Shown here one piece after another: positions 1 to 54,942 of a stretch of DNA of 54,942 nucleotides; positions within the stretch are counted from its first letter, which is position 1; every line of letters starts with the position of its first letter. Below the pieces are notes generated by a model. It worked only from the letters and a program-made list of their open reading frames with translations. It searched no databases and was not told the DNA's origin. The stretch spans positions 1 through 54,942 of the forward strand of contig JAGGWK010000020.1 of assembly GCA_021157525.1 (NCBI GenBank), written 5' to 3'. The translations under genes were made by a program, and so were the position numbers. Source of the DNA: Candidatus Cloacimonadota bacterium (lineage in GTDB: Bacteria; Cloacimonadota; Cloacimonadia; Cloacimonadales; TCS61).

Positions 1-2
1 GC

Positions 3-167
3 CAAAAAATAAAGACTCTGCTGGAATGCACCACCGTGCAGGGAACCTTTGATTGCCAGTGGGATGGAAAAGATGAATCGGGAAAATCTGTTTCCAGTGG
101 GCAATACATCGTCAAGCTCCAGCAGAAAGGGAAAGAGACGGCGAAGAAAATTATGCTGTTGAAGTAG
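3..167 (+). CDS. C-terminal end of a secreted protein with a FlgD-type/T9SS-like sorting tail (partial)
   Basis: The reading frame is open from the left edge to a TAG stop at 165-167, so only the last 54 residues are in the window. They read as the Ig-like tail seen at the end of many exported FCB-group proteins: a G-T-F-x-C-x-W-D-G-K-D core, then S-G-K-S-V-x-S-G-Q-Y, a short beta strand, and a final A-K-K-I-M-L-L-K. Known tails of this kind (FlgD Ig-like or type-A C-terminal domains) direct or anchor proteins at the cell surface. The catalytic or adhesive part lies outside the window, so the protein's role cannot be named. A strong hairpin starts 14 bases after the stop. Confidence 0.75.
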   Translation, partial: QKIKTLLECTTVQGTFDCQWDGKDESGKSVSSGQYIVKLQQKGKETAKKIMLLK

Positions 168-180
168 TGACGCCCGGCCT

Positions 181-208
181 CCTGGCAGGTTTTTCTCAAC
201 CTGCCAGG
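181..208 (+). terminator. Hairpin after the secreted-protein gene
   Basis: A perfect 11-bp stem (CCTGGCAGGTT at 181-191 paired with 198-208) closes a six-base loop 14 bases after the stop codon. No T-run follows on the plus strand, so it may be a processing or stability hairpin rather than a classical intrinsic terminator. Confidence 0.55.
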
Positions 209-596
209 TGTTGCCGGAGAATATTGGGGCTGACTCACAACACCAAAGCTGAAACCCCTACCGGCAGCTGTCGGATCGAGGTGACAGAGACTTGGAGATA
301 GTGGCTTTTTCTCATCCCTGCGCAGACTTGTGCGGCTCCGTTCTGTCAAAGAATGGAGAGTAGAGCGCTGGCACGAAATAAAGAAAAAGTTTGGATAAAG
401 CCGTCTCCCTGACGTTTCTCACGAAGGAATTCTGTAAAGGAAGGGCGACAAGAACTATGTTTCCTTTTGTTAAAGTGTTTAGGAGTTTAGTGGTTAATGT
501 GGTTTAGGGGCTCAAGTATTGAGGCTGTACCTATTTCGCTTTTACTAACCGTTTTTCAGCAATACTCCCACCGTTTGCATCTGAAATCCTCGTGCC
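209..596. other. Non-coding stretch after the secreted-protein gene
   Basis: I see no convincing gene here. The stretch holds one copy of a dispersed intergenic repeat (325-365) and then drifts into the decayed HAD-hydrolase remnant. Reading frames are short and lack the codon pattern of the flanking genes. The GCATCC word that is frequent elsewhere in the window is absent. Confidence 0.5.
325..365 (+). repeat. Dispersed intergenic repeat, copy 1
   Basis: The 11-mer GACTTGTGCGG at 325-335 and the 15-mer GAATGGAGAGTAGAG at 351-365, separated by about 15 diverged bases, recur in inverted orientation at 28380-28420 with almost the same spacing. A short block before the copy (CTCACAAC and flanking bases near 232-252) also resembles sequence at 28358-28378. 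Both copies lie in gene-free DNA. Confidence 0.55.
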
Positions 597-795
597 TGCA
601 ATTGTGGAAAGATGGTGCTCAACGCTTCTATCGTTATGCTGCGCTCACCGCTTCAAACCCTCTACCCCACCTGAATATGATCATTGTTCATGACGATGCA
701 GTGCGGGAATTTGCCTACAAAAAGCCAGCCCTGAAGAGCTGGCCACGCAGCACAACTGGCTGCAAATTTCTATGAAAAAACACTTTAGCAGATTA
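597..795 (+). pseudogene. Decayed C-terminal fragment of a HAD-family hydrolase
   Basis: One frame reads D-G-A-Q near 615, then a run around N-M-I-I-V-H-D-D-A-x-R-E-F-A-Y (about 674-718). This resembles the conserved late segment of a HAD/acid-phosphatase-like family (typically V-H-D-D-A-E-R-E-F-A-Y). After about 722 the family-like sequence continues in another frame as E-E-L-A-T-Q-H-N-W-L-Q-I-S-M-K, matching the usual last helix and strand (A-x-x-x-G-W-x-V-I-S-M-K). The N-terminal catalytic part is missing and a frameshift or deletion near 720-730 is required, so this is called a remnant. The family match is from memory of conserved motifs, so confidence is moderate. Confidence 0.4.
719..743 (-). 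terminator. Rho-independent terminator of hutI
   Basis: Read on the minus strand, a GCCAGC...GCTGGC stem (738-743 with 724-729) with an eight-base loop is followed directly by TTTTT (719-723). It lies about 55 bases beyond the hutI stop, as expected for an intrinsic terminator. Confidence 0.7.
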
Positions 796-2043
796 TCAGT
801 TCACGATAATATTCCCGTTTTTTATCACCATTTCTATGCATCCAGAGCCAAAATGGTAAGGGATAAACTGATAGCCCGGCGCATCCAGCACCAGGATGTC
901 GGCCTGTTTTCCCACTTCCAGACTGCCCACTTTATCACCACGTTCCAGGGCGTAGGCAGCATTGATGGTTGATGCACAAATTGCTTCGGCTGGCGTCATG
1001 CGCATTTGCAAGCACGCAAGGGTAATGACCATAGACATGGAGTCGCAATTACAGCTTCCGGGATTGTAGTCGGTTGCCAAAGCCACTGGCAATCCTGCAC
1101 TGATCATGTCCCGGGCTCTGGCGTAGCGTGGCATTCCCAAACTGAAAATGGTACCAGGCAGCAAAGTGGCGATGGTGCCTGCATCCCGCATGGCAACAAT
1201 GCCTGCATCGGAACAAGCCCCCAGATGGTCGGCACTTACAGCACCCAATTCCCCGGCCAGCTCTGCCCCGCCGATGGGCTCAATCTCGTCGGCATGAAAA
1301 CGTAATTTAAAACCCAGATTTTTGGCGTGAGCCATCAGGTCGCGACTTTGGTTGATGGTATAAACGTGGGCTTCGGTAAAGATGTCGCAGTATTCCGCCA
1401 GATTTTCCGCCAGCACGGCGGGCATCATTTCTTCTTTGAGGATGCGGATATATTCGTCCCGATTGTCTTTGTATTCAATGGGAAATTCGTGGGCACCGAG
1501 GAAGGTGGAAACGATGTCCACAGGCAAATCTTCCTGCAATCGCCTGTTCACCCGCAGCATTTTCAGTTCGCTCCGGGTAGAGAGTCCGTAGCCGCTTTTT
1601 GATTCCATGGTAGTGGTTCCGCAAGCCATCATCCGCTGCACATGCTTTTTGGCTCGCAGATACAGGTCATCTTCGGATGCGTCCCGTACTGACTGAATAC
1701 TGCTGCGAATCCCGCCCCCAGCCAGAGAAATTTCCACATAGGTTTTTCCCTGGATGCGCATTTCAAATTCCTTTTCTCTGGTGTGCATAAACACCACGTG
1801 AGTATGGGGATCCACAAAACCGGGCATCACCACTTTGCCGGATGCATCAATCATTTGGGTCGCAGTGTATTTTTTGCCGATGGCTTCCGCAGAATCTATC
1901 GCTACAATTTTCCCTTTTTCTATAGCCAGTGCGCCATCAGTTACGATGCCCAGCTGGTTCATTTCATCGCCTCTTCGGGCTCTGGCAGGGCCGGCCAAAG
2001 TGAGCAGCTGGCCGATGGATGTAATAATCATGTCAACGTGCAT
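796..2043 (-). CDS. hutI: Imidazolonepropionase (HutI)
   Basis: This is a metal-dependent amidohydrolase of about 415 residues, the usual HutI length. In histidine breakdown it opens 4-imidazolone-5-propanoate to N-formimino-glutamate. Visible motifs are the metal-binding D-P-H-T-H near residue 75, the G-Y-G-L-S-T segment, L-G-A-H-E-F-P, the R-F-H-A-D-E-I-E-P block, S-A-D-H-L-G and the late A-T-D-Y-N-P-G-S. I chose the ATG at 2043 because a GGAGG-like site sits just upstream; a TTG four codons earlier is also in frame. No other hut gene is in the window. The RlmL-like gene ends about 90 bases upstream, so the two may share a transcript. Because a purine operon lies 6.7 kb away, a role on an imidazolone intermediate of purine breakdown is conceivable, but this is only inference. 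Confidence 0.9.
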   Translation of the reverse strand: MHVDMIITSIGQLLTLAGPARARRGDEMNQLGIVTDGALAIEKGKIVAIDSAEAIGKKYTATQMIDASGKVVMPGFVDPHTHVVFMHTREKEFEMRIQGKTYVEISLAGGGIRSSIQSVRDASEDDLYLRAKKHVQRMMACGTTTMESKSGYGLSTRSELKMLRVNRRLQEDLPVDIVSTFLGAHEFPIEYKDNRDEYIRILKEEMMPAVLAENLAEYCDIFTEAHVYTINQSRDLMAHAKNLGFKLRFHADEIEPIGGAELAGELGAVSADHLGACSDAGIVAMRDAGTIATLLPGTIFSLGMPRYARARDMISAGLPVALATDYNPGSCNCDSMSMVITLACLQMRMTPAEAICASTINAAYALERGDKVGSLEVGKQADILVLDAPGYQFIPYHFGSGCIEMVIKNGNIIVN

Positions 2044-2132
2044 GTGTGCCTCCAAAATGTATCTTGTTCAGGATGCAATAATCCCACGGCCGCGGAGAAC
2101 ACAAGGGAAAAAACCGCATCCATCCTGTAGTG

Positions 2133-3275
2133 CTAATAAATTTCTATCTTCAGCAACCGCCCATCCAGCTGGCCATTGACCAGAGGCATTTTCATCGATG
2201 GTTTGAGGCCGATAGCAGGGATGAGTTCCCTGTTTCCGCAATAAATCCAGGCCGTGGAACCGTGGCATTTTTGCTTGAGGAAATCTCCCAATTCACCATA
2301 CAGCTCCACCAGTTTTTCCGGCGTTCCCAACCGAATGCCATAGGGTGGATTGCAGATGATCATGCCATTTTCCAGGCCGGGATGGCGACGGAAATCTTGT
2401 ATATTCAGTTCTATCTTGTTGCCAAAGGGTACTTTTGCGCAATTTTCACGGGCTGCTGCTATGGCGGAATCACTGATATCTGAACCCATGATAAGGTTTT
2501 CTGGTAAAGACCGTGCCAGACGTTTGCCATCGGTAACCATGGCATCCCACACTGTTTTATCAAAATCCGGCAGATGGAAAAAACCAAAATTTGTGCGATT
2601 GTATGCCGATGGGATGCGGCAATAATGCAACGCTGCTTCGGCCAGAAAGGTGCCACTACCGCACATGGGATCCAGCAAAGGTACTGCGCCGTTCCATCCC
2701 GTTACCCGCAAAATGGCGGCAGCCAAGGTTTCCTGCATGGGGGCGGCCACACTTTTCACCCGATAGCCACGACGGTGCAGAGAGCCGCCAGAAGTATCCA
2801 GACTTATCCGTGCCTGATTGTTTTCCACATGAAGGTTTAGCCAGATGTCGGGATTTTCCCGATCTACCGAGGGACGGGTTCCATCCAGATCCCGGAAAAA
2901 GTCGACGACAGCATCTTTGAGCACCTGAGCAGCATATTGGGAGTGTTTAATGTGGCTGTTGTTTACGTGGGCAAAAACGGCGAAGCTCTGATCAGCGTTC
3001 ATAATCTCGTTCCAGGGCATATCCCGTGCGGTTTTGTAGAGGTATTTGGTGCTGTGGCAGCTGAAGTTTTTTAAGGGTGCCAGGATGCGGGTAAGCAATC
3101 TCGCCCGGTAATTGATGCGGTACACCTTTTCCAGAGTGGTTTGAAACCACAAACCCCGATAGACAGGTTTAATATCTTTTACGCCAAATTCTCGCAGTTC
3201 CTGAGCTCCCAGTTCTTCCATATTTCCGGCAACCTGGGCAAAAAATCTACCGTATTGCTGATATTCATACATCAT
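2133..3275 (-). CDS. THUMP-domain RNA methyltransferase of the RlmL/YpsC family
   Basis: This is a predicted 380-residue SAM-dependent methyltransferase, the length of the single-domain RlmL/YpsC group that methylates guanosine N2 in 23S rRNA. The N-terminal third is a ferredoxin-like/THUMP region (G-A-Q-E-L, then R-L-L-T-R-I-L). The C-terminal half holds the Rossmann methyltransferase: D-P-M-C-G-S-G-T-F motif I (near residue 215), G-S-D-I-S and the catalytic N-P-P-Y-G motif (near residue 320). The longer frame to 3383 is rejected: the ATG at 3275 is preceded by AAGGAG at good spacing. The gene lies downstream of rpsA across a strong hairpin. The substrate (rRNA versus tRNA) cannot be settled from sequence alone. 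Confidence 0.85.
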   Translation of the reverse strand: MMYEYQQYGRFFAQVAGNMEELGAQELREFGVKDIKPVYRGLWFQTTLEKVYRINYRARLLTRILAPLKNFSCHSTKYLYKTARDMPWNEIMNADQSFAVFAHVNNSHIKHSQYAAQVLKDAVVDFFRDLDGTRPSVDRENPDIWLNLHVENNQARISLDTSGGSLHRRGYRVKSVAAPMQETLAAAILRVTGWNGAVPLLDPMCGSGTFLAEAALHYCRIPSAYNRTNFGFFHLPDFDKTVWDAMVTDGKRLARSLPENLIMGSDISDSAIAAARENCAKVPFGNKIELNIQDFRRHPGLENGMIICNPPYGIRLGTPEKLVELYGELGDFLKQKCHGSTAWIYCGNRELIPAIGLKPSMKMPLVNGQLDGRLLKIEIY

Positions 3276-3370
3276 ACTTATCTCCTTGTATTGAGCAACT
3301 TTTGGCATCAATGGATTTCCGGCAATGTTTTTTGCCAGGCATTTCTTTTCACTAATTTCAATTATGCAAA

Positions 3371-3401
3371 GCGGCGCCCTCAAAATAATTGAGGGCGCCG
3401 C
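3371..3401 (-). terminator. Strong GC hairpin after rpsA
   Basis: A perfect 13-bp stem (GCGGCGCCCTCAA at 3371-3383 with 3389-3401) closes a five-base loop 20 bases past the S1 stop. On the minus strand it is followed by only three T residues, so termination may be partial and allow read-through into the RlmL-like gene. Confidence 0.65.
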
Positions 3402-3420
3402 CGATATCTTTTACGATTAT

Positions 3421-4947
3421 TTACAGTACTGAGAAGGGATTTTCATCGTCATTATTTCTTTTTTCTTTGCGATAATGACGCCAGTCATCCCGTTCATGCC
3501 GGGCAGATGCCGGAAGATCACTTGGTTCCAGAGAAATGCGTCGGCTATTGATGTCTATGCGACTTACACGCACTTTGATCTCTTCACCCACGTTATCAGG
3601 GGTGAGTTCCAGATTCCCCTGACGCATTTTAGCCTGAGGAAGAAGACCGGTTACGCCATCTTGCACACGAATAAATGCGCCGAAGTTAACCACATTTTCA
3701 ATCACGCCGTTGATTACTTCGCCTTCGGTAATGATGCTACCGATATTATCCCAGGGATCAGCTTCCAGGGCTTTGAGGGAGAGGGAGATTTTCTTTTTCT
3801 CAACATCGATGCGGAGAATCTGAGCTTCTACCATGTCGCCTTCAGTCAGCATTTCAGAGGGATGTCCAACCCGGCGGTTACGGGCCATTTCCGAGATAGG
3901 AATCAGGCCTTCAACAGCTGGTTTTATTTCTACAAAGGAGCCAAAGGGAAGGTTGCGCAGCACGCGGCAGGTAACCAGATCACCTTCTTTGATGTCTCGC
4001 ACGGCGGCAGAGAAGGGATCTTCCTGCAGAGCACGGAGACTGAGGGAGATTTTTTCTCCTTTGATTTTGATCACTTTAACTTCTATAGTTTGACCGATGT
4101 GAAGCATATCGGAAGGAGATTCTATCCGAGCCCATGAAAATTCGGAGATGTGCAGCAAACCTTCGATGCCACCAAGATCGATGAAAGCACCGAAATTGGT
4201 TAAGCGGGTTACACGGCCTTCGCATACAGCGCCCACTTCCAGTTTACTCAGGGTTTCAATTTTCAATTTTTCACGTTCGGCTTCCAGCAATACCCGACGA
4301 GAAACCACAATGTTACGACCATTTTCCTTGTAGTCGATCACTATAAAGTCGTAGGATTCTCCAATATACTGTTGGATGTCGGAAACAATTTTATTGTCCA
4401 TCTGAGACATGGGGCAAAAGGCGCGAACGCCAGAAATATTGATGAGATAGCCACCCTTGGTCATGGCAATTACCTTACCACTGACAGGGATTTTCTCTTC
4501 CATGGCATCCTGTAAAACCCGACGGTTAACAGACACAAGGCTTTTGGCTATGAGGGTTTCTGTTTCGTCGGTTTTTACGATGTAGCCAGCTAAGGAATCG
4601 CCAACTTTCAAGTTCAATTCACCATTTTTTCCCACATACTCTGTTTTTTCTGCATAGGCATCGCGTTTGCCACCTAAGGAGACGAAAATATATGAATCGG
4701 TAATATTGATTATTTCACCTTCAACCTTATCACCAACCTGAGGTTCCTTAATGTTTATTAAGCTATCCTCGAGCATTTGCTCAAAGTTGTTTTCTTCATC
4801 TGCAGCTGGTGCAGGGGTTTCTTCAGTCTCGGTTTCTTCTGTTTGAACGACAGTTGTTTCTGCTACCGGAGCAGAAGTTGTTCCTTCTTCTTGATTGGAA
4901 GTTTGAACCTTTTCTTCCGGGGTTATGTTTGTTTCTTCGTGCATCAT
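3421..4947 (-). CDS. rpsA: 30S ribosomal protein S1
   Basis: S1 binds mRNA on the small ribosomal subunit and helps initiation on structured leaders. This protein has about 508 residues. An acidic, Glu/Thr-rich N-terminal tail of about 70 residues is followed by five recognisable S1 (OB-fold) repeats. Repeats three to five carry the classic F-G-A-F-I/F-G-S-F-V strands, G-L-L-H-I-S or G-L-I-P-I-S loops and the I-S-L-S-L end; the first two are diverged, as in other S1 proteins. E. coli S1 has six repeats, so this is a shorter variant typical of many phyla. The start is one of two adjacent ATGs at 4947/4944, preceded by GGTGGAG. The longer frame to 4992 lacks such a site. Confidence 0.93.
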   Translation of the reverse strand: MMHEETNITPEEKVQTSNQEEGTTSAPVAETTVVQTEETETEETPAPAADEENNFEQMLEDSLINIKEPQVGDKVEGEIINITDSYIFVSLGGKRDAYAEKTEYVGKNGELNLKVGDSLAGYIVKTDETETLIAKSLVSVNRRVLQDAMEEKIPVSGKVIAMTKGGYLINISGVRAFCPMSQMDNKIVSDIQQYIGESYDFIVIDYKENGRNIVVSRRVLLEAEREKLKIETLSKLEVGAVCEGRVTRLTNFGAFIDLGGIEGLLHISEFSWARIESPSDMLHIGQTIEVKVIKIKGEKISLSLRALQEDPFSAAVRDIKEGDLVTCRVLRNLPFGSFVEIKPAVEGLIPISEMARNRRVGHPSEMLTEGDMVEAQILRIDVEKKKISLSLKALEADPWDNIGSIITEGEVINGVIENVVNFGAFIRVQDGVTGLLPQAKMRQGNLELTPDNVGEEIKVRVSRIDINSRRISLEPSDLPASARHERDDWRHYRKEKRNNDDENPFSVL

Positions 4948-5101
4948 TGTACTCCACCTATAAATTTTTTCATTTTCAGTGCCAAAACACAATTAGAGCT
5001 CCTGTTGTCCAGCATTATTTTGGTAGCAGGGCAATCCTGTCGATTTTCACGGAAGTTCCTATGGCACAATTTGGTATCCTCGTAAAAAGGGAATCTAACG
5101 C

Positions 5102-6352
5102 CTATGTTTTCAGCTTCTTCTTCTGTGCTGCAGGAAAGAGTACGTTGTTTAAAATCAATCGGTAACCGGGAGATGACTTATGCAAGTCAAGTACCGTTTC
5201 AGGATCACCGATGCGATGCTGATAATCTTCGGGATCGTGACCACCATAAAAGGTGAAGGTACCTTTGCCAAAATTGCCATGGAGATATTTAACTTCATCC
5301 ACATTGGGGGATTCTCCCAAAATGATCACACTCTTTTTCACATATTTTTTGTGAAAAGAGGTGGTCTGCCCCAAAAATCCATTGATGACATTGGTATGAC
5401 ATTGGGTGAGCATGGTGGGCACAGGATCATATTTTGCCGAAAAGTCAAACAGCTGAAAATAATCCTCCTCAGCACCACGTAACTTGGCATAATCACTGGC
5501 ATCTATGGAAGAAAATTCGTATTGATAGGGGTTTGTCACCAAGTCGAAATTCTCAAAGGCAAAACACCGGGAAAAATCCATACGGGATGCGTAGTCGGGA
5601 TCGATGCCATCGCCGTCAAACACGGCATCACAGATGTCAGTATCGCCGGCAGCCAACGCGATATCGTAGGTATCGGTGGCAGCACACATGGCAAACATAA
5701 AGCCGCCATTCTTCACATAAAGCCGGATTTTTTCCGCCACGGCATGCTTCATTTGCCACACTTTGGCAAATCCCAGTTTAGATGCCAGAGCTTCATTCAC
5801 CCGCACATCTTCTTTGTACCACGCAGCATTGCGAAAGCTGGAGTAGAATTTGCCGTATTGCCCGGTAAAATCTTCATGATGCAGATGGAGCCAGTCATAT
5901 TCGTCCAGAGAACCGGCCAAGACTTCTTCATCCCACAGTGTATCGTAGGGAATCTCGGCGTAGGTAAGGGCCAGGGTTACGGCGTCATCCCAAGGCTGAC
6001 TGTTTGGTGGCGCATACACCGCGATCTTTGGCTCTTTTTCCAGCACCGCCACATCCATGTTGGATGCTTCGATTTCACTGTAGATAGCCGCCACGGCCCC
6101 ACCGCTGATAATCTCGTAACTCACTCCACGAATCTTGCACAGGCGGGTAATTTCGGCGTCTGCATCCATAAGATAGGAGCCGCCCCGATAATTGAGCAGC
6201 CACTTCACCGGCAGATTGCGGGTGAGGGCAGAAAAGGCGATGCCATAGGCCTTGAGATGATTGGTTTGGGAAAGGTCCATCGGTATAAGGATCTCCCCAA
6301 AAAGGGATACTGCTACAACAATAAGCAACACCAAAATCACATTTTTCTTCAT
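5102..6352 (-). CDS. Secreted protein of the family often labelled 'asparagine synthetase B'
   Basis: A 416-residue protein with a clear signal peptide (M-K-K-N, a hydrophobic stretch to about residue 18, then F-G-E). The mature start I-L-I-P-M-D-L-S-Q-T-N-H-L-K-A-Y-G and later L-L-N-Y-R-G-G-S, Q-P-W-D-D-A-V-T-L-A-L and W-L-H-L-H-H-E-D-F-T-G-Q-Y-G-K-F-Y match a conserved FCB-group exported family that databases often call asparagine synthetase B. It has neither the N-terminal Cys glutaminase nor the ATP-binding synthetase domain, so that name looks wrong. The real function is unknown. The fold resembles glutamine-amidotransferase-like/ThuA-type domains near G-G-F-M-F-A-M-C. The ATG at 6352 has a GGAG site ten bases upstream. 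It appears to be a single-gene unit with a TTGACA box at 6415-6420. Confidence 0.7.
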   Translation of the reverse strand: MKKNVILVLLIVVAVSLFGEILIPMDLSQTNHLKAYGIAFSALTRNLPVKWLLNYRGGSYLMDADAEITRLCKIRGVSYEIISGGAVAAIYSEIEASNMDVAVLEKEPKIAVYAPPNSQPWDDAVTLALTYAEIPYDTLWDEEVLAGSLDEYDWLHLHHEDFTGQYGKFYSSFRNAAWYKEDVRVNEALASKLGFAKVWQMKHAVAEKIRLYVKNGGFMFAMCAATDTYDIALAAGDTDICDAVFDGDGIDPDYASRMDFSRCFAFENFDLVTNPYQYEFSSIDASDYAKLRGAEEDYFQLFDFSAKYDPVPTMLTQCHTNVINGFLGQTTSFHKKYVKKSVIILGESPNVDEVKYLHGNFGKGTFTFYGGHDPEDYQHRIGDPETVLDLHKSSPGYRLILNNVLFPAAQKKKLKT

Positions 6353-6391
6353 CTATTACTCCTTTTTCATCTCAGGATTTCCGTTCGATGG

Positions 6392-6420
6392 GAAGATGTT
6401 TTCACCCAAATCAATGTCAA
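6392..6420 (-). promoter_or_regulatory. Putative promoter of the secreted 5102-6352 gene
   Basis: Minus-strand TTGACA (6415-6420) lies 63 bases before the ATG. The sequence 17 bases further on (ATCTTC) is a poor -10 match. Confidence 0.4.
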
Positions 6421-6510
6421 GATTTTCATCCTGCACAGTCATCCCTACAGCTGAGCTCTACCCATTGGCATCCCAGCCAGAGCCATCCGCACATAAAGGC
6501 ACCATGCAGA

Positions 6511-7629
6511 TCAGATAAATTCCGTAAAGAGGCTGTTTGAAACAAAATAGGCTTCGGGACGCAGAAAAATGTGGGTGGGAGTACGCATCAATTGATCGGC
6601 ATATTTATTGAGCACAGACATGTATTTGTCGGTAAAGGGAACACCGAAGGTTCTTTCAAAATCCTCCAGCCAGATGCCCTCTTTTTTCCGTAGATTGAGG
6701 AAAATGTATTCGTTTTCCCACTCTGCATAGCTCAGGCTGTGAGCATTTGGCATCACCCTGTTTTCCGCGATGTTTGCACACCAGGCATCCACATCGTCGG
6801 GATTGGCGTAACGCATCTGATCCACATAGCCGGATGCAGCCGGCCCAAAACCCAGATACCGTTTATCGCTCCAGTAACACATGTTGTGTTGCGAATGTTT
6901 TCCATCCCTGGCAAAATTGGAGATTTCGTACTGGGTAAAAAATGCCGCATTAAGATTGCGCCGGATGAGGTCGTAAAAGGCAGCCACATCGTCATCGTCA
7001 GGTATGGCATTTCGCTGACTGTACAGGGGCACCGATTCATCCAGTGAGAGGCAATAAGTGGAGATGTGGTCGGGATCCAGCTTGATGAGGGCTTGCAGCG
7101 AGATCGCAACATCGTCCATGGTCTGGCCGGGCAATCCATACATAAAATCCAGGGAGATGTTATCAAATCCGGCTTTCCGCAGATTTTTGTAGGCCTTGAT
7201 ATTTTGCCGTGCCGTGTGGATGCGACCCAGGGTTTTCAGTTCGATTTCCCGAAATGATTGCGTGCCTACGCTTACTCGGTTTACCAAGGTTTTTTTGAGG
7301 TCTCTGGCATAGCGGTGAGTCAGGTGTTGTGGATTTGCTTCTATGGTTATTTCCCGAAAATCCATGAGGTAAAATTTCTCCAGAATTTCCTGGATTTCCG
7401 TAGGATCCAGCAGCGATGGTGTACCGCCACCCAGATAGATAGTGTATGGTTTTATGGTGTATTTTTCTTGAAAAAGTTCAATCTCCCGATAGAGAGCTTT
7501 GATGTATTTTTCCTTCAAATCGTCTTGGTACTTTACGGAATAAAAGGAGCAGTAGGCACACTTTTTTTCGCAGAATGGCACGTGAATATACACATGCCGC
7601 AGGATGTTTTTTCCGTCACCATTATTCAT
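6511..7629 (-). CDS. hemW: Radical SAM heme chaperone HemW
   Basis: This is a 372-residue member of the HemW/oxygen-independent coproporphyrinogen oxidase-like family, cytosolic proteins that bind heme and an iron-sulfur cluster and deliver heme to target enzymes. The radical SAM signature C-x3-C-x2-C (C-E-K-K-C-A-Y-C) is near residues 20-27, followed by Y-L-G-G-G-T-P-S and the E-A-N-P strand. The C-terminal HemN-like domain begins near residue 300. Authentic HemN has extra conserved Cys and substrate residues that are not evident here, so HemW is the better call. The ATG overlaps the rph stop by four bases (ATGA), showing translational coupling with RNase PH. Confidence 0.85.
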
Positions 7630-8321
7630 AGGATTCTCGCAGATTTCTTTTGGGCTTTTATCAAGGCACGGATGCCTTTTTTTGCAGCTTTCAGCAGGAT
7701 TTTCAGTTGAGTATCATCAAAGGGCTTCGCTTCGGCAGTGCCCTGAATTTCCACAAAACGGCCATCTTCGGTCATTACCACATTCATGTCCACATCGGCA
7801 TGGGAATCTTCTTCATAGCACAGATCCAGCACCGGTTGGCCATCGACGAAGCCCACACTGATGGCAGCCACCCACTGGTGCAGGGGCATCTGCTCGATGT
7901 TTCCCGCCTTAAGCATGGAAGTAAAAGCGTCATACAGAGCGATGCAAGAGCCGGTGATAGCTGCGGTGCGGGTGCCGCCATCGGCCTGAATCACATCGCA
8001 ATCCAACGTAATAGTGTAGCCGGGGAACAACTCTTGATCTACCACAGCACGCAAAGACCGGCCGATGAGCCGCTGAATTTCCATAGTGCGGCCACCCACC
8101 CTGCCCCGTTCGCGACGGAACCGTTCGTTTGGAGCGCCGGGAATCATGTTGTATTCAGCGGTGAGCCAGCCCCTTGGCGGCTCGGCATCCCGCAAAAAGC
8201 CGGGAACCCCAACCTCTACTGTAGCGGTGCAGATCACTTTGGTGTCGCCTGTTTCTATCAGCACCGATCCAGCCGGATGTTTCAGATAATTCCTCGTAAT
8301 TTTCGTTCGTCTTTTTTCCAT
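7626..8321 (-). CDS. rph: Ribonuclease PH
   Basis: RNase PH trims the 3' ends of tRNA precursors by phosphorolysis. The protein has about 231 residues, the normal size. Family blocks are all present: K-I-T-R-N-Y-L-K-H near the N terminus, S-V-L-I-E-x-G-D-T-K-V, G-W-L-T-A-E-Y-x-[19 protein letters not shown], and [19 protein letters not shown]. The ATG at 8321 follows AAAGGA; a TTG two codons earlier is less likely. It is the first gene of a two-gene unit with hemW, and a TTGACA box lies 51 bases upstream. Confidence 0.95.
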
Positions 8322-8348
8322 GATCAATCCTTTGTTTCATTCGATTCC

Positions 8349-8377
8349 GATGCTGGGAAGGTGAGTTTGGATGTCAA
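8349..8377 (-). promoter_or_regulatory. Putative promoter of rph-hemW
   Basis: Minus-strand TTGACA at 8372-8377 lies 51 bases before the rph ATG. No good TATAAT is seen 16-18 bases further on. Confidence 0.4.
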
Positions 8378-8791
8378 CCGGAAAAGCCTTCGTAGTCATA
8401 TTATCCGGGAACGCACCAAGTCATCCTACACTTCTTCGATGGCGCCGATAGCTTTTTTCTATTGGATAACTTTGATATAGGTCACACAACTCTTCTTCTT
8501 TTGATGCGAAGTTATGGCGAAGTGGATTTTGGGTAAGAGTTTTCCTGATTTTATCAATTTCCAGAAAGGGAAAAAGCGAAACATATCATGAAACTCTACA
8601 AAGAAGCAGTAGAATACCACAAAAAACTGCTCCATACAGATTCCCAAACCAAAACCGTGCACCAATGTGTGGATTATTGGGGAAACACCCTGCACAAAGT
8701 GGAAGCTGATGAAAAATGGGCAACCGAAGTAAGCTCACCATTGGTGATTTCACCATCAGCCGTACCATTAAGTACTAATCAAGAGCTCGAT
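8378..8791. other. Gap between rph and the purine operon with a possible small or eroded gene
   Basis: The plus strand has a frame that is open from the TGA near 8544. It could start at ATG 8588 and runs through the terminator region to 8941, where its end overlaps the XdhC-like gene on the other strand. The first 70 codons look coding in composition: charged, helix-like at the start (K-L-Y-K-E-A-V-E-Y-H-K-K), then V-E-A-D-E-K-W-A and S-S-P-L-V-I-S-P-S-A-V-P. I do not recognise a family with confidence; the second half is faintly reminiscent of MaoC-like dehydratases. No ribosome binding site is clear. The likeliest reading is an eroded gene fragment. Nothing else is seen in this stretch. Confidence 0.25.
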
Positions 8792-8819
8792 ATAAAACAA
8801 AGCCCGATGAAAGCCGGGC
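8792..8819 (-). terminator. Rho-independent terminator of the purine operon
   Basis: On the minus strand GCCCG (8815-8819) pairs with CGGGC (8802-8806) across an eight-base loop, followed by TTTGTTTT. It lies about 40 bases past the stop of the last gene and closes the 18-kb operon. Confidence 0.75.
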
Positions 8820-8859
8820 ATTGTTTGTGGGAAAGTGAAAAACATTGTTTGTACCGTTT

Positions 8860-9786
8860 CTATGAGTGTGTTATCTCTCCACCGTTTTTCACGCTGATGA
8901 TCTCTGCTGCAATGCTGATGGCAATTTCCGCTGGGGTGTGACTTTTTATGGTGAGCCCGATGGGGCAATGCACCGCCTCCAACAATTGGGCAGAACAACC
9001 CTCCTTACGGAGTGCCGCAAAGACTTCGGCTTTTTTCGCCCGGCTTGCCATCATCCCCAGATATGCCACCTTTTTGTGCAATAGCGCCTGCAAAACCTGC
9101 ATATCTTGAAAATGCCCAAAGGTCATGATAGCCACAAAAACATGCTTTCCTTCAGGGATGTAATCCGCCACATCCTGATAATCAATCACCTGTTTTTCGT
9201 CCGCAAAAAGGTTTGCCTCCATGGTAGAAACCACCGGCCGATTATCATACACTATCACCTTAAATCCCAGCGATGGCATAATTGCCGAAATGGCAAGGGA
9301 CACATGGCCGCCCCCTATGATGTAGAGGGTGTCTGCACAGCCAATCACTTCACTGTACCACATATTTTCCCTGGATGCATCCAGCTCCAGGCCGGCTTCA
9401 GACAGACAAATTTTGTGGATTTCATTTTTCTCATAGGCAGCGCAAATGCGTTCCAGTAGCGGCAGGGAACTATCTTCCACCCAGATCACAGCCAATGTTT
9501 GACTACCGGAACAGATCATTCCCGAGCTGGATGCTGATTCCAGTTCATGTACCACTTCCTGCTGAAAAATCCGGTGTGAATAAAGGCCATCCCTGGCTTG
9601 CTGGATAAACCGATATTCCATAGTGCCCCCACCGATGGAACCCAGTATTTCAGATTGACCAACAGCCATCCAAAATCCAGCTCGGCCGGGAGATGATCCC
9701 TCCGAAGCAGTTACTACCATCATTACCAATTGCTTTTCCCGCTCCAGTAACTCTGTTGCGCTTTTCCAAAATTGTTCTTGATTCAT
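8860..9786 (-). CDS. XdhC/CoxI-family molybdenum hydroxylase maturation factor
   Basis: A protein of about 308 residues. XdhC-family proteins bind molybdenum cofactor, help install the terminal sulfur ligand and hand the cofactor to xanthine dehydrogenase-type enzymes. The N-terminal CoxI/XdhC domain has G-S-S-P-G-R-A-G and G-S-I-G-G-G-T-M-E. The Rossmann C-terminal domain shows I-I-G-G-G-H-V-S, then Y-D-N-R-P, F-V-A-I-M-T-F-G-H, Y-L-G-M-M-A-S-R-A-K and C-P-I-G-L. A motif usually written G-M-x-C-G-G reads G-M-I-C-S-G here. The ATG at 9786 lies just past the mocA stop; a GTG at 9798 that overlaps mocA is an alternative start. This is the last gene of the purine operon and serves the two hydroxylases upstream. 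Confidence 0.88.
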   Translation of the reverse strand: MNQEQFWKSATELLEREKQLVMMVVTASEGSSPGRAGFWMAVGQSEILGSIGGGTMEYRFIQQARDGLYSHRIFQQEVVHELESASSSGMICSGSQTLAVIWVEDSSLPLLERICAAYEKNEIHKICLSEAGLELDASRENMWYSEVIGCADTLYIIGGGHVSLAISAIMPSLGFKVIVYDNRPVVSTMEANLFADEKQVIDYQDVADYIPEGKHVFVAIMTFGHFQDMQVLQALLHKKVAYLGMMASRAKKAEVFAALRKEGCSAQLLEAVHCPIGLTIKSHTPAEIAISIAAEIISVKNGGEITHS

Positions 9787-9787
9787 T

Positions 9788-10348
9788 TCATGTCTCACTT
9801 TCCAGCTGTTCAGGATGATTCAGATTTTTCAAAATTGCTCCATCATCCACGAGAATTTCTTTTATCGGGATGCCATGCAACAATTCATTGAGGGGCTTTT
9901 CAGGGTATTTCGATATGATTGTTTCCACTGCTCCGGGCACTATTATCGGATGGCCTCGCCGTCCTGCAAAGGTTGGCACAATGCGCATCCCAGCCGTTTC
10001 TTTTCCTGTGGCATCAATCAATAAATCGATGGTTTTGCCATCCACCAGAGGATGATCTACAGGAAAAAGCAGATAGTTGCTACATCCTGGCAATGCCTGC
10101 ATCCCGATAAGAACGCTGCTGCTCATGCCGCTGGCAGGATGGGGATTCATCACCATTTCCTGGGCAAAATATGCGTTTGCAAAGGCCGCAGCAACGGTTT
10201 TATTGGTCACAATCACAACCTGACAAAGGTCAGGGAGCATTCCCCGAACCAATTCCAGGAAACTGGTACCCTTCACCCGGGCCAACGCTTTGGGGCATCC
10301 CATGCGCCGCCCGAGCCCCGCAGCAAGAATTATTACACCGATTGGCAT
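9788..10348 (-). CDS. mocA: Molybdenum cofactor cytidylyltransferase (MocA/YgfJ)
   Basis: A 186-residue nucleotidyltransferase that would convert Mo-molybdopterin and CTP into the cytosine dinucleotide form. Motifs are I-I-L-A-A-G-L-G-R-R-M-G with C-P-K-A-L (nucleotide-binding loop, residues 6-22), N-P-H-P-A-S-G-M-S-S-S (near 90) and F-P-V-D-H-P-L-V (near 115), then G-R-R-G-H-P-I. It overlaps the PLP-enzyme gene by an ATGA junction. E. coli has the same kind of gene (ygfJ/mocA) beside its xdhD-ssnA cluster. Its presence suggests that at least one hydroxylase here uses molybdopterin cytosine dinucleotide. Confidence 0.88.
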   Translation of the reverse strand: MPIGVIILAAGLGRRMGCPKALARVKGTSFLELVRGMLPDLCQVVIVTNKTVAAAFANAYFAQEMVMNPHPASGMSSSVLIGMQALPGCSNYLLFPVDHPLVDGKTIDLLIDATGKETAGMRIVPTFAGRRGHPIIVPGAVETIISKYPEKPLNELLHGIPIKEILVDDGAILKNLNHPEQLESET

Positions 10349-11814
10349 CAGAGGTTTTTCAAAAGCCCTGTGCGTTCGTTAAATTCTTCAATTTTAGCAT
10401 CCCATTCATCTACCTGAGAAAAATGGTTTTTCCAATAATTACGGTCATACCATTGGGCATTGAGCTCTTCCACATCTTTGCCCTGCTGTTCAACCCAGGT
10501 AAAATATTTGAGATTGTGCATGCGCTTTTTGTCATAGTAGTTTACTTCCATCATACCATGATCTGTAACGTTAAGCAGCTTCCCATCAAAATCTACAGCG
10601 GCATTGGTAGCTGTATACTCCCCATGAAGCGTGCGCTGTTCATTAATGCGAGAGCCGTACATTTCCATAGAATCGGTAGCCACGGTGAATAGCACATCAT
10701 CTTCATTCATCTCGTAATATTTTGCCATTTTGATGCATCCCAGCATATTAGCGATGGATGAAAGGCCCAGCAGATGCAGCTTATCGATAACCTCTTCAGC
10801 CACTCCGGCAGCGCGCAATTGCTCGTGCCCCTTTGGCTCATTGAAGAGGCGCATGATGCTCATCATCAAGTTGTCATCTATGGCACCAACCATATCCATC
10901 GTTTTGATGTTGTGCACCCATGGCACATGTTTATCGCCGATACCTTCGATGCGGTGTCCTCCATAGCCGTTATAAAGGAGGGTGGGGCATTGAAGTGCCT
11001 CTCCGGCAGCCAGCTTCATTGTGGGATAGCGTTCTTTGAGGTACTCACCAGAGCCCAGCGTGCCAGCTGATCCTTGAGTAAGAAATACTCCTGAAAAGCG
11101 ACTTTCGGGCTTTTTAATTGCGTCAAAGACCTCTTCCATTGCCGGTCCTGTAACAGCATAGTGCCAGATGGGATTACCAAATTCCGAGAACTGATTGAGG
11201 TTCACGATGGTGTTTCCTCGCTCATGAAGTAACTCTTTGGCTTTGTCGTAGATCTCTTTCACATTGCTTTCGCAACCGGGAGTGGCAAATACTTCGGCAC
11301 CGATTTCCTTGAGCCAGTCAAAACGTTCCTGAGACATCTCTTCAGGTAAAATAGCGATTGCATGGCATCCCAATAGCACCGAATTGAAGGCGCCGCCCCG
11401 ACAATAATTTCCCGTCGATGGCCATAGAGCTTTTTGTGTTGTAGGATCGAAGGTTCCGGAAACCAGTTTTTCCACCAGGGGGCCAAAAGTTGCCCCTACT
11501 TTGTGAGACCCCGTTGGAAAGTACTTTCCTACCAATACGACAATTTTAGCTTTTACGCCCGTAAGCTCCGATGGCAAGATCATATAATTAACGCCACCGT
11601 AGCCGCCACCCTGGCTCACAGGTTCATTTTTCCACGTGATGCGGAACAGGTTGAGGGGATTCACATCCCACAGGCCAATATTCGCCAGTTTTGCCTTGAT
11701 CTTATCCGGAACCAGTTCAGGATTTCGCATCTGTTTGTACGTAGGGATAATGATTTTTTTCTCTCTGCACCGTTTTACGGTATTTTCTAAGACCTTCTGT
11801 TGATTTTTTTTCAT
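10348..11814 (-). CDS. Fold-type-II PLP-dependent lyase/synthase-like enzyme
   Basis: A 488-residue protein of the tryptophan-synthase-beta/cysteine-synthase/threonine-synthase fold. The PLP lysine is probably in P-T-G-S-H-K-V-G-A (near residue 105). The substrate loop is S-T-G-N-Y (near 135), and a phosphate-binding glycine loop G-S-A-G-T-L-G-S-G is near 245. The long C terminus (about 100 residues after the core) is not typical of cysteine synthases. In the related E. coli cluster ygeX encodes 2,3-diaminopropionate ammonia-lyase, also fold type II, so this gene may take that place by eliminating ammonia from a diamino acid. The exact substrate is unknown. The ATG has GGAGAG upstream; it lies 22 bases after ygeW and overlaps mocA. 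Confidence 0.75.
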   Translation of the reverse strand: MKKNQQKVLENTVKRCREKKIIIPTYKQMRNPELVPDKIKAKLANIGLWDVNPLNLFRITWKNEPVSQGGGYGGVNYMILPSELTGVKAKIVVLVGKYFPTGSHKVGATFGPLVEKLVSGTFDPTTQKALWPSTGNYCRGGAFNSVLLGCHAIAILPEEMSQERFDWLKEIGAEVFATPGCESNVKEIYDKAKELLHERGNTIVNLNQFSEFGNPIWHYAVTGPAMEEVFDAIKKPESRFSGVFLTQGSAGTLGSGEYLKERYPTMKLAAGEALQCPTLLYNGYGGHRIEGIGDKHVPWVHNIKTMDMVGAIDDNLMMSIMRLFNEPKGHEQLRAAGVAEEVIDKLHLLGLSSIANMLGCIKMAKYYEMNEDDVLFTVATDSMEMYGSRINEQRTLHGEYTATNAAVDFDGKLLNVTDHGMMEVNYYDKKRMHNLKYFTWVEQQGKDVEELNAQWYDRNYWKNHFSQVDEWDAKIEEFNERTGLLKNL

Positions 11815-11836
11815 GTTCTCTCCATATATTTTTTTA

Positions 11837-13030
11837 TCAGTACATTACACGAGTATTGTTTTGCCGGGAAATACGTTTTAGCATAGCCTGAGGATCCTGT
11901 AATCGAGCCAGAAATATCATGGCGGCGATGACAAAAGGTTTGTAGCCCGCCTCGTGATATGTATGCCGACGATACCGATTAAACACTTCTTTCGACACTT
12001 CCCCATGAGGACAACTCACATCGGAGATGTCTGCGGGTAAACAGTGCATATAAAGGGCCTTTCCATCTTTTGTCAGAGCCATCTTTTCATCGTTGCATTC
12101 CCAGTTTTGATGCAGCTTATTATTGATCAAACACTCCTTCTCCAGGGTATGCAACCCTTCATTATCATTGGATTTCAGCAATTCCGTACGCCGCTGCATC
12201 ACATAGTATGGTGCCCAGGATTTTGGGTACACTACGTCAGCATCGGCAAAGGCTTCTTCCATGGATTTTACCACCCGAAATCCACCACCATTTTCTTTTC
12301 CCTGCCGTGACGCCAAATCAATCACATCGGGGATCAAGTCATAGCCCTCGGGATGAGCCAAAGTGACATCCATGCCTGCCCGGGTCATCAACCCGATAAT
12401 TCCCTGAGGCACAGACAGAGGCTTGCCATAACTGGGTGAGTAAGCCCAGGTCATGGCGATCTTCTTGCCCTTGAGATTTTCCACACCGCCAAAATAGTCC
12501 CGCAATTTTGCCATGTCTGCCATGGATTGCGTAGGATGGTCTATGTCGCATTGCAGGTTTATCAAGGCTGGACGCTGATGCAATGTGCCTTCGGAAAAGC
12601 CCAGATCCAGGGCGTGACTGACCTCCCGCATATAGCGGTTTCCTTCCCCCAGGTACATATCATCACGGATGCCGATTGCATCGGCCAAAAAGGAGATCAT
12701 GTTTGCTGTCTCACGCACCGTTTCGCCGTGGGCAATCTGAGATTTCTTCTCATCCAAATCACTCACCGTCAGCCCCAGCGCATTGGCTGCAGAAGCATAA
12801 CTGAACCGCGTACGAGTAGAGTTATCCCGAAAGACGGATACAGCCAATCCCGCATCAAAGGCTTTGAATGAGATGCCCTGTTGATGCATCATAGAGAAGA
12901 TCTCGGTAAGTAATAACGTGGCCTCAATGTGTTGATCAGATTTTTCCCATGTGAGCAAAAAGTCGTTTCCATATCCTTGTAAATCAATGGATTGGAAGGT
13001 TTCTATTTTTCGTTCCAAAATTTTATTCAT
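11837..13030 (-). CDS. ygeW: YgeW-type knotted carbamoyltransferase
   Basis: A 397-residue aspartate/ornithine carbamoyltransferase relative with the YgeW pattern. The carbamoyl-phosphate loop reads D-N-S-T-R-T-R (near residue 73). Other family blocks are K-S-Q-I-A-H-G-E-T, D-I-D-H-P-T-Q-S-M-A-D (H-P-T-Q near 166), W-A-Y-S-P-S-Y-G-K-P and M-H-C-L-P-A-D (near 335). In purine-degrading clusters YgeW is thought to act on a ureido or carbamoyl intermediate and make carbamoyl phosphate, from which ATP can be gained. That role is from family knowledge; the true substrate is not settled. It overlaps the iron-sulfur subunit gene by eight bases and so is translationally coupled. Confidence 0.88.
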   Translation of the reverse strand: MNKILERKIETFQSIDLQGYGNDFLLTWEKSDQHIEATLLLTEIFSMMHQQGISFKAFDAGLAVSVFRDNSTRTRFSYASAANALGLTVSDLDEKKSQIAHGETVRETANMISFLADAIGIRDDMYLGEGNRYMREVSHALDLGFSEGTLHQRPALINLQCDIDHPTQSMADMAKLRDYFGGVENLKGKKIAMTWAYSPSYGKPLSVPQGIIGLMTRAGMDVTLAHPEGYDLIPDVIDLASRQGKENGGGFRVVKSMEEAFADADVVYPKSWAPYYVMQRRTELLKSNDNEGLHTLEKECLINNKLHQNWECNDEKMALTKDGKALYMHCLPADISDVSCPHGEVSKEVFNRYRRHTYHEAGYKPFVIAAMIFLARLQDPQAMLKRISRQNNTRVMY

Positions 13031-13511
13031 CAGTTTTTCCCTCTTTTTTTCTATAAAATTCCGCCCCTTTCATCACAGCGTCAAATATTTGCACATACCC
13101 GGTACAACGGCACAAATTGCCCTTCAACGCCTGCTTCACTTCCTCTTCTGTGGGGTTTGGATTGCGTAACAACAACGCATGAGAAGTAAGCACCATCCCG
13201 GGTGTACAAAATCCACACTGCACCGCTCCTGCATCCAAAAATGCCTGTTGGAGCGGATGGAGCGAGCCATCGTTCTGTTCCATGCCTTCTATGGTCAACA
13301 CCTGTTTTCCCAGCACGGTTTCGACTTTTGTTATACATGAACGGCGGGGCACCTCATCAACCAGTACAGTGCAAGCACCGCAAACCCCTATCCCGCATCC
13401 GTTTTTATTTCCCGTAAGATGCAAATATTCCCGAAGAAAATCCAATAATGTTCGCTTTTCCCAAGCAGGGGGCACAGTGATTTTTTCTCTGTTTACTATC
13501 ATAGTGTTCAT
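13023..13511 (-). CDS. 2Fe-2S subunit of a molybdenum hydroxylase (second enzyme)
   Basis: This 162-residue subunit carries two [2Fe-2S] clusters that pass electrons from a molybdenum site. The plant-ferredoxin-like part has C-G-I-G-V-C-G-A-C with a fourth Cys (R-R-S-C) near residue 62. The helical part has C-G-F-C-T-P-G and C-R-C-T-G-Y. I place the start at the ATG at 13511: it overlaps the stop of the large subunit (ATGA) and begins M-N-T-M. A longer open frame to 13772 runs over the large-subunit gene and is rejected. It pairs with the Mo subunit at 13508-15748. No FAD subunit is encoded beside the pair. Confidence 0.92.
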   Translation of the reverse strand: MNTMIVNREKITVPPAWEKRTLLDFLREYLHLTGNKNGCGIGVCGACTVLVDEVPRRSCITKVETVLGKQVLTIEGMEQNDGSLHPLQQAFLDAGAVQCGFCTPGMVLTSHALLLRNPNPTEEEVKQALKGNLCRCTGYVQIFDAVMKGAEFYRKKEGKTDE

Positions 13512-15748
13512 AGCGTCATTCCTTTTAGTTTTGGCTGGATAGGATAGCTGTTTATCCGCTTTCCCGTTGCGCGATACACCGCATTTGCTATAGCTGGAGC
13601 AATCAGTTCCAGAGCCGGCTCCCCAATGCCTTTGGCGCCACTGGGCGAGGTAGGATCGTCGTTTTCGATGATCGAGATGTGGATTTTGGGTACATCGGTT
13701 GTCCGAGGTATGCGATAGGTATGGAAATTCTTTGCCTGGATGCATCCAGCTTGCTGGTGCAAATCTTCCCACAGCGCCATGCCTGCCCCTTGCATAATTC
13801 CACCGTAAATCTGACCTTTCAACATCTGAGGATTTACTGCCGAACCAATATCATGTGCAGCCCACACATGAAGCAATTTCACATTTTTGGTTTTTGCATC
13901 AATCTCCAGATCCACCGCCTGACAACTATAAACATAGGAAAAATAGGCATCTCCCTCGCCAGTTTCTTCGTTCCACGAAACCCGTGGTGCTGCAAAACTG
14001 CCAAAGGCAAAGGGATACGTTCGAGCCAGATACATCTGTTTCATCGCCTCTTCCCAACTGAGAGAATCTGCGCCAAACCAAATTCTATCATCATGAAAAG
14101 AGACATCCTCTTTTGCGCAGCCATTTTCAGCATGTAAAGCGGTGGCAATGATCTCTTTAAGACGTCGGATAGCATTCATCACAGCACCGCCACCCATCAA
14201 GGTACCTCGAGAGGCAACCGTGGTGCCCCCATCCGGGATGTGAGAAGTGGAGGGCCGATTGTAGCGAACTCGTTCACGCGTGACGCCCAGATGCTTTTCC
14301 AGAAGGAGAATCATGGCAGATTCTGCCCCTTGACCATTCTCATGGATGCCTACATCTAAGAGAATTGATCCATCGAATTGGGCATTGATAATGGCAGAGC
14401 AAAAATCCATTCCTTCCGCTCCCAGACTACATCCACGGTACACGAGGGCAAGACCGATGCCATAGAGTTTTTCTCCTTTGCCATAGCTGCAAGCGGATAC
14501 TTTATTGGCAAAATCAGACTCCGAGACAACGGCATCCAATACCTGAGCAGTACTCACGATATGGGAATCCAACCGCTGGTTTGTGATGGTTACCGAGTTC
14601 TGACGCAGCATATTGGCTTCGCGAAATCGGACAGGATCCATCTTCACTGCTGCGGCACATTCGTCTATCCATTGCTCCACAGCAAAATTCACCTGAGGCG
14701 AGCCAAAACCACGGAAGGCGCCGGTGAAAACATTGTTTGTATGAACGCCATAGACGTCGGCATGAACATGAGGTACGGTGTATACTCCACAACATTGAAC
14801 GGTTGATCGCCACGTAACCCATGGTGTAACCGAGGTGTATGCGCCGCCGTCTGCGATTATCCTGCATTCTACTGCATGTATTTTGGTGCCTTTCAATCCT
14901 ATTTTATAGTGCAAATGATAGGGATGGCGCTTGTAGCTTTCCCGCATCGACCACTCGCGGGTATAGGTAATTTTAACCGGTTTACCGCATAGATGTGCAG
15001 CCAGAGCAGCACGGGCACAAACGATTGCCGCCGTGTCATCTTTACCGCCAAAGCCGCCCCCCATGGGATTTGTGATCACTTCTACATTGGCCAAGGTTGT
15101 CCCTAAAATGGCAGCGACAAATCTCCGGGTACTAAAGGGGTGTTGCATACTGCCATGCACTTCCATCACACCGTCATCCCGAGGTATGCACAGGGCTGCC
15201 TCCGGCTCGAGATAGGCGTGTTCCACCGGTGCGGTTTCATAGTCCCGCTCCAAAATGGTATCGCATTCCTGCCAGGCGGCGGTTGGTGCCCCGCGTCGGA
15301 TTTTGTGATGATTTATCAAGTTTGAGCCCTTGGATTGATGCACCAGGATCGCATCTGCATCCAGAGCTTCTAGCGGATTTGTGAGTGCAGGAAGTTCTTC
15401 TGCAACCACTTCCACAGCTTTGGCAGCGGCAATTGCTTCTTGGCGGGATGCAGCCACAACCAGCGCCACAACATCTCCATTGCAGCGAATAGTGTCTGTT
15501 GCCAACATAAAATAATCTTGGAATATCTGCCCAAACCACGCAGTGCCGAGGATGTCTTTATGGGTAATCACCCGCTTCACACCGGCCATTTTTTCTGCTT
15601 TTCCGGTATGTATATGATGCAGTTTCGCATGGACAAAATCGGTATAAACAGGGACGCAATGCAACACGTCCATGCAGAGAAGATCATCGGTATATCGGGC
15701 TTTCCCCGTCACTTTGGCATAGCCATCATTGCGCCAGGCCTTACTCAT
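13508..15748 (-). CDS. Molybdenum-binding subunit of a xanthine-dehydrogenase-family hydroxylase (XdhD-like)
   Basis: This 746-residue subunit hydroxylates an N-heterocycle or aldehyde at a molybdopterin centre. It shows the K-V-T-G-K-A-R-Y-T-D-D-L start of the family, G-G-G-F-G-G-K (near 230), A-F-R-G-F-G-S-P-Q (near 345) and the catalytic G-I-G-E-P-A with its Glu near residue 708. The end of the active-site segment (G-E-P-A-L-E-L-I-A-P-A-I) is closer to the XdhD/purine-hydroxylase branch than to classic XDH (G-E-P-P). No in-frame TGA suggests selenocysteine in the protein. It starts inside the hydantoinase stop (overlap) and overlaps the 2Fe-2S gene, so all three are coupled. The substrate is inferred to be a purine or its product. 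Confidence 0.88.
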   Translation of the reverse strand: MSKAWRNDGYAKVTGKARYTDDLLCMDVLHCVPVYTDFVHAKLHHIHTGKAEKMAGVKRVITHKDILGTAWFGQIFQDYFMLATDTIRCNGDVVALVVAASRQEAIAAAKAVEVVAEELPALTNPLEALDADAILVHQSKGSNLINHHKIRRGAPTAAWQECDTILERDYETAPVEHAYLEPEAALCIPRDDGVMEVHGSMQHPFSTRRFVAAILGTTLANVEVITNPMGGGFGGKDDTAAIVCARAALAAHLCGKPVKITYTREWSMRESYKRHPYHLHYKIGLKGTKIHAVECRIIADGGAYTSVTPWVTWRSTVQCCGVYTVPHVHADVYGVHTNNVFTGAFRGFGSPQVNFAVEQWIDECAAAVKMDPVRFREANMLRQNSVTITNQRLDSHIVSTAQVLDAVVSESDFANKVSACSYGKGEKLYGIGLALVYRGCSLGAEGMDFCSAIINAQFDGSILLDVGIHENGQGAESAMILLLEKHLGVTRERVRYNRPSTSHIPDGGTTVASRGTLMGGGAVMNAIRRLKEIIATALHAENGCAKEDVSFHDDRIWFGADSLSWEEAMKQMYLARTYPFAFGSFAAPRVSWNEETGEGDAYFSYVYSCQAVDLEIDAKTKNVKLLHVWAAHDIGSAVNPQMLKGQIYGGIMQGAGMALWEDLHQQAGCIQAKNFHTYRIPRTTDVPKIHISIIENDDPTSPSGAKGIGEPALELIAPAIANAVYRATGKRINSYPIQPKLKGMTL

Positions 15749-17064
15749 AATAATTCTCCTTGAGGTGGCAGTTCCAGCAAAACAGCATCGCGAACCACCT
15801 GAATTCCACGTAAAAAAACCGCTTCAACAGTGATGTTGGTCGCTCGATTTTCATAGGGATTAAATAATCCATCTCGGCTCTGTAGGGTATGGGGCTCGCC
15901 TAAACGAACCAATGTAATATCAGCATCATATCCCGGTTTAATGCGGCCTTTATGGTCATCCAGCTCCAGGATACGCGCCGGCTCTGCAGAGAGAAAAGCA
16001 CAGATTTTTTGCAGTCCATCAGGCTCGTTTTGGAACAGATTAAATGCCAGAGGTACCAGAAAATCTAATCCACAAAGCCCTTTGGGAATCGCATCAAAAC
16101 GTGGATATTCCGTAGCTTTATCAATCATGGTAAAGGGACAGTGGTCGGTTGCCAGTACATTTATAGCACCGTGATAAAATTGCTCCAGCAATTGCGCTCT
16201 ATTGTGCTCTGCCCGAATAGGTGGTGTGCAAAGATAGTGAAGACCCTGGCGCCCATGAAATACATCGTCATTGAGAAAAAGGTATTGGGGGGCTGTTTCG
16301 CACGTGATCGGGCACTTGGATGCCGCTTCAGCGATCAGCCGGGCTCCTTCTGCTGTAGAAACGTGCACCACGTGAAAATGGCATTGGGTCTTTACACAGA
16401 TTTTTATGATCTGAGAAATGGCAAGCACTTCAGCTTCAGGGGTGCGCAAAGCAGCATAATCTGCTACCGTATCCACCGATCTCTGGGCGCTGGCAATGGT
16501 TTGATCATCTTCACAATGCACCAGAATAGTGATGTCCCTCTTACCAAAACGCTGGGCAAAACCCTCAATCTGAGCATAACTGCGGTACAAACCAGCCATG
16601 CGATAGGTCGTGTAAAATTTAAAACTTCGCTGTCCCCTATCGATTAATGTCTCTATCTCATCAAAGGTCTCTTCATCCCACCGTACCGGCGTGATGTGCC
16701 AACCAAGATTGCAAAATAGCCCGGATGCCGCATGGTCTTTTACCGCTTTCACATCTTCAGCCAAATCACTTTGCTTTCCTTGAGTGATAAAGCTAAACAG
16801 CGTCGTAATACCGTTTTTCACGGCAACCCGACTCCCCGAAACATAGTCATCTGCCAAAGAATAGTTCATTATTTTGGCATCCAGATGCACATGCATATCG
16901 ATAAATCCAGGAAATGCAAACAGCCCTGATGCATCATAAACGTGATCAGCTCTCTGGTCTGCCCCATCGCCCACAGCTACTATTTTGCCGTTTTCCAGCA
17001 GGATGTCACCCTGTTGCATATTTTCAGGATGCACGATTGTTGCATTCTTTATACGTGTTTTCAT
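15745..17064 (-). CDS. hydA: Dihydropyrimidinase/hydantoinase-family amidohydrolase (HydA/HyuA-like)
   Basis: This 439-residue cyclic amidohydrolase would open a hydantoin-, dihydropyrimidine- or ureide-like ring. Motifs are the metal site G-F-I-D-M-H-V-H (near residue 55), F-K-F-Y-T-T-Y whose Lys is probably the carbamylated ligand (near 150), L-V-H-C-E-D (near 185), H-V-V-H-V-S (near 235) and A-T-D-H-C-P-F (near 310). Its place between two purine-cluster enzymes matches hyuA/ygeZ of E. coli and of gut anaerobes that break down urate. The first seven residues and 17 bases of coding DNA are identical to those of ssnA in the same operon. It overlaps neighbours at both ends. Confidence 0.88.
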   Translation of the reverse strand: MKTRIKNATIVHPENMQQGDILLENGKIVAVGDGADQRADHVYDASGLFAFPGFIDMHVHLDAKIMNYSLADDYVSGSRVAVKNGITTLFSFITQGKQSDLAEDVKAVKDHAASGLFCNLGWHITPVRWDEETFDEIETLIDRGQRSFKFYTTYRMAGLYRSYAQIEGFAQRFGKRDITILVHCEDDQTIASAQRSVDTVADYAALRTPEAEVLAISQIIKICVKTQCHFHVVHVSTAEGARLIAEAASKCPITCETAPQYLFLNDDVFHGRQGLHYLCTPPIRAEHNRAQLLEQFYHGAINVLATDHCPFTMIDKATEYPRFDAIPKGLCGLDFLVPLAFNLFQNEPDGLQKICAFLSAEPARILELDDHKGRIKPGYDADITLVRLGEPHTLQSRDGLFNPYENRATNITVEAVFLRGIQVVRDAVLLELPPQGELL

Positions 17065-18212
17065 ATCAGTGCGTTGGCTGCGGCATCGATATCTTTCAGC
17101 CCATGCCCCGTAATAAGCAGGACGCAGCTACTGCCCGCCGGAAGTTTCTCTTTTACAACATCAAACCCTGCCACAGCTGCCGCTGCTGCAGGTTCGCCAA
17201 AGACACCGGTTTTTGCAGCCAATTCTCGCTGAGCTGCCAAAATGGCTTTATCGGAGACCCGCACAGAAAAGCCCCTGGTCTGCACCACTGCATCCCTGGC
17301 TAAATAGGCATTACTGGGTACTTTTACCGAGATGGAATCGGCAATGGTACTGGGCTGGGCGACCGCATGGAATTCACCACTTTCAAGGAATTGCGCGATT
17401 GCATCCGAGCCTTCCGCCTGCACGCAAACCAGATGGGGCAGCCGCTGAATAAGTTGTGCCCGAAGCAAATCCAAAAATCCCTTAAACACCGCACTGATAA
17501 TCACGCCATCCCCCACGGGAACAAAAATAAAATCCGGTACCCGCTGGCCAAGCTGAGCATAAATCTCCAGGGCCACAGTCTTTTTCCCTTCGATGGTAAG
17601 AGGGTGGTAGGCGGTGTTGCGGTTCAGGGTTCCATACTGTTTCGTGTACTGTATCGACGCATCAAAAGCGGCGTCATAATCCCCATCAACCTCAATCACG
17701 TTAGCGCCGCAAAGCTTCATCTGGATGCGTTTTGCCCGAGGTGCGGATGCAGGCACAAAGATGGTTGCTGTGATCTGAGCCGCAGCGCAACAGGCCGCCA
17801 AAGCCGAGGCAGCATTTCCTGTGGAAGCGCAGACTATTTCCTGCAATCCGAGCCTGCGGGCCTCTGCAACCATGAGGATTGATGCCCGATCTTTGAGAGA
17901 GCCGCTGGGATTGAGACCATCGTTTTTTATCCATACATCCAAGCCATTTTGGGAAAAATAATCGGAGCGAAACAAGGGTGTCTTGCCCACGGGAAAGGCT
18001 GGAAACCAGGAAGCATCCAATGGCGAAAACAGCGACCAATCGGGATTTTGGGGATCAAACTGCCTGCCAATCGCCTCATAGTCGTACACCGTTTCCAACA
18101 CACCTTTCAGAGGTTGGCCAGGATGCCAGTCCTGCCCACAAAGAGGGCAGAGATAGTGAGTTTCTGCAGCCGAATATTCCGCACCACAGAGGGTACAGCG
18201 ATACCATGCCAT
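17061..18212 (-). CDS. Threonine-synthase-like PLP enzyme with an N-terminal zinc ribbon
   Basis: A 383-residue fold-type-II PLP protein. The first 25 residues hold two C-x2-C pairs (C-T-L-C and C-P-L-C), as in many threonine-synthase-like proteins. The PLP lysine is in G-S-L-K-D-R-A (near residue 105), the S-T-G-N-A-A-S-A loop near 130, and the C-terminal glycine and serine residues (T-G-H-G-L-K-D) match threonine synthase. The position inside a purine-catabolic operon suggests another beta/gamma-elimination, or a lyase comparable to YgeX, rather than threonine synthesis. That is inference; ordinary threonine synthase activity cannot be excluded. It abuts ygeY and overlaps hydA. Confidence 0.8.
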   Translation of the reverse strand: MAWYRCTLCGAEYSAAETHYLCPLCGQDWHPGQPLKGVLETVYDYEAIGRQFDPQNPDWSLFSPLDASWFPAFPVGKTPLFRSDYFSQNGLDVWIKNDGLNPSGSLKDRASILMVAEARRLGLQEIVCASTGNAASALAACCAAAQITATIFVPASAPRAKRIQMKLCGANVIEVDGDYDAAFDASIQYTKQYGTLNRNTAYHPLTIEGKKTVALEIYAQLGQRVPDFIFVPVGDGVIISAVFKGFLDLLRAQLIQRLPHLVCVQAEGSDAIAQFLESGEFHAVAQPSTIADSISVKVPSNAYLARDAVVQTRGFSVRVSDKAILAAQRELAAKTGVFGEPAAAAAVAGFDVVKEKLPAGSSCVLLITGHGLKDIDAAANALI

Positions 18213-19421
18213 CTAGCGCATCCCGTTCAGTTGCGCCACCAACGCGGCATAGAATGCGGCAGCATCCCCCAGATCACTTACCTTGATGCGTTCGTTTGGC
18301 GCGTGGGCCTGATCTTCATCACCGGGGCCCAATCCGATGCATTTGATCTCGGGATGCTTACCCATGATGAATACACAGTTGGTAGAAAATGTCCATTTGT
18401 CGATTTTCGGCGCTGTGCCAAACACGCTGCGATAAGCTTCATCAGCACTTTTGAGCCAGGGAGAATTTTCGGATAACACCCATGTGGGATAATATTTATC
18501 CACCGGATATATTTTGCCGGTGTACGCCGCCTCTTCGTAGCGCAACACCCGAATGGTGGCCTCGACATTGGCCAAACGGGCACACTCTTGCAATTCCGCT
18601 ACCGCCGATTCCCGGGTTTCTCCCAGGGTAAGACGCCTATCTACCTGTAGATATGAATAATCCGCTACCGCACATTGCGAGGGGGAATCCGACCGACTGA
18701 TGCTGGCGGTGATTGTACCTTTTCCCAAAAAGGGATCGAAGGCTAAACGCTCATTGAGCTTTTCCACTTCCAGGGCAAAACGCGCCATTTTGTAAATAGC
18801 ATTATCACCTCTCTCGGGTGCAGAGCCATGGCACGATACGCCCCGCACCTCTACGCTCATCTCCATCCGGCCACGATGACCCCGGTAAATATTGAGGGAT
18901 GTGGGCTCGGTGCTTACCACCAGTTCAGGACGGATTCCGTCTTCGTTGATGAGGTGTTCCCATGCTATTCCATCGCAATCTTCTTCCATCACAGTACCGG
19001 TAAAAAGAATGGTAAACTCAGAATTGAGCTTCAATTTCTTGATGAGCAGGGCGGCATAAATCATGGATGCAAGACCGCCTTTCTGGTCTGAGGCACCCCT
19101 GCCCAACAGGTAATCCCCTTCGATTTTACCGGAGTAGGGGTCAAAATCCCAATTATCCCTGTTTCCCGGATATACCGTATCTATGTGTGCATCAAAAGCG
19201 ATGATGCGTGGCCCGTTTCCAATACGACCAATAATGCTTCCCAGGTCGTCGATGCGAATTTCGTCAAAGCTCAGTTTTTCCATTTCACCCCGGATCACTC
19301 GTACCACATCCTTTTCCTTCATAGAGAAGGAGGGCGTTTGCACCAGACGTGCTAAAAAGTCAGCAATCTGTGGTTCCAGAGCTTTTGCTTCCTGATAGAT
19401 TTTTCCGTACATTGTTTCCAT
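18213..19421 (-). CDS. ygeY: YgeY-type M20-family deacetylase/peptidase
   Basis: A 402-residue zinc amidase of the M20/DapE fold. The metal and catalytic residues are visible: D-A-H-I-D-T-V (near residue 77), G-R-G-A-S-D-Q-K-G-G (near 110), M-E-E-D-C-D (near 148), S-T-E-P-T (near 172) and the late Q-A-H-A-P-N-E-R-I (near 375). The paired dimerisation domain is present. YgeY homologs sit in E. coli and other purine clusters and are believed to hydrolyse an acyl-amino or ureido intermediate, but the substrate is not defined. The ATG follows TAAGGAG at good spacing and lies nine bases after ssnA. Confidence 0.88.
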   Translation of the reverse strand: METMYGKIYQEAKALEPQIADFLARLVQTPSFSMKEKDVVRVIRGEMEKLSFDEIRIDDLGSIIGRIGNGPRIIAFDAHIDTVYPGNRDNWDFDPYSGKIEGDYLLGRGASDQKGGLASMIYAALLIKKLKLNSEFTILFTGTVMEEDCDGIAWEHLINEDGIRPELVVSTEPTSLNIYRGHRGRMEMSVEVRGVSCHGSAPERGDNAIYKMARFALEVEKLNERLAFDPFLGKGTITASISRSDSPSQCAVADYSYLQVDRRLTLGETRESAVAELQECARLANVEATIRVLRYEEAAYTGKIYPVDKYYPTWVLSENSPWLKSADEAYRSVFGTAPKIDKWTFSTNCVFIMGKHPEIKCIGLGPGDEDQAHAPNERIKVSDLGDAAAFYAALVAQLNGMR

Positions 19422-19430
19422 ATATGCTCC

Positions 19431-20759
19431 TTAAAAGCGATTCCATAAAGCGCTGCTGAGTCGGCGACTATGTGCAGCAACTTCTGCTTCATCGATATCC
19501 AGTTGTAATTTTTTGTGTTTCATCAGAATCTTTCCGGCAACGATTGTGGTATCCACCGTGCTTTCACCGATGCCGTAAATCAAATGTCCGTATGCAGTTG
19601 TAGCGTCAAGTGGCGTGGGAGGCAAATAATCTACCAAAATCACATCGGCTGCTGCTCCGGGACGCAGCACACCGACATCCAAACCGGGAATTACTCGTCC
19701 GGCAATCTGCCGATTATTGCGGTACAGAAGGGATGCAATTTCCATAAAACCTGCCGATGGATTCTGCTGCCTGAGATGCTGAGCCCACAGCGCAACCCGC
19801 AGCTCCTGAGGCATATTCACGGTCATGGCGTCGGTGCCCAAGCCCACCAATACACCGGCTTTGGTTAAGGCCAAGACATCTGCAATCCCCACTGCATTGT
19901 TGAGGTTTGACTGAGGATTATGAACCACCATAGTCCTGGTCTTGGCAAGGAGCTTGCGCTCGGCTTCATCCACATACACGCAATGGGCGGCGATGGTTTG
20001 AGAGCCCAGGATGCCAGTGTCGTTGAGCCGTTGGATCACCGATTTTCCCGTCATTTTCACCGTCTCATCCTGATCGCTCTGGCCTTCGGCAGCATGGATG
20101 TGAAAGCCCACACCCAGATTGTTTCCGATATCCGCAGCCTTGTTCAGGGTTGCATCACTGAGGGTAAAAGATGCATGAAGTCCAAAAAGCCCACTCATCA
20201 TGTTGGATGGCGATGCCTGGCAACGACGAATGAACCGTTCATTTTCCTGTAAGCCCAGAGCTGTGATTTCATCGCCGCCTCGGTCTGACAGCTCGTAGCA
20301 GAGGCAACCTCGCAACCCGGTTTGATCATAGCTTCTGGCTATTTCATCCAGCGAACCTTCTATGGCTGCAGGACTGGCATGATGGTCGATAATGGTAGTG
20401 CATCCATTTCGGATGGCTTGCAATTGCATCACCAAAGTACTGTAGTAAGTATCTTCCAATGTAAGTTTTTCATCGAGGCGCCACCAGAGATTTTTCAGTA
20501 CTTCTCCGAAATTTGCCGAAGGAGCCGCCTTACCCAGACCACGAACCATGGTTGAGTAAAAATGCATATGCGCATTGATGTATCCCGGCATTACCACTTT
20601 CCCTGAAGCGTCGATATCTTCATCCACGGCCCCTGAATATTGTCCTTGGGGCAGTAGTGCAAAAATCTGTTCATCCTCTATAATCAAATCATGATCATAG
20701 AGCACTGCATTTGACTCATCCAGGGTAAGGATGATACCGTTTTTTATACGTGTTTTCAT
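19431..20759 (-). CDS. ssnA: SsnA-type aminohydrolase
   Basis: A 442-residue amidohydrolase/deaminase of the TrzA/AtzA-guanine-deaminase class. Metal and active-site blocks: G-Y-I-N-A-H-M-H (near residue 60), F-H-I-H-A-A-E-G (near 225), A-H-C-V-Y-V (near 262) and L-G-T-D-A-M-T (near 315). SsnA was named from an E. coli stationary-phase phenotype and is a standard member of xdh/ygeW clusters, where it likely removes an amino group from a purine-derived ring. It lies one base after the DPD-like gene. Its first seven residues (M-K-T-R-I-K-N) and underlying DNA match those of hydA 3.7 kb away. Confidence 0.88.
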   Translation of the reverse strand: MKTRIKNGIILTLDESNAVLYDHDLIIEDEQIFALLPQGQYSGAVDEDIDASGKVVMPGYINAHMHFYSTMVRGLGKAAPSANFGEVLKNLWWRLDEKLTLEDTYYSTLVMQLQAIRNGCTTIIDHHASPAAIEGSLDEIARSYDQTGLRGCLCYELSDRGGDEITALGLQENERFIRRCQASPSNMMSGLFGLHASFTLSDATLNKAADIGNNLGVGFHIHAAEGQSDQDETVKMTGKSVIQRLNDTGILGSQTIAAHCVYVDEAERKLLAKTRTMVVHNPQSNLNNAVGIADVLALTKAGVLVGLGTDAMTVNMPQELRVALWAQHLRQQNPSAGFMEIASLLYRNNRQIAGRVIPGLDVGVLRPGAAADVILVDYLPPTPLDATTAYGHLIYGIGESTVDTTIVAGKILMKHKKLQLDIDEAEVAAHSRRLSSALWNRF

Positions 20760-20760
20760 A

Positions 20761-23217
20761 TTAATCTTCCTTTAAAAGTGCCGTTTCTTCCGCTGTTCTT
20801 TCACGCATAAACAGGGCACCGGCAAAACATTTTTGCACACAAATGCTGCATCCGACACATCGAGCCGGATCGATTTGCGGGATGCCGTCATCATCGAGGG
20901 TTATCGCCAGATATGGACAGCGGGTGCAATTTCCACATTTCATGCATAGATCAGGATTTACGGCAGATATTTTCTTTATCGGCGATAGGTCCATAAAGTC
21001 TGTAACTGGATCTGGTAAAGCGCACCCGATAAGTTCTTTCACGCTCCCAATGCCCCTTGCATCCATATAGAAGGAAAGACCTTGCTCCAGCTCAGAGATG
21101 TACTCCACGCCGTACTTGGTGGGTGCGGTGCAAAACTGCACGGTGCTGGCTCCCAGTGCGAGGAAATCCGCAGCGGCCTTGTAGTCCATGGGCCCCCCAT
21201 TGCCAGAGACCACCAGTCCTACCTGCGATGCATTGGCCAGAGTGAGGTTTGAAATATGCTTCACCCCATCACCGCTCATGCCCACGATAATACCCTCATC
21301 CCACTGGGTTTTTGCGCCAGGGCGAAACGCCAGAGAGGGGAAGGTATTTGCCAGAGTAACTCCTGCTTTTTTATGGGGATAACGATCGAATACGGTTTTT
21401 ATCGCCTGTAAAATCGGCACGATAGACGTAACAGCGCCGGTGAGTTTGAAGAGTTTTGGAATATCGGGTTGAGAGCATTCCATCACCCAATCGATGATTT
21501 TTGCCGTGAGAGGAGCACTTTGGGAAACAATGTCTCCTTCGGTACCATCGCCTCCCTGGGGGCACGAAAGAGAATACTCGATGCCCCTTACTTTTGCCGC
21601 TTCCAGCTTACGAGTGTTTGATTGCCAGATCTTTTTGTCTTCGGCATCATTTCCGGTAACGGGGCCACCGGTAGAAACCATTATCAGCCGATCGGGATAC
21701 TCCTGCACCAGTCGCGCCGCTTCCTGAGCAACCCGCTCCAGGGGATGGCCCGAGACGTTGTCGCAATTGGCATATGTATCGTCGGTAAATTTGAACATAT
21801 ATTCTGCAGGAATGTGGATGGGTACCGCATCGAAGGTGGTTTTCATCACACCCCCTGCCCATCCTGCATCCAGAGCTTTTTTCATTTGATCATAACCATC
21901 TGTGGGTGGTGCAGCAGAGAGAATAAAGGGTGACTTGATAGGAAATCCAAAGAATTCTGTATCCAGTGGAACCGGAAGTAATGGTACGCCCGCCAGGGTT
22001 GCGTCGCATTTGCGCAGGTTTTCAAAGACGGGTATCTCCTGATTTTTGATGTAGGCATCTGCCTGAAGAGCCGCCTGTTTTCCCGATGCAACAGCCTCTA
22101 CCACTGTAGATGCGCCAATCATGCTGTCCCCGGCGTGAAACAAACCGGGTTGCGCATTATGTTCATGGGTACTTTTACTTCCGATGGCAAAAATAACTTG
22201 GTTGAAAATCCCAAGGAAATGTTCACTCCCGGCAATTGGCGTCATCATTGCTGGAGAAAATTCTTCCCCCTGCAGGGCCATTACCTGTGCAGAAAGCCGA
22301 TACCCTGTTGAGCACTTTTCCACTTTCGTCACTGCTGTCCGGCACTGGGTTGAAACCCGATAATCCAATATTTCCTTCCGCTCCTTAGCGGTAAGACGCA
22401 TCTCTCCAAGGTCTTCCAGCAATATCATTTTCACAGTGGCAGCACCCTGTTCACGAGCGGTAATAGCACAATCCAGCGCCACTGCCCCACCACCGATAAT
22501 GGCAACACTGGCATCCTGGTTCACGTGAGGATTTGCCAAAAATTCCCTCCAGTCTATCACCTGTTCTGCGCCGGGAAAATTCAACCTGAGGGGCTCCTGC
22601 TGACCTGGCGCCATTATGACTGCGTCATTTGTGGCTAAAAGATCTTCAGGGTCTTGATGGTTATGCTCATGAATCGTAATGGCGCCACTCTGCAAAACCC
22701 AGGCTATATCGGCATCCAGCACGGATGCATCCAGTCGGGATGCGGGAATGTACCGGGCTGCCCCGCTCAGTTTTTGATCTTCAAAAAGATGCACGTGATA
22801 CCCCTGCTGTGCCAACCAGGCCGATGCAGCCAATCCTGCCGGGCCGCCACCGACAACGGCAATGGTTTTGCCATTAGGTATTGGATCCCCAAAGGCAGGC
22901 ATCACCCCTAGTTCTCGGGCTTTTGCGATGATGGTAGATTGGGCTGCCGGTATATTCACCGGTGTATCAAAGTCATTGCGGCTACAGCTTTTCATGCAAT
23001 GATAATCGGGACACACTTCGCCACATACGCCGCCCAGGGGATTTTTGCTCATGATGAGAGCTGCTGCACGGCGGTAATCGCTGGGACGTCCCTGCTTCAC
23101 TGCCATCAAAAAATCAGCCGGGCTGCATCCCGCCGGACATCCGGTTTTGCATGGCTTTTCCTCGCAATATTCACATCGTTTTATTTCTGCTTGTAATTGA
23201 GCTTCGGTGAGTATCAT
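20761..23217 (-). CDS. Dihydropyrimidine-dehydrogenase-like fused Fe-S/FAD/FMN oxidoreductase
   Basis: 818 residues with the domain order of DPD (PydA): an N-terminal Fe-S helix domain (C-E-Y-C-E-E-K-P-C from residue 5, then two more Cys groups to about 78), a GltD-like FAD/NAD(P)H domain with A-V-V-G-G-G-P-A-G (near 120) and I-I-G-G-G-A-V (near 240), an FMN TIM barrel related to DHODH/PreA (about 415-735) and a C-terminal 2[4Fe-4S] domain (758-797). The active-site loop S-C-P-Q-G begins at 551, but the DPD catalytic Cys position appears to be Ser565. E. coli YgfK occupies this place in its cluster but has the reverse domain order and 1032 residues, so YgfK is not a good label. A reductive or oxidative step on a purine- or pyrimidine-derived ring is inferred. 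Confidence 0.82.
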   Translation of the reverse strand: MILTEAQLQAEIKRCEYCEEKPCKTGCPAGCSPADFLMAVKQGRPSDYRRAAALIMSKNPLGGVCGEVCPDYHCMKSCSRNDFDTPVNIPAAQSTIIAKARELGVMPAFGDPIPNGKTIAVVGGGPAGLAASAWLAQQGYHVHLFEDQKLSGAARYIPASRLDASVLDADIAWVLQSGAITIHEHNHQDPEDLLATNDAVIMAPGQQEPLRLNFPGAEQVIDWREFLANPHVNQDASVAIIGGGAVALDCAITAREQGAATVKMILLEDLGEMRLTAKERKEILDYRVSTQCRTAVTKVEKCSTGYRLSAQVMALQGEEFSPAMMTPIAGSEHFLGIFNQVIFAIGSKSTHEHNAQPGLFHAGDSMIGASTVVEAVASGKQAALQADAYIKNQEIPVFENLRKCDATLAGVPLLPVPLDTEFFGFPIKSPFILSAAPPTDGYDQMKKALDAGWAGGVMKTTFDAVPIHIPAEYMFKFTDDTYANCDNVSGHPLERVAQEAARLVQEYPDRLIMVSTGGPVTGNDAEDKKIWQSNTRKLEAAKVRGIEYSLSCPQGGDGTEGDIVSQSAPLTAKIIDWVMECSQPDIPKLFKLTGAVTSIVPILQAIKTVFDRYPHKKAGVTLANTFPSLAFRPGAKTQWDEGIIVGMSGDGVKHISNLTLANASQVGLVVSGNGGPMDYKAAADFLALGASTVQFCTAPTKYGVEYISELEQGLSFYMDARGIGSVKELIGCALPDPVTDFMDLSPIKKISAVNPDLCMKCGNCTRCPYLAITLDDDGIPQIDPARCVGCSICVQKCFAGALFMRERTAEETALLKED

Positions 23218-25511
23218 ACTGTCTCCTTTTTTGCGGATTGTACCTTTGCCATCAGGACAGCTTCCGGTGTAGCGGGAAAGGCCAGGTCGATAGCGGACCC
23301 TTGAGGGACTGAACGTTTCAATGCATCATAGAGAGCAAACCAGCCTGCCAATCCATAGATAAATGGTGGTTCTCCAACTGCTTTACTGCCCAGCACGCTG
23401 GCATGTTCCCGTAACAGATCTAGCAGCTTTATTTTGAAGGTTGGCGGGATATCGCAGATAGTGGGAAATTTGTACGTAGATGGCGTAAGCGCAAGATATT
23501 GGCCTTTGTCGTTAAAGGAAATATCTTCCATTGTGCAATAGCCATATCCCTGTACAAAAGCGCCGTAAATCTGGCCAAGATCGATGTCTGGATTTAAAGA
23601 TTGAGAGCTATCATGAACAATGTAAATTTTCTTACATTCATATTCTCCCGTAAGGAGATCCACCTGGGAAACCGCCAGTGCGGCACCAAAAACAAAGTAG
23701 TAAAAGGGGGTGCCCCTCCCCTTTTCTCTGTTGAAAGTGATGCCTGGCGTGAAGTAGTAACCATGACTGCCCAGATCACAGTAATGAGTATAGGCAAAGT
23801 TTACGAGATCTGCAAAGCTCACCCGGGCATCACCTGAAACCACAGCGTCATCAGCAAAGACAAGGTCTTCTTCCACGCAGGCTATTCCCCGTTCGCTGAA
23901 GTACCTTACGGCCATGCGGCTAAGACGCCGCTTGAGCTTTTTCGCCGCATTTTCTGCAGCATATCCATTGATATCCGAGCCGGTAGAAGCCGCCGTTGGC
24001 GAAGCATTCCCCACTCGTTTTGTGTTGGCACTCTCTACCCGGATGCGATCCATGGAGACACCCAGGGTACGCGCCACCACGCTGGCAACTTTGGCATTTA
24101 CCGATTGCCCCATCTCCACGCCACCATGGCTTAATGAGATTGTGCCATCGGTGTAAATCCATACAAGGGCCGAGCCCTGATTGAGAAAACCGGTGGTAAA
24201 GGAGATGCCGAATTTACCCGGCACCACACCGATTCCCTGCTTGTGATACTGATGGCTTGCATTATATTCATCAACCTTATTTCGCAGCTGTTTATAGGAT
24301 GCCAGGGCTTCCAGTTCTTCCAGCATTTCCCGCCCTACCGGATCACACACCTCCATACCATAGGGTGCTGTCTGGCCGGTAATGTAGCAGTTGCGTTTCC
24401 GTATCTCTATCGGATCTATACCCAACTTTTCAGCGGCCTGTTGCAATGCGATTTCTATGGGGAAAATTCCCTGGGGCGCACCGAAGCCCCGGAAGGCTGT
24501 ATTGGGAGGCAGGTTTGTTTTGCAGGCATAGCCAGTAATGCTGATATTGGGAATGAAATAGGCATGATCACTGTGGTACAGTCCACGCTCCAAAATGGCA
24601 AGAGAGAGATCGATATAGGCGCCGCCATTGCTTTTCAGGATGACTTCATAGCCTAAAATGCGACCATCTGCAGAGCAGGCAAGGCGATAGGTGTTTTCAA
24701 AGGGATGTCTCTTTCCCGTGGCCATAATGTCATCGATACGACGAAGTTCCAGATAGCAGGATTTGTGCGTGTAATGCGCAGCCAGTGCGGCCAACCCTGC
24801 CCACAGCGTCCCTTGACTTTCCTTTCCCCCAAAAGCGCCACCAAGACGTTTCACGTCAACGGTTATCTTATGATTTGCTAGGCCCAGAACCCGTGCTGCC
24901 ACAGCCTGCACCTCTGTGGTGGACTGCGTAGCAGCATAAAGGGTAATTCCGCCATCTTCATCGGGAGTAGCTAAACAGCGCTGAGTTTCCAGATAAAAAT
25001 GTTCCTGCGCACCGATTTTCACTTCTCCTTCTATGATGCAATCTGCTTCGGCAAAGGCCCGGGCAACATCGCCCCGCTGGATTTTGCGCGGGGGAACATA
25101 GAGCTGATTGGCTTTCACTGCCGCATCTATAGACAGAATTGCCGGCATCTCTTCGTAGTTCACGGTTACCCTGGATGCAGCTTCCAGCGCTACCTGACGA
25201 CTATCTGCCACCACCAGTGCGATGGGTTGCCCCACATACATCACAGTATCTGCCGGGAGAAGTGGTTGATTATCGTTGTTGCCATGAGCAATATTGTTTT
25301 CCCCGGGAATATCGGCAGCGGTGATAATGGCATGTACTCCCGACAGGGCCTTTGCCGACACCGCATCCATGCTGATAATGCGGCCATGAGCGCAGGTGCT
25401 GAAAACCACAGCAACATGGCACATATCTGCAGAAATATGCTCTTCCCCGATGAAAAGAGATCGACCGGTTACATGCAATTTCCCACTGAGATGACGCGTT
25501 TTTTTAGGCAT
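23214..25511 (-). CDS. xdhB: Xanthine dehydrogenase molybdenum-binding subunit (XdhB-like)
   Basis: The 765-residue molybdopterin subunit of the first hydroxylase. Family blocks: L-H-V-T-G-R-S-L start, L-G-G-A-F-G-G-K-E-S (near residue 228), A-F-R-G-F-G-A-P-Q-G (near 340), G-G-V-E-M-G-Q-S (near 485) and V-G-E-P-P at about 713, whose Glu is the expected catalytic base. G-E-P-P and the F-R-G-F-G Arg agree with true xanthine dehydrogenases, which oxidise hypoxanthine and xanthine. It overlaps the FAD/2Fe-2S gene at its start and the DPD-like gene at its end. Mature enzyme assembly would use the XdhC-type factor at the operon's end. Confidence 0.9.
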   Translation of the reverse strand: MPKKTRHLSGKLHVTGRSLFIGEEHISADMCHVAVVFSTCAHGRIISMDAVSAKALSGVHAIITAADIPGENNIAHGNNDNQPLLPADTVMYVGQPIALVVADSRQVALEAASRVTVNYEEMPAILSIDAAVKANQLYVPPRKIQRGDVARAFAEADCIIEGEVKIGAQEHFYLETQRCLATPDEDGGITLYAATQSTTEVQAVAARVLGLANHKITVDVKRLGGAFGGKESQGTLWAGLAALAAHYTHKSCYLELRRIDDIMATGKRHPFENTYRLACSADGRILGYEVILKSNGGAYIDLSLAILERGLYHSDHAYFIPNISITGYACKTNLPPNTAFRGFGAPQGIFPIEIALQQAAEKLGIDPIEIRKRNCYITGQTAPYGMEVCDPVGREMLEELEALASYKQLRNKVDEYNASHQYHKQGIGVVPGKFGISFTTGFLNQGSALVWIYTDGTISLSHGGVEMGQSVNAKVASVVARTLGVSMDRIRVESANTKRVGNASPTAASTGSDINGYAAENAAKKLKRRLSRMAVRYFSERGIACVEEDLVFADDAVVSGDARVSFADLVNFAYTHYCDLGSHGYYFTPGITFNREKGRGTPFYYFVFGAALAVSQVDLLTGEYECKKIYIVHDSSQSLNPDIDLGQIYGAFVQGYGYCTMEDISFNDKGQYLALTPSTYKFPTICDIPPTFKIKLLDLLREHASVLGSKAVGEPPFIYGLAGWFALYDALKRSVPQGSAIDLAFPATPEAVLMAKVQSAKKETV

Positions 25512-26961
25512 CCTCCCCCCTCTTTATGAAGCGAAGCAGATGCTTTTTCAACTGATTTTTGATGAGCAACGAACGGTATTCAGCCGTCCCCCGTACATCC
25601 CCGATGGGTGTAAATTCCGCCTCTACACACGCCATGGCTTCGGTAATGAGAATTTCATCTATTTTTTTTCCCTGCAATAGCGCCATTGTTTGAGTAGCCA
25701 GAGCAGGATATTCTTTCACGCCGCCATAAGCTAAAACAACATCGGTGAGAAGACCGCTGGCATCTACCTGCACAGAAAGCGCTGAGGAAACGCTGGATAT
25801 ATCCACATTGTGACGCTTTCCTGTTTTGATAAAATTGCCGAAACCACCCTCTTTTCGTGGTAGAATGATGGCGGTAATGATTTCATCGGGGTGACGCTCT
25901 GTCTGCTTGTACCCAAGATAATATTTTTTCAGGGGCACACTGCGAGCCCCTTGAGAAGAAGTGAGCTGCACAGAAGCATCCAGGCCCAATAATGCACAGG
26001 CGCCATCGGCGACGGGAGAAGCATTCCCTAAGTTACCAGCCAAGGTAGCCACATTACGTATCTGCACCGACCCCATCATCTCTATGGCCTGAGACAACAG
26101 AGGGAAATGGACATGAATACGGGCATCCTGCAACAATTCCTCCAGAGTAACACCTGCACCGATGGTCAGTTCATGGTCATCCATGGAAAAAGTGTGCAAA
26201 GATGCTATCCGCTGAACATCAATATAATTCTCGGCAAATCGTCGAGCCACATTGGATTCCACAAAGAGATCGGTACCGCCGGAAATCACCCGGGAGTTTT
26301 GGGGATCTGCATCCAGGGCGTGCAAGGCTGCATCCAGAGAATAGCAAAGATGGTACTCTCGGGAGGGAAGCACGCCAGCAGAAACCGGCACAACCTGAGG
26401 CGGCTGAGACTGCTCCAGATCATCCCAAACAGCATCACAAAAATCCGGAAACAGAGAGGAAATCGAAAGCAGACCTTCGTGGAGTTTTTCTAATAAATCT
26501 TCACCAGCCTGGACAATGTGTTGATACCCGGTACAACGGCACAGATTGCCCTCAAGAGCTTTGCGAAATGCCGCCATATCAGGTTGTGAGTTGTTTGCCA
26601 ACAGGCAAAAAATCGACATGATAAAACCGGGCGTGCAAAACCCACATTGAGTAGCGTGATGCCGATACATCACTTCCTGTATGGGATGCAAATTCTCAGG
26701 TGTGCCCAGTCCCTCCACGGTTATCACGTGGCGGCCATGCAATTTTGTAGCAGGCATGATGCAGGAAGTTACGGCCAGATAGCGGTTCCGTTCCAACCCC
26801 AAAGCAACGGTGCAGGCGCCGCAATCTCCTTCACTGCACGCTTCTTTAGCTCCAGTAGCACCCAAAGCCCGGATAATCTCCAATGCCGTCTGGGTGGGGG
26901 TTACATCCATTTCGACAAGTTTATCGTTGAGATAAAATCGTACCTGATTTGCATAAAACAT
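25504..26961 (-). CDS. xdhA: Xanthine dehydrogenase 2Fe-2S/FAD subunit (XdhA-like)
   Basis: A 485-residue fusion of the two electron-transfer modules. Residues 1-165 hold two [2Fe-2S] clusters (C-S-E-G-D-C-G-A-C, then C-G-F-C-T-P-G and C-R-C-T-G-Y). Residues about 195-480 form the FAD domain of the CO-dehydrogenase-flavoprotein type (I-S-G-G-T-D-L-F, then A-T-L-A-G-N-L-G-N-A-S-P-V-A-D). Together with the gene downstream it gives a complete XdhAB pair. It is the first gene of the operon: GGAGG lies six bases before the ATG, and a TTGACA box lies 129 bases upstream. This is the only FAD domain available for the two hydroxylases in the operon. Confidence 0.9.
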   Translation of the reverse strand: MFYANQVRFYLNDKLVEMDVTPTQTALEIIRALGATGAKEACSEGDCGACTVALGLERNRYLAVTSCIMPATKLHGRHVITVEGLGTPENLHPIQEVMYRHHATQCGFCTPGFIMSIFCLLANNSQPDMAAFRKALEGNLCRCTGYQHIVQAGEDLLEKLHEGLLSISSLFPDFCDAVWDDLEQSQPPQVVPVSAGVLPSREYHLCYSLDAALHALDADPQNSRVISGGTDLFVESNVARRFAENYIDVQRIASLHTFSMDDHELTIGAGVTLEELLQDARIHVHFPLLSQAIEMMGSVQIRNVATLAGNLGNASPVADGACALLGLDASVQLTSSQGARSVPLKKYYLGYKQTERHPDEIITAIILPRKEGGFGNFIKTGKRHNVDISSVSSALSVQVDASGLLTDVVLAYGGVKEYPALATQTMALLQGKKIDEILITEAMACVEAEFTPIGDVRGTAEYRSLLIKNQLKKHLLRFIKRGEDA

Positions 26962-27066
26962 GGCACCTCCATAGTAAAATTTCAGATCAGAGTAATGCGG
27001 CTTTAGTAAATGCCAAGAAATGCACGATATCGCACACCGAAAATTCAGCCTATCTCTAACCGGACA

Positions 27067-27095
27067 AAGGTCGGGGAGGGCACTATATGTGTCAA
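27067..27095 (-). promoter_or_regulatory. Putative promoter of the purine operon
   Basis: Minus-strand TTGACACATATA begins at 27095, 129 bases before the first ATG. The same 12 bases occur before the 30323-29940 gene. The -10 region (GACCTT) is weak. The long leader (about 100 bases) could hold regulation, but I see no recognisable purine riboswitch core. Confidence 0.4.
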
Positions 27096-27185
27096 TAATT
27101 TGTATGTATCTCTCATAAAAAAGTATCGTTGAAACGCAACAGGGAAGAAAATCACGTCAGAATTGCAAGAGAATGTCTGCATGGA

Positions 27186-28232
27186 TTATCGAATAATCCC
27201 GCCTCCCAGCAGTTCCCTATCATGATAAAAAACGGCGCTTTGCCCTGGTGTGATAGCCCGTGTGGGATTTTTCAGCGTAACCACTAGCAGCTGCTTCTTT
27301 GTATGGATGGATGCAACTTCCACCGGTGCGCTGTTGTAACGAGTCTGCACCAAAAGTTCTTCTGCCTCGGGAGGGGCACCTGCAATCCATTTGAGCTTTT
27401 CCACTGCAAAAATACTTTGCAACAAGTCATCAGGATCATCGGTAACCACCAGGCGGTTGTATTTTACATCCAGCTTATACACATACAACGGAGCACGCCA
27501 TGGCCTGTTGAGTCCCTTTCGCTGACCGATAGTATAAAGAGGTAACCCGCGATGCGTACCGATGACATCGCCGCCTTTGAGTACTATCTCCCCCGGTGTA
27601 AGAGAGATATGTTTACGCAGATATTCTTCGTAATGCCCCGGAATAAAGCAAATCTCCTGGCTATCCCGTTTGTCATGGATGGGAAGAGCGTGTTGCTCCG
27701 CGATGCGTCTCACTTGAGCCTTTTGGAGAGAAGCAATAGGAAAAAGTGTGTGGGACAGCTGCTCCTGAGACAACTGCCATAGCATATAACTCTGATCTTT
27801 TGCCGCATCATCTGCCGACAAGATATGATATACACCGGCATCCTGGACAAGGCGAATGTAATGACCCGTCGCCATTTTCTCGGCGCCAAGCTCCTGAGCC
27901 TTTTGCAGCATCGCCCCCCACTTTATGGTGGGATTGCACAACGTGCAGGGATTTGGTGTGCGACCCCGTTGGTATTCGGCGATAAAATCATCTTCCACCG
28001 TCTTGCGAAAGGCATCCTGCACATCTACTACAAAATGGGGAATTTTCAAAGCATCAGCCACTTTACGGGCATCCGTGATGGCAGCACCAATACCTTCTCC
28101 GGGAGAAAAGCCGTAGGCCTCATCATCAAATTGTTTCATGGTAATGCCAAAAACATCGTGCCCGGCCTCTTGCAAAAGCACAGCCGCTACCGAGCTATCA
28201 ACGCCACCGCTCATTGCTATGGCTATTTTCAT
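27186..28232 (-). CDS. mnmA: tRNA 2-thiouridylase MnmA
   Basis: A 348-residue ATP-pyrophosphatase that puts the 2-thio group on U34 of Glu, Gln and Lys tRNAs. The P-loop S-G-G-V-D-S-S is at residues 8-14. The two catalytic cysteines are in N-P-C-T-L-C-N (near 95) and S-Q-E-I-C-F-I-P (near 193). The C-terminal beta-barrel follows G-Q-R-K-G-L. The ATG at 28232 has AGGAGG seven bases upstream, and a TTGACA box is 52 bases away. It ends 224 bases before the purine operon start and is transcribed separately. Confidence 0.95.
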   Translation of the reverse strand: MKIAIAMSGGVDSSVAAVLLQEAGHDVFGITMKQFDDEAYGFSPGEGIGAAITDARKVADALKIPHFVVDVQDAFRKTVEDDFIAEYQRGRTPNPCTLCNPTIKWGAMLQKAQELGAEKMATGHYIRLVQDAGVYHILSADDAAKDQSYMLWQLSQEQLSHTLFPIASLQKAQVRRIAEQHALPIHDKRDSQEICFIPGHYEEYLRKHISLTPGEIVLKGGDVIGTHRGLPLYTIGQRKGLNRPWRAPLYVYKLDVKYNRLVVTDDPDDLLQSIFAVEKLKWIAGAPPEAEELLVQTRYNSAPVEVASIHTKKQLLVVTLKNPTRAITPGQSAVFYHDRELLGGGIIR

Positions 28233-28260
28233 CTGAACCTCCTGCGCAAATTACGTTGGG

Positions 28261-28289
28261 TAGTTTCCGAACATTGTGCAGGGTGTCAA
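28261..28289 (-). promoter_or_regulatory. Putative promoter of mnmA
   Basis: Minus-strand TTGACA at 28284-28289, 52 bases before the ATG. AAACTA is at the -10 spacing. Confidence 0.4.
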
Positions 28290-28379
28290 CCAACAATGCG
28301 GCAGAACCGTTATGGAGTAACCTGAGACATACAAAAAACCCTTCTTATTTGGACTTACTCACAACCGCAAAACTGAGGA

Positions 28380-28420
28380 CTCTACTCTCCATTCCTTTGC
28401 GGAGGATCACCGCACAAGTC
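28380..28420 (-). repeat. Dispersed intergenic repeat, copy 2
   Basis: Inverted relative to copy 1 at 325-365: the 15-mer CTCTACTCTCCATTC (28380-28394) and the 11-mer CCGCACAAGTC (28410-28420) are exact reverse complements of blocks there. The 421-base gap between mnmA and the acyl-CoA dehydrogenase holds this repeat, a long hairpin and a terminator, and no gene that I can see. Confidence 0.55.
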
Positions 28421-28539
28421 CACCTTCGTCTTTCTGCGACTCCATTACAGAGGTTTATAGCAATGATAACAGGAAGTTAAGAGATTTCTACAAGCCATCC
28501 GCTTAGTCGAAACGATTGATGATTCTGCCATTCAGCCCT

Positions 28540-28578
28540 CACCATTTGAAAGGTCGCTGTGCGACCATTTCAAAGGTG
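28540..28578. repeat. Long palindromic hairpin in the mnmA/acyl-CoA dehydrogenase gap
   Basis: The arms 28540-28557 and 28561-28578 pair over 17 bp with one bulged base on each side and a TGT loop (inner stem GGTCGC/GCGACC). It has no T-run and sits just outside the acyl-CoA dehydrogenase terminator. It could be a REP-like element or an RNA stability structure. Confidence 0.6.
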
Positions 28579-28593
28579 AAACTCTCTGAACCC

Positions 28594-28628
28594 AAAAAAA
28601 CCCCGGCATCCATACTTGAAAGCCGAGG
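28594..28628 (-). terminator. Rho-independent terminator of the acyl-CoA dehydrogenase gene
   Basis: On the minus strand CCTCGGC (28622-28628) pairs with GCCGGGG (28601-28607), including one T-G pair, followed by seven T residues (28594-28600). It lies 26 bases past the stop. Confidence 0.85.
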
Positions 28629-28653
28629 CAGATAAATCACTGCAATCCTGAGA

Positions 28654-29799
28654 TTAAAACTCTTTCAAAAGGTTGGATGCAATAATGGTGCGTTGAATCT
28701 GATTGGTTCCTTCATAAATCTGAGTTATCTTAGCATCCCGCATCATTTTTTCTACCGGATATTCTTTCATGTAGCCATAACCACCCAAAATCTGAACCGC
28801 ATCGGTGGTCACTTTCATGGCCATATCAGAGGCAAAGACTTTGCACATGGCGGATTCTTTGCTGTATTTCTTTGCACCAGCATCGATCATCCGCGCTGTC
28901 TGCATTACCAAAGCACGGGCTGCTTCTATCTGCGTGGCCATATCTGCCAGCATAAACTGGATGGCCTGAAAGTTGGAGATTGGCTTGCCAAACTGATGGC
29001 GCTCTTTCGAGTAGCGAGCAGCTTCTTCGTAAGCACCTTGAGCAATGCCTACCGCTTGTGCACCAACCATTGGACGGGATTTGTCGAAGGTTTTCATGGC
29101 AATCATAAAGCCGATGCCTTCTCTTCCCACAAGGTTCTCTTTGGGGATGCGGCAATTATCAAAGATCAGCTCCCGAGTTGCAGAGCCACGGATACCCATT
29201 TTGTTTTCCTTTTTTCCAAATGTAAAGCCGGGAGTGCCCTTTTCTACGATAAAGCAGGAAGCTCCCCGAGCACCCTTGCTCTTGTCTGTCAGGGCAAAAA
29301 CTGTATAGATGTCTGCTTCGCCACCATTGGTAATCCACTGTTTGGTACCGTTCAATATATAGCCGTCACCATCCCGTTGGGCAGTAGTCTCCAGACCTCC
29401 TGCATCCGAGCCTGCATTCGCTTCGGTAAGGGCAAAGGCAGCCATCTTTTCTCCATTGGCAATTTGGGTGAGATATTTTTTCTTTTGTGCTTCGCTACCA
29501 CTTATAAGGATGGGATAAAGCCCCAGCCCGGTAGCGCCAAATGACAGCCCGATACCAGCACAGACCCTGCTCAGCTCTTCGGTTACGATGGCGAGATCAG
29601 TCACACTGCCACTGATGCCATCGTACTCCTCCGGTACCAGTACTGCGAAAAGGTCTGTCTGCCGGAAGATTTCCACGATTTCATGGGGAAACGAGTTCTC
29701 TTCATCATATTTAGCCCGCACAGGCCTTATTTTTTCTTCAGCTATTTTACGGGACAATTCCTTTATCTCTAACTGCTCTTCGGTTAAAAAGTATTCCAT
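28654..29799 (-). CDS. Acyl-CoA dehydrogenase
   Basis: A 381-residue FAD enzyme that oxidises an acyl-CoA to the 2-enoyl-CoA and passes electrons to ETF. The length and blocks match short/branched-chain or butyryl-CoA dehydrogenases: A-L-T-E-A-N-A-G-S-D-A-G (near residue 128), W-I-T-N-G (near 158), G-I-R-G-S-A-T-R-E-L, R-P-M-V-G-A-Q-A-V-G, Q-I-L-G-G-Y-G-Y and the catalytic Glu in I-Y-E-G-T-N-Q-I-Q (near 367). No etf or thiolase gene lies nearby, so the chain-length preference is open. The ATG has GGAGG six bases upstream; a TTGACG box is 64 bases away and a terminator follows. Confidence 0.92.
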   Translation of the reverse strand: MEYFLTEEQLEIKELSRKIAEEKIRPVRAKYDEENSFPHEIVEIFRQTDLFAVLVPEEYDGISGSVTDLAIVTEELSRVCAGIGLSFGATGLGLYPILISGSEAQKKKYLTQIANGEKMAAFALTEANAGSDAGGLETTAQRDGDGYILNGTKQWITNGGEADIYTVFALTDKSKGARGASCFIVEKGTPGFTFGKKENKMGIRGSATRELIFDNCRIPKENLVGREGIGFMIAMKTFDKSRPMVGAQAVGIAQGAYEEAARYSKERHQFGKPISNFQAIQFMLADMATQIEAARALVMQTARMIDAGAKKYSKESAMCKVFASDMAMKVTTDAVQILGGYGYMKEYPVEKMMRDAKITQIYEGTNQIQRTIIASNLLKEF

Positions 29800-29839
29800 T
29801 ATTCCTCCATCTAATTTTTACAAACGACACTCCAGTGAA

Positions 29840-29868
29840 CTAAAATTATTTCCCACCCCTACCGTCAA
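29840..29868 (-). promoter_or_regulatory. Putative promoter of the acyl-CoA dehydrogenase gene
   Basis: Minus-strand TTGACG at 29863-29868, 64 bases before the ATG. An AT-rich block (AAATAATTTTAG) lies at the expected -10 distance. Confidence 0.4.
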
Positions 29869-29939
29869 GACAAATATCCTCAGGGGATGTGCGGATATAT
29901 TTATATTATAAGTCATTAGGAAGAATGATCACCACCAAT

Positions 29940-30323
29940 TTAGTTCAATAAAACACTTAAATCAACACCGGCTACTACATCTACCCCCGCATACACTTCA
30001 AGAATGTAGATGAGTATAAACACCAAGGAAACAACTCCCAGGGAAAGCACGGTGTAGAAAAGAAAGCGAAGTATTTCCATCCTGGTACCTTCCGCCAGAG
30101 AACGATGCACCAAACGGTCATCAGCCCGTTTCTCTTCACCGATAATAAATACCAGAAACAACGATTTGAAAAGCCAGAAATTGAAACGGACATTTATGAA
30201 CTTCTTCGTGGCTTCATGGGAATTATACCGTTTGGCGATATGCCGCACAGATTCCCTTTGTTCCTCACTAAGGGTTTGCCAAAACTCCGGTTCAATAACC
30301 TCTATCTTCTCCTTCTGCTTCAC
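29940..30323 (-). CDS. Small two-helix membrane protein of unknown function
   Basis: 127 residues, no recognised family. The first 45 residues are charged (E-K-I-E-V-I-E-P-E, then E-E-Q-R-E-S-V). Two hydrophobic helices follow, about residues 47-62 (F-N-F-W-L-F-K-S-L-F) and 87-113 (F-L-F-Y-T-V-L-S-L-G), joined by a charged loop. The start is a GTG at 30323 with AGGAGG about ten bases upstream; no better start is seen. It lies just downstream of priA but has its own TTGACACATATA box, 45 bases upstream of its start. Confidence 0.6.
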   Translation of the reverse strand: MKQKEKIEVIEPEFWQTLSEEQRESVRHIAKRYNSHEATKKFINVRFNFWLFKSLFLVFIIGEEKRADDRLVHRSLAEGTRMEILRFLFYTVLSLGVVSLVFILIYILEVYAGVDVVAGVDLSVLLN

Positions 30324-30344
30324 CTTTCACACTCCTCCTGAAAA

Positions 30345-30373
30345 TAGGAAATTTCCCGGAATATATGTGTCAA
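30345..30373 (-). promoter_or_regulatory. Putative promoter of the small membrane protein gene
   Basis: Minus-strand TTGACACATATA begins at 30373, identical over 12 bases to the box before the purine operon. The start codon is 45 bases downstream. Confidence 0.4.
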
Positions 30374-30425
30374 GGGAATTGCTGAGTAGGAAAGAATTGT
30401 ACGGGATGCCGGGTATCGTGAGCCG

Positions 30426-32810
30426 TTACATCAGGCTCAGGGGATCAATGTCTATAATAGCCCGTATCGAGGATGGCAGAGCCAGATGCTCTTTGAGAAA
30501 TGCTATTGCGGCAGAAAGGACGGATGCACTTTCGGCCTTTAATATGATGTGATATCGATACATATTTTGCAGCCGGGTGAGAGGCGTGGGAGTAGGGCCC
30601 AACACAGTAAGCTCTTCAACACTGAAAGAACCTTTAAGTTTCTCGATTACCTTGAAGTTTTTATCCAGTTCACGCTTGAGAAAACGTTCCTGCTTATGGG
30701 AAAACACCATCCTGCCCAGACGTGAAAAGGGTGGATAAAACAGGCCTCTGCGATAAGATAATTCTTCTGCGGCAAAGGATGCATAGTCCTGTCGCACCGC
30801 CAATCGTATTGCATAATGCTCCGGATTATAGGTCTGGATAATCACTTCACCCGGTTTTTCGCCTCTTCCTGAGCGACCCGCAACTTGTGTCAAAAGCTGA
30901 TACGTTCGTTCCGCTGCACGGAAATCCGGGAAGTTCAGCCCAATATCCGCCGATATCACCCCTACCAGCGTTACTCCGGGAAAGTCCAATCCTTTGGCGA
31001 TCATTTGCGTTCCCAGCAGGATGTCCACCGACCCTTCCTTCATGCGCTGATACATCACGTCGTAACTGTCCTTTTTGGTTGTGGTATCGCTGTCCATCCG
31101 CAGGATGCGTGCACTGGGATACAGGAGTTTCAATTGTTTTTCTATCTGTTGCGTCCCCGGTGCGCCGTACATAAAGAGAAAGCTCCCGCAGGTTTTACAG
31201 GTTCTGGGTTCTGGCATGCTAAAGCCACAATAATGGCAGTGCAGCTCCTTTTGATAGCTGTGATAGGTAAGACTCACGGCGCAGTCGGGACATTGATACA
31301 GAGCTCCGCACTGTACGCATTGCACATAGGATGCATGTCCCCGGCGATTGTGCAGCAGGATAACCTGCTGCTTCAGCCGCAGTCGTTCCTCTATTTGATG
31401 GAGTAATTCATCCGAGAATATTTTGTTCTCGCTCTGTATTCCCCGCATATTGATGATTTCGACTGTCGGCATTGGGCGCGCTACAGGACGCTGTGTAAGC
31501 TTGAACAGTACATATTTCCCCGAAAGAGCGTTATACCACGTTTCCAGCGAAGGCGTGGCAGAGCCCAGGACCACCACCGCATTATTGATGCGCGCCCGGA
31601 CAATCGCCACGTCCCGGGCACTGTACCGCGGTGTTTTGTCTTGTTTGTAACTTCCTTCGTGCTCTTCATCAATCAATATCACACCGATGTTTTTCAAAGG
31701 CGCAAAAACAGCGCTACGGGCTCCTATCACGATGCCGCATTGTCCCGAATGGATCATGTGCCACTGTTCGTAGCGTTCCCGGTCGTTGAGATGGCTATGT
31801 AAAATGGCGATTTCTTCATCGAAGGCACAACGGAACCGTGCCACCATTTGGGGAGTCAGGGATATTTCGGGAATTAGCATAAGGGCAGTTTTGCCCAGTG
31901 CTCTGCAGCGGCGGATGAGCTCGATATACACTTCGGTTTTCCCACTGCCGGTAACCCCATAGAGAAGGTTAGTATGAAAACTGTTGCTTTCCAGTTGATC
32001 CCGAAGCGTAGCGATCACATTGAGTTGCTCTTCGGTAAGGGTAATGTCCTTGGGCAATATGGTTACCGGAGAAAGGATTGATTTTGGCCGGATTTCCCTG
32101 GGCTCAATGCGTATCAATCCCTTTTCCCGTAGCCCCTTCACCCGGGCGTAAGAAAATTCCTTCGCAATGGTTGCCAGGGGAAATTCCTTATCCAGATTTG
32201 TAATGTAATTATAGAGCTCCTGCTGGGTTTCATTGAGTTTCGGCATTTCCGTTACATCCAGACGCACCACAAAGTTCATTACTTTTTTCTGGATTTTGGC
32301 ATCGTACACTCTGGTAATATCTATCAGCCCGGCCGCTTCCAAACCCTCCAGCCAATAGTAAAAACCCGGTACTCGCGCCACATCTTTCAGTGCAGAGATT
32401 TGCATTTCCACAGAAGGCGCCATCTTCTCCAGGATCGCCACCTCTTCTGCCGTACAGGATGCAGGGATGATGGGAATTTTGCGGGTGGTTGTCTGCTGTA
32501 ACTCTATGCTTATCCCGCTGGGAAGCATTGCAAAAAGTACTTTCCCAACTGCGGCACAGTAGTATTTGCTCATCCATCCTGCAAGGCGCAGTTGCTCGGC
32601 AAAGAGCAATGACTCGGTATCTATTATTTCCAGTATCTGTTTGTACTGTATGGATGCATCCGGCTTAGGTTCTTCCTGCCAGATGATACCGGTTCGCATG
32701 GAATTACTGAAGGATACCAGTACCCGACATCCAATCGGAATGGGAGTGGGGGATGAATAGGAAAAGAGTCTGTCGATATTTACAGGAATTGCTACCTGAT
32801 AGAAATACAT
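30426..32810 (-). CDS. priA: Primosomal protein N' (PriA helicase)
   Basis: A superfamily-2 helicase of about 794 residues that restarts stalled replication forks. Residues 1-220 form the DNA-binding and winged-helix part. The Walker A loop is G-V-T-G-S-G-K-T-E (near residue 290), the DEAH-type box I-D-E-E-H-E-G-S-Y-K (near 380) and V-L-G-S-A-T-P-S-L-E (near 415). Eight zinc-binding cysteines run through C-V-Q-C, C-P-D-C, C-H-Y-C and C-K-T-C (about 490-530). The ATG at 32810 is preferred to the TTG at 32813. It lies 29 bases after the AgmX-like gene and is probably the last gene of the envelope operon, which may be incidental rather than functional. Confidence 0.92.
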   Translation of the reverse strand: MYFYQVAIPVNIDRLFSYSSPTPIPIGCRVLVSFSNSMRTGIIWQEEPKPDASIQYKQILEIIDTESLLFAEQLRLAGWMSKYYCAAVGKVLFAMLPSGISIELQQTTTRKIPIIPASCTAEEVAILEKMAPSVEMQISALKDVARVPGFYYWLEGLEAAGLIDITRVYDAKIQKKVMNFVVRLDVTEMPKLNETQQELYNYITNLDKEFPLATIAKEFSYARVKGLREKGLIRIEPREIRPKSILSPVTILPKDITLTEEQLNVIATLRDQLESNSFHTNLLYGVTGSGKTEVYIELIRRCRALGKTALMLIPEISLTPQMVARFRCAFDEEIAILHSHLNDRERYEQWHMIHSGQCGIVIGARSAVFAPLKNIGVILIDEEHEGSYKQDKTPRYSARDVAIVRARINNAVVVLGSATPSLETWYNALSGKYVLFKLTQRPVARPMPTVEIINMRGIQSENKIFSDELLHQIEERLRLKQQVILLHNRRGHASYVQCVQCGALYQCPDCAVSLTYHSYQKELHCHYCGFSMPEPRTCKTCGSFLFMYGAPGTQQIEKQLKLLYPSARILRMDSDTTTKKDSYDVMYQRMKEGSVDILLGTQMIAKGLDFPGVTLVGVISADIGLNFPDFRAAERTYQLLTQVAGRSGRGEKPGEVIIQTYNPEHYAIRLAVRQDYASFAAEELSYRRGLFYPPFSRLGRMVFSHKQERFLKRELDKNFKVIEKLKGSFSVEELTVLGPTPTPLTRLQNMYRYHIILKAESASVLSAAIAFLKEHLALPSSIRAIIDIDPLSLM

Positions 32811-32839
32811 CAACAGACTCTCTTAATTCTTGAACGAAC

Positions 32840-34228
32840 TTATTGTTTCAGGAACTTGATACGGAAGCTATATTCTACAGGCTCTTTCACCGGAATCTTC
32901 CACTTAAGGATGATTTGACGCGCCTTTTCCAGGAACGAATCAGTAAAGGAACTGTTCTTTGTCACTTCCGCTGTCACAGCTTCCACTGTCCCCGAACTAT
33001 TGATAATCAAGGTGAAATCTACGGTTCCGTACATTTCGATCATCATAGATTCTACACGGTATAACTTTTCGATCTGTGGTTTATAGGTATTTACCACGTT
33101 GTTTATACTGGCAACTTCAGACAGATCTTCTGGTGAACTTTTGGCAAAATCAATACTTTGCTCTTTCACCTTCTTGATCCCGGCAAAACGACGTTTTACC
33201 TTTTCAAACTGAGCTTTGCTTTCGATCTTTGTCACTTTAAAGTCACCCACTCCAGAGCCTAAACTGGCCAGGTCAACCTCTTCCAATCCGCTACCGGTTC
33301 CTACATCCAGACCACCAAGGTCACCAAGGTCGGCAAGCCCTGCACTACTAGATGAGAGGTCAAAATCGCCGGCTCCTTCCACTTCCAGAGCTGCAATGCC
33401 ACTGGAACCTTTGCGAGCGTCCGAGCTGCCACTACCAGCGCCGCCAGTAGCTACTGCGATTTGTTCTACCTGGGTAACTTCAAGTAATTCTGCTGACATG
33501 TCGCCGCCGTCACCGCCACCGGAAGCGCTTACATCCAGATCCATCCCAAACTCAGAAGCGAATTGCTCTGCTGAGGTTTGTTGGGCCTGCTGTACCACTT
33601 CTTCAGCTTGCTCGGCACTTTCGGCTTTTTGGGTAGTAACGTCATACACCGGTTCTTCTGGTGTTTCTTCCACTGTGGGAACTTCCACCTGCACCAAGGT
33701 TGCCATATCCACTTTTTCAAACTGCTCTGCAAAAGTCGCCTGTACTGGCGGCTCATAGGTCAGCTCGAAAAATGTGGCGAGACCGATGGTGATGAGGATT
33801 GCGGCAAAGACCATTATCGACGTCTGTTTCTGGAGGGTGGTTTTTTCTGGGAAGCGGGAGAACTTCTTGGCCATCTGCTTGATGTACGCCGGTATCGTTT
33901 TATGATATGGTATCTGGAAGAAGTACTTAATCTCCCAGTCATTCAGCAAAGTAACCGAACCAGTATCATCCACCTTAATATCAATTTCACTTTTTTTACC
34001 GGAATCTGACTTCATCGAAGGATGAAGGTGCAGTTTCCACCCGGCACCATGTTTGGTAACAAGGGTAAATTTTGCCGGAAATGAATCTGACAAAATCTGC
34101 CAGGGCAAAAACTTGTCGGAGCCGATGACATGGTGCTTTGTGAAGTCACGGTGTTCAAGGGCACGATCCAGTAATTTACCTTTGTAATAGAGCTCAAGGA
34201 CGAGGATTTTTGTTTCTTGTGTGCTCAT
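32840..34228 (-). CDS. AgmX/GltG-like energy-transducing protein with TonB-type C-terminal domain
   Basis: 462 residues with a single transmembrane helix at about 137-155. The 110 cytoplasmic N-terminal residues form a beta-rich domain without a firm match (perhaps FHA-like, as in GltG). The periplasmic part begins with an acidic Pro/Glu/Val stretch, then a long Gly/Ser/Asp-rich linker (about 225-325), and ends in an AgmX/PglI-TonB-like domain (about 370-462; Y-G-T-V-D-F-T-L-I-I-N-S-S-G-T-V and W-K-I-P-V). This architecture spans the periplasm and couples inner-membrane motors to outer-membrane partners. It overlaps the ExbD gene by four bases, and the ExbB-ExbD-ExbD genes directly precede it. 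Confidence 0.8.
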   Translation of the reverse strand: MSTQETKILVLELYYKGKLLDRALEHRDFTKHHVIGSDKFLPWQILSDSFPAKFTLVTKHGAGWKLHLHPSMKSDSGKKSEIDIKVDDTGSVTLLNDWEIKYFFQIPYHKTIPAYIKQMAKKFSRFPEKTTLQKQTSIMVFAAILITIGLATFFELTYEPPVQATFAEQFEKVDMATLVQVEVPTVEETPEEPVYDVTTQKAESAEQAEEVVQQAQQTSAEQFASEFGMDLDVSASGGGDGGDMSAELLEVTQVEQIAVATGGAGSGSSDARKGSSGIAALEVEGAGDFDLSSSSAGLADLGDLGGLDVGTGSGLEEVDLASLGSGVGDFKVTKIESKAQFEKVKRRFAGIKKVKEQSIDFAKSSPEDLSEVASINNVVNTYKPQIEKLYRVESMMIEMYGTVDFTLIINSSGTVEAVTAEVTKNSSFTDSFLEKARQIILKWKIPVKEPVEYSFRIKFLKQ

Positions 34229-34758
34229 AATCCCAGTACCTCTTGCTTGTTATCGGTGTGGATTGCTGAAAAATAGATATTGGCAAAAGATGCATTTGCA
34301 CTGAATTTGATAAACTCAGTGATATATCTGCATTCCAGCATTTTATCCGCCTGTATCAGTAAACAGGGTATTTTATTACCCTGTTTGATCTGGGTTGCTT
34401 CTAAACGGAGATAGTTGAGCAAGGTCTGACGAATCTCTGGTTTGCCCATGAAATCCTGTAACGTCCCCACTTCAATGTTATCTGTTCCATAGAGAATCTT
34501 ATCGGTATAGATCTTCACAAAAACCGCCTGACCACTGTCGATCAGCTTATTCTTTGTTATCGTAGTAGGTAGTTGCATATTGCGCGGCGGGGTCTTCTGT
34601 GTTGCATCCATCGCGATGTTTTTGATCATGAATATCAGGAGAATTGTCAGGATATCTAAGAGTGACGTTATGTTCAGGCTTTTTGCAGCGGAACCCTTTT
34701 TCCTGGCTACAAATTTCCCGCCCATTCCGCGGTTTGGTTTTACTGCTACTCGTTTCAT
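34225..34758 (-). CDS. ExbD/TolR-type proton-channel subunit (with channel Asp)
   Basis: 177 residues: a basic cytoplasmic tail, one transmembrane helix (about residues 31-50) that begins T-S-L-L-D-I-L-T, and a periplasmic domain. The Asp at about residue 35 is where ExbD/TolR/MotB carry the ion-binding carboxylate, so this subunit looks competent. Together with ExbB it would form an inner-membrane motor using the ion gradient. It lies nine bases after the other ExbD-like gene and overlaps the AgmX-like gene. Confidence 0.8.
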   Translation of the reverse strand: MKRVAVKPNRGMGGKFVARKKGSAAKSLNITSLLDILTILLIFMIKNIAMDATQKTPPRNMQLPTTITKNKLIDSGQAVFVKIYTDKILYGTDNIEVGTLQDFMGKPEIRQTLLNYLRLEATQIKQGNKIPCLLIQADKMLECRYITEFIKFSANASFANIYFSAIHTDNKQEVLGL

Positions 34759-34767
34759 AAGATACCC

Positions 34768-35271
34768 CTATTTCTTTCGGTAAAGCTTCGTGGATGTCGT
34801 CAAGTATTTCACACTGGGAAACCCATTGTTTTTACACAAGTCTATCGCACGGAGCAATATGTCGTATTTTACGTCCGGGGCAGGCAGTAACTCTACTGTG
34901 TCCTGATTTTGATTTTCTTGAGCCAGAGATGCAAGGATCTCATCCAGTTTTACAAAATCATATTCCCCGGCGCTGTCACTTTGCCTTTTGGGGATGGTCG
35001 TGATTTCTTCGTCTTCACCCACTTTCACTTCAAAGCGATCGGAGTAAAGAGCCAGAACAATGCGCACCGGAGGTTGAACCTCCGCCTGCTCTGTAGCACC
35101 ACCACTTCCAGTCGTTGGCAAAGTGATTTCCAGCATCGCAAGATGTACCGAAACCATTATTGTCATCAACATAGGGATGATAACGATGAAAAGATTCATG
35201 ATCGGGATAAGATTGGGCTCTTTCGGTTCCCGTTTAGAGAGCTTTCGGTTCTTAGATGGACCGTAAGCCAT
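34768..35271 (-). CDS. ExbD/TolR-like subunit lacking the channel Asp
   Basis: 167 residues with the same layout as its neighbour: basic tail, one helix (about 20-45; P-I-M-N-L-F-I-V-I-I-P-M) and a periplasmic domain. The conserved Asp position appears to be Asn26, so this copy may not carry ions. Paired ExbD-like proteins occur in the Agl motor of Myxococcus and in other Exb systems. It lies four bases after exbB and nine before the second ExbD gene, so all three motor genes are co-transcribed. Confidence 0.75.
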   Translation of the reverse strand: MAYGPSKNRKLSKREPKEPNLIPIMNLFIVIIPMLMTIMVSVHLAMLEITLPTTGSGGATEQAEVQPPVRIVLALYSDRFEVKVGEDEEITTIPKRQSDSAGEYDFVKLDEILASLAQENQNQDTVELLPAPDVKYDILLRAIDLCKNNGFPSVKYLTTSTKLYRKK

Positions 35272-35275
35272 AATG

Positions 35276-35998
35276 CTATCCTTTCATCGAATAAGAAATT
35301 TGATTGATGATTTTTACACTATACTCATCGATATCGTTGATGATTCTATCTGCCCGAGCTTGGAGGGCGCCCTTTACAAACATCGTAGGGATGGCAACGA
35401 TCAAACCGTATGCGGTAGTTCCCATGGCCATAGAGATACCTTCTGTAAGAAGACGGCTTTTGTCGGCTTCTGGAGCATTTGCCAATGCATCAAAAGCTGC
35501 TACCAGACCAAAAATTGTTCCCAGCAGCCCCACCAGAGTGGCTACCTGAGCAATGATGTCAAACCAGAACAGGCCGCTTTCTATTTTGGGAATGGTTTGC
35601 AGACCACTCTCATCAAAAGCATTTTGAACACTACGCTCAATGGCACGTTTGTCAGATGAAGCCCTACGACCATCCCGATAGCCCAATAAACCGCTCCAGA
35701 AAATAAATCCGATAGTTGTTTTTTTGAACTGCTCAGAAATCTTTATTGCTTCATCCACTTGATCATTACGGATGTAACCCTTCAACTTCAGGTAAAACTC
35801 TTGACTGTCGATTTTTTCCCTTACAGAGAGCTGTAGAGCTTTTACGATTGCCATGGCGATCATAACCAACAGTAAGAGACTGATGATGTGCATGAAAATA
35901 CCACCTTCCATGTACATTTGGCCAATTGGCTTGGCGGATAGCGTTCCTACACTCATCAGTATAACCAAAACTAGTGCAAATTTTGCAGCGAATTTCAT
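35276..35998 (-). CDS. exbB: ExbB/TolQ/MotA-type proton-channel protein
   Basis: 240 residues. An N-terminal signal-like helix (M-K-F-A-A-K-F to about residue 22) is followed by a second helix (about 33-55), a cytoplasmic domain and two helices in the C-terminal half (about 145-175 and 190-215). The conserved TolQ/ExbB segment is clear: A-Q-V-A-T-L-V-G-L-L-G-T-I-F-G-L-V, then G-I-S-M-A-M-G-T-T-A-Y-G-L-I-V-A-I-P. A cleaved leader before an ExbB core is common in FCB-group proteins. It forms the motor ring with the two ExbD-like subunits encoded directly downstream. Confidence 0.88.
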   Translation of the reverse strand: MKFAAKFALVLVILMSVGTLSAKPIGQMYMEGGIFMHIISLLLLVMIAMAIVKALQLSVREKIDSQEFYLKLKGYIRNDQVDEAIKISEQFKKTTIGFIFWSGLLGYRDGRRASSDKRAIERSVQNAFDESGLQTIPKIESGLFWFDIIAQVATLVGLLGTIFGLVAAFDALANAPEADKSRLLTEGISMAMGTTAYGLIVAIPTMFVKGALQARADRIINDIDEYSVKIINQISYSMKG

Positions 35999-36018
35999 CT
36001 TCTTTAACCTCCCAGACG

Positions 36019-36264
36019 TTAATATAGTAATTTATTGGACTTTTGGATTTGCCGCTTCAAGTTCAGCCGGCTCACCCGATATAAGTGCGACTGCTTACGG
36101 GGAAGCAATGTCGTATTATCGGGTTTCATCAACTCAACTTTGATTTCTTCTGTTTTTACGTTTCTCAGTTTTTTTATCGGCCGGACGGTCTGTTTGTTTT
36201 GGGCACTTAGAGCCGCAGAACAGAGCAACATTCCCGCTACGATGCATATATTAACGATTTTCAT
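36019..36264 (-). CDS. Small secreted basic protein of the envelope operon
   Basis: 81 residues: a signal peptide to about residue 22 (A-A-L-S-A-Q), then a basic, Lys/Arg-rich mature peptide of about 59 residues (R-P-I-K-K-L-R, then R-L-N-L-K-R-Q-I-Q-K). No family is recognised. It overlaps the end of the giant TPR gene by 14 bases and precedes exbB by 20 bases, so a role in the same envelope machine is inferred from position only. Confidence 0.6.
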   Translation of the reverse strand: MKIVNICIVAGMLLCSAALSAQNKQTVRPIKKLRNVKTEEIKVELMKPDNTTLLPRKQSHLYRVSRLNLKRQIQKSNKLLY

Positions 36265-39200
36265 TGTTCACCTCAGCTTTGCGGACAATCGTGTCGCATT
36301 CGAAAATTAACCCTTTAAATTCCGTCTCTCCTACAACCTTGATCACAATTTCATTGGTACCTTTGTGCAACTGCGGCATGTCAACCCTGATACCAAGCAC
36401 CTTGTTTATCGCCGTATCCACCACCATATCCTGGTCGGTTAGTACCGCTTCCCCGTTTACCCACATCGAGATCGTCTTCTGCCCTAGTACAATAGCCCTG
36501 GCATCCACTACGTCTCCGGCAAATTCCAGAACTTTATAGAAGTACACGGTTTCTACAGCATCTTTTCTCAGTTCAGGATGCCAGATCTCTTGAGCTTCAC
36601 TCTGTTCCAATCCGTCCATCTGAGATTTGTAGAGGCGGAAGTTGGCGCTATCAGCAGCCACCCAGCCATCAGCCAGATTGATGGAATCCGGAAGAACATC
36701 ACCCTTGAGGCAATACCATGATCTATCTGAATAGAACTTCTTGGCTTCGGTAGTGCGGGCAAAATCCAGTTTTTCCTGATCGTATTGCAACGTCACTTTT
36801 GCAGAAAGCATTGCCTCGGCTGGAAGAACAAAGGCGATACGGTTTTCTGTATCTGCCGTCCCTCTGGTGGTGCTCAGAGAATATTTAATCATTGGCATCC
36901 CTGCCACCACGACAGAATCGGATTTCATATTTTCCGTAGCTATCTCCACACCGTTCAACAACACGGGAACCGTATCCTGACTTACATATTCTATGGTCAC
37001 CAATTCCGGTTTGATCTCCGTAGCTATTGTCGTGTGATACTCCCCCGGAAGGGTATTTTGTATCACAGCTACCGAATCCATGGCCACAGCATTCGGCACC
37101 AGAGTAAAGGCGGGTATGCTGTCGTTTTGCGCAGAGTGTTTCCAACTGCCGTCTGTGCAGATTATCTGATACACTTTTGGCTTTCTCACGCCCCATTCTA
37201 TCAGGCGATTCAAGGCAAGTTGAGTCCAGGTATCTTCATAATCTTTACCGTCGACAAAGGTCATCAGCACATACTGATACAGTTCACTGGCTTTTTTGTA
37301 GAAGTTCAGGGAAAGCTTCTTACCAGCCAGGCGGATGTTGTCTTTGTACTGTTTTTGCTGCACCGGGTTTGCCTTCATAGCTTCGCTGTTCAATTGCTTA
37401 GAGACATTCACAAACTTCTCAATCTGAGAGTCGGTCACCTGCCCGGCATGATCATAAATAGCGCCGGCAAGGTAAAGCAACTGCGTCCGCTTTTCAATTG
37501 GCAGGTCGTAGTTATTACCCTCTTTGATAAGAGCGATGTATTTTTCTTTATAGCTATCGGCTTTGTTCATCAGCTTTTTGACGCGATTTGCCCCGCCCAC
37601 CAGATGGTCTTTCCATTTGGTAAGCTGGTTAACCTTGATCAGAGATTGAGGCGATGCGCTCAAAAATTCGGTGTCGGCGTTGGAGATTTCTGCATCCAGC
37701 TTGGTGTAGTAGTCAATATAATCGTCGAAATAGCGGAAATGGTCGTAAGCGCTTTCTACTGGAAGCGTAAGACCATCGGCTTTGTAGCTGTCATCAGCCA
37801 CCTTGAAGCTATCGATAACCGCATGCATCTCTTCATACCGTTGCTGGGCAAACAGTGTATCTGCCCGGGCAATGTAGTACTTCATTTTTTTTACAGCAAT
37901 CGCCGTGAGCAGGTCTGCAGAAGGATCTTTTGCAAAGAGTCTGCGGGCGATTGTTTCGTAGTCAGATTCATCATTGCGCTCATAATAAATGAGGGCAGCT
38001 TTTTTCAGAAACTCGTTAGCCAGCTCATGATCGGGGTAGGTTTCTTCAAAGGCGAGGATTTGGGCCAGATACGCATCCTGCGCACCTGCGTCTTCGTAGT
38101 TTTTTATTCCCTTCAGCATGATGTTTTGGCGGGTGGTCTCGTCTACCTCCATAGATGCAGTATCGGCGTAGAGTTGCATATACATCTCTGCGGCTTTGAG
38201 CTTGTCGTTATAGGGCGCATTTTCGTACATTTCGATCACCTGCACCCGGGCCACCAGAGCTTCCGGTGATGTGGGATATTTTTCCACAAAAGCCATACGA
38301 AGTTCTTCGGCGCGTATATAGTCCGGGATGCTGTCGGCTAAAGTCCATGCACCTTTATAGGATGCAAACACTTCTTCCTTGGTCTCCATTACCGTTGCCA
38401 GATCCAGATAGAGATCGATGGCACGCAACGTATCACCACCGGCGATAAAGGAATCGATAGCTTTGTACTTAAATGCCTTTTTCTGACTCAGACTGTCCAC
38501 TTCGGCAGCGAGGCGAAGATATTGCTCTGCTGAAGCGATGTTATCGCCAGAGTCTTTGTAAGTCTTTGCCTGTGATTGAATGGCGCTGAGCAGATTTTGA
38601 CGAATGCTTTTCCTGGTCTCTTCCGGAGCAACTTCACTGGCAGCGCGGTAGTAGCTTTCTGCTTCCTTGTAATTCCCCTTATTCTGGCTGATTTCAGCCA
38701 ATCGGGCATTACAGAGCATCTGCTTATCGGGCTCCAGATTGTAGCTGAGTAACGTATTGAAATTGGCATAGGCGGCATCCATGTTGTTATGGTCATAATT
38801 CGATTCTGCCCGCTGGAACAGGATACGCACCAGCTCGGTTTCGTTACGTTGGGGGAAGAGGGTTTGATCCAGCAATTTCTGTTCATGAGCGCTGTTTGCA
38901 GCTATCAGCAGAGAATCGATGGACTCTTTGGTGTATTGAATTCCGGTAAGCTCATCCAGATAAGGTTCGGTTCCAATCCGCTCTTGTACCAGATCATGGA
39001 ATTTTTCATAATCGTAGTATTGGTCAAGAATCAAGTCCTGAACTTTGGGATGGGATTTGAATTGCGCAACGAACTCGTCTATGGTTTGTGCAGCCACAAG
39101 ATAGTAAGACGGGTTCTTGGTTTCTTCGGCCAGATTTTGGCTGGCAAGGATTTTATTCAGAGCAATTTGTTCGAAATTGGCCAGGCTGTCGGCCCCCCAG

Positions 39201-40483
39201 AAGGGTGCGTAAGCCAGATAAGAATCGGCCAATTGGGAATATTGCTGATAATTCTCAATCGTTTTATCATCGATAAAGCGGTTGAAGTATTTTGGTTCTA
39301 AGAAGCTATATGCTTTTTTCAGGATATTCAGCTGTGGCTGGATGTCCTTTTCCTGATTCATCTGAAACCAGGGAGAATCGACCGTATAATTGGTCGTCAT
39401 TCGATGATATTCCTCAGTAATCAGGTTTTCGGGAGACGCATTTCCGCGCACACGGTCGGGGTAGCGCTTGTATATAGTGATGATGGAATCGATATAGGAG
39501 GGAGAATCGAGAGCTGCCGGGTAGAGTTCCAGCATGGCATTATAGAGGTCTATCGCCTGCATTGGAGCGCTATAGTGCAGTTTCAAATCGATGCTTTCCA
39601 TCAGCACCTGTTGTGCATAATCGTCATTGGTGAGCAAGGGAACAATTTCTTTGGCCATCTCTGCAGCTTGCGAATATTGTTCAAAATCGCTGCCGTCAGA
39701 TTCGATAAGGCCAAAGGCAATGTTTTCCAATGCATCAGCCTCAAAGAATACTTTCTGAGTATCCAGAGAGTCTGCATCCATGGTGTTTAATAATTGGGTA
39801 AAATCTGAGATTGCAGCATCGAAATCACCACTGCTGAACCGTGCCCATCCCCGTTGGAACAGACCGTAGTTTTGCAGAGGATCGCCCTCGGTTTCTGCCA
39901 CCATATTAAAATAACTGGCAGCCTTTTCAAAGAGAGGGTGGGGATTTTTTGCATCCAGGGCTAAATCGAAATAGGTTGTACCCAATCGATACGCAGCCTC
40001 GGTATGATACCGGGAATCGGGGAAATCCCGGTATATCTCTTCATAGGCAGCCAGGATATCGCTAAAGCGATCTTCCTGCAAGCGCAGAGAATCCGGCCAG
40101 TTTTCGGCAAATTCAATGTTCATCTGCCGGCGATTGTCACGGTTATCTATCTGTGCCCGAGTAGCATAATACGCCCAGTTATACAGCACCACATCCTTTT
40201 GCGTAAAATCAGGATCATTACGCAGCACCTGTGCGTAGTAGCGGCTGACGATGTCTGGTTGGCCCACATAGAGCTCGGTACTCATCTCGGCGAGATTAAA
40301 GTACATGCGTGCAATATCAGGATGGTGTGGATTCGCCCGAACGAAGTCATAGGTTTTGTCGAAGATTTCCTGTTTGAAGGCAAGCTTCTCGAGATATTTC
40401 TCCTGCAATTCCTGCGACACATTCTGAGCAAAAAGGCCAAAACCCAGCGTCATCAGAATGAGGGATATGATATATTTATTCAT
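36251..40483 (-). CDS. Giant exported TPR protein with a C-terminal beta-sandwich
   Basis: About 1410 residues. I chose the ATG at 40483, which gives a clean signal peptide (M-N-K-Y-I-I-S-L-I-L to F-A-Q-N); a frame extended to 40519 overlaps the upstream gene more. Residues about 30-1050 are helical with many tetratricopeptide-like repeats (e.g. Y-F-N-L-A-E, A-A-Y-R-L-G-T-T-Y, A-E-S-Y-Y-R-A-A). The last 350 residues are beta-rich and include a segment like galactose-binding or jelly-roll domains (V-Y-F-Y-K-V-L-E-F, M-W-V-N-G-E-A-V-L, K-G-T-N-E-I-V-I-K). A large periplasmic or outer-membrane-associated scaffold is likely. By parts list it resembles AgmK/GltI of Myxococcus, but homology is not shown. 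Confidence 0.75.
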   Translation of the reverse strand: MNKYIISLILMTLGFGLFAQNVSQELQEKYLEKLAFKQEIFDKTYDFVRANPHHPDIARMYFNLAEMSTELYVGQPDIVSRYYAQVLRNDPDFTQKDVVLYNWAYYATRAQIDNRDNRRQMNIEFAENWPDSLRLQEDRFSDILAAYEEIYRDFPDSRYHTEAAYRLGTTYFDLALDAKNPHPLFEKAASYFNMVAETEGDPLQNYGLFQRGWARFSSGDFDAAISDFTQLLNTMDADSLDTQKVFFEADALENIAFGLIESDGSDFEQYSQAAEMAKEIVPLLTNDDYAQQVLMESIDLKLHYSAPMQAIDLYNAMLELYPAALDSPSYIDSIITIYKRYPDRVRGNASPENLITEEYHRMTTNYTVDSPWFQMNQEKDIQPQLNILKKAYSFLEPKYFNRFIDDKTIENYQQYSQLADSYLAYAPFWGADSLANFEQIALNKILASQNLAEETKNPSYYLVAAQTIDEFVAQFKSHPKVQDLILDQYYDYEKFHDLVQERIGTEPYLDELTGIQYTKESIDSLLIAANSAHEQKLLDQTLFPQRNETELVRILFQRAESNYDHNNMDAAYANFNTLLSYNLEPDKQMLCNARLAEISQNKGNYKEAESYYRAASEVAPEETRKSIRQNLLSAIQSQAKTYKDSGDNIASAEQYLRLAAEVDSLSQKKAFKYKAIDSFIAGGDTLRAIDLYLDLATVMETKEEVFASYKGAWTLADSIPDYIRAEELRMAFVEKYPTSPEALVARVQVIEMYENAPYNDKLKAAEMYMQLYADTASMEVDETTRQNIMLKGIKNYEDAGAQDAYLAQILAFEETYPDHELANEFLKKAALIYYERNDESDYETIARRLFAKDPSADLLTAIAVKKMKYYIARADTLFAQQRYEEMHAVIDSFKVADDSYKADGLTLPVESAYDHFRYFDDYIDYYTKLDAEISNADTEFLSASPQSLIKVNQLTKWKDHLVGGANRVKKLMNKADSYKEKYIALIKEGNNYDLPIEKRTQLLYLAGAIYDHAGQVTDSQIEKFVNVSKQLNSEAMKANPVQQKQYKDNIRLAGKKLSLNFYKKASELYQYVLMTFVDGKDYEDTWTQLALNRLIEWGVRKPKVYQIICTDGSWKHSAQNDSIPAFTLVPNAVAMDSVAVIQNTLPGEYHTTIATEIKPELVTIEYVSQDTVPVLLNGVEIATENMKSDSVVVAGMPMIKYSLSTTRGTADTENRIAFVLPAEAMLSAKVTLQYDQEKLDFARTTEAKKFYSDRSWYCLKGDVLPDSINLADGWVAADSANFRLYKSQMDGLEQSEAQEIWHPELRKDAVETVYFYKVLEFAGDVVDARAIVLGQKTISMWVNGEAVLTDQDMVVDTAINKVLGIRVDMPQLHKGTNEIVIKVVGETEFKGLIFECDTIVRKAEVNNENR

Positions 40484-42437
40484 GGACAAGCTCTTTTTGG
40501 TATTGTTGATACTGTTCATCTTTTTTCAGGGAGTACTTGAACAACACATCAAGCATCTCCATTTGATACTGCTGATTTTGCCCAACCACATCATCGGTGA
40601 AGGTTTGTATCAGAGAATCGTAGGTATTTTGCACTTCGGCAAATTCTGCTGCCAGTACGTCACGCTCCTTGCCCATATAGCGGGCAATGCGTTTGTTGAA
40701 GTTCTCAGCAATATCACCCTGCAAAGAGCGGTATTCCTGTTTGCTCTGCTCCATTGCAGCGATTTCGTTATCGATCAGCTGTTCAACCTCGTCGTTCTGA
40801 TACATCTGAAAATAGTATCGCGAAAGCACATCAAGAGCATCGATATCGGCTTGGGTAAGACTTGCCTGAATCCGGGCAATTGCTGCCTGTTGCGGATCAT
40901 CAGCATGTATTGCTTCCAGATCAAGCCACTCTTTTTTGCGGGATGCTTCGACACGTTTTGTCTGAGCAAGTTCTTGAGCCAAAGCAATATCTCCAGGGGT
41001 CATCTCAGGGCTCAACATATAAATCTTTATAAATTCCAGAGATACCAGATTGGTGTCGATAGCGGCTATTTCTCGCTCGATAATTTCAGGAATCCGGTTG
41101 TTTTTTTGGTTTTGCGCCAAAGCAATGACCTGATCTATGTTATTAAGGGTATTGATGTAGTAGAAGTACTCATTCTCTAAAAGCAGCATGATATCTACTT
41201 TGTCGTCATGACGTCCTACATACATCTCTTTTAACAGTTCGTTCGTTGTTACGATGCTGTTTTCGAGGTTCGAGATTACCGTATCAGCGGTAGAAGCCGA
41301 ATTGATGGTCCGATTATAGTCATCCAGAAGAGCTCTCTTTTCTCGCAGAGTATTCAATATCGCATCATTGTGCTCGATAAACTGAGTAACATTTTTTTCA
41401 AACTCTTCAGGGCTTTCCATTTCCAAATCCAGCGCGTAAGCCAATACACGTGCAGGAATGGTATAATCAGAGAATTTGTCTTTTGCCAATACTTTGATGC
41501 AGTAATCTTTGGCCGTTGCGTAGTCGTCATCCAAAGCAAAGCGAACGCCTATCTCATAGAGCAATTCGTCGTCGATGGCATCTTTTTCCATGGCAGCATA
41601 CTGTGCATAATAGAGCATTGCCCGTTCGTGATCCCCATGCTCATCGTAGAGACGAGCCAGGGATACAATCACAAAACTGTAATGCGGCGTTTCTGGAGGA
41701 TAGTTGTTCTGCAATTGCGTAAATGCGGACAAGGCGGCATCAATGCCTTCCTGATCATAGGTAATCAAGGCCAGGAGTGCTTGCGCTCTAAAGCCAAATT
41801 CCCCATCGGCGGATAATTGATTGAACAAGGTTTTTGCTTCGTCGTAAAAGCCCTCATTATAATAGGCATTTCCCAGATTGTACTGGATGAGGGTATTCCC
41901 CGTTGCAAGCCGATTTGTGGTAACGATGTCGATGTATGAAGCAAAGTCTCCACTCTCGAAATAGAGACGAGCCGCCATCATTGCCGCAGTTGTGTATCGG
42001 TTGCTACTGGGATATTGGGTGATGAGTTGAGACAACGCATCCAGAGACGCGGAAGTATTATTATCGGCCTGATATGCCAGAGCTCGGTAGTAGAGAATGT
42101 CATCCTGATAGGAGGGAAATTCCTTGAAGATAAAGCCAAGCGCCAAAATACGTTTGTCGTATTCTGCCTGGTCCTGTTTTGGATTAATTTCCGCGATTTG
42201 AGCTTCCTGCTCTCTGAATAAGTTCTCGAGTTTTCTTGATTCACCGGACAGATTAAATTCCCGTGCTTTCTTCCGTTGTTGAGTAATGGAACTGTAGAAA
42301 GCAATTTCATGCTCTATGTTTTGTAAATCCTGTTCCTCGGATGTAATCTGTTTTATGAGTGTTTCATAATCCTCCGGCAAGCTCAAGCAGGTCGCGCTGA
42401 TGAGCGCAATCAATAAGAGGATATATAGCTTTTTCAT
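40476..42437 (-). CDS. Exported TPR/coiled-coil protein
   Basis: 653 residues with a signal peptide (M-K-K-L-Y-I-L-L-L-I-A-L to about residue 20). A coiled-coil start (about 25-75) is followed by TPR-like repeats to about 330 (A-L-D-A-L-S-Q-L-I-T-Q-Y-P, Y-N-L-G-N-A-Y-Y-N-E-G-F-Y-D-E-A) and then long, acidic, coiled-coil-rich helices to the end. The last codons overlap the start of the 1410-residue TPR gene, indicating translational coupling. It lies ten bases after the predicted barrel gene. A periplasmic adaptor role in the envelope machine is inferred. Confidence 0.75.
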   Translation of the reverse strand: MKKLYILLLIALISATCLSLPEDYETLIKQITSEEQDLQNIEHEIAFYSSITQQRKKAREFNLSGESRKLENLFREQEAQIAEINPKQDQAEYDKRILALGFIFKEFPSYQDDILYYRALAYQADNNTSASLDALSQLITQYPSSNRYTTAAMMAARLYFESGDFASYIDIVTTNRLATGNTLIQYNLGNAYYNEGFYDEAKTLFNQLSADGEFGFRAQALLALITYDQEGIDAALSAFTQLQNNYPPETPHYSFVIVSLARLYDEHGDHERAMLYYAQYAAMEKDAIDDELLYEIGVRFALDDDYATAKDYCIKVLAKDKFSDYTIPARVLAYALDLEMESPEEFEKNVTQFIEHNDAILNTLREKRALLDDYNRTINSASTADTVISNLENSIVTTNELLKEMYVGRHDDKVDIMLLLENEYFYYINTLNNIDQVIALAQNQKNNRIPEIIEREIAAIDTNLVSLEFIKIYMLSPEMTPGDIALAQELAQTKRVEASRKKEWLDLEAIHADDPQQAAIARIQASLTQADIDALDVLSRYYFQMYQNDEVEQLIDNEIAAMEQSKQEYRSLQGDIAENFNKRIARYMGKERDVLAAEFAEVQNTYDSLIQTFTDDVVGQNQQYQMEMLDVLFKYSLKKDEQYQQYQKELVHE

Positions 42438-42447
42438 AAGAACCAGA

Positions 42448-43380
42448 TTATTCTTTCATCAAGTTTTTGATTTCGTCGAGTTCTTTTTCTGCCCGTTCAC
42501 GCCGCTCTTGAATCTTGCGAAGTTCTTCCTTCAGCATATCGGCAGCGTCAGTACGTTCCGGTGATACATAGAGTTGTTCGCCAGTCGCCGTCTTCCCTGT
42601 CTGGAAGGCACGTTGGTCTTTGTTTTTCACTTCAGAGTACTTATCGAAGATGTAGGTAAGAGCAAAATCGCCGGTGAAGCTGGCGTTGTCTTTCATATTA
42701 TCTTCAACGTTAATAAGACCAATAGTCGCTTTAAGATTTCCAAAGTCATAACTCATTCCCATATTCAGATTAGCTCCACGCATCTCACCAATAAGAGTAA
42801 GATTTTGAGCGGGGCGAATCTGCAGACCGCCGAAGAAGCCCATGAAGTATTGGTCTTTTTCTCCTCGTGTGTCATAGCCACGGCTGCCAAGACCAATATT
42901 AAGGGTGGTCTCTAGAGCCTTTGACAGAGGCAAGCCACGAATTACCGCCGTCTTACTGGCAACAAAATAAGGGGTTGCTTTCACATAGATAAATGCATCA
43001 GGTAAATCCGTATGACTCTCGGGATTAGTATATTTGATGTCTGAGAAAAGGTTTTCAATCCCGATTGCAATGGCGGGATTCCGCATGCTTTCGTGAACTA
43101 CCGCATATTTGAAGTTAGCAGTTATCAGATCTTCATTCATAGCCATCAAGCCAAGTTGAAGACGATTCTTAATACCATAGTTAACGGTTCCACCGTAGAA
43201 TAACCCCTCCTCCCTGTCACTATCAGTTTGATAGTAGAGACCAGAAAGAGAGACATCGAACATCTTGTGTGGTAAAATGTAGGCCGTACGAATTCCCAGG
43301 GAATTTTCGCTCGAATACGGACTCGCAATAAGGAATTGCATCATAATTAACGCAATGATAACGAGAATTGGCTTTTTCAT
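42448..43380 (-). CDS. Predicted outer-membrane beta-barrel protein with a C-terminal coiled coil
   Basis: About 310 residues from the ATG at 43380, which follows GGAGG and gives a signal peptide (M-K-K-P-I-L-V-I-I-A-L to A-S-P). The 43 extra upstream codons in the open frame run into the yraN promoter and are rejected. Residues about 25-235 alternate hydrophobic/polar strands with Gly/Tyr turns, as in a small barrel (V-S-L-S-G-L-Y-Y-Q-T, Y-G-I-K-N-R-L-Q-L-G-L). The last 50 residues form a charged coiled coil (L-R-K-I-Q-E-R-R-E-R-A-E-K-E-L-D). It is the first gene of the nine-gene envelope operon and a candidate outer-membrane partner for the motor. Confidence 0.7.
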   Translation of the reverse strand: MKKPILVIIALIMMQFLIASPYSSENSLGIRTAYILPHKMFDVSLSGLYYQTDSDREEGLFYGGTVNYGIKNRLQLGLMAMNEDLITANFKYAVVHESMRNPAIAIGIENLFSDIKYTNPESHTDLPDAFIYVKATPYFVASKTAVIRGLPLSKALETTLNIGLGSRGYDTRGEKDQYFMGFFGGLQIRPAQNLTLIGEMRGANLNMGMSYDFGNLKATIGLINVEDNMKDNASFTGDFALTYIFDKYSEVKNKDQRAFQTGKTATGEQLYVSPERTDAADMLKEELRKIQERRERAEKELDEIKNLMKE

Positions 43381-43407
43381 CTTTTCCTCCATACAGAAAT
43401 CAATCAT

Positions 43408-43436
43408 AGATAAGAAATTGACATTTTTTCCGTCAA
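43408..43436 (-). promoter_or_regulatory. Putative promoter of the envelope operon
   Basis: Minus-strand TTGACG at 43431-43436, 50 bases before the barrel-gene ATG, with TTATCT at the -10 spacing. It overlaps the divergent yraN promoter; the two -35 boxes form an inverted repeat (TTGAC-9-GTCAA). Confidence 0.5.
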
Positions 43437-43446
43437 GTTTTTTATC
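43418..43446 (+). promoter_or_regulatory. Putative promoter of yraN
   Basis: Plus-strand TTGACA at 43418-43423 with TTTATC 17 bases on and the ATG 57 bases downstream of the box. It overlaps the divergent envelope-operon promoter. Confidence 0.5.
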
Positions 43447-43480
43447 TGTTATTCGAAAATTAAAGTATTTGTGAGGTGTC

Positions 43481-43855
43481 ATGAATGACAGAAAGAATCT
43501 CGGAATCCAGGGAGAAAACACCGCCACAGCCTATTTACAACGGAAGCAATATCACATTCTCGAACGCAATTATCACTCAGCTTATGGGGAAATAGACATC
43601 ATCGCCAGAAAGAATGATGTCCTTGTATTTGTGGAAGTTAAGACCAGATCTGGTTCGCTTGATACCGGTCTTTCCAGCGTCTCCCGGGGAAAACAAAAAA
43701 AAATAATCAACACTGCTCAAATCTATCTGTCCCGGCTTTCCTCTGATACACTATTGGAAACACGCTTCGATGTGATTTCTTTGACCCCTGCCGGTGATGG
43801 GACTTTCGCCATCAAACACCTAAAAGATGCTTTTCGGCCAGATTACTCCAGCTGA
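43481..43855 (+). CDS. yraN: YraN/UPF0102 family nuclease-fold protein
   Basis: 124 residues, the usual size. The restriction-endonuclease-like core is clear: G-E-N-T-A-T-A-Y-L near residue 10, the Y-G-E-I-D-I-I-A-R strand and the V-F-V-E-V-K-T-R-S strand carrying the E-x-K pair. Members are predicted Holliday-junction resolvase-like nucleases of uncertain role. It is the only plus-strand gene between 0.8 and 48.8 kb. A GAGGTG site precedes the ATG, and its 3' end overlaps the convergent GWxTD gene by 13 bases. Confidence 0.9.
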   Translation: MNDRKNLGIQGENTATAYLQRKQYHILERNYHSAYGEIDIIARKNDVLVFVEVKTRSGSLDTGLSSVSRGKQKKIINTAQIYLSRLSSDTLLETRFDVISLTPAGDGTFAIKHLKDAFRPDYSS

Positions 43856-45177
43856 TCGTAGTCAAAATTCTCTCCCAACAGATCGCGGTAATTGGGTTGC
43901 GTCGTCTCGGTTTCATCTTTTCCACTATAAATCAACCTGAAATTTCCGGTTCCTGAATTATCCATGAAAATATAGGATGTCTGCCGCGTTCCTTCGTACC
44001 GCCAGATGATATAATCCCGACTTTGTGATTGGAGAGAAAACTCAGTCTCACCCTTTTTGGTCTCATCAGGTTTTCCATATTTGATGTAAAGGCGACCTCG
44101 ATCTGATTCCCAACCATCGGAGAAAAATGAAAAATGCTGATTGGTATAGGCTAATCGCTCTTTGATATCATCGTAAAATTCATTTTTTGTGGTGGATGGT
44201 TCATAATCCCGGCTCACCCAAAACCGATTGATAAAATTCCGTTTACCCTTTTCAGACAACCCATCCCACGTGCTCTTTTTCACGTCCGGTAAGAAATACT
44301 GCACCAGTTTAAATTCCTTCTCCAGATCATTGAGCATACGGGTGAGATGGCCGGAATGCTCGATCACGCTGAAATAATCCTGTACCTGCATGGTCTTGCC
44401 TGTGATTTCATCGGTGACAATCATGATGATATTATACAATCCGGGCTCATAGTCGGAGATTTGAATCTCTTTGATGCGGTTAATCAAGGCCGAAGATTTG
44501 TTGATTTTCCCTGAAAGGGTTTCCACCTCTTCGCCGTTTCGCATCACCACGACAGATTCAGACAGATCACTCACACCCTGGGCATCCAGCCCAAAATTCC
44601 GAATCTCAAAATAGATGAAAAATGAAGAGTGCCGGGTATTGTCAAAAATATGATGCGGTTCCACATCAAACCGCATCCCGCCACGGATAAAACGCGCCCG
44701 ATATGATGAGGTGTCCGCCACGATGGCGGCACTCATTTCCAGGTCGCTGATGAGTCCATCGGGAGCAAGAAGCGGCAAAGGAACCACTTCTGATGTGGAT
44801 TCGTTGCTGCCAGTATCGGTAATTTGAACGAGCAAATCGTAGCCATCCCGTTTCATGGGCAGTACGATTTTATCCAGATAGCCATTATCGGTTTTAGTCA
44901 TATCTTCGTTTTCCAGAATGATTTTCGCCGGCATCGGATCGAAGGAATAGACGGTATTACCCTGTTGCTGCAGAGAAACAGCGATGGTGATATCCGCTGT
45001 AAAACCCTGATCTGTGCGATTGAACAGCAAATCTCTGTAAGGTATTTTATAGTTCACTTCGATTACGGTGATACCGCTATCATCTAAGAACCGGTTGGCA
45101 TCCAGATAGACATGCAGGGTTGCCAGAAGAGGCATCATGGCGAAAAGCGCGAGAGCGAAAAAAGATAGTTTTTTCAT
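43843..45177 (-). CDS. GWxTD-domain secreted protein
   Basis: 444 residues with a signal peptide (M-K-K-L-S-F-F-A-L-A-L to L-A-T). The first 280 mature residues are beta-rich. The C-terminal GWxTD domain (about 285-420) shows F-W-V-S-R-D, then S-D-G-W-E-S-D-R-G-R-L-Y-I-K-Y-G-K-P-D-E. This domain is typical of exported proteins in Cloacimonadota, Ignavibacteria, Acidobacteria and related phyla; its function is unknown. It follows dnaE by 12 bases and is probably co-transcribed. It supports the phylum placement of the window. Confidence 0.85.
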   Translation of the reverse strand: MKKLSFFALALFAMMPLLATLHVYLDANRFLDDSGITVIEVNYKIPYRDLLFNRTDQGFTADITIAVSLQQQGNTVYSFDPMPAKIILENEDMTKTDNGYLDKIVLPMKRDGYDLLVQITDTGSNESTSEVVPLPLLAPDGLISDLEMSAAIVADTSSYRARFIRGGMRFDVEPHHIFDNTRHSSFFIYFEIRNFGLDAQGVSDLSESVVVMRNGEEVETLSGKINKSSALINRIKEIQISDYEPGLYNIIMIVTDEITGKTMQVQDYFSVIEHSGHLTRMLNDLEKEFKLVQYFLPDVKKSTWDGLSEKGKRNFINRFWVSRDYEPSTTKNEFYDDIKERLAYTNQHFSFFSDGWESDRGRLYIKYGKPDETKKGETEFSLQSQSRDYIIWRYEGTRQTSYIFMDNSGTGNFRLIYSGKDETETTQPNYRDLLGENFDYDQLE

Positions 45178-45189
45178 TGATTACTCCGT

Positions 45190-48100
45190 TTAGATTTGTA
45201 CTTGGGCATTAAGTGGGCTGGTGGCAATTTTGCTCAAGGCATCCAATAAAGCGGCTTCCAGTTTTACTTTTGCCAGTCGCGGATGGATATGCAGTACGCG
45301 GAAATGTTCAGTCTCCACATCCAGATGAATACCAAAATTACCCTGATTTTCTGTGAACATTTGTTTCAGTTTTTGACCGATTTTACCATCCAGCATTTTT
45401 TCTGATGTCTTTATATAGATGTCTCCCGAAAGGGAATTGAGCTCTTTAACGCTCAAAATTCGCTTCGGAGAAATGCGTAATAATGTGTCATTGCCCTTTT
45501 GATAGGGTGATTTGGATCCGATAATCACATAGCATTTGCCCACCTCGATCTGATGAATAAACCTCTCGAAAGCATCGCCAAACAGCGAAACTTCAAACCG
45601 CCCGGTGAGATCTTCACAGATAACAAAGGCAAAAGTATCCCCCCGCTTGGAACGACGCTTCACCACTTCTGTAACGATACCGGCGATCACGATTTCCTGA
45701 GGCAGTGAATCACCCTGATTTTCTGCTTTTTTGGAATCCATATTGGTTATCACCTTCAGTACGCTCTGATATTGATGCAACGGATGCCCGGACCAGTAAA
45801 AGCCCAGATATTTTTTTTCCAGATTCAGCGTGTCATTTATGCCCCAGTCTTCAACTTTGGGCAGCTCAGGAAGGTAGGAGGTATCTTCCTCTTCTTCCTC
45901 AAAGACATCAAAAAGCACCATCTGACCCCTGCGTTTCTCGGCTTGCACATTGCCGGCATATTCCAGGGCATTTTCGATGGCCGCATAATTCTGCGCCCGG
46001 GTACCGCTGAAATCATCCAGCGCACCGGAACAAATCAGACTCTCCAATACTGTTTTGTTCACGTTCATCGTATCTACCCGGGAACTGAGCTCAAAGATGG
46101 TGGAGAAGGGACCATTGCTGTCACGTTCTTTAAGGATGGCTTCGATGGCGGCGCTTCCCATATTTTTGATAGCCCGCATCCCAAAGAGTATTTTCTTTCC
46201 ATGGACGGTGAATTCCCGGTCACTGGTATTGATGTGAGGCGGGAGCACTTCCACATCCATGTTGCGGCACTCTTCGATAAAGTAGGGAATCTTGCTGGGA
46301 TTTTCTTCCAACGACATCAGGGCGGCCATAAATTCCACAGGATAATGGGCTTTAAGGTAGGCGGTCTGAAAAGCCACAAAGGCGTAGGCTGTGGCGTGAC
46401 TTTTGTTAAAGGCGTATTTGGCAAATTCTTGCCAGTTAGCCCAGATGTTTTCGATAATGGTGGATGATACGCCGTTTTGGGTGGCGCCATTCACAAATTT
46501 CATCTTCAGTTTTTCCATGAGGGCAGCTTTTTTCTTACCCATAGCTTTACGTAGGGTGTCAGCTTCGGCACCGGTCATCTTGCCCATTTCCCGGGCAATT
46601 TGCATCACCTGCTCTTGATACACCGTTACGCCGTAGGTTTCCCGCAGCGCATTTTTGGTGAGAGGATGCACATATACTATCGGTTCGCGGCCGTGTTTCC
46701 GGTTGATAAAGGTATCTATAAACTGCATTGGCCCTGGACGGTAAAGGGCCACCATGGCGATGAGATCTTCAAAAACGTTTGGCTTGAGATCCCGCAAATA
46801 TTTTTTCATTCCGGCAGATTCAAACTGGAAAATACCATCTGTCTGTCCGTCGGAGAGCAAGGTGTAGGATGCTTTATCTTCCAGATCGACGTTGGCAATA
46901 TCCACATTGATGTTCTGAGATTTTTTCACCAGGTCGCAGGTGCGCTTTATCACCGTGAGGGTTTTCAGTCCTAAAAAGTCCATCTTCAGCATCTTCAGTT
47001 CGTCCAGCCATTTACCTTCGTATTGCACCACCATTGCCGGTTCCTGACCCTTTTGGGTGGTTATGGCCAGAGGTACATAATCGCTAAGCATCCCGGGAGC
47101 AATCACTACGCCGCAAGCATGCACACCGATCTGACGGATAAGCCCTTCCAATACTCTGGAATACTCCAGAATGGTAGCATAAAGGTCGTTGCTCTGCATC
47201 ATTGCAGCAAACTCTTTTGATTGCTTCAGAGCTTCATCCAGGGTGATTTTTGGGGTTCCGGGAATCAGTTTGGTAATTTCGTTAGCCTTGGCTGCCGGCA
47301 CATCCATCACCCGTGCCACATCCTTGATCACCGATTTTGCACCCAGTGTGCCATAAGTGATAATCTGGGTAACGCTGTCGCGACCATATTTATCTACCAC
47401 ATAATCCAGCACTTTCTGGCGTCCTTCGGTGCAAAAGTCGATATCGATATCCGGCATCCCGATGCGGCTTGGATTGAGGAATCGCTCAAAAAAGAGGCCA
47501 TATTTCAGGGGATCAATCTGGGTGATACCCAATAAATACGAAACAATGCTGCCAGCAGCAGAGCCGCGTCCTGGCCCTACCGGCACATCCATTTCCCGTG
47601 CTTTGTCTATAAAGTCTTTTACCACCAGAAAATAGCCATCAAAGCCCATGCTGTGAATCACGGAAAATTCGTATTCGATGCGCTCTTTCACTTCATCGGT
47701 GAGTTCGCCATAACGGGCCGGCACGTTTTCATAGCACAGCGCCAGCAGATATTCTCCCATGTCTTTGTACTGTGGCGGAATCTCGATGCCGGGCAGAAGA
47801 AAATCGTTGTAGTCCAACTCCAGATTAATCTGGTCGGCAATTTTCTGGGTGTTATCATAGGCCTGCGGCTGGTCGGGGAAAAGCAGTCGCATTTCGGCTT
47901 CTGTTTTGAAATAGAGGTCTGAGGTTCTGTAACGCATCCGATCGGTGTCATTCAGAGATTTCCCGGTTTGGATGCAGAGCAGCACATCATGAGCTTTGGC
48001 ATCTTCTTTTTTCAGGTAATGGCAGTCATTTGTCACCACCATCGGTGTGTCGGTGGTCTGTGCAAGGTCGATAAGCATCGGCGCAACCCGCTTCTCCACA

Positions 48101-48633
48101 TCTATGCCATGGTCTTGAAGCTCGATGTAAAATCGCTGGGGAAACAGCTTTTTGAAGTAGGCAACCTCGGCCTTGGCTTCTTCTACTTTTCCATCCAGCA
48201 AGAGCCGTGGAATTTCCCCCTGAACGCAGGCAGTAAGGCAGATAAGCCCGTCACTGTGCTTTTCCAAGATGTTTTTGTCGATCCTCGGCTTGTAATAAAA
48301 TCCCTCCAAATAGGCGTAGGAAGAGAGTTTCATCAAGTTTTTGTAGCCCGTGAGATTTTGGGCCAACAACACCAGGTGGTGTCGTGTATCTTTTTTGGAT
48401 GCAGGATCTTTTACGCTCCCTCTGATAATGTAGGTTTCGATGCCGACAATCGGCTTCACACCGCTTTTTTTAGCCTGCATCACAAAATCGATAGCCCCGA
48501 ACATGTTGCCGTGATCGGTCATCGCTACGGCAGACATCCCATACTCTTTGGCCAAGGCCAGCATCTTATCTACCCGACAGGCACCATCCAGCAAACTATA
48601 TTGCGTGTGATTGTGTAAGTGTACAAAACTCAT
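45190..48633 (-). CDS. dnaE: DNA polymerase III alpha subunit
   Basis: 1147 residues, a full-length DnaE1-type replicase. It starts with the PHP domain (F-V-H-L-H-N-H-T-Q-Y-S-L-L-D-G). The polymerase core has G-P-G-R-G-S-A-A-G-S (near residue 360) and the catalytic P-D-I-D-I-D-F (near 405), with a third acidic residue expected further on. A helix-hairpin-helix region (about 850) and an OB-fold near the C terminus (about 1000; I-V-I-A-G-I-V-T-E-V-V) complete the family order. A TTGACA box lies 56 bases upstream. The start M-S-F-V-H-L-H-N-H is the usual one. Confidence 0.97.
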   Translation of the reverse strand: MSFVHLHNHTQYSLLDGACRVDKMLALAKEYGMSAVAMTDHGNMFGAIDFVMQAKKSGVKPIVGIETYIIRGSVKDPASKKDTRHHLVLLAQNLTGYKNLMKLSSYAYLEGFYYKPRIDKNILEKHSDGLICLTACVQGEIPRLLLDGKVEEAKAEVAYFKKLFPQRFYIELQDHGIDVEKRVAPMLIDLAQTTDTPMVVTNDCHYLKKEDAKAHDVLLCIQTGKSLNDTDRMRYRTSDLYFKTEAEMRLLFPDQPQAYDNTQKIADQINLELDYNDFLLPGIEIPPQYKDMGEYLLALCYENVPARYGELTDEVKERIEYEFSVIHSMGFDGYFLVVKDFIDKAREMDVPVGPGRGSAAGSIVSYLLGITQIDPLKYGLFFERFLNPSRIGMPDIDIDFCTEGRQKVLDYVVDKYGRDSVTQIITYGTLGAKSVIKDVARVMDVPAAKANEITKLIPGTPKITLDEALKQSKEFAAMMQSNDLYATILEYSRVLEGLIRQIGVHACGVVIAPGMLSDYVPLAITTQKGQEPAMVVQYEGKWLDELKMLKMDFLGLKTLTVIKRTCDLVKKSQNINVDIANVDLEDKASYTLLSDGQTDGIFQFESAGMKKYLRDLKPNVFEDLIAMVALYRPGPMQFIDTFINRKHGREPIVYVHPLTKNALRETYGVTVYQEQVMQIAREMGKMTGAEADTLRKAMGKKKAALMEKLKMKFVNGATQNGVSSTIIENIWANWQEFAKYAFNKSHATAYAFVAFQTAYLKAHYPVEFMAALMSLEENPSKIPYFIEECRNMDVEVLPPHINTSDREFTVHGKKILFGMRAIKNMGSAAIEAILKERDSNGPFSTIFELSSRVDTMNVNKTVLESLICSGALDDFSGTRAQNYAAIENALEYAGNVQAEKRRGQMVLFDVFEEEEEDTSYLPELPKVEDWGINDTLNLEKKYLGFYWSGHPLHQYQSVLKVITNMDSKKAENQGDSLPQEIVIAGIVTEVVKRRSKRGDTFAFVICEDLTGRFEVSLFGDAFERFIHQIEVGKCYVIIGSKSPYQKGNDTLLRISPKRILSVKELNSLSGDIYIKTSEKMLDGKIGQKLKQMFTENQGNFGIHLDVETEHFRVLHIHPRLAKVKLEAALLDALSKIATSPLNAQVQI

Positions 48634-48665
48634 AATTTTACATTCCCTTCCTTTTGAACAATGCG

Positions 48666-48694
48666 AATTTTGTAAAGGAATTGGTTACTGTCAA
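48666..48694 (-). promoter_or_regulatory. Putative promoter of dnaE
   Basis: Minus-strand TTGACA at 48689-48694, 17-base spacer, then AAAATT. The ATG is 56 bases downstream of the box. Confidence 0.5.
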
Positions 48695-48742
48695 AAGGTT
48701 TTCCTATTTATTTCCAGAGATGGCGTAAGTGCAAATTTCTCC

Positions 48743-48771
48743 TTGACATAATTCACTGACATCTTACTCGG
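48743..48771 (+). promoter_or_regulatory. Putative promoter of the tetR-mutL-like pair
   Basis: Plus-strand TTGACA at 48743-48748, 58 bases before the tetR ATG. An inverted repeat falls inside the spacer and -10 region. Confidence 0.5.
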
Positions 48772-48774
48772 TGA
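48753..48774. promoter_or_regulatory. Candidate TetR operator
   Basis: TCACTGA (48753-48759) and TCGGTGA (48768-48774) form an imperfect inverted repeat (6 of 7 positions) with an eight-base spacer, overlapping the promoter. That placement would let the TetR protein repress its own two-gene operon. Confidence 0.4.
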
Positions 48775-48806
48775 CTGCGTGCTCAGTTAATGGAAGAAGG
48801 AGCTCT

Positions 48807-49406
48807 ATGAATAAACGACAGAAGCAAAAGCAAAAAACCCGGGAAAAAATAGTATCCTGCGCCAAAGAGCTTTTTATTCAAAAGGGATTTTTGCACACAA
48901 CCACATCAGAGATCGCGGCAGCGGCAGGCATTGCCCATGGCACACTGTTCCTCCATTTCCCGGCCAAAGAATCTCTCATCCTGGAAATAATGGACACCGT
49001 TCTGGAGCAGATCCAGGCAGCGCTTCAGCCGGTGATAGCCCATGCCGGGAACCTCGATGAAATCATACGCTGTTACCTGGACCTGATAGAACAACACGAG
49101 GCGATATTTTCCACTAAAGCCCGGGAGATGCCCTTTTACGGTGATGAATTACGACGCAAACTGCTTTTTCGCGATGCCATCATTCGTGGCCATTTTCACA
49201 CATTGTTCCAACAGGGCATCGATGACGGAATTTACCGTCAAGTGGATATCCAAACGGCTCTCACCTTCTTTTTCGGTGCCATCCATTATTACCTGAGTCT
49301 CAAACAGATTTTCGTAGTCGATGGCAGTGTCATCGGAAAATTCAAAGATCAGATTATTTCTACCTTTAATGCTCTCATAACCATCCCCAAAACGGAGGAA
49401 TCATGA
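48807..49406 (+). CDS. TetR/AcrR-family transcriptional regulator
   Basis: About 199 residues. The N-terminal helix-turn-helix is clear: T-R-E-K-I-V-S-C-A-K-E-L-F, then F-L-H-T-T-T-S-E-I-A-A-A-A-G-I-A-H-G-T-L-F-L-H-F (about residues 8-50). The C-terminal helical domain would bind an unknown ligand. The ATG at 48807 follows AAGGAG; a GTG twelve codons earlier is also in frame but lacks a site. It overlaps the MutL-like gene by four bases (ATGA), so the regulator and ATPase are co-expressed, and an operator-like repeat lies in its own promoter. Confidence 0.88.
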   Translation: MNKRQKQKQKTREKIVSCAKELFIQKGFLHTTTSEIAAAAGIAHGTLFLHFPAKESLILEIMDTVLEQIQAALQPVIAHAGNLDEIIRCYLDLIEQHEAIFSTKAREMPFYGDELRRKLLFRDAIIRGHFHTLFQQGIDDGIYRQVDIQTALTFFFGAIHYYLSLKQIFVVDGSVIGKFKDQIISTFNALITIPKTEES

Positions 49407-52400
49407 AAGAGATGTACATGTGTAAAAGTTGCGGAAGAATAATGAAGACAGCAGAAGATTTTGCCAACGGCGAAATAGGTGCGCCCTTTTGCGCGCAGTG
49501 CACCGACGAATTTGGTGCTGGAAAACACTACTCAACCATCCTAAAGCAAACCACGCAAACTTTGATACATCAAATGGGAATAAACGAAAAGGAAGCGGAA
49601 AAAATAGCTATGGAAAACCTGAAAAACATACCTCACTGGGCTCGGAAACAACAACTTCTGGAAGACAAAAATCACATCATCATCACCGACGTAGGCAGCA
49701 CCACCACCAAGGCGCTGCTTCTTTCAAAAACTGCCGACACCTGGAAAATCAGCGGCATCCGCCACGCGCCCACCACGGTAGAAAAACCCTTTGAAGACGT
49801 TAACATCGGCGTGCAAAATGCCATCACCGCATTGCAGAAGGCCACCGGCATCACCCTGCTGCACAAAACAGCTGAGACGTTTTCCATCCCCAAAGACACC
49901 CTGTACATCACCACCAGCAGCGCAGGGGGCGGATTACAAATCGTTGTCATCGGCCTGACAATGTGGGATTCTGCGGGCAGTGGTCGCCGGGCAGCTTACG
50001 GCGCTGGTGGCGTGATATTAGACACCTTTGCCATAGATGACAAACGCAGCAGTCTGGAGCAGATGAAGCTCATGGGGATTTTGCATCCGGACATCATTCT
50101 TATGGCAGGAGGTGTGGAAGGCGGCGCTGTCTCATCCATCTTGCGGCTGGGAGAGATTTTACAGTTTGCAAATCCCCAACCAAAATTCGGCGATAAAGCC
50201 CACATCCCGTTGATCTTCGCAGGTAACACCGTTGCCCGTCCCTACATCGCCAATTTGCTGGGTCACAATTTTGATCTGTTCATGGCACCAAACCTGCGCC
50301 CCAATATGCGGGAAGAAAATCTGGAGCCGGCGCGGGAAATGATTCACCGACTCTTTATGGACAACGTGATGGAGCAGGCTCCCGGCTATGGCGCACTAAA
50401 GAAAAAAGTCTCCGACGACATCATCCCCACTCCTACCGGTGTGATCCGGGCGCTGCAATTGTTGAGTAAAAAACTGGAAACAAACGTATTGGCCGTGGAT
50501 ATCGGCGGCGCAACTACCGACGTCTTTTCCAACATCCAGGGTAGTTATTTCCGCACTGTCAGCGCAAATTACGGGATGAGTTACAGCATCTCCAACGTGT
50601 TGAAAGAAGCCACTCAGGATGCGGTGATGCAGTGGATCGACCCGGCAATTTCCCGCCAGACAGCACTCAACTATATCGCCAACAAAATGCTCTATCCCAC
50701 CTTCGTGCCCACATCCACACATCACATCATGATAGAACACGCGGTAGCCCGATGCGCCATCAATATGTCATTGAAGCAACATCTGGAAATGAATTTCAAC
50801 ACATCCCAGATCGGCTTTTTGGACAGAGTAAAAACCGCCAGCCATCTGGAACGCATCCGTGAAGCATTTTACTTCGACCAGGAAAACGAACGGAAAAAAT
50901 TCCATCTTTACGATATCGACGTGCTCATCGGTAGTGGCGGTATCATGTCCCACACCCAAAATGATCGTCAGACTCTTTCCCTCATCTACAACGGGTTCCG
51001 CCCCGAAGGAATCACTGAAATCTGGCGAGACCGTGATTTTATTACCCCACACCTGGGCAAGCTCAGCACCATCAACGAAACCATCGCCAGCGAATTGCTG
51101 CAAAATGAGTGTCTCCAGCGCATTGCCATAACGATCCGGCCGGTTACCAGAAAATGGAAACGAAACCAGGCCGTGATGAAGATAGCCATAGACGGCGCAC
51201 CCCTTAAAATCATGTCGGGAGAAATGCACTATCTGGACAATCCCGCTGCTGCATCCCGCTCCATAACCATAGAGATGAACAAAGGATTTTATTTGGATGA
51301 CTTTGAGCAAACCTTCACTTTCCAGAGCGACTTACCGCTGTTTATCGACACCATTTTTGATGACACCCAACGTTTTGCCGCCGAGCAGCAAGCCATGCAG
51401 AGTTATCGGCTGGATGCAGACCCGCCCAGCATCGAAGCCACCTTTGCATCCTGCCTGGAAAACAAAGAACTGGCAACCGGAAAGCAAAGCCAGATTTTTG
51501 CATTGCCCTACGATGGCGAGATTTTAGTAAGCCCGGGTCAGACGGTTTCGCCGGACACTTTGTTGGGTGAAAATCGCTATGATCCACCGCGGATTTATGT
51601 GATCACGCTTTTTGATAAAACCTACCTGCGGCTCACCCCGGAAAACCTGAAAGAATCCCTGTTGATTCATGAAGGTGATGAGGTGAAATCGGGACAGCGA
51701 ATAGTAGAAGTGGGGCGCAAAACTCTGATGGAAGAGTTACAATTTCAACATTATTTCTTCGAGTCACCTGTGCGGGGGCGTGTGGAAACCATCAATATGG
51801 ATTCCGGCACGGTGATCATGCGGGAAATTCAGGATTATTCCACCAAGCCAAAGACCATCAACGTGGCCAAAAAGATAAACGTGCCACCGGCCCATATGAT
51901 GCGCTACATGAAGAAGGAGCTGGGAGAATTTGTCTATGCCGGCGAGATGCTGGCATCCCGTCTGATCGACGTGCAGGGAGACAATTTTCCCCTCAGTGCA
52001 TCCTGCCCAACCACCGGCACCATCTCCGCTGTGGATAAAACCACCGGCAATGTGACCATCCAATACAATAAGGAGCCTTACCGCCTGCAGGCCGGGATAC
52101 AGGGAACCGTTACCCACATCCAGCCAAAACGCAGCGTAGCCGTAACCTACAACGGCACCACTGTCCATGGCATCATCGGTTTTGCTGCCGAAGCATCGGG
52201 CAGGTTGCGGGTGCTGGGAAATGCCACCCGACTGGCAGAGTGTGGTACTGGCGACGTGGTGTGCTCTCTGGAGCCCATTTCATTGGCTTTTTTGCAGGAT
52301 GCAACACGGCTGAAGGTGAGCGGTGTGATAGCGCCATCCATGCATAATAACGATCTCATCAGCTTTTTGGGAATAGAGATCGGCGTAGCTCTTACGGGTA

Positions 52401-52570
52401 ATGAAGCCATCCCTTTCCCGGTGCTCTTCACCGAAGGATTTGGAGAATTTTCCATGCACCCGCTGTATCGAGATTTCCTCAGCAGCAAAGACGGTGCAGC
52501 CTGCTATATAAACGGCCACACACAGATTCGTGCCGGCGTGGTTCGGCCCAAGATTGTTATCACTCAATAA
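49403..52570 (+). CDS. MutL/GlmL-type ASKHA ATPase with zinc ribbon and long beta-rich extension
   Basis: 1055 residues. A zinc ribbon (C-x2-C at residues 7-10 and 30-33) leads into an ASKHA ATPase of the glutamate-mutase-L type (about 90-575): phosphate loop D-V-G-S-T-T-T-K-A (96-104), second loop V-D-I-G-G-A-T-T-D-V (365-374) and G-S-G-G-I (about 510). GlmL-type proteins (about 450-600 residues) are linked to B12-dependent glutamate, ornithine or lysine mutases, where they are thought to reactivate the enzyme. Here a further 475 residues follow, rich in beta strands (lipoyl/biotinyl-like or barrel-sandwich turns such as I-H-E-G-D-E-V-K-S-G-Q), ending V-V-R-P-K-I-V-I. No mutase gene is adjacent, so the client is unknown. 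It is coupled to tetR. Confidence 0.75.
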   Translation: MKEMYMCKSCGRIMKTAEDFANGEIGAPFCAQCTDEFGAGKHYSTILKQTTQTLIHQMGINEKEAEKIAMENLKNIPHWARKQQLLEDKNHIIITDVGSTTTKALLLSKTADTWKISGIRHAPTTVEKPFEDVNIGVQNAITALQKATGITLLHKTAETFSIPKDTLYITTSSAGGGLQIVVIGLTMWDSAGSGRRAAYGAGGVILDTFAIDDKRSSLEQMKLMGILHPDIILMAGGVEGGAVSSILRLGEILQFANPQPKFGDKAHIPLIFAGNTVARPYIANLLGHNFDLFMAPNLRPNMREENLEPAREMIHRLFMDNVMEQAPGYGALKKKVSDDIIPTPTGVIRALQLLSKKLETNVLAVDIGGATTDVFSNIQGSYFRTVSANYGMSYSISNVLKEATQDAVMQWIDPAISRQTALNYIANKMLYPTFVPTSTHHIMIEHAVARCAINMSLKQHLEMNFNTSQIGFLDRVKTASHLERIREAFYFDQENERKKFHLYDIDVLIGSGGIMSHTQNDRQTLSLIYNGFRPEGITEIWRDRDFITPHLGKLSTINETIASELLQNECLQRIAITIRPVTRKWKRNQAVMKIAIDGAPLKIMSGEMHYLDNPAAASRSITIEMNKGFYLDDFEQTFTFQSDLPLFIDTIFDDTQRFAAEQQAMQSYRLDADPPSIEATFASCLENKELATGKQSQIFALPYDGEILVSPGQTVSPDTLLGENRYDPPRIYVITLFDKTYLRLTPENLKESLLIHEGDEVKSGQRIVEVGRKTLMEELQFQHYFFESPVRGRVETINMDSGTVIMREIQDYSTKPKTINVAKKINVPPAHMMRYMKKELGEFVYAGEMLASRLIDVQGDNFPLSASCPTTGTISAVDKTTGNVTIQYNKEPYRLQAGIQGTVTHIQPKRSVAVTYNGTTVHGIIGFAAEASGRLRVLGNATRLAECGTGDVVCSLEPISLAFLQDATRLKVSGVIAPSMHNNDLISFLGIEIGVALTGNEAIPFPVLFTEGFGEFSMHPLYRDFLSSKDGAACYINGHTQIRAGVVRPKIVITQ

Positions 52571-52800
52571 GACAAGTTGTTGAGGGTGTCATAGTTCCAT
52601 TTGCCCCTGTACATCCTGCTTCAATATCAACGGAGATCGTCTGAGAATCAATGCCCAGATCATTTTCGCAATAGACGGTAAATTCAAAATTGCTGGTGTT
52701 GCAAGCCAACAGGTTTTCAAAATGCCCGACACTTCATTGAGATTCAAAAGGAATCTGGCAGTTTCAGCACCTATCTGTGTGGCTTTGTGAAAGAGTTTTT
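52560..52800 (-). pseudogene. Eroded C-terminal end of a surface protein
   Basis: A minus-strand frame of about 58 codons ends in a TGA at 52560-52562, inside the mutL-like stop. It reads F-E-F-T-V-Y-C-E-N-D-L-G-I-D-S-Q-T-I-S-V-D-I, which looks like an Ig/fibronectin-type strand pair of an exported FCB-group protein. It has no start. A second frame just upstream reads E-T-A-R-F-L-L-N-L-N-E-V-S-G, suggesting that a frameshift separates two parts of one former gene. The 246-base gap holds nothing else that I can see. Confidence 0.35.
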
Positions 52801-52816
52801 TAGATGGAATATCTAT

Positions 52817-53245
52817 TTAATGGTCACTTATATTACTTTCAACATTCTTTCGAAAAATCAATTTGTTGAGCCCCCAATAATTTAGTAACCCGGTAAATAC
52901 CAGAGCGATTAAATTGCAGTAAATGACATCAAGTTTCACGGTTTTACTTATTATCAATATCAATAATAATCTAAGGCCAAACACAGAAACAACCGTTAAA
53001 TTGTAAGGTAAGAAGTTTTTTAAATACGCGTTACGTGTCTTTGCTGTTCGGTCTTTCCAAGTCCAAAAGAAAGACATCGTATAATTATTGATTACTGCAA
53101 TTTCAAAACCTATAGCAGGTGTGATGATATATACAAAAAAATAGGAATGAAACACCCATTTTTTAAAAATGAAAATCACAATCGTATCAATTATAGTTCC
53201 GACTAGATTTGTAATGAAAAATTTACTAAATCGCAATTTTATCAT
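52817..53245 (-). CDS. GtrA-like membrane protein
   Basis: 142 residues with four predicted transmembrane helices, the standard GtrA layout. Family marks include F-F-I-T-N-L-V-G-T-I-I-D near the N terminus, a W-x-W-K-D-R motif in the central loop (near residue 62) and N-Y-W-G-L-N-K-L-I-F at the end. GtrA proteins are thought to flip or move lipid-linked sugars for cell-surface polysaccharides. It starts immediately after the CDP-alcohol phosphatidyltransferase stop, so the two form one unit. The base composition is much more AT-rich than in the rest of the window. Confidence 0.85.
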   Translation of the reverse strand: MIKLRFSKFFITNLVGTIIDTIVIFIFKKWVFHSYFFVYIITPAIGFEIAVINNYTMSFFWTWKDRTAKTRNAYLKNFLPYNLTVVSVFGLRLLLILIISKTVKLDVIYCNLIALVFTGLLNYWGLNKLIFRKNVESNISDH

Positions 53246-53926
53246 TTAGCTGGCGTTTTCCCTTTCTTTTTCCTCAATAACCTTTTTATCTTTAAAATAT
53301 GCAACGATAAAGGCGATATAAAGAGCTGTGCCGACAATAATCGCAAACAAATCGAAATACGTAATGTGCGAGTTGAATAGAGCTATTTTCGGATTTTTAT
53401 GAACAAAAAACAAAATCGTATTGCCTATTACAGCCATTAATCTGACTTCAGTTGGTCCTATACCACCATAAGATATTTTAAAAAATCCGGCTAAATAAGA
53501 ATCGATATACGTATGAACTGACAACAAAAAGTAACCTATTATCAAATACATGGCAATGTCGAACCTTATGAACGGTGAAACTCCAAGAGCTACTCCGATA
53601 ATAAAAGTCGTCATCGCATCTACATTATGATCAATGTAAAAACCGTAAAGCGGTCTCTCAATATGTCTGTATCTGGCAATCGTTCCGTCAAGGCTGTCAC
53701 CAAACCAATTGATAAAAAATCCAAAACTCGCCAGCCATAAGAAACCATATCCGAAATTACTAAAAAAATATCCGAGTAGGATGACCAAGGATCCGAATAA
53801 ACCAAGATAGGTTAAATGATCAGGACTGATTGAATTATGCATTTTTGACGCAAAATAAAGAAGAATTTTCTTTTCCAAAGGACGAGTTATTGATTCGTTT
53901 ACTCGTTTCGCTACTTCATGTTCCAT
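53246..53926 (-). CDS. CDP-alcohol phosphatidyltransferase family membrane enzyme
   Basis: 226 residues, about six transmembrane helices. The family signature D-x2-D-G-x2-A-R-x8/9-G-x3-D-x3-D is complete: G-D-S-L-D-G-T-I-A-R, then G-F-Y-I-D-H-N-V-D (about residues 75-101). Enzymes of this family attach an alcohol such as glycerol phosphate, inositol or a related headgroup to a CDP-activated lipid or the reverse. The acceptor cannot be told from sequence. It pairs with GtrA, suggesting an unusual lipid or lipid-linked glycan. It is AT-rich, with a TTGACA box 64 bases upstream. Confidence 0.85.
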   Translation of the reverse strand: MEHEVAKRVNESITRPLEKKILLYFASKMHNSISPDHLTYLGLFGSLVILLGYFFSNFGYGFLWLASFGFFINWFGDSLDGTIARYRHIERPLYGFYIDHNVDAMTTFIIGVALGVSPFIRFDIAMYLIIGYFLLSVHTYIDSYLAGFFKISYGGIGPTEVRLMAVIGNTILFFVHKNPKIALFNSHITYFDLFAIIVGTALYIAFIVAYFKDKKVIEEKERENAS

Positions 53927-53967
53927 TTTATACTCCTATATTATTCTAATATTGATTCCTTTGGTGA

Positions 53968-53996
53968 TACACATATTTTTTTAAAATATCTGTCAA
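53968..53996 (-). promoter_or_regulatory. Putative promoter of the CDP-alcohol/GtrA pair
   Basis: Minus-strand TTGACA at 53991-53996, 64 bases before the ATG. The 17-base spacer is AT-rich and is followed by TGTGTA. Confidence 0.4.
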
Positions 53997-54061
53997 TTTT
54001 TGAATTAAAAATGCTGCAATTATTTTCATAATTGCAGCATAATTTTGTTACATGAAGAGAA

Positions 54062-54942
54062 TCACAACTCTTCTTCACCGTGCAGTTTGTTCATTATTTT
54101 CTTTTCTGTTTTATAAGAAATATGATCAACGATGCTATAAATAGACGGAACAATCAATAAGGTAAAGAATGTTGCGGAAATCAAACCACCGATGACAGCA
54201 ATCGCCATTGGTGCTCGCATCTCTGATCCCTCTCCGGTACTAACTGCCATTGGAAGCATACCCATAATTGTCGTTATTGAAGTAATCAGCACAGGTCTGA
54301 TTCTATCCTGACCTGCCTGCAAAAGAGCCTTATGCTTTTCAATTCCTTGGTTTATCAATTGATTAGCACGATCAATAAGTACAATTCCGTTATTTACCAC
54401 AATACCCGCCAGAATTATAATTCCAATAAAAGCAGGGATACTGAGAGTTGTTCCTGTTATAAATAATGCTAAAATCACTCCTATAATTGCGAGTGGCATT
54501 GTAAACATTATTATGAACGGTTGACTAAAGGACTCAAATTGGGAAGCCATAACGACATAAATCAGAACGATAGCAAGAAGTAAAGCCTGAATCAAACTTT
54601 TAAAACTATCTTTCATATCTTTGTAAGAACCACCAAATTCGATAAAATACCCTGAAGGAAGATTTTTTTGAATATCACTAATTGATTCTTTCACCTCTTT
54701 TATTGTGGACCCTAAATCCCTATCAAAGATATTTGCTGTTACCGTTGCTTTTCTTGTCTGATGCTCACGCTCAATTTTTAAAGGTCCATAGCCTTCCTTA
54801 ATTTCAGCAACTTGCTTTAGAGGTACTGAGAATCCTAAAGGTGAGCTGATACTGATGTTCTCAATTTCTTGTAAGGAATTCCTGCTTTCTTCTTTCAGTC
54901 TAACCCGAATATCGGTTTCATCTCCGTTTTCCTCTCGGAAAA
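54062..54942 (-). CDS. RND-family efflux transporter, C-terminal part (truncated by the window)
   Basis: The frame stays open to the right edge, so 293 codons (292 residues before the stop) are visible and the N-terminal two-thirds lie outside. The periplasmic end (A-T-V-T-A-N-I-F-D-R-D-L-G) leads into six helices with the hallmark segments V-M-A-S-Q-F-E-S-F, M-P-L-A-I-I-G-V and the A-G-I-V-V-N-N-G-I-V-L-I-D loop, then R-I-R-P-V-L-I-T-S, G-M-L-P-M-A and P-M-A-I-A-V-I-G-G. This is an AcrB/CusA-type inner-membrane exchanger working with a membrane-fusion protein and outer-membrane channel not seen here. The substrate is unknown. It is AT-rich like the genes before it. Confidence 0.9.
   Translation of the reverse strand, partial: FREENGDETDIRVRLKEESRNSLQEIENISISSPLGFSVPLKQVAEIKEGYGPLKIEREHQTRKATVTANIFDRDLGSTIKEVKESISDIQKNLPSGYFIEFGGSYKDMKDSFKSLIQALLLAIVLIYVVMASQFESFSQPFIIMFTMPLAIIGVILALFITGTTLSIPAFIGIIILAGIVVNNGIVLIDRANQLINQGIEKHKALLQAGQDRIRPVLITSITTIMGMLPMAVSTGEGSEMRAPMAIAVIGGLISATFFTLLIVPSIYSIVDHISYKTEKKIMNKLHGEEEL

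Follow-up and report, generated by a model that had tools for sequence, protein, structure and literature searches.

The stretch of DNA analyzed here (the window; 54,942 nucleotides) corresponds to contig C39 in a genome of 2.2 Mb that has its closest relatives among the Cloacimonadota. From position 43380 down to 32840, its minus strand encodes a barrel-like protein, two exported TPR proteins, a small secreted protein, ExbB, two ExbD proteins, and a TonB-like protein, all contiguous and co-oriented, with spacers of at most 26 bp or slight overlaps. A sequence-only reading of the window had proposed one operon made of exactly these parts, and all of them are there, but its span of 30426 to 43436 was too generous: the reading frame at 30426 to 32813, which we take from knowledge of the family to be PriA, lies outside the machine. 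The features, in the order of transcription, are the following:

42448..43380, minus strand: barrel-like outer-membrane protein, 310 aa, with a signal peptide, a conserved C-terminal coiled coil, and a putative barrel fold
40476..42437, minus strand: TPR-A, exported TPR protein, 653 aa (75 kDa)
36251..40483, minus strand: TPR-B, exported TPR protein, ~1410 aa, with two predicted C-terminal beta-sandwich CBM-like domains
36019..36264, minus strand: small secreted basic protein, 81 aa, with a conserved SNKxLY-type C-terminus
35276..35998, minus strand: ExbB/TolQ/AglR-like proton channel subunit, 240 aa (PF01618, 1.1e-24)
34768..35271, minus strand: ExbD1, 167 aa (PF02472, 4.6e-12), with Asn26 at the proton-carrying Asp position
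34225..34758, minus strand: ExbD2, 177 aa (PF02472, 3.3e-7), with Asp35 retained
32840..34228, minus strand: GltG-like force transducer, 462 aa, with a predicted FHA-like domain, TM helix, linker, and TonB CTD
30426..32813, minus strand: PriA primosomal helicase, downstream neighbor

The start codon of the barrel gene is the ATG at 43380, and the TPR-B reading frame, if counted from 40519, encodes 1422 aa (163 kDa). Promoter and terminator scans of the operon returned nothing beyond chance. PriA was considered as a component of the machine and rejected as a housekeeping gene, despite its same orientation.

Pfam confirms the three motor subunits at the values listed. The closest solved structures to ExbB are those of TolQ, and the assignment holds at the family level, at which AglR-type and other ExbB proteins are not distinguished. 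With the register of the proton-carrying position fixed against a solved ExbD, ExbD1 shows Asn there without exception (49 of 49 distinct covering sequences), and ExbD2 has Asp in every sequence that reaches it; therefore, only ExbD2 should carry protons. The pattern suggests that ExbD1 always pairs with ExbD2, giving a heterodimer that has a single proton site. A review describes AglQ and AglS as both carrying the transmembrane Asp and leaves the choice between hetero- and homodimers open (PMC9389320); in contrast to that pair, the operon has Asp in one of its two ExbD proteins. With the Asn/Asp split, it can be tested cleanly whether motors with two ExbD proteins work as heterodimers that have a single proton site.

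The last gene of the operon had been read as an AgmX/GltG-like protein of the TonB type, which is borne out by predicted fold and layout, although the canonical FHA and AgmX profiles do not reach their cut-offs. An AlphaFold2 model built on 26 relatives has two confidently predicted domains, an N-terminal beta domain (residues 8 to 105) and a C-terminal one in which the predicted TonB CTD spans residues 366 to 459; between them lie a TM helix (131 to 157) and a linker predicted to be disordered. In Foldseek searches, the C-terminal domain retrieved TonB CTDs with probabilities up to 1.0 and TM-scores by target up to 0.60. The N-terminal domain retrieved several FHA domains, among them those of Dun1 and Chk2 and FHA-1 of Rv1747 (TM-score by target 0.51 at a probability of 0.97), and also a type III secretion protein. 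Because all Foldseek E-values of the transducer exceed 0.001, we grade the assignment of an FHA-like N-terminal domain as moderate. The AgmX/PglI model NF033768 matches the transducer at 6.9e-6 but below its curated cut-off (26.1 versus 40 bits) and matches 23 of the 26 relatives; PF03544, the TonB C-terminus, matches at 0.005, also below cut-off. None of the 26 relatives matches the FHA model PF00498, the transducer contains no recognizable FHA motif, and a sequence search of the PDB with it gave no match. The SHLS/His motif, by which the TM helix of TonB and TolA binds the motor (PMC12204202), was not found in its TM helix either, and without these two motifs its coupling to the motor may differ. 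The predicted succession of FHA-like domain, TM helix, linker, and TonB CTD is the published architecture of GltG/PglI (PMC3169522).

On the envelope side, an exported protein does head the operon, as the sequence-only reading had it, but its barrel nature is the least certain part of the whole: no family scores above cut-off, the beta-amphipathicity signal is weak (p ~0.05), and a profile search of the PDB gave chance matches of the coiled-coil type. Pfam finds TPRs in both large exported proteins. Residues 1095 to 1422 of TPR-B are modeled as two beta-sandwich domains (pLDDT 87.6), and among their top fold matches are numerous lectins and carbohydrate-binding-module proteins, with E-values down to 6e-7 but TM-scores below 0.3 because the tandem domains differ in their packing. 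CBM-like folds often bind no sugar. In several families, TPR-A and TPR-B are a single long gene; in the fusion at locus L111, the TPR-A model lies at residues 49 to 635 and the TPR-B model begins at 657. This fusion is evidence that the two proteins form one unit.

A homology map across genome collections returned the identical operon order in relatives wherever a contig covers the locus, and the order was seen again in 20 further stretches of 10 to 20 kb from nine families, with ExbD1 or ExbB hidden by a greedy ORF picker in two of them. In all 20, TPR-B and ExbB are separated by a small ORF encoding an exported protein. The usual neighborhood runs DnaE, a GWxTD protein, YraN on the opposite strand, the operon, and PriA, which is a conserved neighbor in relatives. 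Among 125 Cloacimonadota genomes, profiles match ExbD1 in 81, TPR-B in 87, the barrel in 85, and the full-length transducer in 81; all four markers occur together in 72 genomes and none in 33. Pairwise phi between them is 0.68 to 0.89, a descriptive measure given that related genomes are not independent. Both the conserved order and the joint presence and absence are far beyond chance, and what the operon has is a neighborhood kept across the phylum, not just generic ExbBD similarity. About one quarter of the near-complete genomes lack the operon, several of them having no part of it, and it is therefore not essential in the phylum. A search for the transducer in plasmids gave no match, and literature on Cloacimonadota combined with ExbB, Tol, or gliding held no account of the operon.

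In four genomes of two genera, ExbB, ExbD1, and ExbD2 are all missing at the same site before PriA. These genomes group as a clade with support 1.0 in the TPR tree. Their loci keep the envelope genes, namely the barrel, the small protein, and both TPR genes, with TPR-B split and the contig ending short of the barrel at one of them (L116). What is left of the transducer is a secreted protein of 255 aa that matches residues 219 to 462 of the window's protein (E 3e-17) and has no TM anchor besides its signal peptide; the FHA-TM half of the transducer and the motor went missing as one module. Assembly gaps were rejected as the cause, with both flanks on one contig in three of the four genomes and the arrangement recurring in all four. 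The same genomes carry three to five other ExbB genes, and another motor might conceivably act in them, although the remnant has no such anchor. The clade amounts to a natural knock-out that separates the motor from the scaffold.

The sequence-only reading had likened the parts list to the gliding apparatus of myxobacteria, and the likeness persists at the level of layout. Luciano et al. 2011 (PMC3169522) defined a core complex of GltC, GltD, GltE, GltG, AglR, AglQ, and AglS, which forms one gene cluster in Geobacter and outside the deltaproteobacteria (gamma, beta, and Fibrobacter). The operon resembles this core in encoding one ExbB/TolQ-type subunit together with two ExbD/TolR-type subunits, in its predicted FHA-TM-TonB transducer and large exported TPR proteins, and in being a single cluster, as is the core outside myxobacteria. 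GltC, a periplasmic TPR protein of 673 aa, binds the outer-membrane barrels GltA and GltB, and the operon repeats the gltB-A-C arrangement of a barrel gene beside a TPR gene of 650 to 670 aa, TPR-A adjoining the barrel; its small exported protein recalls GltF (89 aa). The differences are that the FHA-like fold lacks a recognizable FHA motif, that there are two TPR genes rather than three, that the transducer is 462 rather than 640 aa long, that TPR-B bears CBM-like domains, and that none of the 125 Cloacimonadota genomes has MglB (Robl_LC7), of the MglA/MglB polarity control, above cut-off. No NCBIfam Glt model matches in the operon, which does have exported TPR proteins of a size similar to those of Glt, and the core-complex literature (PMC3169522, PMC3858216) does not report Cloacimonadota. 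By its layout, and with Asn in ExbD1 set against the two Asp of AglQ/AglS, we file the operon as a system that works like the core complex rather than as a proven member of Agl/Glt.

The same order is found, by annotation, in Fibrobacter succinogenes. There, FSU_2396-2403 encode an OmpA, TPR proteins of 84 and 147 kDa, the undescribed FSU_2399, ExbB, two ExbD proteins, and TonB; cellulose induces the cluster, and cellulases and a fibro-slime protein share a complex with its OmpA and its first TPR protein (PMC6851124, PMC4619616). The TPR proteins of the operon are of comparable mass (75 and 163 kDa), whereas the first Fibrobacter gene belongs to the OmpA family (56 kDa) rather than resembling the operon's barrel, and its TonB protein and FSU_2401 are each 32 kDa.

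On balance, we favor the reading of the operon as a trans-envelope machine that is driven by protons and is of the same kind as the Agl/Glt-Nfs core, serving most probably surface transport or adhesion. ExbB, ExbD1, and ExbD2 would form the inner-membrane motor, presumably in a 5:2 stoichiometry with a heterodimeric ExbD axle in which Asn leaves proton transport to ExbD2 alone. The motor would drive the FHA-TM-TonB protein, as the pairing of GltG with AglR suggests, and the TonB-type end would grip a periplasmic and outer-membrane subcomplex formed by the barrel, the small protein, and the two TPR proteins; gene order, the gene fusion, and the TonB end kept in motorless loci point to this grip. 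By analogy, the CBM-like end of TPR-B may bind glycan, and the complex may move, present, or assemble polysaccharide-bound surface structures: Agl-Nfs moves spore-coat polysaccharide, its core being a possible basal transport machinery (Wartel et al. 2013, PMC3858216), and the Fibrobacter cluster is tied to a cellulose-adhesion complex.

Tol-Pal offers a different comparison, with its TolQ/TolR-like motor and TolA/TonB-type CTD, and the operon could substitute for it in outer-membrane maintenance or constriction, in which case the TonB-like arm would pull on the TPR-barrel complex at division. As the sequence-only reading observed, the operon includes no TolB, Pal, or TonB-dependent receptor. 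The whole genome in fact lacks TolB_N and OmpA/Pal domains, TolB_N occurs in only 3 of the 125 genomes, and TolQ is the nearest solved relative of ExbB, all of which would suit a substitute. However, OmpA domains occur in 97 of the 125 genomes whether or not the operon is present, which led us to reject complementarity between the operon and Pal; the absence of the operon from a quarter of near-complete genomes is unlike an essential system, and one clade dispenses with the motor. The operon also departs from Tol-Pal in its FHA-like cytoplasmic domain, its two ExbD proteins, and its lack of the SHLS motif, and we consider this explanation unlikely.

Movement had also been put forward for the operon. 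A true gliding motor like Agl-Glt of M. xanthus would move along the cell and push on focal adhesions, and the parts and their order do parallel gltB-A-C, gltD-E-F-G, and aglRQS. Against this stand the lack of MglB above cut-off in all 125 genomes, which leaves movement unsupported, the absence of any motility report for the phylum from the papers found, the Asn of ExbD1, and the persistence of motorless loci, and gliding is quite improbable. The spread of the operon through the phylum at a fixed site likewise argues for surface transport or adhesion, which fits better than movement, as the general function. The least probable of the alternatives is an energized outer-membrane importer or exporter, in which the TonB-like arm would open the barrel as a channel with the TPR proteins as adaptors: the TonB-type CTD, the barrel as first gene, the cellodextrin uptake proposed for their cluster by the F. 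succinogenes authors, and a usher-like partner at one locus (L105) are in its favor, but the operon has no plug domain or receptor, motorless loci keep the barrel and TPR proteins, and contig C10 of the same genome carries an ordinary TonB system, likewise ExbB-ExbD-ExbD-TonB but with an adjoining TonB-dependent receptor, Asp in both ExbD proteins, and TonB_C well above cut-off.

Returning to the proton-driven surface machine, the Agl/Glt core was previously placed in some proteobacteria and Fibrobacter, with function shown in Myxococcus only; a system of this layout now extends across Cloacimonadota, a barely studied phylum, at a fixed chromosomal site. New details are the Asn of ExbD1, the motorless clade, and the predicted CBM-like folds that end the large TPR protein. 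More tentatively, these might mark a distinct class of proton motor, whose axle, always an ExbD1(Asn)/ExbD2(Asp) heterodimer, has one proton site and which drives glycan-binding outer-membrane complexes, together with a motorless derivative whose free periplasmic TonB end has become a scaffold part of an envelope complex that also works without its motor; we regard this as possible, though doubtful.

The outer-membrane partner itself seems to be interchangeable, as it is between Glt and Nfs. At L105, one of the 20 further loci, the barrel is replaced, and the motor and TPR-B are preceded by a WxLIP-like chaperone and a usher-like protein of 943 aa; L117 has a similar set without the motor.

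The operon also occurs without its motor. At loci L113, L114, L115 and L116 (genomes G004, G014, G019 and G026), ExbB, ExbD1 and ExbD2 are absent, and the transducer lacks its FHA-TM half while retaining a secreted TonB C-terminal domain. At loci L105 (296-9136) and L117 (2308-12044), a WxLIP-like chaperone and an usher-like protein of 908 to 943 aa, which carries CarboxypepD_reg domains, take the place of the barrel. A TPR-A/TPR-B fusion adjoins these genes in both loci, and in L105 the chaperone/usher-like/TPR set is followed by the full motor. In genome G010, the barrel gene (L118, 8275-9189), located near a contig end, contains in-frame stops, and TPR-B, ExbD1 and the transducer were not found in that genome; the remnant is probably a decaying operon.

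Neither TolB_N nor OmpA/Pal domains were found in the whole genome to which the window belongs (G000), in contrast to the OmpA domains present in 97 of the 125 Cloacimonadota genomes. Locus L062 (8672-14006) encodes an ordinary TonB system, comprising a receptor with CarboxypepD_reg and Plug domains, ExbB, two ExbD proteins, and TonB.

Two genes lie upstream of the operon in the window:
43481-43855, YraN, divergent
43843-45177, GWxTD-domain protein (TIGR04514, 1.3e-22)
Both genes are often found upstream of the operon across the phylum. Between priA and an acyl-CoA dehydrogenase gene, the window also encodes a 127-aa, probably membrane protein of unknown family (29940-30323).
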